The position numbers and the translations under genes are program-made. A stretch of 40,117 bases of DNA from a virus. The notes under the pieces were generated by a model, which was not told the origin of the DNA, ran no database searches, and worked only from the letters and a program-made list of their open reading frames with translations. Below are positions 1 through 40,117 of the stretch, piece by piece (within the stretch, counting starts at the first letter, position 1; each line of letters begins with the position of its first letter). The DNA is taken from positions 1 to 40,117 of the IMG/VR virus record IMGVR_UViG_3300009130_000065; one strand, given 5' to 3'.

Positions 1-119
1 CGTATAAGGTTAAACGATTTACAATATGGTGACCAGTTACGAGTTAGATTTGACTTTAATGTTATACCCCAAATAGCTAACACCACTATAGAGCCTGCTT
101 TATGGTATTCAAATAGGAA
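1..119. repeat. Left copy of 119-bp terminal direct repeat (circular assembly overlap)
   Basis: These bases are identical to 39999-40117. The two copies lie in one reading frame of one gene that continues across the junction, so the contig closes into a circle of 39,998 bp. A length of 119 equals a commonly used assembler k-mer, so the repeat is more likely an assembly overlap than a true terminal redundancy. The molecule in the virion may be circularly permuted. Confidence 0.95.
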
Positions 120-333
120 CGACAGCGACGATATAACATTCACATTCCCTTTAACCAGTTCACCTGTATTTTACGGTGGTGGAACAGTTGGAAACACATA
201 TTTAAACAGGGTTGATATTTCCGCTTGGATAATATCGAATGAAGATGTTAACGCGCTAACATTACCAGCGATTAAGTCCGACAATCCAGTGATAATTCAA
301 CCTTTAGGTTTATTAATAACAGTTTTAAGATAA
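1..333 (+). CDS. Fibre-type structural protein, 3' part (continues from 39402)
   Basis: The open frame from base 1 to the TAA at 331-333 is the C-terminal part of the protein that starts at 39402; joined over the circle it is 309 aa. This part reads as a beta-rich domain with alternating hydrophobic and polar residues (for example QLRVRFDFNVIP near its start), compatible with a jelly-roll or beta-sandwich tip domain. The next fibre gene starts 19 bp downstream, so both probably share an operon. Role as a receptor-binding or fibre component is inferred from position and composition. Confidence 0.7.
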   Translation, partial: RIRLNDLQYGDQLRVRFDFNVIPQIANTTIEPALWYSNRNDSDDITFTFPLTSSPVFYGGGTVGNTYLNRVDISAWIISNEDVNALTLPAIKSDNPVIIQPLGLLITVLR

Positions 334-352
334 TTTTAAAAATAGATATAAA

Positions 353-3300
353 ATGGCAATAAGAATAGTAAGAAATGAAGCAGGGAACTGTATTAACTTT
401 TATGGTTCGTCTAACCCCACTTATTGGAACGCTTGTTTGAGTGGTCAAGTGGATAATGTAGACACTAACAGTGTTAACGTAATAAATGATATTATTACTT
501 CACAAACTGGGACAACACAGTATGAATTTTTTAGAGTTCCTTATACTGAATTCACAGACGCAGACGGTAATGGTTTTTCTAGCGCTCAAGAAGTAGCGGA
601 TTATATTACTGAAAAAGCTAATGTAGTTGGTTTAAGTGGTGAAGGTATAGACTTAACAGGTGAGACTGTTTGCTTTCAGTTGGACGCTACAAGTACTTCG
701 ATAGTATTAGACAATGGTTATCACTACGGAGTTAATACGATTAAAGCAGTAGCCGAAGGTGGTAACATCTCAATATTTTCTATTGATACTTCAAACAGTA
801 TTAAACACTTCTATAATTTAGAGGTCGGTAACGCTTGTGTTAATGGTTCTGTAGTCTCAGGTGGCTTAAATGACGTTATAAATACGTTGAATGAGTTGTT
901 TACTGTTGGAGCTTTTCAGTCTGTTGTAATATCTGACCCATTTAGTACAATGGTTGCAGATGTTGACGGTGTTGATATTGTTAACCCTAGTTATATTGGT
1001 AACGCTATTGACCCTGTTGGTGTTGATGTGTTTGGTTCTAACACTTCTGGTTCTTTAAACGGTTATTTATCTACTGAAACAATAGACCAAGCAGGCGAAT
1101 ATTTTACTTTTGATATTAGAGTTGAAGGCGTTATAGGATTCGGTTTAGTACATTCCCAAGCTTCTTACGATGCAGGTTATTATAGCGGTAACTCTACTTA
1201 CGCTAACCCTGCTAATTTTGGTACATATAATAGCCAGCACGGAGGTTTTCAATTTTCACACTGGTTTCACCCAACACCTAACGGCTCATGGACTAACTAC
1301 GGAGCTAACACTTCATATTCCATAAGGAGTGGCTGGTCTAACTTTAACGGTACTTCTGAGCAAGCTGATTGGTTAGCTGGTAACCCTATTAAAGTGAGAG
1401 TAGGATTAGACGCAAATGGATTTATTTCTATTGAAACTTTAAGAAATGGTACTGATTGGGTTGTTCATGTTAGAACTTCTTATCCTTCTGTTGAGGGTGT
1501 TGAATATAGATTAGGTATTAAAATGGGTGATACTAATGTAAGGTTAAACACTTTACCAAAAGTTCATTTATTAGAGCCTTCAGCACCTACTATGTACTTC
1601 AGATATATTGAGAGTCCTGACGGTAACTATCAATATCCTTTATTCGCAACAGAAGAAGAAGCTAACTATTACGATACTGTTGAGGGTGGTTCTGGGACTT
1701 CGCATTCTCATGTTTATGTCGATGACCCTACTAACACTACTTGGTATATGCCTGACACAAATAGCACAATGACTGCGACGGCACTCCCTACTAGCGCTCA
1801 GACTTTCGAAGGTAACGCTATTAATTGGACTGAGATTACTTCACTAACTAACGCTGATTTAGTGCCAGTTGCTTTTACCGACACTACTATAACGGTAGAC
1901 GAATTGAGTACTGTTAACTATCAATTAAGTCCTGTAGATGTAGGATACACGACTAGTATTGGTGGCATTCCTGCTTGGAGTTTAGTTAATGGAACTACTT
2001 TACAAGGTACGGCTCCAGAAGTAACAGGTGACAATGTATCTAACCCTAGTGATACTACAACGGTTACTGTTTACAGAACTAACTCATACGGTACTTCACA
2101 AGGTACTTTAACTATTAATATCACTAACCTAACAGCTCCTGTTGTAACACCTATAACTGGCGTAACCGATGAAGGTGGTACTGCTTTAATTGATTCTGAT
2201 ACTATGGCTGATGGTTCTGTAATATCTATAGATGAACAAGTAGGAGTAGGGCAAAGATTTGTAATTGAAAAAGAGTGGGTTGACACTTATGTGCTACCTA
2301 AGATTACATCTGGAACTGGAGCTAAAGCTGTATTTATTGGATTTCCTACTTCAAGTGCAAGTTGGTCTAGTGTTGGCTTTGATGACTTCTTAATAGGATA
2401 CCAATTTTACAGTGATGACACTACAAGAGCTCAAAATAATTGGAGATTAAGAACTATTTCTGGTGGTACTATTAGCAACAATGTAGGTGTAGGTGGTCAG
2501 ACTTCTGGGCTTTATGATTACGTATTTGTTAATGATGGAACCGACATTAAGTTTGGTTCATTAGTTGAGAGTCAAGGATTAAATGCAAGTACTTATGTAT
2601 ATAATTTTAGTGGTGTAGATTCTACTTGGAAGTACACAGGGGGGTTAACAGGTGTCTCTTCATCTAATAGGGATATAGTTATAGCTACTAGCGGTACTGA
2701 TTTAGATATTGACTTACAGTACTTTAACGAATACACTGAGCCCGTGGCCTCAACTATCTTAACTAACTGGAATAAAGCGCTAGACTTCTCAGGAAGTTCA
2801 GAAAGAGCCGTACAGGTTAATAATAATAGCACTTATAACACTCTTAAGATGAATGGCCTTGCTTCTACTGCTACTGCTCCCTCAGTTAGTGGTAATACTT
2901 CTAACAGTAGTTACGCGAGACCTTGGGCTACTGCAATAGTATTTAAGTCTGACAGACACAACTCAAACCAGCATATCTGGAACAGTGGAGAAGGCGCCTC
3001 TAGTGGTAATGACAATATATTTTTAAGACAGTCCGCTAATGGTCAGTTGTTCTTTGGTTGGGGTAGAGAAGGTTCTGGATATAACGAAGTTTACATAACA
3101 ACCGTTAACAGTAGTAACTGGTATGGTGTGTACATAGGATATAACGGGGCTAGGTTTAACGGGTCTAATGCAACGGCTTCTAATTTGTCTGACACTTTTG
3201 ATATTAGAGTAATGACTGACGAAAGCGGTGACAACTTTAACACTGTTTATTCTTTAGGAAATTTGCCAGGTAACTGGACTAATACAGGGGTTAGAATGGA

Positions 3301-3709
3301 TAGGGGTATCGGTGGAGACTTTACTATAGGTGGAAGAGGTTCGAACCGTTCTTTTCACGGTAAAATAGCTAGTATGGTTATTACTACTCTTAAATTAAAT
3401 GTATCTATGCCTAGCGACGCTGAAGTAAAACTAATGATAACAGACCCTAAGAAGTGGGAAGATGATTATTTAGTAGGTAATACTATTAGACAGGCTCAAT
3501 ACACTGGTAATGTTACTTACTCACCTTCTAACATTTACAATGGTTTTGGAGCCGTTCAGATGTGGTTAATGGGTGACGGTAATAATGACTCTTATTCAAA
3601 CATGATAAGAAACCAAATTTACCCTTCAGACCAAAATTGGACTAAATTGAACATGATATCGATGGTGTCTAATGACATACAGAACGTAACTATTAACGGA
3701 CTGTCTTAA
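353..3709 (+). CDS. Large modular tail fibre / receptor-binding protein (1118 aa)
   Basis: A 1118-aa protein rich in Asn, Ser, Thr and Gly, typical of adhesins and fibres. The N-terminal 100 residues form a compact domain ending in a helix (SSAQEVADYI), probably the attachment module to the tail. Residues around 450-600 look like putative-Ig (He_PIG-like) repeats with the pattern YQLSPVDVGYTTSIGGIPAWS. Two stretches around 200-400 and 800-1050 look like concanavalin/LamG-type beta-sandwiches. It follows another fibre gene and is closed by a strong terminator at 3719. It probably reads carbohydrate receptors on the host surface; the domain names are by eye. Confidence 0.7.
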   Translation: MAIRIVRNEAGNCINFYGSSNPTYWNACLSGQVDNVDTNSVNVINDIITSQTGTTQYEFFRVPYTEFTDADGNGFSSAQEVADYITEKANVVGLSGEGIDLTGETVCFQLDATSTSIVLDNGYHYGVNTIKAVAEGGNISIFSIDTSNSIKHFYNLEVGNACVNGSVVSGGLNDVINTLNELFTVGAFQSVVISDPFSTMVADVDGVDIVNPSYIGNAIDPVGVDVFGSNTSGSLNGYLSTETIDQAGEYFTFDIRVEGVIGFGLVHSQASYDAGYYSGNSTYANPANFGTYNSQHGGFQFSHWFHPTPNGSWTNYGANTSYSIRSGWSNFNGTSEQADWLAGNPIKVRVGLDANGFISIETLRNGTDWVVHVRTSYPSVEGVEYRLGIKMGDTNVRLNTLPKVHLLEPSAPTMYFRYIESPDGNYQYPLFATEEEANYYDTVEGGSGTSHSHVYVDDPTNTTWYMPDTNSTMTATALPTSAQTFEGNAINWTEITSLTNADLVPVAFTDTTITVDELSTVNYQLSPVDVGYTTSIGGIPAWSLVNGTTLQGTAPEVTGDNVSNPSDTTTVTVYRTNSYGTSQGTLTINITNLTAPVVTPITGVTDEGGTALIDSDTMADGSVISIDEQVGVGQRFVIEKEWVDTYVLPKITSGTGAKAVFIGFPTSSASWSSVGFDDFLIGYQFYSDDTTRAQNNWRLRTISGGTISNNVGVGGQTSGLYDYVFVNDGTDIKFGSLVESQGLNASTYVYNFSGVDSTWKYTGGLTGVSSSNRDIVIATSGTDLDIDLQYFNEYTEPVASTILTNWNKALDFSGSSERAVQVNNNSTYNTLKMNGLASTATAPSVSGNTSNSSYARPWATAIVFKSDRHNSNQHIWNSGEGASSGNDNIFLRQSANGQLFFGWGREGSGYNEVYITTVNSSNWYGVYIGYNGARFNGSNATASNLSDTFDIRVMTDESGDNFNTVYSLGNLPGNWTNTGVRMDRGIGGDFTIGGRGSNRSFHGKIASMVITTLKLNVSMPSDAEVKLMITDPKKWEDDYLVGNTIRQAQYTGNVTYSPSNIYNGFGAVQMWLMGDGNNDSYSNMIRNQIYPSDQNWTKLNMISMVSNDIQNVTINGLS

Positions 3710-3718
3710 TAATAACAG

Positions 3719-3744
3719 AGGGGGTTGAAAGATACCCCCTTTTT
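3719..3744 (+). terminator. Intrinsic terminator after the fibre gene
   Basis: A 7-bp GC-rich stem (AGGGGGT/ACCCCCT) with an 8-nt loop is followed by a run of five T. It ends the fibre operon and separates it from the tail operon starting at 3784. Confidence 0.9.
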
Positions 3745-3763
3745 ATTTAGAATCATTCTAAAT
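3745..3763. promoter_or_regulatory. Operator-like palindrome, copy 1
   Basis: A perfect 9-1-9 palindrome with core TTTAGAATCATTCTAAA. It starts directly after the terminator T-run and covers the place where the -33 element of the promoter at 3771 would lie, so a protein bound here could block or recruit RNA polymerase. Related palindromes occur at 21621, 24443 and 27916, always between operons. Confidence 0.75.
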
Positions 3764-3770
3764 TATTTCT

Positions 3771-3778
3771 TATATTTA
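3771..3778 (+). promoter_or_regulatory. -7 box TATATTTA, predicted leaderless start
   Basis: TATATTTA resembles the Bacteroidota -7 consensus TAnnTTTG and ends only 5 nt before the ATG at 3784. The expected transcription start would fall at or next to the start codon. No clear TTTG at -33 is visible; that place is occupied by the palindrome. Confidence 0.5.
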
Positions 3779-3783
3779 CATTT

Positions 3784-4266
3784 ATGAGTAATTTTAACAA
3801 CGTTATAAACGAGTTTAAAACAGTAGCAGACGCTTTTAACTCTGTTAACTATTTCATTTACGACAGAGTGTCTAGAGTTAATGGTAACTTAAAGAATAAA
3901 GCTTACCCGATGATTTTGGTAGACTCTACACCTAACTTTAATAAAAGTGGAACTAATAATCTATATCTACCAAAAAGTAAGCAATTCACATTTAACATCT
4001 TTTGTTATGGGGATTATAACAGTACAGAGAGAAAGACTAAAGAGCTACATGAAAAACAAGCTGAAATAGACAATATACTAGAGCAGTATATGGCTGAAGT
4101 AATAAGAAGAAACATTGAAGGTTCTAACGGTTTTAGTGTTGTTAAGAACACTTCTTTTAGTGGTTTCTTAGCGCATGACGTACACAACGATAAATTAGTT
4201 CAATCAACTTACACGATAACAGTTGAAATAGATAGCGACTGTCAAACTGGAAACTTTATTTATTAA
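3784..4266 (+). CDS. Tail completion / neck-type protein (160 aa)
   Basis: A 160-aa protein with mixed alpha/beta pattern and no recognised motif. It begins the tail operon and overlaps the next gene by one base (TAATG), which implies translational coupling. The size and the place just before an HK97 gp10-like gene fit a tail terminator or tail-completion protein, but the family was not recognised. The ATG is chosen because it is the first in frame after the promoter box. Confidence 0.5.
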   Translation: MSNFNNVINEFKTVADAFNSVNYFIYDRVSRVNGNLKNKAYPMILVDSTPNFNKSGTNNLYLPKSKQFTFNIFCYGDYNSTERKTKELHEKQAEIDNILEQYMAEVIRRNIEGSNGFSVVKNTSFSGFLAHDVHNDKLVQSTYTITVEIDSDCQTGNFIY

Positions 4267-4760
4267 TGGTAAAGGTAGACTATAAATTAGTAGGTAAAAT
4301 GATTATTAAGGCCCTACAGGAAGAACTTATAGGGCAAGGTCACGAAGCTACTGGTAATTTAATAAAAAGCTTCGAACAGAGAGTTGTTTATTTACCGAAG
4401 AGCGTAGTTATGGAAATACTAATGGACGACTACGGTATTTATGTTAATGAAGGTAGGGAAAAGAAGAAAAAGAAAGTACCTTTAGATGCTTTAATTAAAT
4501 GGATAGAACAAAGAGCGATAGCTAACGGAGATAAAGAAGTAAAGAGCATGGCTTTTGCTATTCAACAAAATATCTGGGCTGAAGGTAGCCCTACAGCTGG
4601 AAGTTTTAAGTATAGTAAGAATGGACGAAGAAAAGGATTTATAGAGTACGTTATCGACCATAAGTTAGATAATGTTTACGACGAACTAGAAAAGGAATTA
4701 TTTGAAGGATACGAAACGGCTATTTCTTCAATCATTAAACAGTATAACCAAAAAGGATAA
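4266..4760 (+). CDS. HK97 gp10-like tail / neck protein (164 aa)
   Basis: The features typical of this group are present in order: a helical N-terminus with GNLIKSFE, a DYGIYVNEGRE segment near residues 60-70, then PLDALIKWIEQRAI and AFAIQQNIWAEGSP. In related phages such proteins sit at the head-tail joint or the tail terminus. The gene is coupled to the preceding one through a 1-nt overlap, and the next gene starts 3 bp downstream. The assignment to the gp10-like group is by recall of this motif order and is fairly strong. Confidence 0.65.
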   Translation: MVKVDYKLVGKMIIKALQEELIGQGHEATGNLIKSFEQRVVYLPKSVVMEILMDDYGIYVNEGREKKKKKVPLDALIKWIEQRAIANGDKEVKSMAFAIQQNIWAEGSPTAGSFKYSKNGRRKGFIEYVIDHKLDNVYDELEKELFEGYETAISSIIKQYNQKG

Positions 4761-4763
4761 AAA

Positions 4764-5999
4764 ATGGCAATAACGGCAATAACTCAACCAACATTAAACG
4801 ACCCTCACTTAGTAATGGGTAAGGATAAGATAATATTAAAATTATCTAGCGACAGTGCAGACATAATTAGTTGTATCGTTGAAGTTATAGTGTTAACCTC
4901 TAGCGATAATGAAAGGGTATCCGCTTTTAATGTTCAGCCCGACATAGGTACTACTGACGAATTCACTATAGTATTGAATGATGTATTAATGAATCATCTA
5001 GACTTTGGGCTTAATTCTACTGATTTAAGTTCTGTTAATGTAGATGAACTAGGGGCTAAAAGATTTAACGTTAAGGTTTACGAGGTTACTGAAGACCCAT
5101 CTACTAAACAGCTGACTACTGCTTATGACCCAGACTTGTATCCTAACCCTAGCGCGGATTATATTTTGCCTCAAGACAGGGTATTCGTTAACCTATCAAT
5201 AGACACGCTAGGTAAAGCCTTTTTTAATGTTGACGACTACAAATTAGATGGAAATACTAAGAAGTTTTTAACAGATACACCTAGCGCAAAGAGTATCGAG
5301 CTAGGGCAATCTGAATACCTAGGTTTATTATACTGTGAGGCTACACCTAGTTTGAATTATAAAGCTGAATACTTGACTTATGACGCTTCTGGTTCTTTAC
5401 TAAATACAGACTATTTAAACATTACAGAGTGGGATTCACCCTTCGCGGGTTACATAGTAAACCCTTATTTAGATATCCCAGTAGGAACTTCTAACTTAAT
5501 TAGTATGGGCATAAGTTTAACTAATGTAGCTTATTATACGGTTAGAATTGTTAACGATAACGGAGATGTTAGCGAGTTGAAAAGGTTTAACATAGTAGAC
5601 GATACAAGCAAAGATACAAGGATACACTGGCAAAATAAATACGGTAAAAGAGAAAGTTATACATTCAAAGGGAATATTAAAGAGGTTTTAAAGACTTCTA
5701 AGGGCACTTTTATGACTCCAAGTAGTTTGACATACTCGAGCGAAGAAAGAGGCTTAAACACACTACAAAACACTTTAAACAACGAATTTACTGCTTATAC
5801 TAGGTCCATAGGTAGAGAAACTTACGAATGGTTAACTAGTATATTGTTTAACAACAGAGCTTGGGTAGAGATAAATGGCGAATATCTACCTATTATAATT
5901 GAAGACGGTAGAACTGTGAAGAGTGACGAAGAGCAAAACCCTTATCAATTTATTTTATCTTATAAATTAGCTAACCCTTCTAAAGGTCTTAAAGCATGA
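4764..5999 (+). CDS. Tail / baseplate structural protein (411 aa)
   Basis: A 411-aa beta-rich protein. The N-terminal half looks like Ig-like sandwich sequence; the C-terminal third (IHWQNKYGKRESYTFKGNIK, then a segment with RSIGRETYEWLTSILFNNRA and a final YQFILSYKLAN) is of a kind found upstream of tail-hub genes in Bacteroidota phages. It overlaps the next gene by 4 nt (ATGA). A distal-tail or baseplate role is inferred from its place between the gp10-like gene and the hub-like gene. Confidence 0.55.
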   Translation: MAITAITQPTLNDPHLVMGKDKIILKLSSDSADIISCIVEVIVLTSSDNERVSAFNVQPDIGTTDEFTIVLNDVLMNHLDFGLNSTDLSSVNVDELGAKRFNVKVYEVTEDPSTKQLTTAYDPDLYPNPSADYILPQDRVFVNLSIDTLGKAFFNVDDYKLDGNTKKFLTDTPSAKSIELGQSEYLGLLYCEATPSLNYKAEYLTYDASGSLLNTDYLNITEWDSPFAGYIVNPYLDIPVGTSNLISMGISLTNVAYYTVRIVNDNGDVSELKRFNIVDDTSKDTRIHWQNKYGKRESYTFKGNIKEVLKTSKGTFMTPSSLTYSSEERGLNTLQNTLNNEFTAYTRSIGRETYEWLTSILFNNRAWVEINGEYLPIIIEDGRTVKSDEEQNPYQFILSYKLANPSKGLKA

Positions 6000-8326
6000 A
6001 TGAAATAGTAATAAGAATACTTGACAACGATAATAACGTAAAAGGAGACTTAGAACTTTCTAACTACGAGAATTTCCCTTTGGCTATAACAAAAGGAATA
6101 GTTAACCTTGATAGTTTAAAAGATAGGACGGGTACGTACACTAAAAGCTTTAGAGTTCCTAACACTAAGAACAACGCCAGTCTTCTTTCTAATGTTGAGA
6201 ATATCAATAGTAGAAAAGACTTTAGAAGGTCACTAGATAGAAAACCCTGTGTTGTGTTGGTTAATAACAACCCAATAGAAAAGGGATTCGTTCAAGTTAG
6301 TAAGGTTTTTAACGGTTTCAACGTAGATAGTTTCGAGCTTGTTTTCTTTGGTAACAATATAGACTGGGTTAAAGACGCTTCTGGTTTAAAGGTTAATGAA
6401 ATACCGTTCAACAACTCAGAACAAACATACGACTTAACTTCTATAAGGTCCATTAATAATTCAGCTATAAACATTAACAACGCTGAAGACTTCGCTTATC
6501 CTTACGTAAGTAGAGGTGGGAATGAGTTAGCAACAGAAAAAAAGCTATCCACTGAAGACTTCACACCCTGCTTCTTCTTAGAAAAGATATTACTTAGGGG
6601 GTTTAACTCTTTAGGTTGGAATATAAATAGTACTTTCTTAGATTCTGAAAGCTCTAGAGGTTTAATCTGTGACCTTAACAGCGAAATGAAAGTTAGTCAA
6701 TCAACCATTGACGATTCTAAAGTGAAAACAACTAAAACTAGCGCTTTAGATATAACCTCAGAGTTCGACACTACGGGAACTACTTATAAAATGGTTTTTG
6801 ACGATGACGCTACGGGTGGGAATGAAGATATTAACGACGTTTACAATACTACTACAGGAGCTTATAAAGCTGACTCCACTGGTAGTTATACCATAGATTT
6901 AAAAATACCTCATAAAGTGGTTATTGGTGGCGCTTTCTTGAATGGTAGGTGGTACGTTGAAGTAAGAAAAGGAACAGATACAGTTTACGGCAATACTACA
7001 CTATTGAAGTCTATAGAGGTGTTATCGGATTTAACTCCGGCTTTATTGGATACTACGTTCGATGTTAAGTTACAGAAAGACGAAATATTAAGTATTCACG
7101 TCTTAAAGTTTAGGTTTAACACATCTGGTTCGGCCAACTTTCAAATAGGTACTTATTTAGTTGATTCACTTACTCAGTCGCCTAAATTTAACGCCTCTAG
7201 AAGCATAGACATAAAAGAAGACGACGTGTTCGATGTTAAAGAGTTAATCCCGGACTCCATAAGGTTAATAGACGTATTAAATGACTTTACTAGAATGTTC
7301 AATATTTACTATTGGACTGACGTTAAGACTAGGACTGTTTACTTCGAGCCTAGAGATTTATTCTTCAAGGATAGAGCAGACGCTATTAACTGGACTAATA
7401 AGATAGATATAAAAAATATGTACGAAGTTGATTATGTAACTTCTTACAAGAGAGATATGGTATTCGGTTATAAAGACGTAGATGGTGACGAATGGTTGAA
7501 GGGTTGGCAAAGTAAAAACAGACGAACCTACGCAGAATATACACACGAACTACCAAATAGATTTACAGAAGGTAAAACGGTAGTTAATTTAAGTCTATTT
7601 AGCGCTACATATCCTAGCGTATGTAAAGAGGCTACACTATTAAAAAACGAAGCTTTCACTTCTTTAAAGTGTTGGGGTGAATACTTAAATACAGAGGGTA
7701 TTCCTGAAGACAGAATAGACGGGTATAACCCGAGAGTTTTTAACTTCAAGAACTCAACTCAGTTGAACAAAGACGGCTCTAATAGAAGGATTACCTATTC
7801 CGACAACATAACGAGTAATTTTATACCTTTCGGAGTGTTTGAGCCTTATAATAATACCTATGTTGGTAATGGTTACAATTTATCCTTTACAGACACTACA
7901 AACGAAGATGGAACCACTCAAAAGGGGTTGTTTAATAACTTCTATTCTAAGATGCTCAAAAATATAGAAGAAGGTGGTCGTTTAATAGCTTACTTTAACC
8001 TAACTAGTTCAGATATTGAGAACCTAGATTTTAGGAAATTAGTATATTTAGACAACGATAGTAACATAAAAGGGTATTACCTAATAGAGAAAGTTATTGA
8101 CTATAAGCCCTTAAAGAATGGATTAACAAAGGTTAGTTTGTTTAAGTTTGAAAACTTAGGGAGCGTAGTAATAGACGGGGGGCAAAATGGAGCCAACGAC
8201 GTTGATACTGACGAAGGAGAAATACAAACGCCATTACAACCAATATTCGTTGAAGATGGTAACCAAATAATAGAAGTTTACGCATTAAACCCGTTAACGG
8301 GAATTTTAGAACCAGTTTATAAGTAA
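5996..8326 (+). CDS. Tail hub / baseplate protein (776 aa)
   Basis: The N-terminus carries a segment I associate with Bacteroidota phage tail proteins (RTGTYTKSFRVPNTKNN, near residues 43-60). A second recognisable stretch around 420-470 (DFTRMFNIYYWTDVKTRTVY followed by FEPRD and later INWTNKID) is also typical. Translation is coupled to the previous gene by the ATGA overlap, and the tape measure gene starts 4 bp after its stop. The most likely role is the hub or baseplate at the tail tip, inferred from conserved order rather than from a catalytic motif. Confidence 0.6.
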   Translation: MNEIVIRILDNDNNVKGDLELSNYENFPLAITKGIVNLDSLKDRTGTYTKSFRVPNTKNNASLLSNVENINSRKDFRRSLDRKPCVVLVNNNPIEKGFVQVSKVFNGFNVDSFELVFFGNNIDWVKDASGLKVNEIPFNNSEQTYDLTSIRSINNSAININNAEDFAYPYVSRGGNELATEKKLSTEDFTPCFFLEKILLRGFNSLGWNINSTFLDSESSRGLICDLNSEMKVSQSTIDDSKVKTTKTSALDITSEFDTTGTTYKMVFDDDATGGNEDINDVYNTTTGAYKADSTGSYTIDLKIPHKVVIGGAFLNGRWYVEVRKGTDTVYGNTTLLKSIEVLSDLTPALLDTTFDVKLQKDEILSIHVLKFRFNTSGSANFQIGTYLVDSLTQSPKFNASRSIDIKEDDVFDVKELIPDSIRLIDVLNDFTRMFNIYYWTDVKTRTVYFEPRDLFFKDRADAINWTNKIDIKNMYEVDYVTSYKRDMVFGYKDVDGDEWLKGWQSKNRRTYAEYTHELPNRFTEGKTVVNLSLFSATYPSVCKEATLLKNEAFTSLKCWGEYLNTEGIPEDRIDGYNPRVFNFKNSTQLNKDGSNRRITYSDNITSNFIPFGVFEPYNNTYVGNGYNLSFTDTTNEDGTTQKGLFNNFYSKMLKNIEEGGRLIAYFNLTSSDIENLDFRKLVYLDNDSNIKGYYLIEKVIDYKPLKNGLTKVSLFKFENLGSVVIDGGQNGANDVDTDEGEIQTPLQPIFVEDGNQIIEVYALNPLTGILEPVYK

Positions 8327-8330
8327 TATT

Positions 8331-11237
8331 ATGAGTAAAACAATAGCAATAAAAGTAGATTTAAAAGGGGCCGAAGAGCAGGTGAAAAAGCTTTCTAAGC
8401 TTGAAACAGAGGTTAAGAAGCTTACTAACAGAAGAACGCAGTTAAATAAAGCACAAAAAGCGGGAACTATATCCTTAAAGAGATACGGTCAAGAAATGGC
8501 TATAGTCAACACTAAGTTAAAAGCCAACAGGCGTAATATGTTAGTACTTAGAGAACAGATGCTCGGAATGGATAGTTTTACTAAGAAACTAGGGAAGTCC
8601 TTTATGAAGATGGGTACTACTATAGTCGCTTCTTTTGCGGGAATGTTCGCAATACAAAAAATAGGTCAATTATTTGTTAATGCCACCAAAGTTGTTAAGG
8701 ATTTTGAGCAACAAATGGCTAAAGTTCAGGCAATCACAGGTGCTTCTGGTGTTGAATTTGCTAAACTAGAGAAGTCAGCCAAAGAGTTGGGCGCTACTAC
8801 TCAATTTACCGCGACTCAAGTTGGTCAAATGCAAGAGGAATTTGCAAAGCTAGGATTCACTACCGAGCAGATTCTAGACGCTACAGGTGCCACTCTTGAC
8901 CTTGCGACGGCTACAGGTTCCGACTTGGCTCAGTCTGCTAAGGTTGCAACGGCTACAATAAACGGGTTCGGTTTAGAAGCTAAAGACACTAAAAAAGTAG
9001 TTGACATAATGGCTAAATCTTTTACTAGTTCGGCTTTAGATTTAAGCAAGTTTGAAACCGCAATGGCTTCTGTTGCACCCGTTGCTTCAACAGTTGGTTG
9101 GAGTTTAGAAGAGGCTACTGCTAGTCTAGGTGTTTTAGCGGATGCAGGTTTCGACGCAAGCACTGCGGGCACTGCATTAAGAAACATATTACTAGACACT
9201 CAAAAAGCAGGAATAACAACCGCAGAAGCTTTTGATAAAATAAAAAATAGTACAGACCCAACCACAACGGCTCTTGAGTTATTTGGTAAAAGAGGGGCGT
9301 CTGTTGCGGTTACCTTAGCTAAGGCTACCGATAAAACGGCGGACTTCACTAGGGAATTAGAGAATTCTAGAGGTTCCGCTGAAGCAATGGCTAAAATAGT
9401 TGGTGACACTCTAGAAGGGGATATAAAGCGCTTTAATTCAGCTTGGGAAGGTATGGTCTTAAATCTAGGTGAAAACGCTAATGATTTATTTAGAGGGGTT
9501 GTAGAGGGTGCAACTGATTTTATCACTGTACTTTCTGACATGACTAAAAACGTACACGCTGAAAGCGACGCAATGAGACAACAAGGCGTTGAAGCTAACG
9601 CTTTAGTTAGTAGAATAGTTAAACTTAAAGAAGGTGATGAAGACAGGTTGAAACTATTAAATGAGTTGAATATATTAAATCCTAAAATTACTAAGGGAAT
9701 GAACCTTCAGAAGGTTAGTAATGAAGAACTTTCTACTAGCTTAAATAAATATAACGATGAATTGATTAAAAACATTATACTAAAGAGAGAACAAGAGGAG
9801 CTAACAGAACAAGCTAACGAAGTAGCTGATATAGAAAGGGAAAAATTAAAAGACAGTGTAGAAGCTGAAGAGCTTTTAGGGAAGATAAGACTTAAAGCTT
9901 TAGAAAGTATTAGAAAAGCAGAAATAAGAGGTAGAGACACAGAAACAACTAAATTTAGACGGAAGCAGTTAGAAATTATAAATCAGACAAATTTAAGTTG
10001 GGAAGAACAAGCATCATTGCTAGCAACTATTAATAGCACTGCTTTTAGAGAAAAAGAAGTAGCTGAGCTTTCTGCTTTAAGACGAAGTACTAGAAGATTA
10101 AACGATGACTTGAAAGACGAATCTAATATCCTAGAGCAACTCAAGAAAAGAGCAGAAGCTTTAGAAGAGCAAATGAAGGGGACTCAAGAAACCACTGAAG
10201 AGGGGGCTGAAGAGTCTACAGACGCTATAGATGAAACAACTGAATCTGTTGAGAAGTTAGCTTTTAAACTAGAAGAACTTTCTGAGATAGAAGACCCTCT
10301 AGATATAGACGGAGATGAGTTAACTTTTGAAAAGAAAATTGATTCAGCTCAAAACTACTACGACAAAATATTAGAGATGTCAGAAAAGCACGAAGCTATT
10401 CAGGATTCTTTTAACGAACAAAGAACAGCTAAAGAGGCTAACTTAATGAATAAGAAGCTAGAAGAAGAAAGAGCCTTTAGAGAGAAAGTAAGGTCTGAAC
10501 AATTCGACTTGGCAGAACAGACTGCGAACGCCTTGATTGAAGTTTCTAGTAGAAGATTTGAGAGAGAAAAGACCTTAGAACTTGCTAACTTAGACGCTAG
10601 ACTAGAGAACGGTTTAATTTCACAGGCTCAATTCGAAAAAGAAAGAGAAGCAATAGAAAGAAAAGCCTTCCAAAGACAAAAGAGGATGGAGCTTGCACAA
10701 ATAGCTATTAGTTTAGCTAGGGAAATAGCGAGCATTAACGCAACTTCTGCCTCTAACCCTATGAACGGTCCTTCCTTTGGTATTGCAGGGCTTACACAAG
10801 CTCAAACGCTAACAGGTTTAGCGGTTGCTAGGTCTGCAGTACAAGCAGGGATAATAGCTAGTCAAAAGTTCGCGGACGGTGGTTATACAGGCGATGGTTT
10901 TGGTTCTCCAGATAGTACTGGCTTCAAGCAAGCGGGTATAGTTCACGAAGGAGAGTATGTAGTACCGAAAAACGTTTTAGAATCCCAAAGAGGTTCTCAG
11001 TTGGTTGGAGCTTTAGAAGCTATGAGAAATAACAAGCCTCAACCGTACTCAGGTTTTGGATTTGCTAATGGTGGTTTTACTTCTGGTCAATCTATAGACA
11101 TGACAGACCTAGAGAATAGAATATCAAAAGCCGTTGCAAGTTCTATTGGTTCAATACAAGTTGTAAACAATGCGACTGACACAGTAACCGAAGCTATGAA
11201 GGTTAGCAACATACAGAGTTCAGCTACATTTGGATAA
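8331..11237 (+). CDS. Phage tail tape measure protein, TP901 family (968 aa)
   Basis: Residues about 1-90 are a basic coiled coil. A hydrophobic helix follows near 93-120 (SFAGMFAIQKIGQLF), then the TP901 core domain (about 120-300) with ELGATTQFTATQVGQMQEEF, DLATATGSDLAQSA and ALRNILLDTQKAG. The middle is long coiled coil, and the C-terminus has the usual FADGGYTG and HEGEYVVPKN segments. The protein sets tail length and occupies the tail lumen. At about 0.15 nm per residue, 968 residues predict a tail near 145 nm. A terminator closes the operon. Confidence 0.93.
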   Translation: MSKTIAIKVDLKGAEEQVKKLSKLETEVKKLTNRRTQLNKAQKAGTISLKRYGQEMAIVNTKLKANRRNMLVLREQMLGMDSFTKKLGKSFMKMGTTIVASFAGMFAIQKIGQLFVNATKVVKDFEQQMAKVQAITGASGVEFAKLEKSAKELGATTQFTATQVGQMQEEFAKLGFTTEQILDATGATLDLATATGSDLAQSAKVATATINGFGLEAKDTKKVVDIMAKSFTSSALDLSKFETAMASVAPVASTVGWSLEEATASLGVLADAGFDASTAGTALRNILLDTQKAGITTAEAFDKIKNSTDPTTTALELFGKRGASVAVTLAKATDKTADFTRELENSRGSAEAMAKIVGDTLEGDIKRFNSAWEGMVLNLGENANDLFRGVVEGATDFITVLSDMTKNVHAESDAMRQQGVEANALVSRIVKLKEGDEDRLKLLNELNILNPKITKGMNLQKVSNEELSTSLNKYNDELIKNIILKREQEELTEQANEVADIEREKLKDSVEAEELLGKIRLKALESIRKAEIRGRDTETTKFRRKQLEIINQTNLSWEEQASLLATINSTAFREKEVAELSALRRSTRRLNDDLKDESNILEQLKKRAEALEEQMKGTQETTEEGAEESTDAIDETTESVEKLAFKLEELSEIEDPLDIDGDELTFEKKIDSAQNYYDKILEMSEKHEAIQDSFNEQRTAKEANLMNKKLEEERAFREKVRSEQFDLAEQTANALIEVSSRRFEREKTLELANLDARLENGLISQAQFEKEREAIERKAFQRQKRMELAQIAISLAREIASINATSASNPMNGPSFGIAGLTQAQTLTGLAVARSAVQAGIIASQKFADGGYTGDGFGSPDSTGFKQAGIVHEGEYVVPKNVLESQRGSQLVGALEAMRNNKPQPYSGFGFANGGFTSGQSIDMTDLENRISKAVASSIGSIQVVNNATDTVTEAMKVSNIQSSATFG

Positions 11238-11240
11238 ATA

Positions 11241-11268
11241 AAAGAAGGGGTGTTAAAGCCCCTTTTTT
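11241..11268. terminator. Bidirectional terminator between convergent genes
   Basis: The stem AAGGGG/CCCCTT with an 8-nt loop is followed by T6 on the plus strand and by T-rich sequence on the minus strand. It lies between the tape measure stop and the stop codon of the only reverse-strand gene, so it can end transcription from both sides. Confidence 0.85.
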
Positions 11269-11983
11269 AATACTTATTCCTTTTGGCCTTTTCTCTTGTT
11301 ATAGCGTCGTAAACACTATTCACATTAAACCAGTCTAGACAATATCTCTGAAAGCTATTCTTGAAGTGTCTTTCGTCGTTTATAGGGTCTTTGAATTCCT
11401 TTTGGAAAATCTTATACCATAAATCAGCCTTAGCGTCTAAGTCTTTATAGATATTTTGTTTATCCTTTAAGAATCCCCATTGCCCAACCAACTTGGCTAC
11501 TAAGTTACGCAAGAACACTTCGTCTTTTCTTATCAAGTCGATACTGAAGTTCTTGTAGGTTTTAAACTCTTTAACGTCTGAACTATCTAGTTTATCTATA
11601 GCAGTTTCTTCTTTCTCTACTACAGGATTCTTTCTAGGTGTTTCAACCTCTTCTTTACCTTGATACAAACAATAGTTTGTTATAGTTATAACCGTTGTCA
11701 AGTGACTTGTTTTAAAACTAAGTTTGTTTATTTTCTTTTTCCTGTTTAAGTAACCCGTAACTTTCTTTCTAGACCAGCTAAACTTTTCAGATAAGCTCTT
11801 GATACTCATACACAGTTCACCTGCTTTAAGCTCTATGTATTCGCCTTTTATTTTAACTACGTTGGATTTATGCGAAGCCTTCAACAGTAAATATATCCAG
11901 ACTTCTGAATCGTTCCACACCCTTTTCTCATTCCAATCAGCGGACTCCAGTAATTTTCTATGTAGACTTATATAACCTTCCAT
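11267..11983 (-). CDS. Replication initiator-like protein (winged-helix / DnaD-O type, 238 aa)
   Basis: The only reverse-strand gene. The N-terminus (GYISLHRKLLESADW) and the segment SIKSLSEKFSWSRKKVTGYL match the N-terminal winged-helix layout of phage replisome organisers and O-like initiators: a start helix followed by an HTH at about residues 60-80. The C-terminal part (about 150-230, with LVGQWGFLKD and SFQRYCLDWFNV) may serve partner loading. Directly upstream of its start lie the 11-bp iterons at 12209-12379, the natural partner for such a protein. Family assignment is by pattern, and direct iteron binding is inferred. Confidence 0.6.
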   Translation of the reverse strand: MEGYISLHRKLLESADWNEKRVWNDSEVWIYLLLKASHKSNVVKIKGEYIELKAGELCMSIKSLSEKFSWSRKKVTGYLNRKKKINKLSFKTSHLTTVITITNYCLYQGKEEVETPRKNPVVEKEETAIDKLDSSDVKEFKTYKNFSIDLIRKDEVFLRNLVAKLVGQWGFLKDKQNIYKDLDAKADLWYKIFQKEFKDPINDERHFKNSFQRYCLDWFNVNSVYDAITREKAKRNKY

Positions 11984-12208
11984 TTTGATTATTTTTTTAA
12001 AAAAAGTAAAACCCCCAAGTAGCAGACTGCGTGACTAGATAGCTAAATGAGGGTTAAACCTTAAACGTGTATTTATTATAATTTTTTTTCTTAGATTATC
12101 ACGCAATCTTAAATACAAATATAATTATTTTTCTTTTCCCTACAACATAAAAAACTTATTTATAATGATTCTACATAAGCTTAAAAAGCGTGTATTTTTA
12201 GAAAATAG
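11984..12208. other. Intergenic leader of the initiator gene
   Basis: This 225-bp AT-rich stretch separates the initiator start (minus strand) from the iterons. It holds the inverted pair TGCGTGA (about 12029) and TCACGCA (about 12099), the short palindromes GCAGACTGC and GGTTAAACC, and an inverted AGATT/AATCT pair around TCACGCA. No open frame was found. It probably contains the promoter and leader of the initiator, but no unambiguous -33/-7 pair stands out. Confidence 0.5.
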
Positions 12209-12241
12209 AACCTTCAGAGAACCGTCAGAGAACCTTCAGAG
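12209..12241. repeat. Iteron set A: three tandem 11-bp repeats
   Basis: AACCTTCAGAG, AACCGTCAGAG and AACCTTCAGAG stand head to tail without spacers at 12209, 12220 and 12231. The 11-bp period is about one helical turn, so a bound protein would line up on one DNA face. Together with set B and the neighbouring initiator gene this supports a replication origin. Confidence 0.8.
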
Positions 12242-12256
12242 GAAACACTAAAAATG

Positions 12257-12379
12257 GCACATCTAAATGCACATCTAAACGAATTGATTTATAGTTAGTT
12301 ACAACGAAGTAGGAACATCTGAACGCACATCTGAGGAACATCTGATGCACATCTAATGCACATCTGATGCACATAAACA
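12257..12379. repeat. Iteron set B: eight GMACATCTRA repeats, 11-12 bp apart
   Basis: Units start at 12257, 12269, then after a 32-bp gap at 12313, 12325, 12336, 12347, 12358 and 12369 (the last one degenerate). The consensus is G(C/A)ACATCT(A/G)A. Spacing of 11 or 12 bp keeps helical phase. The stretch is noncoding on both strands. Such phased iterons are typical of initiator-dependent theta origins. Confidence 0.85.
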
Positions 12380-12440
12380 ATAATGTTAATAATGTTAATA
12401 ATGATAATAATGGATAATGAGATAAAAGAGATTAAAAAAG
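12380..12440. other. AT-rich unwinding-element candidate
   Basis: Right after the iterons come short repeats of TAATGTTAA and TAATGATAA in almost pure A+T sequence. An easily melted tract beside iterons is the expected DNA unwinding element of an origin. No gene is present here. The role is inferred from position and composition. Confidence 0.55.
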
Positions 12441-12466
12441 AAATATAAAAGAAAAAAGATTTTTTG

Positions 12467-12474
12467 TATATTTG
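12467..12474 (+). promoter_or_regulatory. -7 box TATATTTG, predicted leaderless start
   Basis: A perfect TAnnTTTG element ends 5 nt before the ATG at 12480. No TTTG is seen 19-20 nt upstream; that region is A-rich. It would start transcription of the morphogenesis operon at, or within a few bases of, the start codon. Confidence 0.55.
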
Positions 12475-12479
12475 ATTTT

Positions 12480-12692
12480 ATGAAGTTAATAACTAAGATT
12501 TACGGGTTTTTAAAGAACCTAACTTTTAGAGGTGTTGAAATATCAACAGAACAAAAAAAAGAAGAGAGGCTTAAGATTTGCTCAAATTGTCCAGAGTTGA
12601 ACTCAAAAGGTTTTTGTGACGACTGCGGTTGTTTAGTGACTTCCAAAGTTGTATTTTCAAATGAGAAATGCCCTAGAAACAAATGGAATTAA
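12480..12692 (+). CDS. Small zinc-ribbon protein (70 aa)
   Basis: Six or seven cysteines in the pattern CSNCPE, CDDCGC and KCPRNKW mark a small zinc ribbon of a type frequent in phage genomes. The N-terminus is basic and amphipathic. It is the first gene after the candidate origin and overlaps the next gene by 10 nt. Function is unknown; nucleic-acid or protein binding is plausible. Confidence 0.65.
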   Translation: MKLITKIYGFLKNLTFRGVEISTEQKKEERLKICSNCPELNSKGFCDDCGCLVTSKVVFSNEKCPRNKWN

Positions 12693-12895
12693 GCGTAGAA
12701 GAAAAACAAAAAATAATTGACGCTTTACCAAAAGTAAAGAACCGTATATTTCCAGATGGCGAAGCTCTAGAGCTACTGTCTGATATTTTTAAAAGAGAGG
12801 TTGATTCTAATTTTTCATTAACCTGCAACCGTTGCAAAAGAAATTTAACAAGTTACTGGAGTAGTCAGATTACAGAATGGAACAAAGAGAGCTAA
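12683..12895 (+). CDS. Small hypothetical protein with CxxC (70 aa)
   Basis: The family was not recognised. The sequence is mostly helical (VEEKQKIIDALPKV) and has one CNRC pair in the C-terminal third, which could bind a metal together with a partner. It overlaps both neighbours (10 and 19 nt), so it is translated as part of the same operon. Confidence 0.6.
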   Translation: MELSVEEKQKIIDALPKVKNRIFPDGEALELLSDIFKREVDSNFSLTCNRCKRNLTSYWSSQITEWNKES

Positions 12896-13134
12896 TTACA
12901 GAGGCTCTTAAAGGGCTTAAAAATAAATCTGACATCATAGACTATCTATGTGAAGAAAGTCTCTTAGATGTCGTTAAAATGCGAAATAAGGCTATATTGC
13001 GACGATACAACGAGGCTAGAAAGAATCCACTCAACTCAATAAATCAAATTTATTTTAATCTTTCTATTGAATTTGATGTAGGAATTCATACGTTAAAAAA
13101 GATAGTTTTGGCGCGAAGCCCTCAGCCTAAATAG
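12877..13134 (+). CDS. Small helical hypothetical protein (85 aa)
   Basis: An all-helical, basic 85-aa protein with no recognised family. The C-terminal part (FNLSIEFDVGIHTLKKIVLA) could be a degenerate helix-turn-helix. It overlaps the preceding gene by 19 nt and is the last of three small genes before the capsid promoter at 13196. Confidence 0.6.
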   Translation: MEQRELITEALKGLKNKSDIIDYLCEESLLDVVKMRNKAILRRYNEARKNPLNSINQIYFNLSIEFDVGIHTLKKIVLARSPQPK

Positions 13135-13195
13135 TTGATATTTAATTAATTAACACATAGTTTTGGATACCTCTGGTAAACAAAATAACACTAAA

Positions 13196-13227
13196 TTTGT
13201 TTATGTCGGATTCTATTTTTATATTAG
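13196..13227 (+). promoter_or_regulatory. Promoter of the capsid operon (TTTG-N20-TATATTAG)
   Basis: TTTG at 13196-13199 and TATATTAG at 13220-13227 are 20 nt apart, as expected for a Bacteroidota promoter. The box ends 4 nt before the ATG at 13232, predicting a leaderless mRNA. The promoter lies inside an in-frame upstream extension of the protease gene, which argues against any earlier start codon. Confidence 0.7.
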
Positions 13228-13231
13228 CATA

Positions 13232-14275
13232 ATGGATAAACTGACGATAAAGATACACGGAGACATAGGCGGTGAAGTTACTCTAAGAAATATTATTTCT
13301 CAGGTTGAAAATTACGAGGGTGACGAAGTAGAACTTTCTATAAACTCAGGCGGTGGTTCAGTTTTCGAAGGTTTTTCTATCTACGATTATTTCAAGAATT
13401 TAAATAAAAAAGTATCTGTTGTAATTGAAGGAATGGCTTGCTCTAGTGCTTCCGTTATTGCTTTAGCTGGTGACTCTTTACCAGTAATGACTGAGAATAG
13501 TGTTTACATGATACATAACGCATGGGTTCCTGTTCACGTATCGACTGGTATGAATAGCGAAGAAATAGACGCTTATACTAAAGACTTGAAGAAGCAGTCT
13601 AAATTGATGGACGCTATAAACAATAAGATTGCTAAGATATACGAGAAAGCAACGGGTCTTGACCTTGACGTTATAAAACAAATGATGTCAGACGAAACTT
13701 GGTTATTCTCAGAAGACGCAATTGAAATGGGGTTCATTTCAGCGATAAAAGAAGAAGAAGAAGTTTACGCTAGTATCTCAAAGGATACCGCAGACAAATA
13801 CGGTTATAAAAATTTTAATAATGTAAAACCAATAAGTATGAATAAGAATGAAGAAAGCTTTTTTGCTTATATGGCTAAGTACTTTAAGTCTAGCCCAAAA
13901 GCAGAAGAAGTAAAAGAAGAAGTGAAAGCAGAAGTTGAGGTTGAGACTGAAGCAGAAGTTGAGGTTGAGGCAGAAGTTGAGGTTAAAGCTGAAGAAGCAG
14001 TTGAAGAAGTAGCCGAAGAGGTTTCTGAAGAAGTAGCTCCAGAAGTTGAAGCGTCTATCGACGTTGAAGCTATTAAAGCCGAAGCGGTAGCAGAACTTAA
14101 AGCGTCTATGGAGGCCGAAATGGCTGAAATGAAGGCTAAACTTGACAAAGCTAACGCTTCAAGAAAACCACTAGAAGCTAAAGAAGAGGTTTTAAACCCA
14201 GAAGCTAAAGTTGAAGAGGTTGACGAGCTTGGTGAAGGTATTTTAAATATCCTTAAATCTTCAATGAAACTATAA
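13232..14275 (+). CDS. ClpP-type head maturation protease fused to scaffold-like tail (347 aa)
   Basis: Residues 1-180 are a ClpP/S49-like protease: GGGSVFEG (40-47), nucleophile Ser71 in GMACSSAS, His95 in YMIHNAW, and the acidic residue in SDETWLFSEDA. From about residue 200 the chain becomes a Glu/Ala/Val-rich coiled coil with short repeats (EVEVEAEVEV), ending in GEGILNILKSSMKL. This is the layout of a protease joined to a scaffolding domain, and the major capsid gene follows directly. The ATG at 13232 is preferred over an upstream TTG because the promoter lies between them. An in-frame ATG at 13838 could give a free scaffold. Confidence 0.88.
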   Translation: MDKLTIKIHGDIGGEVTLRNIISQVENYEGDEVELSINSGGGSVFEGFSIYDYFKNLNKKVSVVIEGMACSSASVIALAGDSLPVMTENSVYMIHNAWVPVHVSTGMNSEEIDAYTKDLKKQSKLMDAINNKIAKIYEKATGLDLDVIKQMMSDETWLFSEDAIEMGFISAIKEEEEVYASISKDTADKYGYKNFNNVKPISMNKNEESFFAYMAKYFKSSPKAEEVKEEVKAEVEVETEAEVEVEAEVEVKAEEAVEEVAEEVSEEVAPEVEASIDVEAIKAEAVAELKASMEAEMAEMKAKLDKANASRKPLEAKEEVLNPEAKVEEVDELGEGILNILKSSMKL

Positions 14276-14304
14276 GTATTAAATAAAAATTAAATTAGAT
14301 AAAA

Positions 14305-15321
14305 ATGGCAAATTTTATTACACAGTCGATTAATAGCACTTATGCAGGGAAGGAGTTTACAGAAATTCTTTTCGCTCCGCAAGAAGGTTCTGACGACTTA
14401 GCAGGGATTAGAGTTATTCCTAACATTAAAGTAAAGGCTAACCTTTATTTGAACTCAACACTTAACAAAATTGTTCGTAAATATGCTACTTGTGGTTTTT
14501 CTGCTACTGGTGGAGTTACTGCGGTTTCAGACAGAACTTTAGAAGTTGCAAAACTTAAAGTTAATCTTGAAGAGTGTGGTGACGCTTTTTACGGAACTAT
14601 TTTTGAAGAGTTCTACGGTTCAGGTACTTCAATTGACGATTTGACTTCAACTGTAGTTGGTCAAGTTGCAAGAAAAAGAGTTGCTGAAGCTATCGCAGAC
14701 GATAACGGTCGTATGGCTTGGTTCGCAAAAGAAGGTGCTTCTTCTGCTGACTACGCTCAGTTTGACGGACTTGTTCAGCATTTTATCGCTGATTCTGCAG
14801 ACTTAGGACAATATGTAGAAATGACTGATATCTCTAACGTTGAAGATACTAACGGTGATTTAGTAGCAGACGGTGCTTACGAGCTTTTAAAGTCTGCTTA
14901 CGAAAACCAAACTAAAGTTTTGAGACAGATGCCAAACGCTTCTAAATCTTTCAGAGCTACTGCAACTATCATTGATAACTTAATGACTACTTATGAGCAG
15001 TTAGGTACTGGTAACGCTTTAGGACTTCAGTTGTTGAAAGACGGTCAGTCTTTATCTTTTAGAGGTATTCCTGTTGTTGAGGTTACTGGTTGGGATACAC
15101 AGCTTGCAGATAGCGACAACCCACATTCTGCTACAATTGGTAAAAATATGCTAGTTTATACTGTAAATGATAACTTGGTTATTGGTACAGATGTTGCAGA
15201 CGCAGGTTCTCAATTAAAATTCAGAAGTAACGACGACGATGATGAATTATTGAAAATTATCGCTAAGTACAAGATGGGTGCTCAGTTTGTTTTCGGTGAA
15301 TTAATCTCTTTTTACTTCTAA
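14305..15321 (+). CDS. Major capsid protein (338 aa)
   Basis: Placed directly after the protease-scaffold gene and closed by its own strong terminator, as expected for the most abundant virion protein. The sequence (FAPQEGSDDLAGIRVIPNIK at 23-42, ARKRVAEAIADDNG near 130 and the C-terminal KYKMGAQFVFGELISFYF) fits an HK97-fold capsid subunit without a separate delta domain, which the preceding gene would supply. Codon choice looks more uniform than in neighbours. It assembles the icosahedral head. Confidence 0.85.
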   Translation: MANFITQSINSTYAGKEFTEILFAPQEGSDDLAGIRVIPNIKVKANLYLNSTLNKIVRKYATCGFSATGGVTAVSDRTLEVAKLKVNLEECGDAFYGTIFEEFYGSGTSIDDLTSTVVGQVARKRVAEAIADDNGRMAWFAKEGASSADYAQFDGLVQHFIADSADLGQYVEMTDISNVEDTNGDLVADGAYELLKSAYENQTKVLRQMPNASKSFRATATIIDNLMTTYEQLGTGNALGLQLLKDGQSLSFRGIPVVEVTGWDTQLADSDNPHSATIGKNMLVYTVNDNLVIGTDVADAGSQLKFRSNDDDDELLKIIAKYKMGAQFVFGELISFYF

Positions 15322-15329
15322 TAATACAC

Positions 15330-15356
15330 GCCCCTCTTAATGGGGGGCTTTTTTTT
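15330..15356 (+). terminator. Terminator after the major capsid gene
   Basis: GCCCC pairs with GGGGC across a short loop, followed by eight T. It isolates the capsid gene from the downstream tail-tube gene, so the two may be expressed at different levels or by partial read-through. Confidence 0.9.
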
Positions 15357-15376
15357 AACTTATAAAATTTATTAAA

Positions 15377-15940
15377 ATGAGTATATCTACAGATATTTTA
15401 TTAAGTTGTTCTGATGAAAACAGAAGAGGTGGTATAAAGCGTATTTTTGTTATTGACAGAGATAGCGTAACTAGCTTGACGGCTGACGGCTCAAATCACT
15501 CTTACTCTGCTATCACATTAGAAGCAACAGACGACAAATTCTACGAGATTGAAGGAGAACTAGAAACTAAATTATTTAACTCTGAAGGTTCAAGAGAGAA
15601 CGGTTCTATTTCTTACGACACTTCTTTAGAGGTTTTTGTTCCTAAGATGGATAAAGTAAAAGCTGCAGGAATCAACAGTTACGTTGAGTCTTGTAAATTA
15701 ATCATCATTTTTGAAACTTACAACAAAGCTACAAGTGAGAATAAAGCTTTTGTTATGGGTTATGATGAAATAATGGGTAAAGATGCTTCTGTTCATGCTA
15801 TGGCTTCAGAAGTTTTAGAGGCTGAATTACAAGGTCAAAATGGTTACACTGTTTCTTTTGCTGGTAAACAAGCGCAGTTGTTGCGTGAGTTTGTTGGAGA
15901 CATCGAGACTAATGGCGGAACTGTTTCTTTAGGTTCATAA
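15377..15940 (+). CDS. Probable major tail (tube) protein (187 aa)
   Basis: A 187-aa beta-rich protein with a central helix (SVHAMASEVLEAELQG near 140-155). It is flanked by terminators on both sides like the capsid gene, which is usual for a highly expressed virion protein. Size and location next to the capsid gene fit the tail tube subunit. The assignment is by context; no diagnostic motif was recognised. Confidence 0.6.
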   Translation: MSISTDILLSCSDENRRGGIKRIFVIDRDSVTSLTADGSNHSYSAITLEATDDKFYEIEGELETKLFNSEGSRENGSISYDTSLEVFVPKMDKVKAAGINSYVESCKLIIIFETYNKATSENKAFVMGYDEIMGKDASVHAMASEVLEAELQGQNGYTVSFAGKQAQLLREFVGDIETNGGTVSLGS

Positions 15941-15968
15941 TAAAGACTTGGTTTATAATGATTGAATT

Positions 15969-15990
15969 AGGGGGCTTCGGTTCCCTTTTT
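15969..15990 (+). terminator. Terminator with TTCG tetraloop
   Basis: A 7-bp stem with two G-T pairs is closed by the stable TTCG tetraloop and followed by five T. It ends the transcript of the probable tail-tube gene. Confidence 0.88.
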
Positions 15991-16054
15991 CTTTGCCCAA
16001 AATTAGAATATGAAATTTTATTTTCGTATATTGTAAAGATTAAACGTTTTTGAT

Positions 16055-16246
16055 ATGAAGAAGAAACTAGTTTTAAAAAAGGAGTTTTACGGTAAAAAGG
16101 TAATGGGTATGGGTATAGGTATCCTTTATCTAGGTGAACACACAACTCAGGCGCAATTAAAGAAGCTTATAAAATTTAACTGTGGCAACATGGTTGATGT
16201 AGTAGAAATAGAAGAAACAAAAAATGAGTCAAAAGAATCAAAATAA
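16055..16246 (+). CDS. Small basic protein upstream of portal (63 aa)
   Basis: The family was not recognised. The N-terminus is Lys-rich; TTQAQLKKLIKFNCGNMVDV could be a small helix-hairpin (HeH/LEM-like) motif. It overlaps the portal gene by 23 nt. A TATATTGT box at 16027 lies 20 nt before the ATG and may be its promoter, although no good -33 element is seen. Confidence 0.55.
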   Translation: MKKKLVLKKEFYGKKVMGMGIGILYLGEHTTQAQLKKLIKFNCGNMVDVVEIEETKNESKESK

Positions 16247-17561
16247 AAACATAAAAGCCTCTTCAGTTAAGACTGACAATATAACTACGACGATAGTTAA
16301 AAAAGAGAAAGAAGCTAACCAGAACATAGAACAGAAATGGGTTCCGTTTTTTCAGGACTCTAGCAATATATTTGTAAATGATTTAGCTAAAAGAGCTAGA
16401 CGTTCAAGTACTCATAGTAGTATCATAAATCAGAAGATTGCTTTTATTAGTGGTAAAGGTTTGACTTTTGAAGTTGACGGTGAACATGTTGATTATGACA
16501 AGTTACCTGAAGACTTTAAAGAGTGGTGCAAAGAAGTAAACCCAGAGGGGGACAGTCTGCATGATGTTATGAAGGAGTTAATCCAATCTTACGTTATAAC
16601 TGGGAACGCTTACACACACGTTAAAAAAAGCGGTGACTATACGGCTATCTACTCAGAAGACGCGACAACGGTTAGAAAAGGTAAAGATGGTAAAAAAGCT
16701 TATTTGTCTAACTTTTGGAGAGATATTGAATTAAGCACAAGCCCCACTCACGAATACCCAGTAAGCGAGATAAAACTTTACAACGGTACTGAAACAAATC
16801 ACTATATTAAACATCTACTTAGAAAGTATCCAGAATTTAGTTATTACGGGCTACCAGATTACATCGGAGCTTTAGACTGGATTGACATAGAGTATAGAAT
16901 GTCTAAGTACAATATTGATAAGTTCGATAACGGATTTTTTCCTAGCGTATTGATGCAGATGTTCGGAGAAGTTCCTGACGGAATGAACGCACAACAATAC
17001 GTTGAAAAGATTAAAGAAAAATTCACAGGTGAAGGTAACAATGATAAGATTCTAGTGGAGTTACTAGATAGCCCAGAACAGTCAGCAAATATAAAAGAGT
17101 TTGACAGAGAAAGAGACGGGGAGTTCTTGGAGCTTTCACAATTGAGTACTAAAAACATCATTACCGCTCACCGTATTACTCCTAGTTTGGCTGGTATAGA
17201 GACCGCTGGAAAATTAGGTAGTAACAAACAGGTTAAAGAAGAGTTTGATAAGTTCTTAAATAGCGTTATAATTCCAGACTTTCAAGAGCCTATTTTAAAG
17301 CACATTAACAGTATAATAAATAAAGCTACAAAGTTTTCTAATATCAAGGTTGGTATTCTTAATGTATCTCCAGTAGGTGACAGTGACAGAATAGAGCTTA
17401 ACGCAGTTATAACTATTAACGAAGCTAGAAACATGCTAGGTCTTGAGGCTTTAGAAGATGAAAGAGGTGACAGGTTGATAAACGAAGAGAAAGCCGTTTT
17501 AAGCAACGATAACGAGGAGAACAATACTAACATACTAAAAGAAGAAGAAGATGGCGTTTAA
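16224..17561 (+). CDS. Portal protein (445 aa)
   Basis: The layout of a phage portal is clear: VPFFQDSSNIFVNDLAKRAR near residues 40-60, then SSIINQKIAFISGKGLTF, an IQSYVITGNAYTHV core around 125, and FLELSQLSTKNIITAHRITP around 300 before the C-terminal helices. The protein forms the dodecameric ring at the head vertex, the gate for DNA and the docking site of the connector. It overlaps the next gene by 11 nt. It lies downstream of capsid and tail-tube genes and about 14 kb from the terminase, an unusual order. Confidence 0.9.
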   Translation: MSQKNQNKNIKASSVKTDNITTTIVKKEKEANQNIEQKWVPFFQDSSNIFVNDLAKRARRSSTHSSIINQKIAFISGKGLTFEVDGEHVDYDKLPEDFKEWCKEVNPEGDSLHDVMKELIQSYVITGNAYTHVKKSGDYTAIYSEDATTVRKGKDGKKAYLSNFWRDIELSTSPTHEYPVSEIKLYNGTETNHYIKHLLRKYPEFSYYGLPDYIGALDWIDIEYRMSKYNIDKFDNGFFPSVLMQMFGEVPDGMNAQQYVEKIKEKFTGEGNNDKILVELLDSPEQSANIKEFDRERDGEFLELSQLSTKNIITAHRITPSLAGIETAGKLGSNKQVKEEFDKFLNSVIIPDFQEPILKHINSIINKATKFSNIKVGILNVSPVGDSDRIELNAVITINEARNMLGLEALEDERGDRLINEEKAVLSNDNEENNTNILKEEEDGV

Positions 17562-18054
17562 CACTGAATTAATAACACCTGAAGAGGTTTCTGAAAATGC
17601 TATAAACGATAACTATTTCGATACGGCATATTTCGACAACTACATACTAACTACACAAAGAAAGTATGTTAAAGAGGTTTTAGGTGTTGAGTTTTATAAT
17701 GAGATACTAACACAGGTTGAAGGCGCTAGTTTAACGGCTGACAACACTATTATAGTAAACAACTTTATAAAGCCTATGCTAGCTCATTACGTTGTATATG
17801 AAGTGTATTCTAAGATTCACACTCAATTGACTAACCAAGGTGTTATGGAGAACAACACAGAGCGCTCAAATCAAGTTGAGAGTTTTGAATATTCACAGTC
17901 TAGAGATTTTTACATAAATAAAGCAGACTTCTGGAGAACAGACATGATTGAATATATAAAAGAAGCTAAAAAAGAAGACTCAACAAAGTTCCCTTTGTTT
18001 AAGGATTGTGAAGACACTACTCAATTAAATAAAAAAGGGATTATTTTTTATTAA
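17551..18054 (+). CDS. Head-tail connector protein (167 aa)
   Basis: A helical 167-aa protein of the gp6-like connector type: ITPEEVSENAINDNYFDTAY at the start, YVKEVLGVEFYNEIL, then the long helix FIKPMLAHYVVYEVYSKI. Such proteins stack under the portal and complete the neck. Overlap with the portal gene by 11 nt supports stoichiometric coupling. The assignment is by motif pattern and location. Confidence 0.65.
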   Translation: MAFNTELITPEEVSENAINDNYFDTAYFDNYILTTQRKYVKEVLGVEFYNEILTQVEGASLTADNTIIVNNFIKPMLAHYVVYEVYSKIHTQLTNQGVMENNTERSNQVESFEYSQSRDFYINKADFWRTDMIEYIKEAKKEDSTKFPLFKDCEDTTQLNKKGIIFY

Positions 18055-18068
18055 AACACATTTAAAGA

Positions 18069-19619
18069 ATGGCATTTCTACATAAAAACATAACAGACTC
18101 GGAAGAGATACACAACCCTAAATGGTTTAGCGGTGCTAATAATGGAGACTACGCCTTTAAGAATGAAAAAGGGGAGTTGGAAAATATAGACGAATTAGTT
18201 TTACCTACGGCTTTAGATTTTGTAGATGGTAGTTTAACACCACCAACAGAAAACACAGGAGATATTTACGTTTTATCTTCAGGAGCTAGTTTACATGCTG
18301 ACTGGGACGGTGTAAGCCTTCAGGACTGGGTTCGTTTCGACGGCGACTCCTGGAACAGTATTACACCTCAAAAAGGTTCTTTATGCTATGATAAGACAGA
18401 AGACTCTTTGAATTTTTACAATGGTTTAGAATGGAATAGCATGGGCGCTAGCTTTGGTTCTGTAGGTATTAGTGACAGCACTGGAGCTTTTACTTATTAT
18501 TCGACTCTCGCAGACGCATTGTCTGCTTCTTCTAGTGGGGATACTATACAGTTATTCTCAAACATTACAGAAACAAGTGATATAACGGTTACTTGTGTTG
18601 ATGGTGTTAATATTAATTTTAATGGGTATACATATACTTTAAACACATCAGGGACTTCAAACGCTTTTACTGTTGGGGATAGTGTTTCATTAGAAATGTA
18701 TAACGGTAAAATTAAAAGAACAGGGGCAACCTCAGCCACAACGTCAAAAGTTTCACTAAGAACTTCAGGAGCGGGAACCTTGACATTAAAGTCTATGATT
18801 TTAGAAAATGACTTCGGAAACGCGGGTTATATCTCGAGTTTAACTAGAACGGTTAAAGGTGGCGACTTTGTTGGTGAGACGCTAGGTGTTTTTGTGTCTG
18901 GAGCGACAATAGAAGACGCTAACGCTAGCGCTAACTCTGGGACTGGTTTGCAAGTACAGAATAGTGGTAACGCTGTAAACTGTTACGGGTTTTCAACTTC
19001 TGGATTTGGTTTCTACAATAACACTTCAAACGCAAATAATTGCACTGGAAGGTCAGAAGGAAATGTAGGTCTTTACTTAGGTAACGGTCAAAGTTATAAT
19101 TGTCAAGGGTTCTCTAGCTCTAGCTACGGAGTAAGTATAACTGGTACGGCTAAATTCGCTAATATTTTCGGTTTTTCTTCAGCTAGTGCAGGAGTCAGCC
19201 TTGTTGGTGAAGGGATAAATGTTACAGGATATTCAACCGCTAGTTATGGCATACGTTACCACTCTGGTTCGGGTAACCACGTTGTATCTAATGTAAAAGC
19301 TTTTTCTACTTCAGATGTTTCTATGTATATTTTTAAAAACGCTGGTAAAGTAGAATTTAGTAATATGGATTGCGACACAACTTACAATGATGCTACTGGT
19401 CACGCTATACTAATAGAGGGCGCCAGCAACGATATAATATTAAGCGGTGGGAGTTTAAGGGTTCATAACTCTTCGGCAAATTGTATAAATGCGTCTAGTG
19501 CTAAAAATTGTTATTTTGTAGGTTTAAAGTTTAGTAACTCGACTACTTCTGTAAACGCTAACATAACAAACTTACAAAGTAATTCACCAGACTCTTATGG
19601 AAATATAACAATAGGTTAA
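18069..19619 (+). CDS. Beta-helix tailspike or head-fibre protein (516 aa)
   Basis: Residues about 55-130 resemble a DUF2793-like module (GDIYVLSSGA, DWVRFDGDSWNSITPQKG, YNGLEWNSM). From about 150 to the end the chain shows short beta-strand repeats rich in Gly, Ser and Asn (GFSTSGFGFYNN, GFSSSSYGVSITG, GYSTASYGIRYHSG), the hallmark of a right-handed parallel beta-helix. Such domains bind or cut surface polysaccharides. No catalytic residues could be assigned. It follows portal and connector genes, so it could decorate the neck or head as well as the tail. Confidence 0.7.
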   Translation: MAFLHKNITDSEEIHNPKWFSGANNGDYAFKNEKGELENIDELVLPTALDFVDGSLTPPTENTGDIYVLSSGASLHADWDGVSLQDWVRFDGDSWNSITPQKGSLCYDKTEDSLNFYNGLEWNSMGASFGSVGISDSTGAFTYYSTLADALSASSSGDTIQLFSNITETSDITVTCVDGVNINFNGYTYTLNTSGTSNAFTVGDSVSLEMYNGKIKRTGATSATTSKVSLRTSGAGTLTLKSMILENDFGNAGYISSLTRTVKGGDFVGETLGVFVSGATIEDANASANSGTGLQVQNSGNAVNCYGFSTSGFGFYNNTSNANNCTGRSEGNVGLYLGNGQSYNCQGFSSSSYGVSITGTAKFANIFGFSSASAGVSLVGEGINVTGYSTASYGIRYHSGSGNHVVSNVKAFSTSDVSMYIFKNAGKVEFSNMDCDTTYNDATGHAILIEGASNDIILSGGSLRVHNSSANCINASSAKNCYFVGLKFSNSTTSVNANITNLQSNSPDSYGNITIG

Positions 19620-19639
19620 AAATTAAAAAAATAAAAAAA

Positions 19640-19822
19640 ATGGCAGAAATAAAACAAAGTGTAGTACAATTCAACTTGACTTCAGCACCTCAAAGAATGA
19701 TTATCCAATATCTAAACGAAAACGGTGAAGAAGTTCAGAACATCGTTAAATATGAAGAGTTAAGTCAGGAAGATAAAGCGGTGTTTGACTCCTTTAAAGA
19801 ATTATCTATAAATAACATGTGA
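19640..19822 (+). CDS. Small hypothetical protein after the spike (60 aa)
   Basis: A 60-aa protein preceded by an A-rich leader typical of Bacteroidota starts. The family was not recognised. Its place between spike and lysis genes suggests a small accessory virion or chaperone protein. A TATATTTA box at 19840, just after it, may start the lysis operon. Confidence 0.6.
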   Translation: MAEIKQSVVQFNLTSAPQRMIIQYLNENGEEVQNIVKYEELSQEDKAVFDSFKELSINNM

Positions 19823-19876
19823 GTTATGTAAAAATTCCTTATATTTACAAGAATAGAAAGGGAAAAGATTAAAAAA

Positions 19877-20173
19877 ATGTTAAACGTAGAAAATATTATA
19901 CAATTCGTCGTTTTGCTTGGGGGTATTGCTTCGACTTTTATTAGATTCAATAATAAAACCCAAAAAAATTCGATAATGGTTAGACAGTTGGAGAAGGACA
20001 TTAGAAGTGTTAAGATTGAACACGAAAAAGACCTCAATGAAATAAAAAGAGAACACAAGGAAGATGTGAACAACATCTATAAAAAAATAGACAGTTTAGA
20101 AGATGAAATAAGAAAAGTATATTCTGTTATTTGTGAGGTTAAAGTGCTTTTAGAAGCTAATAATAAAAAGTAA
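19877..20173 (+). CDS. Membrane-anchored coiled-coil lysis protein, spanin or holin candidate (98 aa)
   Basis: One hydrophobic segment at residues about 7-23 (IIQFVVLLGGIASTFI) is followed by a charged coiled coil to the end. This N-terminal anchor plus periplasmic coiled coil resembles inner-membrane spanins, and also small regulatory holin-associated proteins. Its stop overlaps the endolysin start by 1 nt, so both are translated together. Confidence 0.6.
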   Translation: MLNVENIIQFVVLLGGIASTFIRFNNKTQKNSIMVRQLEKDIRSVKIEHEKDLNEIKREHKEDVNNIYKKIDSLEDEIRKVYSVICEVKVLLEANNKK

Positions 20174-20667
20174 TGAATTTAAGTAAGAATTTCACATTAA
20201 AAGAGCTATTAAAAAGCAATACCGCTGATAGGTTGAGTATAAAAGAACAATACAAACCTAATGAAGAAGTAGTATCTAATTTAAAAGCTTTATGTGAAAA
20301 CATCTTACAACCTATTAGGGATTCATTAAAAAAACCGTTAAGGGTTACTAGTGGTTACAGATGCAATGAGTTGAACAAGGTTATCTCAGGAAGTTCTAGA
20401 AGCCAGCATGTAAAAGGTGAGGCTGTAGACATTGAGCTTTGGGTAAATGGAGTTGAAAAGAATGGTGTTTTATTAGATGAGATTTTGTCTCTTTACTTTA
20501 GACATAAGTTAATGTTTGACCAGCTTATTATAGAGTACCCAGACAAGAACGATGTCCCTAAATGGGTTCACATATCCTACAACGCTAAACACAACAGAGG
20601 CGAAATATTAATCGCTAAGAAAAACATTAACAACAAGACGTACTACATAAATAGTGACGAACTTTAG
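20173..20667 (+). CDS. Endolysin, peptidase M15-type (164 aa)
   Basis: The M15A zinc peptidase motifs are present: SGYRCNELN, then SRSQHVKGEAVDI, giving the His and Asp zinc ligands, and WVHISY with the third His ligand. The enzyme is expected to cut peptide cross-links of peptidoglycan at host lysis. It has no signal peptide, so release would depend on a holin. The last eight codons and stop are duplicated just downstream (see repeat at 20641-20699). Confidence 0.88.
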   Translation: MNLSKNFTLKELLKSNTADRLSIKEQYKPNEEVVSNLKALCENILQPIRDSLKKPLRVTSGYRCNELNKVISGSSRSQHVKGEAVDIELWVNGVEKNGVLLDEILSLYFRHKLMFDQLIIEYPDKNDVPKWVHISYNAKHNRGEILIAKKNINNKTYYINSDEL

Positions 20668-20699
20668 AATAATTACTACATAAATAGTGACGAACTTTA
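20641..20699 (+). repeat. Exact 26-bp direct repeat at the endolysin stop, period 33 bp
   Basis: The bases 20641-20666 recur exactly at 20674-20699. The first copy encodes the endolysin end YYINSDEL followed by TAG. Because the period is 33, the second copy lies in the same frame and encodes the same eight residues followed by TAA. Read-through of the TAG would add NN plus a second YYINSDEL. Confidence 0.9.
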
Positions 20700-20705
20700 A
20701 ATAAA

Positions 20706-20918
20706 ATGATTATGAAGAAAATAATAAACGCTTTAAAAATTCTTGTTACCAAAAAAGAGGTGGTTAAGAATGTAATAACAGGAGTTGAAAAAGTTTCAAA
20801 GGTTAAGCTAGATAAAAAGAAATTAGTTGTGTTAATAATAGCTATTTTAGCCGTATTGGTTTTGTCTGGAGTTATTTCTGAAGAAACTTTTATACAATTG
20901 TTCAAAGAGGTTAATTGA
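20706..20918 (+). CDS. Holin candidate, single TM (70 aa)
   Basis: A basic N-terminal half is followed by one strong membrane segment (LVVLIIAILAVLVLSGVI) and a short polar tail. Length, topology and place directly behind the endolysin fit a small holin. The family was not recognised. Confidence 0.6.
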   Translation: MIMKKIINALKILVTKKEVVKNVITGVEKVSKVKLDKKKLVVLIIAILAVLVLSGVISEETFIQLFKEVN

Positions 20919-20922
20919 TTCT

Positions 20923-20950
20923 TAGGGCTATTCTGGCCCATTGTTTTTTT
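20923..20950 (+). terminator. Weak terminator, first of a tandem pair
   Basis: GGGC pairs with GCCC across a 7-nt loop, with a T-run starting a few bases further on. A much stronger hairpin follows at 20966. Confidence 0.5.
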
Positions 20951-20965
20951 GTTTTGATAGATGGA

Positions 20966-20994
20966 AGGGGGTTTTTATAAACCCTCTTTTTTTT
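20966..20994 (+). terminator. Strong terminator abutting a promoter
   Basis: A 9-bp stem (AGGGGGTTT/AAACCCTCT) with a TTAT loop ends in a T-run of eight. The -7 box TATATTAG at 20996 starts one base after the T-run, so terminator and the next promoter are fused. Confidence 0.9.
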
Positions 20995-20995
20995 G

Positions 20996-21003
20996 TATAT
21001 TAG
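20996..21003 (+). promoter_or_regulatory. -7 box TATATTAG, predicted leaderless start
   Basis: The box ends 5 nt before the ATG at 21009. Its upstream element would fall inside the T-rich stem of the terminator. Confidence 0.5.
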
Positions 21004-21008
21004 CAACT

Positions 21009-21194
21009 ATGAAGAACAGAATAATCATTTTAATAATAATAGGCTGGGCCTTAATAATATCGTCTTACTTTATTGACTCATGGGTTTTTGAAGAAGTTGT
21101 CTTATGGGTTTTTCTTATCTCAGGTATAATAGGCATTTTATTTGTGTTAGGTTATTACATACACTTATTGATTAAACTATTTAAGAAGGATTGA
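21009..21194 (+). CDS. Two-TM membrane protein, second holin candidate (61 aa)
   Basis: Two hydrophobic helices (IIILIIIGWALIISSYF and LWVFLISGIIGILFVLGY) joined by a short acidic turn, ending in a Lys-rich tail: the topology of a class II holin. An in-frame ATG at 20961 is rejected because it lies in the terminator hairpin. The next gene starts within its stop codon region. Confidence 0.6.
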   Translation: MKNRIIILIIIGWALIISSYFIDSWVFEEVVLWVFLISGIIGILFVLGYYIHLLIKLFKKD

Positions 21195-21628
21195 AACTAA
21201 CTAGGTACATAATAAAAAAGGGTAAACACTATTCTAATAGTAGAAAGTTTAGGCCGTTCTTTTTCAAAAGAAGGGTTCTAATGTTTTTTATATTTACCGA
21301 TTCTTGCAGATACGAATATAAGAACAACCAAATAAAAGAACAGATTAACAAACTAGGTGGGTTCGGTTCTTTAAGACATCACAAAAATAGTAAAAGAATA
21401 GGTTGGAGATATAACCAAGAGCAAGACAATATAGAATTATATTCTTACAACTACACAAAAGGAGTCAGGACTATCGAATACATTAAGAGCGTTGAATTTA
21501 ATAAACTAGAAAAGGTTTTACTCCATACAGAAAAGCCCTTTAAATCTGGTAAACTGTTATTCCCTTACTTTGGCGGTAAAGCTGAAGCCACAAAAAACAC
21601 AAGCATCTTTCTAGGTTTCCTTATCTAG
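21191..21628 (+). CDS. Conserved-looking hypothetical protein, TTG start (145 aa)
   Basis: A basic 145-aa protein that starts at a TTG overlapping the previous stop by 4 nt; the first in-frame ATG (21281) would remove 30 residues including the GKHYSNSRKFRPF segment, which has the look of a conserved motif. The body (LGGFGSLRHHKNSKRIGWRY and IELYSYNYTKG) suggests a small beta-sandwich. Function is unknown. Its stop lies inside the palindrome at 21621. Confidence 0.6.
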   Translation: MKLTRYIIKKGKHYSNSRKFRPFFFKRRVLMFFIFTDSCRYEYKNNQIKEQINKLGGFGSLRHHKNSKRIGWRYNQEQDNIELYSYNYTKGVRTIEYIKSVEFNKLEKVLLHTEKPFKSGKLLFPYFGGKAEATKNTSIFLGFLI

Positions 21629-21643
21629 AATCATTCTAAATAA
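21621..21643. promoter_or_regulatory. Operator-like palindrome, copy 2
   Basis: A 23-bp near-perfect palindrome around AGAATCATTCT with one mismatched pair. It overlaps the stop of the preceding gene and lies 31 bp upstream of early promoter module 1. Confidence 0.7.
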
Positions 21644-21674
21644 CGTAAAAAAGTTTTATTTTTTTATTTTTCTA

Positions 21675-21714
21675 TTGCAGGATAATAAAAAAGCCTTATC
21701 TTTGATTATATCAA
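21675..21714 (+). promoter_or_regulatory. Early promoter module 1 (TTG-N19-TATCTTTG)
   Basis: The -33 TTG (21675-21677) is followed after 19 nt by TATCTTTG (21697-21704), and then by the inverted pair TTGAT/ATCAA (21702-21714) across the expected transcription start. The leader then reads CAAAAACAAAAAA and the ATG at 21733 is 28 nt after the -7 box. Four other modules share this arrangement. Confidence 0.85.
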
Positions 21715-21732
21715 AAACAAAAAACTATTATC

Positions 21733-22047
21733 ATGGGTTACATTAAAACAGAGAAAAACGGGAACAGAATAGAAGTTGAAATGAGAAACAACGAGAACGG
21801 GAACGGTACTTTTTATTACAAAGAAGACAACGAGTCTAAATATATCGAAGTTGATTTTGACTATTGCGTATCTAATATAGAAGTTAACTTATTGGGTGCG
21901 GTTGATGAATTTGATGTTGAGTTATTTGAATGTTCTTCTAGTAATTGGGACGGTGACTCTGTAGACGCTTCTGAAGATGTATTAAACGAATTAACTGAAC
22001 TTTTACATTACACCCTTGACGGTTGGGTTGAAGAAAGAATAGACTAA
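21733..22047 (+). CDS. Acidic early hypothetical protein (104 aa)
   Basis: The first gene behind early promoter module 1. It is strongly acidic, with the C-terminal half rich in Asp and Glu (NWDGDSVDASEDVLNELTEL). The family was not recognised. First-expressed small acidic phage proteins are often host-takeover or anti-defence factors, but nothing in this sequence shows such a role. Confidence 0.65.
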   Translation: MGYIKTEKNGNRIEVEMRNNENGNGTFYYKEDNESKYIEVDFDYCVSNIEVNLLGAVDEFDVELFECSSSNWDGDSVDASEDVLNELTELLHYTLDGWVEERID

Positions 22048-22057
22048 ATAAAAAGAC

Positions 22058-22267
22058 ATGAATACTAAAGATTTTTTACTAGACAAGTTAATAAGAATAG
22101 AAATATCTAACTATAGGAGACTTGGTTTACTTAATAATGGTAGATACGACAGGGAGCCTTCAGGATACTTTAAAGAGGTTAGAACTATCTATAGTAGGTT
22201 GAGTAAAGAAGAAATTGAAAAACTCATTAAACTAAAACCTAAGAGTGATTATTTTAACAAAGGGTAA
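22058..22267 (+). CDS. Early hypothetical protein, paralogue A (69 aa)
   Basis: It begins MNTKDFLLDKLIRIEISNYR, almost the same as the next gene (MNTKDFLLDKLIKLEITNYR), and the second half also aligns (SGYFKEVRTIYSRLS versus LSYFNQLRNIYSQLT). The two are tandem duplicates. Helical; function unknown. Confidence 0.7.
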   Translation: MNTKDFLLDKLIRIEISNYRRLGLLNNGRYDREPSGYFKEVRTIYSRLSKEEIEKLIKLKPKSDYFNKG

Positions 22268-22284
22268 ACAATTAATAAACAAAC

Positions 22285-22488
22285 ATGAACACTAAAGATT
22301 TTTTACTAGACAAACTAATAAAGTTAGAAATTACTAACTACAGATTAGACTTATGTATGGATAACAAGAACAGAAAAGCCCCTCTAAGCTACTTTAACCA
22401 GTTGCGAAACATATACAGTCAACTAACAAGTAAAGAGCTTTTAGAGGCTATTAATAGAAAGACTAACAATAAATACGTAAACAAATAA
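22285..22488 (+). CDS. Early hypothetical protein, paralogue B (67 aa)
   Basis: Tandem paralogue of the gene at 22058 over its whole length. The first 12 residues are identical and their DNA is nearly so, which suggests fairly recent duplication or continuing gene conversion. Function unknown. Confidence 0.7.
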   Translation: MNTKDFLLDKLIKLEITNYRLDLCMDNKNRKAPLSYFNQLRNIYSQLTSKELLEAINRKTNNKYVNK

Positions 22489-22497
22489 ATAATAGAT

Positions 22498-22737
22498 ATG
22501 GATAAACAAAAACTAAGTGGCTTTTTAAAGGAAAATTCCACTAAAACAAATCAAGAACTAGCTGACGAAATTAGAAAAGCTAGGAAGCTGGATAACAAAC
22601 ATAACAATGTGTTAGTATATCAAGAAAAGAGAAGTATCGACATGACGGCTGAAAAGCTTTCTAAATCAATTAAAAACTTCGACAGTAGTGCAGAATTAAC
22701 AATAACTATAAATAATAAGACATGGAAACAGGACTAG
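22498..22737 (+). CDS. Early hypothetical protein (79 aa)
   Basis: Basic and helical in the N-terminal half, with a short beta-like end (SSAELTITINNKTWKQD). It overlaps the following annealing-protein gene by 16 nt and so belongs to the recombination operon. The family was not recognised. Confidence 0.6.
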   Translation: MDKQKLSGFLKENSTKTNQELADEIRKARKLDNKHNNVLVYQEKRSIDMTAEKLSKSIKNFDSSAELTITINNKTWKQD

Positions 22738-23141
22738 AAAAAGCATTAAGAACCGTAGACATTAAAGGTAAGGCCTACGTTACGGTTAACGAAAGAATTA
22801 AGTATTTCAGAGAGCACTTCACAGGCTACAAATTAACCACAGAAATAGTTTACCACAACCAAGCTGAATACTTAACTTGGAAAGAAGGCGAAGAAGAAAA
22901 AGGAGCTTGGAAAAGCGCAGAAATTTGCTTTAAAGCCTCTATAGTTAACGAGAATAACGAAGTAGTAGCTACTGGTTATGCAATGGAAAAAGCGGACTCA
23001 AGTTACATTAATAAAACTAGTTACATCGAGAACTGTGAAACTAGTGCATGGGGTAGAGCTTTAGCCAATTTTGCAATAGGAGTTGATTCGTCTGTTGCTA
23101 GTGCTGACGAAGTTGCTAACGCTATAAAAAACCAAAAGTGA
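22722..23141 (+). CDS. Probable ssDNA-annealing recombination protein (Erf/Rad52-like group, 139 aa)
   Basis: The signature near residues 105-130 (YIENCETSAWGRALANFAIG followed by SVASADEVANAI) is characteristic of a widespread phage family usually placed with Erf/Rad52-like annealing proteins. An N-terminal VTVNERIKYFREHFTGY segment is also typical. Such proteins anneal single strands during phage recombination. The neighbourhood fits: an SSB-like protein and a RusA resolvase lie within 1 kb. The exact family cannot be proven here. Confidence 0.55.
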   Translation: METGLEKALRTVDIKGKAYVTVNERIKYFREHFTGYKLTTEIVYHNQAEYLTWKEGEEEKGAWKSAEICFKASIVNENNEVVATGYAMEKADSSYINKTSYIENCETSAWGRALANFAIGVDSSVASADEVANAIKNQK

Positions 23142-23368
23142 TGGGATTCGATAACACAACAGAGAACGCGAGCCAGTGGCAAGTAACAATAATTGAAAAC
23201 TTGTTACCATTGTCTTACATTCCACAACAAGAGAAAGACACTATTGAAAATTTAATCTTTGACACAGAGTTAAAAAGAGATAGAGCAGAAGCTATAATAA
23301 CATATTTAGAAAACAACAAGGTTCCTACGTTGGAACAAGAATTTAACAGGAAAATAGACGAAAAATAA
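23141..23368 (+). CDS. Small hypothetical protein of the recombination operon (75 aa)
   Basis: An acidic helical protein (QQEKDTIENLIFDTELKRDR). The ATG at 23141 overlaps the preceding stop by 1 nt; a GTG one codon earlier is less likely. It lies between the annealing protein and the SSB-like gene and may be their accessory partner, which is inference only. Confidence 0.6.
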   Translation: MGFDNTTENASQWQVTIIENLLPLSYIPQQEKDTIENLIFDTELKRDRAEAIITYLENNKVPTLEQEFNRKIDEK

Positions 23369-23390
23369 TTTTAATTTTAATTTTTATATT

Positions 23391-23666
23391 ATGGAAAACC
23401 AAGCAGAATTTTTAAACGGTTTAATTGTTAAAAAACCAAGAGAAGGAGCGCCCGACTTTGTAAAGGGTTCTATCTCAATCAAAAGAGAAGAGCTTATTCA
23501 AGCTTTAAGCGCTAAAAGTGACGAATGGATTAATTTAGACATTAAAGAATCCAGAGATGGGAAGTTATACGCTCAGGTGAATACTTGGAAGCCTAAAACA
23601 GAGGGTTCTTCAATACCTAGTGTAAGCAGTCAACCAGTTCAACCAAGTAACGATTTACCGTTTTAA
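23391..23666 (+). CDS. SSB-like single-stranded DNA-binding protein with SSB-Ct tail (91 aa)
   Basis: A short beta-rich core (VKGSISIKREELIQALS, then WINLDIKESRDGKLYAQV) is followed by a disordered Ser/Pro/Gln linker and the C-terminal peptide SNDLPF, which mimics the bacterial SSB tail (DDDIPF) that recruits replication and repair enzymes. At 91 aa it is shorter than classical SSB. The role in coating ssDNA during replication and annealing is inferred from the tail and neighbours. Confidence 0.65.
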   Translation: MENQAEFLNGLIVKKPREGAPDFVKGSISIKREELIQALSAKSDEWINLDIKESRDGKLYAQVNTWKPKTEGSSIPSVSSQPVQPSNDLPF

Positions 23667-23668
23667 TT

Positions 23669-24106
23669 ATGAACAGTAAAGAGATTGAACAACTAACGAA
23701 AGAGATAGAGGCTATTTTAGGCCTCTACTCTAACTTAGACGCAGACTTCAAAGACATTGATAGACTTATAACGGCTAAAAGGAAACTATGTTCTTACGCT
23801 TATAGATTTAGCGTTATAGTTGGAGAAGCTTTAGAGGCTTATAATCTAACCTATTGCAACAGAAAGAAAGTCTTTTCTGGTGAAGTGTTAGCGTTAATAG
23901 AGCAGGGTTCTCCAACAAATAAAGCTAATCTAACAGTAGAACTAAAACAATACATGTTAAGAGTTAACGAAGCTAGAAGTGAGGCCGTTTATAGGAGATT
24001 AAAGGCTCAATACGATGTTTTAAGAGATACTATAAATAGTATTACTCAAGACATTTCAACTATTAAAAACCAATTAAATGACTCAAGAAATAACGATAAC
24101 GGGTAG
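23669..24106 (+). CDS. Coiled-coil protein upstream of RusA (145 aa)
   Basis: An almost fully helical protein with coiled-coil ends (VYRRLKAQYDVLRDTINSI). It starts 2 bp after the SSB-like gene and overlaps rusA by 29 nt, so it is part of the same translational unit. The family was not recognised; a role in recombination is suggested only by context. Confidence 0.6.
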   Translation: MNSKEIEQLTKEIEAILGLYSNLDADFKDIDRLITAKRKLCSYAYRFSVIVGEALEAYNLTYCNRKKVFSGEVLALIEQGSPTNKANLTVELKQYMLRVNEARSEAVYRRLKAQYDVLRDTINSITQDISTIKNQLNDSRNNDNG

Positions 24107-24437
24107 TGTTCCGTCTAAAAGTAACCAATACAAGGTTATAAGGTTAGGAAATAGGTGTGGACTAGGAAAACAGAAACAACTGTATGAGTATGAAGATAGC
24201 TTTTCAAATCAGATGTTAGAATATAATTACAAAATGATTGAAGGTGAATTCAGATTCGAAATAGATGTTTATTACCCTAACAGAAGGAAAGACCTAGATA
24301 ATAGTTTAAAAGTTGTTTTAGATTGCCTTCAAAAGGCTAAGTTGATAAAGAACGATAACAAATGTATGGAGATAACAGCAAGAAAACACCTAGACAAGGA
24401 AAACCCTAGAGTAGTCTTTAAAGTTGTCCCTTTATAG
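24078..24437 (+). CDS. rusA: RusA-type Holliday junction resolvase (119 aa)
   Basis: The chain begins ITITGSVPSKSNQYK, the usual RusA N-terminus, and has the catalytic acidic block IDVYYPNRRKDLDNSLKVVL with the DLDN motif, then LDCLQKAKLIKNDN. RusA dimers cut Holliday junctions and resolve branched DNA before packaging. The length is normal for the family. The gene closes the recombination operon before a palindrome and a terminator. Confidence 0.9.
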   Translation: MTQEITITGSVPSKSNQYKVIRLGNRCGLGKQKQLYEYEDSFSNQMLEYNYKMIEGEFRFEIDVYYPNRRKDLDNSLKVVLDCLQKAKLIKNDNKCMEITARKHLDKENPRVVFKVVPL

Positions 24438-24442
24438 ATTCT

Positions 24443-24465
24443 TTATTTAGAATCATTTTAAATAA
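24443..24465. promoter_or_regulatory. Operator-like palindrome, copy 3
   Basis: A 23-bp palindrome with one mismatched pair, core TTTAGAATCATTTTAAA. It lies right after the rusA stop, partly overlaps the terminator and is 40 bp upstream of early promoter module 2. Confidence 0.7.
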
Positions 24466-24496
24466 GCCCTTTTTTTAATTAAAGAGGGTTTTTTTT
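24464..24496 (+). terminator. Terminator of the recombination operon
   Basis: CCCT pairs with AGGG, extended by A/T pairs, followed by a run of eight T. The early promoter module 2 follows 10 bp later. Confidence 0.75.
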
Positions 24497-24505
24497 AACA
24501 TTTTA

Positions 24506-24546
24506 TTTGCGGGATAATAAAAAAGCATTATCTTTGATTATATCAA
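24506..24546 (+). promoter_or_regulatory. Early promoter module 2 (TTTG-N19-TATCTTTG)
   Basis: TTTG at 24506, TATCTTTG at 24529 and the inverted pair TTGAT/ATCAA at 24534-24546. The ATG at 24566 lies 29 nt after the -7 box. The sequence is almost identical to modules 1, 3, 4 and 5. Confidence 0.87.
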
Positions 24547-24565
24547 TAACAAAAAAACTATTATT

Positions 24566-24778
24566 ATGAACACAGAACAAAAACAAAGATTATTTGAAGT
24601 AGAATTAAACTCTAACATATCAGCTTATGAGTCAGTTTTAAAAGAGGCTATATCTAGTAGAGATAGAAACAACATAGAAGACCTTAACGACTTTTATGAT
24701 GGTGAAGTCAAGAAGTGGAAAGGAAAATTAGATTCAGTAAAAGAATTAAAGGAGTCATACGATAAATTATTTAAGTAA
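24566..24778 (+). CDS. Early helical hypothetical protein (70 aa)
   Basis: The first gene of the replication operon behind promoter module 2. It is highly charged and helical, probably a coiled coil (WKGKLDSVKELKESYDKLF). Its stop overlaps the next start by 1 nt. The family was not recognised. Confidence 0.6.
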   Translation: MNTEQKQRLFEVELNSNISAYESVLKEAISSRDRNNIEDLNDFYDGEVKKWKGKLDSVKELKESYDKLFK

Positions 24779-24948
24779 TGAAAGAAAGAGAAAGAGAACT
24801 AGAGCGGTTAATTGAGTTATGCAAAAAAGACATAGTTAACGGCTCTTTTAAAGGGTATGAAGACCACACCTATATTAGAGAAGGTAAATTAATCCAGCTA
24901 CAAAGATTAGAATTATTAACAAAAGAACTAAAAGAATTAAAGAAATGA
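24778..24948 (+). CDS. Small helical hypothetical protein (56 aa)
   Basis: A 57-codon frame from the ATG at 24778 to TGA at 24946-24948, coupled on both sides (TAATG with the previous gene, ATGA with the next). It encodes a Lys/Glu-rich helix at each end (MKERERELERLIELCKK and LLTKELKELKK). Tight packing between genes supports that it is real. Function unknown. Confidence 0.6.
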   Translation: MKERERELERLIELCKKDIVNGSFKGYEDHTYIREGKLIQLQRLELLTKELKELKK

Positions 24949-25169
24949 ATGACATTGAAAACATGAACGACCTAGACAAGTTAGAACACGCCTTGTACGT
25001 ACTATTAAACAATATAGACGTATTTAAGGACGTAGTGACTGAAAACAACGATTATAAATCTAAATCTGTTAATAGAGCTAGATTAAACATATTAGCAAAA
25101 CTAAATAGGTTTTCTAGTGAATCACTAAGTCACATTAACACATTAAAGAAATTTCAAAACAATAAGTAA
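24945..25169 (+). CDS. Early hypothetical protein (74 aa)
   Basis: A helical 74-aa protein coupled to the previous gene through a 4-nt ATGA overlap. The next gene starts 1 bp after its stop. The family was not recognised. Confidence 0.6.
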   Translation: MNDIENMNDLDKLEHALYVLLNNIDVFKDVVTENNDYKSKSVNRARLNILAKLNRFSSESLSHINTLKKFQNNK

Positions 25170-25170
25170 A

Positions 25171-25638
25171 ATGAAGGTTTACAGTGAAAATGATTTATTT
25201 AAAGCATTTCAACTATTTGAAGAAGGGTACGGGTTTGAGGACGTTGTAAACTATTTCAACAATAACAAGCGGTCTTTATTCGACAAGGATAAAATGGATT
25301 TGATTATTGACTCAGTCTTAACATATTTCAAAATAAGTATAGAGCTATTCGAATCTAAAAGTAGAGTAAGGAATGTTGTAGACGCTAGGTACATGTATTA
25401 TTTTTTATGTAGAAAACACACTAAAAACAGTCTAACGGCTATAGGTGAAAAAGTCAACAGAGGACACGCCACAGTATTAAACGGGTTGCAATATGTTAAA
25501 GATATGTTGTTTATTAACGACGCTAAAATAAAGAAAGACATAGAGGGTGTTACTGGAATATACAAAACATATCTAGCGATAAAACAAGAAGAAACAAATA
25601 AAGAAATAGAAGAGTTATGTACAGTAAAAGAGATTTAA
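25171..25638 (+). CDS. DnaA domain IV-like DNA-binding protein 1 (155 aa)
   Basis: Residues about 70-125 match the C-terminal DNA-binding domain of DnaA: ARYMYYFLCRKHTKNSLTAI followed by GEKVNRGHATVLNGLQYV, equivalent to the DnaA motif with RDHTTVLHA. The AAA+ part of DnaA is absent. Such proteins could bind DnaA-box-like sites in the phage or host and serve phage replication start or block the host initiator. It overlaps its paralogue by 22 nt and stands directly upstream of the primase-helicase. Confidence 0.72.
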   Translation: MKVYSENDLFKAFQLFEEGYGFEDVVNYFNNNKRSLFDKDKMDLIIDSVLTYFKISIELFESKSRVRNVVDARYMYYFLCRKHTKNSLTAIGEKVNRGHATVLNGLQYVKDMLFINDAKIKKDIEGVTGIYKTYLAIKQEETNKEIEELCTVKEI

Positions 25639-26039
25639 AAGCATTTTACAACTTGTGTGGTTCTTGTGAGAGTTTCGCTGAGGCTTTTGATAAATTTAAT
25701 TTTAGTAAAGAGTCCAACAAAAGAAGAAGCTCAAATAAAGAGTTAACCGCGCTAAGAATTACCATAATGGACTACTTTAATATTATTAGCGTAAAGACTT
25801 TCTTTAATAAAAGAAATAAAAACATGAGCCACCCTAGAGGGTTGTTCTACTACATTTCTACAGAACTATTAAAGTTAACCCATAAAGAAGTTTCTGCTTT
25901 CTTAGGCGTAGATGAATCTTCTGTAAGCTATGGGAAAAGAAAAATAAAAAATCAGTTATCAATTAACGATTCAGTAACTATAACAGATTTAACAAACATC
26001 AAGGTTACTCTATTAAGTAGAAAAGTTATAACTTTATAA
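25617..26039 (+). CDS. DnaA domain IV-like protein 2, paralogue of the preceding gene (140 aa)
   Basis: It aligns along its length with the preceding protein: YSKRDLKAF versus YSENDLFKAF, RGLFYYISTELLKLTHKEVS versus the ARYMYYFL region, and FLGVDESSVSYGKRKIKNQL versus the GHATV segment. The key HTH surface has diverged (DESSVSYG instead of RGHATVLN), so its DNA target should differ. The tandem pair probably arose by duplication. It lies 14 bp before the primase-helicase. Confidence 0.66.
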   Translation: MYSKRDLKAFYNLCGSCESFAEAFDKFNFSKESNKRRSSNKELTALRITIMDYFNIISVKTFFNKRNKNMSHPRGLFYYISTELLKLTHKEVSAFLGVDESSVSYGKRKIKNQLSINDSVTITDLTNIKVTLLSRKVITL

Positions 26040-26053
26040 AAAAACAAAAAGAC

Positions 26054-27913
26054 ATGAATACTATAGAATGGAAAGACATAGACGTAAACGGTAAAAGACC
26101 CAACAGTAAAGGTGAAGTTAAAACATTGTGCCCTAAATGCTCACACACGAGAAAGAAAAAGAAAGACCCTTGTTTAAGTGTTAATGTTGAAACTGGAGTG
26201 GCTTACTGCTGGAACTGTGAAGCTACAAGCGTTAGAGATAAAAAAAGCAAGGCCGTAACTTACGATTTGCCACCTCAAAGATGGGAGAACCACACAGAGC
26301 TTTCTGACAAAGTTGTTAAATATTTCTCTAGTCGCGGAATAAGTCAAAAGACTTTAATTGATTGCAGAATTACAGAAGAAAACTACTATCAACCACAACT
26401 TAGAAAAGAGGTTAAAAACATAGTCTTTAATTATTTCTACGGTGTTACTTTATTAAATAAGAAGTACAGAAGCGCTGAAAAGGCTTTTACTCAGTGTAAG
26501 AACGCTAAAAAGGTTTTTTATGGAATTAACGACCTAGAGAATGAAAAAGAATGTTACATAGTAGAGGGTGAAATGGATAAACTTTCTTTATGGGAAGTAG
26601 GGATAAAGAATTGTATTTCAGTACCTAATGGAGCTAACGATTTAAATGATGTTTTTGATACTTGCGGTGAAGAGTTAAAACAGATTGAAAAGTTTTATAT
26701 TGCTGTAGATAATGACGAAGCAGGTGTGAAATTAGAGAAGGCTCTAATTAATAGACTAGGGAAATATAAGTGTTCTAGAGTTGAATTTGTAAATGGTAAA
26801 GACGCTAACGATGAATTACAAAGTGGAGTTTTTAACCTTAAAGACTGTCTAGAAAACCCTGTAGATTATCCTGTTGAGGGAACTTTCACCGCTAACGACA
26901 TTAGAGAGGACATAATGGAGCTTTACGACAATGGAGACGAAGAAACTTTAAAACCTTCAGATAAAAACTGGTATTCTTTCAACGAGATGTTTTCAATACT
27001 AATGGGCCAACTTACAGTTGTTACTGGAATACCTTCTTCGGGTAAATCTAATTTTATCGAATGGTATATTTTAAGCCTCATTAAAACTTACGATAATTTA
27101 AAAGCTTCTTACTATTCGCCTGAACATTTTCCACTTAAAAAACACCATGAAATAATGGCCGAAAAAGTGATAGGTAAATCTTTTTCTAAAAACGAATTTG
27201 GAAACGAAAGAGCCACTAGAGCCGAAGTTGAAAAATACATCGACTGGAGTAGTGATAAAATCTACTTAACGATGCCAGACAACGGGAAAACCCCAGACTG
27301 GAAATGGATTCTAGAAAGATGGGAGGAACAATGCTTCAAGTATGGTTGTAATATCTTTGTAGTTGATGCCTTTAATAAGGTTAAAATGAACAACAGAGAA
27401 AGTACTGCTCAGATTAGCGACGTGTTAGCTGATATAACTATGTTTTGTCAGAGATATAATGTTCACGTATTTTTGATAGCTCACCCTAGAAAGATGACTA
27501 AAAAAGACGATGGTAGCTACGAGGTTCCTGACTTATACGATGTTAAAGGTTCGGGTGACTTTAGAGACCAGACTCACAATGGCTTAGTAGTACACAGAAC
27601 ATACAACAACGAAAACCCCTCAGAGGTTATGGTTAAAAACTTAAAGGCTAAATTCAAGAATCAAGGCGCTGACAAAATAGGTAACGAGATACTAATTAAC
27701 TATAATGTTAAAAATGGGCGCTACTGGACTTACTCAGAAGATAATGAGCCTTTATGGGATAAGCCAGAACAAAAAGAGATTGAATATAAGCACGAGTCAG
27801 AATCTAATATTGGAGCCTCTAGATTAAGCGCGTTAAGTAAGCAAAGCTACGGAGTTCCTAAAGATGAAGATTTACCTATGAATAAAGAGTTTTACGACGA
27901 TATACCTTTTTAG
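26054..27913 (+). CDS. Bifunctional primase-helicase (T7 gp4-like, 619 aa)
   Basis: An N-terminal zinc finger uses Cys26, Cys29, Cys52 and Cys55. The TOPRIM primase core contains CYIVEGEMDKLSLWEVGIKN and FYIAVDNDEAGVKL. The C-terminal RecA/DnaB-like helicase has Walker A GIPSSGKSNF (about 325), Walker B IFVVDAFNKV and HVFLIAHPRKM. It makes primers and unwinds DNA at the phage fork. The last residues, YDDIPF, imitate an SSB C-terminal tail, unusual for a helicase. No DNA polymerase was recognised in the genome, so the host enzyme is probably used. Confidence 0.9.
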   Translation: MNTIEWKDIDVNGKRPNSKGEVKTLCPKCSHTRKKKKDPCLSVNVETGVAYCWNCEATSVRDKKSKAVTYDLPPQRWENHTELSDKVVKYFSSRGISQKTLIDCRITEENYYQPQLRKEVKNIVFNYFYGVTLLNKKYRSAEKAFTQCKNAKKVFYGINDLENEKECYIVEGEMDKLSLWEVGIKNCISVPNGANDLNDVFDTCGEELKQIEKFYIAVDNDEAGVKLEKALINRLGKYKCSRVEFVNGKDANDELQSGVFNLKDCLENPVDYPVEGTFTANDIREDIMELYDNGDEETLKPSDKNWYSFNEMFSILMGQLTVVTGIPSSGKSNFIEWYILSLIKTYDNLKASYYSPEHFPLKKHHEIMAEKVIGKSFSKNEFGNERATRAEVEKYIDWSSDKIYLTMPDNGKTPDWKWILERWEEQCFKYGCNIFVVDAFNKVKMNNRESTAQISDVLADITMFCQRYNVHVFLIAHPRKMTKKDDGSYEVPDLYDVKGSGDFRDQTHNGLVVHRTYNNENPSEVMVKNLKAKFKNQGADKIGNEILINYNVKNGRYWTYSEDNEPLWDKPEQKEIEYKHESESNIGASRLSALSKQSYGVPKDEDLPMNKEFYDDIPF

Positions 27914-27915
27914 TC

Positions 27916-27940
27916 CTTATTTAGAATGATTATAAATAAG
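27916..27940. promoter_or_regulatory. Operator-like palindrome, copy 4
   Basis: A 25-bp palindrome with 12-bp arms and one mismatched pair, core TTTAGAATGATTATAAA. It begins 2 bp after the primase-helicase stop and ends 8 bp before the -33 element of early promoter module 3. Confidence 0.72.
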
Positions 27941-27948
27941 ATAAATAA

Positions 27949-27989
27949 TTTGCAAGGTATTAAAAAAGCATTATCTTTGATTATATCAA
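27949..27989 (+). promoter_or_regulatory. Early promoter module 3 (TTTG-N19-TATCTTTG)
   Basis: TTTG at 27949, TATCTTTG at 27972 and TTGAT/ATCAA at 27977-27989. The ATG at 28010 is 30 nt after the -7 box. A longer in-frame start (27926) would lie upstream of the promoter and is rejected. Confidence 0.87.
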
Positions 27990-28009
27990 TAACAAAAAAA
28001 ACAAATAAC

Positions 28010-28495
28010 ATGAATAAAAGAATTTTAATAATCGGAAAAGGTGGCTCTGGTAAAGACCACCTTAAAAACAAGCTAATAAAAAGCGGTTACAAAGGCTCTA
28101 TAAGTCATACTACCAGACCTATTAGAAATAATGAAGTTGATGGTGTTGATTATCATTTCACTAACGACTTAGACTTTTCATTAAGAACAAGCTCCGAAGA
28201 GTTTAGAGAGTGGACGGTCTTCAAAGGTTGGTTTTATGGAACGACTCAAAAAGACTGGGAAGAAAAAGAGGTCTTTATTGTTAGTCCTGAGTTTATTTTA
28301 AACAAGCTAACAGAGAAAGAGAGAGAGTCTTCTTTCATAATCTACCTAGATATAGATGAAGATACAAGAAGAGCTAGACTAATTAAAAGAAACGACTCAG
28401 ACAGTGTCGACAGAAGAATTGACAGAGATGACAAAGATTTTATACCGCAATTGAATAAAATAGTAGATTTAACAATAAAAAATAGTAACTTTTAA
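28010..28495 (+). CDS. Guanylate kinase-like protein (161 aa)
   Basis: P-loop IGKGGSGKDHLKNKL at residues about 6-20, the GMP-binding-type segment ISHTTRPIRNNEVDGVDYHF, and FKGWFYGTT, as in guanylate kinases; then YLDIDEDTRRARLIKR as lid and arginine region. It is slightly shorter than bacterial Gmk. It probably phosphorylates GMP or dGMP to supply nucleotides for phage DNA, or acts on another nucleoside monophosphate. Only the ATG at 28010 gives a normal N-terminus. Confidence 0.8.
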   Translation: MNKRILIIGKGGSGKDHLKNKLIKSGYKGSISHTTRPIRNNEVDGVDYHFTNDLDFSLRTSSEEFREWTVFKGWFYGTTQKDWEEKEVFIVSPEFILNKLTEKERESSFIIYLDIDEDTRRARLIKRNDSDSVDRRIDRDDKDFIPQLNKIVDLTIKNSNF

Positions 28496-28507
28496 AACAA
28501 AACAAAA

Positions 28508-28780
28508 ATGAACAAGGAAAAAGTGAGAATTATCGCATTAAGGTTTTTAGCTAACGGAATTAGTATTCTTGAAGATATAGAAGACCTAAAAGAAACAAAC
28601 ATCTACAGAAAAGAAGTTAAGTTTTACGGAAATAAGTTTGTTGAAGAACTCGAAAAGTTGATAGTACCTATTGAGAAACAACTACATGAGAACGGGGAGA
28701 TAGAGTTAGTTAATAAAATGCAGGATTTAACACAGGAGTTAAATGAAACAATATTAAAACATTTTACTAGTGGAGAATAA
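28508..28780 (+). CDS. Early hypothetical protein (90 aa)
   Basis: A helical acidic protein in the operon of promoter module 3. The family was not recognised. It overlaps the next small frame by 11 nt. Confidence 0.6.
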   Translation: MNKEKVRIIALRFLANGISILEDIEDLKETNIYRKEVKFYGNKFVEELEKLIVPIEKQLHENGEIELVNKMQDLTQELNETILKHFTSGE

Positions 28781-28925
28781 AAAAGTATTGATAACAAACG
28801 AACGCTTTTACTGGGTTTTTAACGTAGATGGCTTCAAATTATTTATTGAAGGTATTGAAGAAAAAGACTACCTTAGTAATAAGTTTAAGGAGTTAGGATA
28901 CAAAGTTAAACAAGAATTTAGTTAA
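28770..28925 (+). CDS. Small hypothetical protein, GTG start (51 aa)
   Basis: A 52-codon frame from GTG at 28770 to TAA at 28923-28925. The protein (VLITNERFYWVFNVDGFKLF, then IEGIEEKDYLSNKF) has a regular beta-alpha pattern. Its stop lies within the first TAAC of the hairpin site at 28923, as genes often end at the attC site in integron cassettes. There is no in-frame ATG near the start. Confidence 0.5.
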   Translation: MENKKVLITNERFYWVFNVDGFKLFIEGIEEKDYLSNKFKELGYKVKQEFS

Positions 28926-28970
28926 CGATTTAAATAAGGGGCGTTTTTAAATGCCCTTTATTTATTGTTA
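28923..28970. repeat. attC-like hairpin site 1 (or terminator)
   Basis: The outer pair TAAC (28923-28926) and GTTA (28967-28970) encloses unpaired spacers of 5 and 3 nt, an 11-bp stem (28932-28942 with 28953-28963) and a 10-nt loop containing TTTTTAAAT. No T-run follows the hairpin, so it is a poor terminator. The same architecture recurs at 29676-29720. A terminator function for the guanylate kinase operon remains an alternative. Confidence 0.5.
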
Positions 28971-29024
28971 TATGCTCTTATTTTTGAGCGTTGGGAAATA
29001 TTTTTGAAATTTCTTTGTATATCT

Positions 29025-29055
29025 ATTGTATATATAAAATATATACGTATATTTG
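29025..29055 (+). promoter_or_regulatory. Cassette-internal promoter (ATTG-N19-TATATTTG)
   Basis: ATTG at 29025-29028 and TATATTTG at 29048-29055 are separated by exactly 19 nt. It drives the three genes of the block and gives it independent expression. Confidence 0.75.
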
Positions 29056-29060
29056 TATTG

Positions 29061-29114
29061 TCACTGTGTTAGTGATAAGGGTTGCTCGCCCGTCAGAGCT
29101 AATCTTTTTAGATT
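29061..29114 (+). promoter_or_regulatory. Structured 5' leader with three hairpins
   Basis: From the predicted transcription start onward three stem-loops follow in series: TCACT/AGTGA (29061-29075), GCTC/GAGC (about 29084-29099), and TAATCT/AGATTA (about 29101-29116), the last one taking in the start codon region of the next gene. This is the longest structured leader seen in the genome and may control translation. Confidence 0.5.
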
Positions 29115-29330
29115 ATGTTACCTTCTTTCGTTTCTTCCGCTTCCAATTCTGTTTTAGGTTTATCCTTTAACATTTTCTTTGATACCGATTTCAACGAGTA
29201 TCAAGTTCGTTCTTCCGCTAATACTATCCTTTTTAGGGCTGAATCAGAAGCCCTTGCAAGGTACGGGGTAAGAACTTACCATAATGCAGACTACTGCGGT
29301 AGTAAGCTAACCGAAAGTGGCGTTCAATAG
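29115..29330 (+). CDS. Cassette gene 1, hypothetical protein (71 aa)
   Basis: The family was not recognised. The N-terminus is Ser/Phe-rich (MLPSFVSSASNSVLGLSFNI) and the middle reads like a small alpha/beta domain (FRAESEALARYGVRTYHNAD). Codons such as TCC and TTC are more frequent than in flanking genes by eye, which would fit a foreign origin. A hairpin overlaps the start codon, and GGCGTTC/GAACGTC forms another hairpin at its end. Confidence 0.55.
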   Translation: MLPSFVSSASNSVLGLSFNIFFDTDFNEYQVRSSANTILFRAESEALARYGVRTYHNADYCGSKLTESGVQ

Positions 29331-29339
29331 AACGTCATT

Positions 29340-29354
29340 TTCAGTGACACTGAA
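29340..29354. promoter_or_regulatory. Perfect palindrome TTCAGTGACACTGAA
   Basis: A 7-1-7 palindrome between the first and second cassette genes. Its CAGTGACA half is the reverse complement of TGTCACTG at the 5' leader (29059-29066), so the two sites flank gene 1. A possible binding site for the ribbon-helix-helix protein encoded at 29540; this link is inference. Confidence 0.6.
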
Positions 29355-29373
29355 CATTTAAAAATACTGAACA

Positions 29374-29559
29374 ATGACTTTACAAAAAAGATTAGAAGTA
29401 TTACAACAACAGTACGATAATATGATAAAATATCGTGCTTTGTGTAACGGAATAGACTGTACTATTAACTATTCCAGTATAGACTTTGATAGAGAAGGAG
29501 AACTTTTAAAAAAGATTGAACAAACAAAAAATTGGATAAATGAAAAAAAAGTTGATTGA
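29374..29559 (+). CDS. Cassette gene 2, small helical protein (61 aa)
   Basis: Helical at both ends (RLEVLQQQYDNMIKYRALCN and EGELLKKIEQTKNWINEKK), with two cysteines in the middle. It overlaps the downstream RHH gene by 20 nt. A partner of an RHH protein in such a bicistron is often a toxin, but nothing in this sequence identifies a toxin fold. Confidence 0.55.
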   Translation: MTLQKRLEVLQQQYDNMIKYRALCNGIDCTINYSSIDFDREGELLKKIEQTKNWINEKKVD

Positions 29560-29668
29560 AATTCCAGAAGAACTATTTAAGCAAATAGAGTCTTCCGCAA
29601 AGAAAAACGATAGAAGCGTGAACAAAGAAATTAATCACTTACTCAAAAGTGCGGTGGGTAAAAAATAA
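29540..29668 (+). CDS. Ribbon-helix-helix (Arc-like) DNA-binding protein (42 aa)
   Basis: KLIEIPEELFKQIESSAKKN followed by DRSVNKEINHLLKSAV is the standard Arc/RHH pattern: a short beta-strand, helix A, the turn with DRSVN, and helix B. It starts within the preceding gene (ATG at 29540) and ends 2 bp before the right attC-like site. RHH dimers bind short palindromes and often repress their own operon; the palindromes at 29061 and 29340 are candidate targets. Confidence 0.75.
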   Translation: MKKKLIEIPEELFKQIESSAKKNDRSVNKEINHLLKSAVGKK

Positions 29669-29670
29669 TT

Positions 29671-29724
29671 GCATATAACGCGTCAATAACGGCTTTTTAA
29701 ATTGCCGTTATGGAGTGTTAACAG
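29671..29724. repeat. attC-like hairpin site 2
   Basis: TAAC (29676-29679) pairs with GTTA (29717-29720). Inside are unpaired spacers of 6 and 5 nt, an 8-bp stem ATAACGGC/GCCGTTAT and a 10-nt loop with TTTTTAAATT. The bases before TAAC extend to GCATATAAC, the complement of the block's left edge. Paired outer box, internal loop, inner box with an extra unpaired base and a terminal loop are what an attC looks like when folded. Confidence 0.5.
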
Positions 29725-29753
29725 CCGTTTTAATGGCGTAAATTTTTTAAATT

Positions 29754-29951
29754 ATGAAGACAAAAGAAGAAATAGAAAACAGATTAAAAGAGATTGACTC
29801 ACAGATTGAGTTCAATAAGAAATGGCTAAAGTCTAAAGAAGACGTTTTAAAGCCTTCTGAATATTCAGACGAAGAAAACAACATTTTAAACTTAATAGTT
29901 AAAAAGAACCTCTTAAAATGGGTTTTAAGCAGTATTAACACAGTGGCCTAG
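29754..29951 (+). CDS. Small hypothetical protein downstream of the cassette (65 aa)
   Basis: A charged helical protein (TKEEIENRLKEIDSQIEF). The family was not recognised. It lies just outside the cassette-like block, and a promoter box at 29976 follows it. Confidence 0.6.
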   Translation: MKTKEEIENRLKEIDSQIEFNKKWLKSKEDVLKPSEYSDEENNILNLIVKKNLLKWVLSSINTVA

Positions 29952-29975
29952 TTTTATTAATTCATTTATTTTTAG

Positions 29976-29983
29976 TATATTGC
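29976..29983 (+). promoter_or_regulatory. -7 box TATATTGC, predicted leaderless start
   Basis: The box ends 5 nt before the ATG at 29989, the same geometry as at 3771, 12467 and 20996. The -33 position has TTTA. Confidence 0.45.
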
Positions 29984-29988
29984 GTTAT

Positions 29989-30213
29989 ATGGTAGAAGTT
30001 AAATTTTTAAGCAAGGGCGACAAGTTCAAACACAAAGGTTATGAACATAAGGTTATTGATAAAAACGACATTTTTGTAATAGCCAAGAGAGTCGCTTTTG
30101 ATGGTTTTACTAGGTACTTCCTTAAAGATATAAGAGTGGAACAAGTATTTATAGATAGAACGCAAAAAGTTAACCCTAACCACGAAATAAGCGATAGATG
30201 GAAAAGAGGATAA
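29989..30213 (+). CDS. Small hypothetical protein, related to the 32507 gene (74 aa)
   Basis: Beta-rich: FLSKGDKFKHKGYEHKVIDK then FVIAKRVAFDGFTRYFLKDI. The same pattern occurs in the protein at 32507 (VEDKFTYKGEKYVVIGWDY and KYFPKEFIFGEDL), so the two look like paralogues that lie on either side of the terminase genes. The ATG at 29989 is preferred over an upstream TTG that overlaps the promoter box. Confidence 0.6.
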   Translation: MVEVKFLSKGDKFKHKGYEHKVIDKNDIFVIAKRVAFDGFTRYFLKDIRVEQVFIDRTQKVNPNHEISDRWKRG

Positions 30214-30665
30214 ATAAACAAGGTAGACCCACAAAGATAAACGCCTTCATTGAAAAGGCTAAAGATGTTTTGTTTAGAAACGACATAGTTCTTTTAACTA
30301 ACGAAGAGCTATTATTTTTAATAAATGAAGAACTGAGTGAAGAAGAGAAGGTTTCCACAAGAAGTTTTGAAAGATGGAAGTCGGGGGATTTCGGGAAGAA
30401 TACTCAAGTCGGTAATGAGTTTTTAGCTTTAATGAAGAAAGCGTTGATAATTCAAAAAAGAAATCTTTTCAAGAAGTTTGAGAACGACGATAAAGCGTGG
30501 ACTAGATGGGCATGGATTATAGAAAGAAAGTTCTCAGAGTGGAATTTAAAAAAGATTAGCGAAACGACAACAGAGTTAAAAGCTGATGTTAAAACGGACA
30601 TTGATTACACGAAACTAGATGAGTCAACCCTTAGAGATATTATTGAGAAACTTAAACCTGAGTAA
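30198..30665 (+). CDS. terS: Terminase small subunit (155 aa)
   Basis: The N-terminus RINKQGRPTKI and the following helices, then WTRWAWIIERKFSEWNLKKI in the second half, match phage small terminase subunits of this kind. TerS recognises the packaging site and presents DNA to the large subunit. It overlaps the preceding gene by 16 nt and terL by 47 nt, which supports the pairing. Confidence 0.75.
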   Translation: MEKRINKQGRPTKINAFIEKAKDVLFRNDIVLLTNEELLFLINEELSEEEKVSTRSFERWKSGDFGKNTQVGNEFLALMKKALIIQKRNLFKKFENDDKAWTRWAWIIERKFSEWNLKKISETTTELKADVKTDIDYTKLDESTLRDIIEKLKPE

Positions 30666-32076
30666 GGTAAGAACTGAGCTTTACAAGCGCTCTTTCTATG
30701 ACTTTACTCTAGACGCTTTTAAGACGTTGCATAATGGCCAAGAGTTAACTCCTAACTGGCATATTAAATACATTTGCGACAGATTACAGAAGGAAGCTTA
30801 TAGGGTTATTAATAACGAGCCTAGAGAAAAGCATTTACTTATAAACGTACCACCAAGAACTTTAAAGAGTGAGTTGGTTAACGTGTTCTTTTCTGCTTAT
30901 TGCTGGGTGTTAAAAGATTCTATTCAGTTTATTAGCTCTTCTTATTCAGCAAGCTTGTCTATAACATTAAGCACTCAGGCGAGAAGGTTAATTGAGTCTG
31001 ACTGGTTTAAAGAGCATTTCACACACGTTCAACTATCTAAAGACGAAAACACCAAGTCAAGATTTACAACAACTAATGGTGGGTTAAGGTATTCTACAAG
31101 TACAGGCGGAACTGTTACAGGTATGGGTGCAGATGTAATTGTAATAGATGACCCCCAGAATCCACAGTTGGCAAGGTCAGAAACAGAAAGAGAGAACGCA
31201 AATACTTTCTTTAATGAAACTTTAAGAAGTAGACTTAACAACCCAGATAAGGGGGTTTTTATTGTCGTAATGCAAAGATTACACGAGAATGACTTAACGG
31301 GTATGTTATTAGAGAAAGAGCCTGAGAACTGGGAGCATATCTGTTTACCTTCTGAACTATCAAACGACGTTAAACCTATTGAGTTAAAAGAAAACTATAC
31401 AGATGGTTTATTATTTCCCGAAAGACTATCTAGAACAACTCTAGAAAGTTTTAAAACTGGTTTAGGTTCTTACGGTTATTCAGGTCAGTACTTACAGATT
31501 CCCTCACCTTCTGACGGTGGTATTTTCAAGGAAGCATGGTTCAACACTATTAAAGAGTTACCTGAGTCAATTAATAAAGAGCTTATAACATGGGACTTCT
31601 TTCTAGACACTGCATACACTAACAAGCAAGACAATGACGCTACGGCTATGTTGTGCGGTGCTTTTTATAATAATGAGCTTTACATAAAAGAAGTGAAGGC
31701 TGTTAGATTAGAGTTTCCAGAGTTAATAAAAGAGATACAAAAATTTAGTAGTATTAACGGATACACTAATAAAAGTAGAATATACATAGAGCCTAAAGCG
31801 TCTGGAAAATCAATAGTTCAAATGTTGAAACGCTCAACAGGTTTGAATGTAGTAGAAGACAAGCCACCAACACAGGATAAAATTTCAAGGGCTAACTCTA
31901 TTAGTGCTTTCGTTGAGTCTGGACGTGTAAACCTTTTAGATGGTAGATACATTAACGACTTCATGAACGAATTAAAAGCCTTCCCTAACGCTTCACATGA
32001 CGACATGGTTGATGTGTTAATAATGGCTATTGATAGAAACACTAACAGACGTAAAAAAGTCCGAGCCTTTGCTTAA
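30619..32076 (+). CDS. terL: Terminase large subunit (485 aa)
   Basis: ATPase: Walker A-type loop INVPPRTLKSEL at residues about 75-86 and Walker B in VIVIDDPQNPQ, followed by a FIVVMQRLHENDLTG coupling segment. RNase H-like nuclease: WDFFLDTAYTNKQDNDATAM, IYIEPKASGKSIV and ASHDDMVDVLIMAI supply the acidic residues. It cuts concatemers and drives DNA into the head through the portal. The ATG at 30619 overlaps terS by 47 nt and no closer ATG exists. The gene is followed by a 430-bp noncoding hub. Confidence 0.93.
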   Translation: MSQPLEILLRNLNLSKVRTELYKRSFYDFTLDAFKTLHNGQELTPNWHIKYICDRLQKEAYRVINNEPREKHLLINVPPRTLKSELVNVFFSAYCWVLKDSIQFISSSYSASLSITLSTQARRLIESDWFKEHFTHVQLSKDENTKSRFTTTNGGLRYSTSTGGTVTGMGADVIVIDDPQNPQLARSETERENANTFFNETLRSRLNNPDKGVFIVVMQRLHENDLTGMLLEKEPENWEHICLPSELSNDVKPIELKENYTDGLLFPERLSRTTLESFKTGLGSYGYSGQYLQIPSPSDGGIFKEAWFNTIKELPESINKELITWDFFLDTAYTNKQDNDATAMLCGAFYNNELYIKEVKAVRLEFPELIKEIQKFSSINGYTNKSRIYIEPKASGKSIVQMLKRSTGLNVVEDKPPTQDKISRANSISAFVESGRVNLLDGRYINDFMNELKAFPNASHDDMVDVLIMAIDRNTNRRKKVRAFA

Positions 32077-32218
32077 AGAAAACTAAGCGCATTACATGAA
32101 AAACAAGCGCGAAGTAAACTATCCTTCACAAAATAGGCGCAATATGTAAAGTATATTTACTGCTATTATATTAGCAATAAACAAAGATAAACATAGCAGA
32201 AAGCTAATATTTTAGTTA
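32077..32218. other. Noncoding region after terL with tandem -7 boxes
   Basis: No gene is visible. Two promoter-like boxes lie close together: TATATTTA at 32152 and TATATTAG at 32167, the second followed by CAATAAAC as at 37660. TTAGCGC-like and GCGCAAT motifs recur (about 32090-32141). Transcripts from here would run through the repeats towards 32507. Confidence 0.45.
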
Positions 32219-32271
32219 TTATTTGTAACAAAAAATGTAATGAATAAACATTTATTCGTAACAAAAAATGT
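32219..32271. repeat. Direct repeat pair TTATTYGTAACAAAAAATGT
   Basis: A 20-bp unit at 32219-32238 recurs at 32252-32271 with one mismatch. The 33-bp period is three helical turns. It lies in noncoding DNA, as expected for protein-binding sites. Confidence 0.8.
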
Positions 32272-32314
32272 TCGTTATACTGAAAATTTAAAAGATGGTT
32301 TAAATATATCCGCA

Positions 32315-32417
32315 TTGTATCTAAAAACATACAAAAGTGTACTTTATAGCACTATTTGTATGTAAAAACATACAATAGATTCCAGAACCATTAATAAGTG
32401 CATTTTATAGCACTATT
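32315..32417. repeat. Alternating inverted-repeat units upstream of promoter module 4
   Basis: The unit TTGTATSTAAAAACATACAA occurs at 32315-32334 and 32356-32375; the second copy has perfect 8-bp arms around AAAA. Each is followed by a 22-bp unit ending in TTTATAGCACTATT (32335-32356 and 32396-32417; 2 mismatches), itself an inverted repeat AGTGC/GCACT. The order is therefore X-Y-X-Y, ending 28 bp before a promoter. Candidate operator array or secondary origin. Confidence 0.8.
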
Positions 32418-32445
32418 ATTTTTTTTTCATTTTTTTATAAAAAAG

Positions 32446-32486
32446 TTTGCAGGATAATAAAAAAGTGTTATCTTTGATTATATCAA
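32446..32486 (+). promoter_or_regulatory. Early promoter module 4 (TTTG-N19-TATCTTTG)
   Basis: TTTG at 32446, TATCTTTG at 32469 and TTGAT/ATCAA at 32474-32486, with the ATG at 32507 30 nt after the box. There is no long TTTAGAAT palindrome upstream; the X-Y repeats take that place. Confidence 0.87.
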
Positions 32487-32506
32487 TAACAAAAAAAACA
32501 TACATT

Positions 32507-32707
32507 ATGAAAACAGAGTTAAAAGCAGGTGAATTAAATGTCGAGGACAAATTCACATACAAGGGAGAAAAATACGTGGTAATAGGTTGGGACTATACAT
32601 TCACAATAACTAGAAGCGTATCGGATAAAACGCACGTTAAATACTTCCCTAAAGAGTTTATTTTTGGAGAAGACCTAACAAGGCTTTATAGAGTTAATTA
32701 CGGATAA
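32507..32707 (+). CDS. Small early protein, paralogue of the 29989 gene (66 aa)
   Basis: A beta-rich protein (LNVEDKFTYKGEKYVVIGWD). A longer frame starting at 32447 would run through the promoter, so the ATG at 32507 is used. Its resemblance to the protein at 29989 suggests a shared small fold of unknown role. Confidence 0.65.
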   Translation: MKTELKAGELNVEDKFTYKGEKYVVIGWDYTFTITRSVSDKTHVKYFPKEFIFGEDLTRLYRVNYG

Positions 32708-32731
32708 TCAAAACATTTAAAAACTAAAGAC

Positions 32732-33106
32732 ATGAAAACTAAAAGAATAATAAACATAATCATCTTTATAATAGCTTCGTTAGTAATGCTTTCGAGTTGT
32801 TCTAAAGAAGATAACACAGATAGTTTGTCAGGAACCTCTTGGGGTTCTTACAAAGAAGGTCAAATATTGAAGTCTATAGTGTTTAGTGACTCAATAATGA
32901 CTTACACTACAAACGTAGAGTCAGACACAGTAAAAGACCTTTTTTATAATATTTCACTTACTGAGGATGGTTTTTATATTTACAACGACACTACTGATTA
33001 TTTTGTCTCGTATAAGAAATATATCAACTATAGCACTGGCGACAGAGTAAGGATATTTAAAGGATTAGATTTATTAGAGGGTGACTTATACACAGAAATA
33101 AAATAA
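32732..33106 (+). CDS. Lipoprotein with surface-export signal (124 aa)
   Basis: A signal peptide (FIIASLVMLSS) ends in a lipobox, and the lipidated Cys is followed by S-K-E-D-N. C-x-K-(D/E)-(D/E) is the lipoprotein export signal that places lipoproteins on the outer face of the outer membrane in Flavobacteriia. The mature part (GTSWGSYKEGQILKSIVFSD) looks like a small lipocalin-type beta domain. Made early in infection, it could shield receptors and exclude other phages; that role is inference. Confidence 0.7.
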   Translation: MKTKRIINIIIFIIASLVMLSSCSKEDNTDSLSGTSWGSYKEGQILKSIVFSDSIMTYTTNVESDTVKDLFYNISLTEDGFYIYNDTTDYFVSYKKYINYSTGDRVRIFKGLDLLEGDLYTEIK

Positions 33107-33110
33107 CAGC

Positions 33111-33287
33111 ATGAACTACAAGGAACTAAAGAAAAGAAGAGTAAAAGAGATAGCTTCAGACCTTATAAAAGGTAAGAGTGTGAAGCCTTGGCTTATTCAG
33201 CCCTACAAAAAAGAATTGATTGAAGAGATTAAAAAAGAAAATAACGCTAATCAATTAATAGAACAATTGAATTATTTAGTATTTTAG
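33111..33287 (+). CDS. Small basic hypothetical protein (58 aa)
   Basis: A 59-codon frame from ATG 33111 to TAG 33287, starting 4 bp after the lipoprotein stop. Lys-rich and helical (YKELKKRRVKEIASDLIKGK). The family was not recognised. Confidence 0.55.
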   Translation: MNYKELKKRRVKEIASDLIKGKSVKPWLIQPYKKELIEEIKKENNANQLIEQLNYLVF

Positions 33288-33306
33288 TAAACAAATCATT
33301 TTAAAC

Positions 33307-34452
33307 ATGGCAAAAAGTAAGTTACTACCTTACAAGGTTGAAATTTTAGAAATGAAGAAACAAGGTCTTAACTGTGTTCAAATTTCTAAACAGTTAGAGA
33401 AATCTTACAATATTTCAATCCACAGAAGAACAGTTTTAGACTTCCTAAAAAAGAATGAAGGTTTAGACGTTTTTGAAAACAAACTAGAAGAGTCAAACTT
33501 CGCTATTCCTGAGAATTGGTCTCATGGTTGGTTGAAGACTAAAGAGGCTTCTATATTTATTAGAAACAAAGATGGGGTTATCTCATTCGATGAAATGAGA
33601 GCTAAATTTATCGACGAAATGAAGGCTTTTTCTCCTAAGTACAAGAAGTACAAGAGAAAAGAGATAGAAGATAAACACATGCTAGTAATAGACATAGCTG
33701 ACCTACACATTGGTAAATACGCAGAAGAGTCTGAAACTGGTGACGGTTACGACTCAGATAAAGCAGTTCAAAGAGCTTTAGAGGGTGTTAACGGTATCTT
33801 AGACAAAGCTAAAGGCTTCCCTCTAGAGAAGATTATGTTTATAATCGGAAACGATGTTCTACATACTGACAACGCTAGAAACTCAACAACGGCTGGAACC
33901 AGTCAAGACGTTTCTGGGATATGGCACGAAAACTATTTAAGAGCTAGAAATCTTTATGTTCAGATAATAGAATTGTTAGTTTCTGTCGCAGACGTTCATA
34001 TAGTACACAATCCGTCAAACCATGACTACATTAGCGGTTACATGTTAGCGGATTCGATTTTCTGTTGGTTCAGAAACCATAAGAACATCACTTTTGACGT
34101 TACTAATAATCATAGAAAGTACTTCAAGTATGGTGTTAATCTTATAGGCTCTTCACATGGAGACGGGGCTAAAATGGCCGATATGCCTTTATTAATGGCT
34201 AACGAATCCCCGAAAGAATGGTCTGAGACAAAATACAGATATATCTACTTACACCATATACACCATAAGCAACAGACTAAATTTATGAGTGGTAAAGACT
34301 TTCAAGGTGTAACTGTTGAATATTTGAGGAGTCCCTCAGGTTCTGACGCTTGGCACCATAGAAACGGATACGTTCACGCTAAAAAAGCAATCGAGGGATT
34401 TATCCACTCTAAAGACTTTGGGCAAGTCGCTAGAATTACACATTTATTTTAA
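33307..34452 (+). CDS. Metallophosphoesterase with N-terminal HTH (381 aa)
   Basis: Residues about 20-50 form a helix-turn-helix (CVQISKQLEKSYNISIHRRT). The calcineurin-like phosphoesterase motifs follow in order: IDIADLHIGK, FIIGNDVLH, HNPSNHDYISGY, SSHGDG and LHHIHHK, giving the two-metal site. This resembles the Mre11/SbcD nuclease group and the phage phosphoesterases often found near DNA-processing genes. It could be a nuclease; the HTH suggests DNA as the substrate. It belongs to the operon of promoter module 4. Confidence 0.8.
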   Translation: MAKSKLLPYKVEILEMKKQGLNCVQISKQLEKSYNISIHRRTVLDFLKKNEGLDVFENKLEESNFAIPENWSHGWLKTKEASIFIRNKDGVISFDEMRAKFIDEMKAFSPKYKKYKRKEIEDKHMLVIDIADLHIGKYAEESETGDGYDSDKAVQRALEGVNGILDKAKGFPLEKIMFIIGNDVLHTDNARNSTTAGTSQDVSGIWHENYLRARNLYVQIIELLVSVADVHIVHNPSNHDYISGYMLADSIFCWFRNHKNITFDVTNNHRKYFKYGVNLIGSSHGDGAKMADMPLLMANESPKEWSETKYRYIYLHHIHHKQQTKFMSGKDFQGVTVEYLRSPSGSDAWHHRNGYVHAKKAIEGFIHSKDFGQVARITHLF

Positions 34453-34458
34453 ATTTAT

Positions 34459-34466
34459 TATATTTA
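34459..34466 (+). promoter_or_regulatory. -7 box TATATTTA, predicted leaderless start
   Basis: The box ends 4 nt before the ATG at 34471. The -33 element is not convincing. It would uncouple the chaperone-like genes from the early operon upstream. Confidence 0.45.
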
Positions 34467-34470
34467 CAAC

Positions 34471-34692
34471 ATGGAAAAGAAAACAACAAAAAAGGCTACT
34501 AAGCCTGCAGTAAAGAAGGAAGTTAAAAAACCAATTAAGGTTGAGTTGAATGATAAACTTCTAGAAATGGCTTCTTTTATCGAGAAGGCCGTAAAAGATG
34601 AAAGAGGTAAACAGTTGAACACTTCGGCATGTGCTAGACTTAATAAAGTTCACAAAGATTTATTATTTATCTCTAGAAACATAGTTAAGTAA
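34471..34692 (+). CDS. Small Lys-rich protein (73 aa)
   Basis: The first 25 residues are Lys/Ala/Pro-rich (KKTTKKATKPAVKKEVKKP), like a histone-tail type or nucleic-acid-binding tail; the rest is a helical pair. It overlaps the next gene by 1 nt. The family was not recognised. Confidence 0.6.
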   Translation: MEKKTTKKATKPAVKKEVKKPIKVELNDKLLEMASFIEKAVKDERGKQLNTSACARLNKVHKDLLFISRNIVK

Positions 34693-35480
34693 TGGTTGAA
34701 GTATCTATTTTAGATAAGACTTACACTGTAAGAAATAACTGGCAAGACAACACAGTTAAACATTTGGTAAAGGCTCAGGAATACCTTGAGTCTTTGCCTA
34801 AATGGTTAGAGAATTATATTTACTCAGATAAACCAGAACCAGTTAGCGAAAGTAAGTTACTAAAGTTTTATATTGACTGGATAGAGTTATTTTCAGACAT
34901 ACCTAGAGAGTTTCTAGAATCTGAAATTGAAGTCAATAATGTTGATGAAGTTTCTATAATAGATTTATTTAAAATGGTAGCCAAATTCCTAGGGGAGCCT
35001 TCACAAGAAGAAATTAACATAAGTGATACCATAACACTAGGTAAAACAGAATATAAGTTAATAGAGTCCGTTAAGACTCCTGAGGGGATTAAAAAGATGT
35101 TGTCTGGAGCAACATTCAAACACTTTGCAGAAGCTCAGGCTTTCACGTCGTTATTTCAAGAAGGTAAAATAAAGAAATGGAAACACTTAGCTAAGATAAC
35201 CGCTATATTATTCAGAGAGTCTTCAACAGAGCTTTACGATGAGGACTTAATCGACATTAGAGCTAAGGCTTTTATGAACCTACCTATTTCAGAAGTTTAT
35301 AAAGGGTGTTTTTTTTTGCAAGAACTTATGAGCAAATTACAAAAGTCTTTAGTAACTTATTCAATGGAAAAGCTTCGAAGCCAACAAACACGCAAAGTGA
35401 GTCTATTGTCAAAGGTTTGTACTGGAATATTAAAGCCTATAAAATTGCTGAAAAGGGTATTTTCAACAAAAAAGGATTAA
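34692..35480 (+). CDS. Tail assembly chaperone-like protein, zero-frame form (262 aa)
   Basis: A 262-aa protein whose first 208 residues are a folded alpha/beta domain (SILDKTYTVRNNWQDNTVKH, later MVAKFLGEP). At residue 206-208 it runs over nine T (35309-35317), after which the zero-frame end is short, basic and low in structure (KLQKSLVTYSMEKLRSQQTR). A second frame in -1 phase continues from the same T-run for 100 residues. This G/GT-like layout is typical of tail assembly chaperones. It is remote from the tape measure gene, unlike in most siphophages. Confidence 0.6.
   Translation: MVEVSILDKTYTVRNNWQDNTVKHLVKAQEYLESLPKWLENYIYSDKPEPVSESKLLKFYIDWIELFSDIPREFLESEIEVNNVDEVSIIDLFKMVAKFLGEPSQEEINISDTITLGKTEYKLIESVKTPEGIKKMLSGATFKHFAEAQAFTSLFQEGKIKKWKHLAKITAILFRESSTELYDEDLIDIRAKAFMNLPISEVYKGCFFLQELMSKLQKSLVTYSMEKLRSQQTRKVSLLSKVCTGILKPIKLLKRVFSTKKD
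35309..35317 (+). other. Slippery T9 run, candidate -1 frameshift site
   Basis: In the zero frame the codons are TGT TTT TTT TTG, so T-TTT-TTT is a perfect slippery heptamer. A -1 slip joins the 262-aa frame to the frame ending at 35617 and gives a 308-aa fusion. The homopolymer could also be a sequencing or real indel, which would make the two frames one broken gene. Confidence 0.65.
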
Positions 35481-35617
35481 CACCTATTGACAGTGTTTAC
35501 AGTACTAATTTGTGGGACGTTTTAACCTTTATAAGCATAGAACACGCTGAAAAGACCTACGAAAGTGAATTACATAAACAATCTATTGACGAACAAAACA
35601 AAAAGAACAGAAGATGA
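35315..35617 (+). CDS. -1 frame extension of the chaperone-like gene (100 aa)
   Basis: The frame continues from the T-run as FARTYEQITKVFSNLFNG and contains a well-formed helical domain (KGLYWNIKAYKIAEKGIFNK and TNLWDVLTFISIEHAEKTYE) of the type seen as the C-terminal part of tail chaperones in Bacteroidota phages. The only independent start is a GTG at 35306 with no leader, so production by frameshift is more likely than separate initiation. The next gene overlaps its end by 4 nt. Confidence 0.6.
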   Translation, partial: FARTYEQITKVFSNLFNGKASKPTNTQSESIVKGLYWNIKAYKIAEKGIFNKKGLTPIDSVYSTNLWDVLTFISIEHAEKTYESELHKQSIDEQNKKNRR

Positions 35618-35829
35618 GTAAGAAGGATTTTTTACAAGAGATTTTAGACGCTTGTGCTTTATTTCATTATGAAGTTATGGGCGCTTTTAGATATTACACT
35701 ATAAAGGCTTACACGACTCATTTTGTGCAGGTTACAGTGATACATGTATGTCAAGAACATCAATACACAGAGGTTTTTGACTTCGAAAATAACGAGTGTT
35801 TAATTGATGAAATGTTGACTAAATTGTAA
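35614..35829 (+). CDS. Small hypothetical protein (71 aa)
   Basis: An alpha/beta protein (FLQEILDACALFHYEVMGAF then VQVTVIHVCQEHQYTEVFDF) coupled by ATGA to the frameshift extension. The family was not recognised. It is the last gene before promoter module 5. Confidence 0.6.
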   Translation: MSKKDFLQEILDACALFHYEVMGAFRYYTIKAYTTHFVQVTVIHVCQEHQYTEVFDFENNECLIDEMLTKL

Positions 35830-35855
35830 AAAAGTTTATTTTTTTTGTGAAAAAG

Positions 35856-35896
35856 TTTGCAGGGTATTAAAAAAGTGTTATCTTTGATTATATCAA
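35856..35896 (+). promoter_or_regulatory. Early promoter module 5 (TTTG-N19-TATCTTTG)
   Basis: TTTG at 35856, TATCTTTG at 35879 and TTGAT/ATCAA at 35884-35896. The ATG at 35916 is 29 nt after the box. The first transcript is short and is ended by a terminator at 36052. Confidence 0.87.
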
Positions 35897-35915
35897 TAAC
35901 AAAAAACAAATTAAA

Positions 35916-36047
35916 ATGGAGTTACAAGATTTAATAAAAATTTACGAAGCATTTGAAAGAGAGAGCGAAAGAAGAGAATTAACAGCTCAAGAAATGAAAA
36001 TCAAAGAAAAGTATTATTTTTTAATTCAAAAGGAGCTATTTAATTAA
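35916..36047 (+). CDS. Small helical early protein (43 aa)
   Basis: A 44-codon frame placed exactly 29 nt after the -7 box of module 5, as for the other module-driven genes. The product is a charged helix (LIKIYEAFERESERRELTAQ). Alone between promoter and terminator, it may be made in large amount early. Function unknown. Confidence 0.6.
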   Translation: MELQDLIKIYEAFERESERRELTAQEMKIKEKYYFLIQKELFN

Positions 36048-36051
36048 AAAC

Positions 36052-36070
36052 AAGCCCTTCGGGGCTTTTT
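36052..36070 (+). terminator. Terminator with TTCG tetraloop
   Basis: AAGCCC-TTCG-GGGCTT is followed by T-rich sequence. It ends the short transcript of promoter module 5. The secreted-protein gene starts 13 bp later and may depend on read-through. Confidence 0.9.
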
Positions 36071-36082
36071 AAAAACAAAAAA

Positions 36083-36889
36083 ATGAAAAAACTAATATTA
36101 ATAACACTAACAATTTTAAGAATAAACGCTTTAGCTCAGTGTGGAACGGGTGACTATGTTAATCCTGTTTCGCTTCCTGCTTCCTTGGTTTTATTCTCTG
36201 GCGATACTTTAGCGATAAGCCAAGACGTAAACTACGAGAATGTATCTATTACAGTAATGTCTGGGGGTGCTATAAATATCTGCAACGGGGCGCAGTTTAA
36301 CATTCAAGGTTCATTAACTATATTTGAAGGTGGGTTAATAAACGTATTCGATTGCGGTACTTACATAAATGTAGAGGGGTCTTACTTTGACGCTTACCAG
36401 ACTTATCAAATAGACTTGTATTGTAAAGACTGTTACAAAGATGAATTACTAACTGTTAACGGTTCTCAGTTCGGGGGTGAGGTTAACTGTGTTAATCCTT
36501 TACCAGTAGAGCTAATATCTTACTCATGTAATACAAAGGGTGTTTACTGGGTTACTGCTTCAGAAGTTAACTCTAGTCACTTTATAGTGGAAACTTCTAA
36601 CGATGGTGTTAAATGGATTGAACTAGACTACATTTACGCTATGGGAAATACTACAGAGTTGACTTATTACAACTATGAAGGTACTAAAGACACTTATACG
36701 AGGGTAGTTCAGTACGATATAGATGGCACCTCTGAAACATTTGATATTTTACTTTGTGGAGATAACCAGAAAGAAGAAGTTAAAGTGTTGTACTATACAG
36801 ATGCTTCAGGTAGAATTGTAAACAAGGATTCTAGAGGATTTAAAATAGCGGTTTACAGTGACGGGACTACTAAGAAGATTTTAAACTAA
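36083..36889 (+). CDS. Secreted protein resembling type IX secretion substrates (268 aa)
   Basis: A signal peptide (KKLILITLTILRINALA) is followed by Gln, the usual residue after cleavage in Bacteroidota exports. Residues 20-125 are beta-rich with several Cys. The next part, NPLPVELISYSC, then WVTASEVNSSHFIVETSNDG, is the adhesin-like domain that precedes the C-terminal sorting domain in many T9SS cargo proteins. The end (YYTDASGRIVNKDSRGFKIA, then SDGTTKKILN) matches the type A sorting domain pattern. The phage thus seems to send a host-like protein through the host T9SS to the cell surface. Origin by capture from a host is likely. Confidence 0.72.
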   Translation: MKKLILITLTILRINALAQCGTGDYVNPVSLPASLVLFSGDTLAISQDVNYENVSITVMSGGAINICNGAQFNIQGSLTIFEGGLINVFDCGTYINVEGSYFDAYQTYQIDLYCKDCYKDELLTVNGSQFGGEVNCVNPLPVELISYSCNTKGVYWVTASEVNSSHFIVETSNDGVKWIELDYIYAMGNTTELTYYNYEGTKDTYTRVVQYDIDGTSETFDILLCGDNQKEEVKVLYYTDASGRIVNKDSRGFKIAVYSDGTTKKILN

Positions 36890-36903
36890 AACAAAACAAA
36901 AAA

Positions 36904-37617
36904 ATGAACTATCCAAGAGTATTAATAGGATTACCTACAAGCGATGTTAAAGACTATTGTGTAGAAAGATTCCTAAAGCAAATAACTAATTTTACTTATC
37001 CAAACTATGATATATTTATAGTAGATAACAGCAAGGATAAAAAGCACGTAAAGAAATTCCATAAGAGAGGTATTAAAGCCGTACATGAGCCTTTAAACGG
37101 AGATTTAAGAGAAGAACTCGCAAGACATCAAAACATTATAAGAGAATACTTCTTAAATGGCGATTATGATTATTTATTTATGTTAGAGAGCGATGTCTTT
37201 ACTGGTGAATGTATAATAGAAAATATGGTTTCTTATGCTGAAGTTTACGGTGCTGGAGCGGTCACTTGTACCTACCCAATAATAAGAGATAATGAACCGA
37301 CTTTATGCCTTACATCTACAACAGACTTTAGAGGTGTAAGAAGTGAAAAGATGTTAGAGCGTTCACATGGTTTTAGGATAATGGGTCAAGGTGCTTTAGA
37401 TATATCAAAACTATTAGACGACCCAGATTCAAGAATAACTGCTACGGGTATCGGTTGTACTTTATTTAGAAAAGAAGCGTTAGAGCTTGTAAAGTTTAGA
37501 ACAGACCTCAGCTTAAATCATAGAGCTTTTAGTGATAGCTTTATTTTTACAGATATTCAGAATTTCGGGTTTAGGGTAATGATTGACAGTGATGTAATTT
37601 GTGAACACGTTAAATAA
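36904..37617 (+). CDS. Glycosyltransferase, GT-A/family 2-like (237 aa)
   Basis: VLIGLPTSDVKDYCVERFLK and YDIFIVDNSKDKKHVKKF form the nucleotide-sugar-binding half of a GT-A fold; YLFMLESDVF holds the acidic motif standing for DxD; GIGCTLFRKEALELV and FTDIQNFGFRVMIDSDVICE complete the acceptor side. It has no signal peptide and probably acts in the cytoplasm, on phage DNA, on virion proteins or on host surface-glycan precursors. It is in one operon with the secreted and lipoprotein genes, which favours surface change; this is inference. Confidence 0.75.
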   Translation: MNYPRVLIGLPTSDVKDYCVERFLKQITNFTYPNYDIFIVDNSKDKKHVKKFHKRGIKAVHEPLNGDLREELARHQNIIREYFLNGDYDYLFMLESDVFTGECIIENMVSYAEVYGAGAVTCTYPIIRDNEPTLCLTSTTDFRGVRSEKMLERSHGFRIMGQGALDISKLLDDPDSRITATGIGCTLFRKEALELVKFRTDLSLNHRAFSDSFIFTDIQNFGFRVMIDSDVICEHVK

Positions 37618-37659
37618 AAAAAACATGGTTTATAAAGTGACTATAATATCTATTTTAAT

Positions 37660-37667
37660 TATATTAG
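37660..37667 (+). promoter_or_regulatory. -7 box TATATTAG upstream of small genes
   Basis: TATATTAGCAATAAA is shared with the box at 32167. It lies 36 nt upstream of the ATG at 37704. No convincing -33 element is seen. Confidence 0.4.
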
Positions 37668-37703
37668 CAATAAAAATTTTTTTAACTTAAAAACTATAAC
37701 AAA

Positions 37704-37856
37704 ATGAGCAACAAAGACGATTATGTAATTCTAGTAAACAAGGAAACAGGAAACGAAGAAGAGTTAATAAGCTTAGGTAATGACATTAATGATTTACATA
37801 TAATTATTGGCCACATTCCAGAAGCAGATAAACATGTATTAATAACAAACAATTAA
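37704..37856 (+). CDS. Small hypothetical protein (50 aa)
   Basis: A 51-codon frame from ATG 37704 to TAA 37856 with an A-rich leader (AACAAAATG). The product (DDYVILVNKETGNEEELISL) has a beta-alpha pattern. The next gene starts 13 bp after it. The family was not recognised. Confidence 0.55.
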   Translation: MSNKDDYVILVNKETGNEEELISLGNDINDLHIIIGHIPEADKHVLITNN

Positions 37857-37869
37857 AAAACAAATCAAA

Positions 37870-38433
37870 ATGAGAAAAGTAATATTATTAACAGTAGCAG
37901 TATTAACTATGTCTATTTTTTTAGGTTCATGTAGAAAGCCTAGAGTGGACACTATTCATACAATAATAACAAATAACGACACTATTAGAGTGTTTGCAGT
38001 AGATACTATTCATAGCATCGATACTATCCATAGTATTGACACTATTTACCAAGTGAATAACGATACGGTAACAAATGTGGACACTATCTATGTAGATAAA
38101 AAGACTTACAGCGTTCAAGGAGCTTGGAAGTATTTAACTGATGACTCACACGCTGACTATCCAGACCAAGACATCTATAGTTATTTTTTATTTAGCGGTT
38201 CTATTTTATACATTACGCAATACACTGAAAACGAAAACGGAGTAGGTACTCAAGTAGGTGAAATATACACTTACGGTATAGAGCATTTAAGCGAGGGTAG
38301 AATGAGACTTACAAGTACAGAGAATAACGAGCAGTTTGAGTGTATATGGTACCACATGCAAAACGGTAATGTATTAATAATGAACTTTCAAGGTATGGAC
38401 GACCCATTTACAATAAGTACCTTTAAACATTAA
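37870..38433 (+). CDS. Lipoprotein with DTI-repeat stalk (187 aa)
   Basis: A signal peptide (VILLTVAVLTMSIFLGS) ends in a lipobox; Cys is followed by R-K-P-R, so the surface-export signal is absent and a periplasm-facing location is more likely. Residues about 25-75 hold repeated Asp-Thr-Ile units, with DTIHSI twice at an 18-bp DNA period. The C-terminal part (WKYLTDDSHADYPDQDIYSY and beta strands) resembles a lipocalin-like domain, as in the lipoprotein at 32732. A defence or exclusion role is possible but unproven. Confidence 0.65.
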   Translation: MRKVILLTVAVLTMSIFLGSCRKPRVDTIHTIITNNDTIRVFAVDTIHSIDTIHSIDTIYQVNNDTVTNVDTIYVDKKTYSVQGAWKYLTDDSHADYPDQDIYSYFLFSGSILYITQYTENENGVGTQVGEIYTYGIEHLSEGRMRLTSTENNEQFECIWYHMQNGNVLIMNFQGMDDPFTISTFKH

Positions 38434-38444
38434 AACAAATCAAG

Positions 38445-38933
38445 ATGAAAGCAACAATAGAAAAACTAAAAGAAGAGTTAGAGAATTACGAAGAAAGAGT
38501 GTCTTTTTTAACTGGTTATATCCACTTTATAAGAGTTAACGAGTATTCAGATGAAATGTTAAGACTGGACGCATTAGATAAAGCGTATAGCCTTCAGAAT
38601 GAATTAGACTTTAAGACTAGGTTGATAGAACAAAGAAAGAATCAGATTAAACAGATTGAAGAACAAGACAAATTAAAAGAGAAGGCTATTCAAGAAATGC
38701 CTGAGATTTTAGATAGAGCTTCAGATGTTTTTAATGAAATGGTTAAAGACCTTGATACTTTAAAGAAGGGGAAAAGGAATAAGGATGTTAATAACATGAT
38801 TAGTATCTTAGAACAACAAATAAGTCAAGCGGATGAAATAATCGACGGGATAGATGCTAGAATATCTAACGAGGACTATTCACAAGTGTTGAATGATTTT
38901 AGACAGTTACACAATATTATAAATCTTAAATAA
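38445..38933 (+). CDS. Long coiled-coil protein (162 aa)
   Basis: Almost the whole sequence is heptad-like helix (TIEKLKEELENYEERVSFL, later EQRKNQIKQIEEQDKLKEKA). No signal peptide or other domain. It ends the accessory operon. The family was not recognised. Confidence 0.65.
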   Translation: MKATIEKLKEELENYEERVSFLTGYIHFIRVNEYSDEMLRLDALDKAYSLQNELDFKTRLIEQRKNQIKQIEEQDKLKEKAIQEMPEILDRASDVFNEMVKDLDTLKKGKRNKDVNNMISILEQQISQADEIIDGIDARISNEDYSQVLNDFRQLHNIINLK

Positions 38934-38946
38934 AGCCGTTTAAGCC

Positions 38947-39012
38947 ATGTTTGGATACTTGTTTATAGTGATACTAATCTTAACAGTATTAAGGCTCTTA
39001 AAACGCTCTTAA
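38947..39012 (+). CDS. Possible single-TM microprotein (21 aa)
   Basis: A 22-codon frame (MFGYLFIVILILTVLRLLKR) encodes one hydrophobic helix with a basic C-terminus, 13 bp after the coiled-coil gene. The membrane-helix shape is clean, but such short frames can be chance. Confidence 0.35.
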   Translation: MFGYLFIVILILTVLRLLKRS

Positions 39013-39074
39013 ATAACGTTTTTGGCGGTATATTAAAAAGAACTTTGTTAGGTTATAGTTTTTTGTTTTGATTA

Positions 39075-39100
39075 AGGGGACTCTATGTCCTCTTTTTTTT
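39075..39100 (+). terminator. Strong terminator abutting a promoter
   Basis: AGGGGAC pairs with GTCCTCT (one G-T pair) around a 5-nt loop, followed by a T-run of eight. The -7 box TATATTAG starts 2 bp after the T-run, the same fusion as at 20966-21003. Confidence 0.88.
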
Positions 39101-39101
39101 G

Positions 39102-39109
39102 TATATTAG
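39102..39109 (+). promoter_or_regulatory. -7 box TATATTAG of the fibre operon
   Basis: It is located directly after the terminator and 53 nt upstream of the ATG at 39163. No clear -33 TTTG is visible. It probably starts the late fibre operon. Confidence 0.45.
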
Positions 39110-39162
39110 AAGGCAGTCATTATAAGCCAAAAAGATAATTTTTAACACTTAACTTTTATTTA

Positions 39163-39399
39163 ATGGCTACTATTTCAGAGAATCAAGACACTATTGAAGT
39201 TACTATGGGTAACGGAGATATTTATCTTATCAAGAAAAGAAACGTTAAGCTAATCAAGACAGACACGCTTAATATCTACGACAATTCAGAAAACAGGAGA
39301 GGTTCGGATGCTATTAGGTTGACTCATTCAGAGGTGACTAGTCCAGTATCTTCAGACCTTCAAGAACTTTATGTAACAATTAGAAACTTTATAGATTAA
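39163..39399 (+). CDS. Fibre N-terminal domain paralogue (78 aa)
   Basis: The 78 residues align with the N-terminal domain of the next protein: RNVKLIKTDTLNIYDNSEN versus SNVKILKRGNNINIYDDSDD, and THSEVTSPVSSDLQELYVTI versus SHSEVTSPVTANIDELFNTV. It is thus a free-standing copy of the attachment domain without the distal part. It could be an adaptor or a plug on the tail tip. Its stop lies 2 bp before the next start. Confidence 0.7.
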   Translation: MATISENQDTIEVTMGNGDIYLIKKRNVKLIKTDTLNIYDNSENRRGSDAIRLTHSEVTSPVSSDLQELYVTIRNFID

Positions 39400-39401
39400 C
39401 T

Positions 39402-40117
39402 ATGGCAACAATTACAAATTTAAGCACTGGAATAGAGATTGACTTCAAGGGTGCGGTTACTTACATTAAGCACTCTAATGTAAAGATTCTCAAGAGAGGG
39501 AATAACATTAACATTTATGACGACTCAGACGATGACGGAGGGCAAAAAGGACAGGTTTATATGACAATAAGTCATAGCGAAGTTACAAGTCCTGTTACTG
39601 CTAATATCGACGAACTATTTAATACTGTTAAAGGTTTTGTTGATGTAGCTAGTGACGCAGGAAGTGGTATTTACGCTAAGACTGGTTATTCTCACACTGG
39701 AGCTTTCGCAGGTAAACCTTTATCTAACAACTATGTATGGGAAGCAGGAACAGGTATAAACTACACACAAGCAGACGTTGACGCAGGTATCTATAAGGTG
39801 TTATCATTGGACAACGATGTACACTTAGCAGTAGACAACCCTTACTGGACTACTCCAGATGTTAGCGGTGGGGACAACGTAGGTCTTTTCAATGGTTACG
39901 CTTTACCTAACGAGGTGACTAGTTTAGTCGATTATACTTACGACTTCGACACTAACTACCCAGCATCTACAGGGACAGGTTTCGAGGGCTCTACTGGACG
40001 TATAAGGTTAAACGATTTACAATATGGTGACCAGTTACGAGTTAGATTTGACTTTAATGTTATACCCCAAATAGCTAACACCACTATAGAGCCTGCTTTA
40101 TGGTATTCAAATAGGAA
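39402..40117 (+). CDS. Fibre-type structural protein, 5' part (continues at 1-333)
   Basis: ATG at 39402; the frame is open to the window end and continues in phase at base 1, giving 309 aa in the circular genome. The N-terminal 80 residues are the domain shared with the preceding gene; then follow a Gly/Ala/Thr-rich segment (GIYAKTGYSHTGAFAGKPLS) and beta-rich distal parts. It heads the series of virion tail-tip genes. A fibre or receptor-binding role is inferred. Confidence 0.7.
   Translation, partial: MATITNLSTGIEIDFKGAVTYIKHSNVKILKRGNNINIYDDSDDDGGQKGQVYMTISHSEVTSPVTANIDELFNTVKGFVDVASDAGSGIYAKTGYSHTGAFAGKPLSNNYVWEAGTGINYTQADVDAGIYKVLSLDNDVHLAVDNPYWTTPDVSGGDNVGLFNGYALPNEVTSLVDYTYDFDTNYPASTGTGFEGSTGRIRLNDLQYGDQLRVRFDFNVIPQIANTTIEPALWYSNR
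39999..40117. repeat. Right copy of 119-bp terminal direct repeat
   Basis: Identical to bases 1-119 and in the same reading frame of the spanning fibre gene. It marks circular closure of the contig. Confidence 0.95.

Follow-up and report, generated by a model that had tools for sequence, protein, structure and literature searches.

Short C-terminal domains (CTDs) of the type IX secretion system (T9SS) have been described in Prevotella intermedia, where 48 of them, 43–55 residues in length, are predicted to form a single three-stranded sheet equivalent to strands 3, 6 and 7 of the long CTDs (PMC11969387). They possess conserved glycines in motifs B and D, a GxY/N followed by an isoleucine in motif D and a basic motif E; cleavage and sugar attachment have been shown for some of them, and the authors of that study knew of short CTDs from P. 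intermedia alone (PMC11969387). In the P. gingivalis protein HBP35, the smallest portion of the CTD that still drives export of GFP consists of its last 22 residues, which contain motifs D and E (PMC3120885).

Phages encode T9SS cargo as well. Cargo with type A sorting domains was reported from Cryophage (PMC7468147) and T9SS sorting domains from contigs of crAss-like cluster 2 (PMC6949934), so that the initial annotation of the locus treated here overstated the novelty of phage export by this route. The Cryophage genes resemble our case in having T9SS sorting ends, in varying between strains and in their proposed use of the host system, but they encode enzymes or PA14 proteins whose type A domains are recognised (PMC7468147), whereas the present protein combines a short, unrecognised end with a different cargo. 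Phage surface proteins of superinfection exclusion and lysogenic conversion likewise come from accessory genes, are exported to the envelope, as is predicted for the present protein, and may change the surface; they bear no sequence relation to it.

Herein we describe the gene at 36083–36889 of a virus record of 40,117 bases (IMGVR_UViG_3300009130_000065), which was analysed at its full length and is called the window below. In our judgement this accessory gene of the phage probably encodes a type IX cargo protein that bears a short C-terminal signal and is either displayed by the infected cell or released from it. The novelty lies in a short signal that had gone unrecognised, in how widely it occurs, and in two viral proteins (L043/L070) that form a natural swap pair, rather than in phage T9SS cargo itself.

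The phage genome and the variable slot

The window is a phage genome, as the initial annotation had held, with genes for the terminase large subunit (TerL), portal and tape measure and a 119-bp exact terminal repeat. Among named phages, its terminase is nearest to that of Croceibacter phage P2559Y (41.6% identity), followed closely by those of Cellulophaga, Chryseobacterium and other phages, and this kinship, an indirect pointer, makes a host within the Flavobacteriia likely. Megablast of the 20–40 kb half against phages returned no match. The gene, present as annotated, occupies a variable slot whose features are collected in Table 1.

Table 1. Features of the variable slot and of the gene that it holds, in window positions
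Feature	Positions	Strand	Basis or remark
Upstream neighbour, left border of slot	35614..35829	+	Homologues in L006, L007, L008
Promoter-like element TTTG-N19-TATCTTTG, flavobacterial-type	35856..35886	+	Sequence and alignment with L006, L007
43-aa ORF before the gene, in slot	35916..36047	+	Sequence
Terminator-like hairpin AAGCCC-TTCG-GGGCTT, then T run	36052..36070	+	12 bases before start codon
Whole gene, putative secreted protein with LPVEL domain and short C-terminal end	36083..36889	+	ORF call; ATG, 268 aa
Signal peptide, aa 1-18, predicted cut before Q19	36083..36136	+	Sequence; heuristic h-region score 3.03
N-terminal beta-rich (solenoid-like) domain, aa 31-98	36173..36376	+	AlphaFold2, full length
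LPVEL / Fn3-like domain, aa 140-225	36500..36757	+	AlphaFold2 of module and hhalign
Short C-terminal end, putative short T9SS signal, aa 227-268	36761..36886	+	Leave-one-out HMM, AlphaFold2
Downstream neighbour, right border of slot	36904..37617	+	Weak glycosyltransferase-2 similarity (PF00535, E 5e-4, below cut-off)

Two sister phages, L006 and L007, whose terminases are 84% identical to that of the window, allow the slot to be compared. Both share the promoter-like element, which we take to fit the flavobacterial promoter consensus, and keep TATATTTGATATATCAA; at the place of the 43-aa ORF, L006, L007 and L008 have other small ORFs. A hairpin similar to that of the window is found in L006. 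The position of the window's terminator-like hairpin, directly before the gene, bears on the level of expression and counts against a reading as T9SS cargo. The downstream neighbour has homologues with 71–73% identity in L006 and L007 and with about 30% identity in L009 and L010, while no homologue of the gene itself was found between the conserved flanks in L006 and L007. Since the sister phages are without it at this site and keep the flanks, the gene is accessory cargo for the phage and lies outside its core. A functional link between the glycosyltransferase-like neighbour and the cargo gene was considered and rejected, because the sister phages have the former without the latter.

The gene is no one-off, as UniProt A0A516KXX7, a viral protein of 268 aa in BFVD and the apparent ortholog, matches it along the entire length in a structural alignment, with 53% identity. 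In its look alone the gene is bacterial, which would suit host contamination or mis-assembly that had brought a gene of bacterial origin into a phage contig. Such an origin is barely conceivable given the exact terminal repeat, the phage genes on both sides, the flanks conserved in the sister phages, this full-length viral relative, and the terminases that exceed the Pfam cut-off in 10 of 45 related viral records (many of the remainder being fragments).

Elsewhere in the window, the genes at 32732–33106 and 37870–38433 have lipobox-like starts (LSSC and LGSC) and are candidates for exported phage lipoproteins. The gene at 353–3709, upstream of the tail genes, encodes a protein of 1118 aa without a significant family match and lies in the region that differs most between the sister phages.

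Architecture of the encoded protein

The protein starts with MKKLILITLTILRINALA, a signal-peptide-like stretch after which QC follows, so that the glutamine noted in the initial annotation does stand behind the predicted cut (after ..NALA). A lipoprotein reading of ..LAQC was rejected, as Q occupies position -1 and the lipobox [LVI][AST][GAS]C is not matched. The PLPVELISY-type domain was likewise confirmed: the stretch LPVELISYSC...WVTASEVNSSHF starts at aa 140, and in a profile-to-profile comparison (hhalign) the phage LPVEL part matches the bacterial LPVEL domain with prob 100 and E 2e-44. The C-terminus, ASGRIVNKDSRGFKIAVYSDGTTKKILN, is followed by the stop codon and contains a motif-B-like G243-R, a motif-D-like G252-x-x-I255 and a motif-E-like K264-K265.

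AlphaFold2, run on the LPVEL and short-end module with 30 aligned relatives, gave a mean pLDDT of 91, with seven strands in the LPVEL domain and three further strands in the short end (module residues 98–102, 116–121 and 126–130; pLDDT ~95). The full-length model, of lower certainty in the N-part and linker, places strands at residues 34–98 with pLDDT ~66–85 by blocks of ten, no homologues being in the alignment; a poorly ordered linker (~aa 104–139) joins the N-part to the LPVEL domain. Foldseek against the PDB returned general Ig/Fn3 matches only, none with E <1e-3, and a search of IMG/VR with the whole protein found no close relatives.

The short end compared with known sorting domains

The initial annotation took the C-terminus for a T9SS-like sorting end and proposed a search against type A profiles, the lack of a match being held to speak against it. 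A sorting-type end is indeed there, but by sequence model it is not a type A domain: neither TIGR04183 (cut-off 23 bits) nor Pfam matched it at E up to 10. The profile was working, as it matched all 17 sampled bacterial tails behind the same LPVEL domain as well as the huge-phage protein P0003 (E 5e-8), and type A membership was therefore rejected. None of 30 phage modules matched TIGR04183, nor did any of 18 bacterial short-end tails match TIGR04183 or NCBIfam. Structure prediction, another check that had been suggested, did yield C-terminal strands, although only three of them over ~42 aa, against about 70–100 aa and a seven-stranded Ig-like sandwich in type A domains.

Type A domains (TIGR04183 Por_Secre_tail, PF18962) and the short end share their place behind the LPVEL domain and the register of motifs B and D. 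On the other hand, the short end is half as long and has neither the PNP strand nor a profile match. Two profile comparisons with type A tails gave weak matches, one at prob 59% with motif B only, the other at prob 7% but in the motif B/D register; in view of this weak link, we describe the short end as a putative short T9SS CTD in its manner of working and do not class it among the type A domains.

The likeness to the short CTDs of P. intermedia is closer in several respects. The length is comparable (~40 aa here), a three-stranded sheet at the extreme C-terminus is predicted in both, and both glycines (G243, G252), the isoleucine (I255) and the basic motif E (K264/K265) recur; in both, short ends replace long CTDs inside one organism or one group. 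The differences are the other lineage, a DG turn after motif D in the phage-type ends, and the loss in most of the present family of the motif B tyrosine and the motif D GxY/N (GxV/GxK-I instead). The 268-aa protein itself has T239 in place of the tyrosine and GFK in place of GxY/N. The relatives L063, L086, L087 and L091 retain GIY or GLY in motif D and bridge the gap to P. intermedia. The residues T239 and GFK count against T9SS cargo, as do the negative TIGR04183 and Pfam searches and the weak type A link.

The strongest single piece of evidence that the two kinds of end may share a job is, at the level of sequence, a pair of viral-contig proteins, L043:1987-3285 and L070:5107-6537. They are 68% identical over 406 residues, covering the cargo and the LPVEL domain, yet the tail of L043 is a short end whereas that of L070 is a type A domain (TIGR04183, 24.8 bits). 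The same place in an otherwise same protein is what would be expected if the short end and the type A domain did the same job.

Spread of the short end and its possible role at the cell surface

A set of viral proteins was seeded by four huge-phage matches and widened by profile, from IMG/VR contigs that are in part short; 49 non-redundant members, including the 268-aa protein, carry the short end at the C-terminus. Its pattern is K-x-I-V-K-x-x-N-L-x-G-Q-E-V ... G-x-x-I-x-x-Y-x-D-G-T-x-x-K, with the stop codon always adjoining; the motif D glycine is invariant and the motif B glycine is present in >90% of the 37 rows of the alignment. When the window was scanned in six frames with an HMM built without it, its end scored 37.1 bits at E 3e-11, the next best match having E 0.86, and 5,000 shuffles of the end's 48 residues reached at most 14.8 bits against 41.5 for the real ones. 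The presence of the short end in the 268-aa protein is thus beyond chance.

Nearly all phage short ends stand behind an LPVEL domain. Signal-peptide-like starts, scored by a simple heuristic rather than SignalP, were found in 55 of 57 complete non-redundant LPVEL-bearing viral proteins (few of them long-tailed), 53 having the xxxQ pattern. The N-parts of the relatives contain MAM, CUB, GEVED and Fn3 domains, which are extracellular binding domains. In one huge-phage homologue, L003:1688-3366 (LR745206.1), the signal peptide and N-part lie in a different frame from the LPVEL domain and short end, a split due to a frameshift or a sequencing error. In the T4-like contigs L041, L044, L046, L047 and L048 the short-end gene is preceded, either immediately or two genes away, by a gene for a gp23-like major capsid protein (PF07068, E 1e-72 for L041). 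The phage L057 encodes a subtilisin (6822–8291, minus strand; PF00082, E 1e-29) that has its own signal peptide and short end, VVVLDMNGKVTELNNALPGMYFIVDSGIIIKRIYKN. Homologues occur in L058, L042 and L044, and in all of these phages the subtilisin gene adjoins the one that encodes the LPVEL domain and short end; its product may be another T9SS cargo in the form of a secreted protease.

The neighbourhood of the capsid gene in several T4-like relatives, together with the frequency of Fn3/Ig domains on virions, would fit a tail protein or capsid decoration that merely has an Fn3-like domain. This is very unlikely, as signal peptides in almost all of the viral relatives are hard to reconcile with virion assembly in the cytoplasm and the sister phages have no such gene.

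In bacteria, every one of ~90 ORFs from genome_contigs (79 best loci) has a long tail behind the LPVEL domain, and the distance from the domain Trp to the end is 149–169 aa in these long-tailed ORFs, against 114–124 aa in 58 short-end viral ORFs. The idea that the short end is confined to phages, drawn from these tails, was rejected after a profile search of genomes. In a phylum sample, 5 of 297 genomes matched, with true short ends in only two, the other matches lying 38 residues from the stop in two genomes and deep inside a protein in one. In the Crocinitomicaceae, the family of Brumimicrobium aurantiacum, short ends were found in 77 of 120 genomes, with up to 13 copies per genome (the genomes concerned fall within G303–G420, loci L195–L224). 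The T9SS translocon protein SprA is present in 119 of the 120. In 34 bacterial examples the short end lies 0–2 residues from the stop codon, and the phage and bacterial modules match by profile with E 2e-40, aligned through their last residues.

In SprA-bearing bacteria the short end occurs on families of secreted enzymes. An endonuclease I is among the carriers in the Crocinitomicaceae, and the phylum sample has, in a different genome, a GH16 protein with CBM48. Both of these proteins are without the LPVEL domain, which indicates that the short end is a module of its own. The short ends of the Crocinitomicaceae are apparently an unannotated class of T9SS signal. A tree of the module had too few columns and left the 268-aa protein unplaced on a very long branch; its labels require ~11 changes for viruses, at least 2 of them forced, from which it appears that the module was transferred more than once, the donor being unnamed.

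The constant company of the LPVEL domain in phages, the failure of type A models and the missing GxY could also mean that the C-terminal strands cap the Fn3-like domain structurally instead of acting as a T9SS signal, the protein being exported to the periplasm only or by some other secretion route. We consider this unlikely in view of the endonuclease I, GH16 and L187 ends, which have no LPVEL domain to cap, and of the exchange for a type A domain between L043 and L070.

In the T9SS cargo reading that we prefer, the Sec signal peptide would take the 268-aa protein to the periplasm, where its 40-residue C-terminal end would be recognised, instead of a type A domain with its usual 80 residues, as a short sorting signal by the translocon of the T9SS and by PorV or an analogous shuttle. 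The beta-solenoid and Fn3-like protein would then end on the surface of the infected cell, or be shed from it. We infer secretion by the T9SS, shuttle binding, surface display and a biological role at the surface from these features. With the MAM, CUB, GEVED and Fn3 domains of the relatives in mind, a surface adhesin or coat is the simplest reading and the most likely role, for example in polysaccharide binding or receptor masking; exclusion of other phages and aggregation of cells may also be served.

T9SS and gliding proteins are phage-sensitivity factors in flavobacteria. Along with the several phage proteins that share the signal and lack the usual motif D tyrosine, this would suit a decoy, in which the shuttle or translocon would stay occupied by the unreleased short end and fewer of the host adhesins that act as phage receptors would be displayed, with superinfection exclusion as the outcome. 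A decoy is highly improbable, since the large and varied N-terminal binding domains point to cargo acting outside and bacteria put the same end on secreted-enzyme families.

Taking the T9SS cargo reading further, we tentatively propose, as one joint and quite possibly mistaken suggestion, that the short end is a separate and as yet unnamed class of T9SS signal, bound by lineage to Crocinitomicaceae-like bacteria and used by many of their phages (siphovirus-like, T4-like and huge) in a general strategy of surface remodelling, in which varied binding proteins and possibly proteases would be placed on the infected cell for receptor masking, superinfection exclusion or aggregation. If this is true, short CTDs extend beyond P. 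intermedia, and annotation overlooks such cargo because its export tag has half the usual length. The short end would be a minimal natural T9SS signal and, together with the swap pair, would offer access to what the translocon reads. Phages of aquatic Bacteroidota would then systematically change the surface of their host cells through the host's own T9SS.
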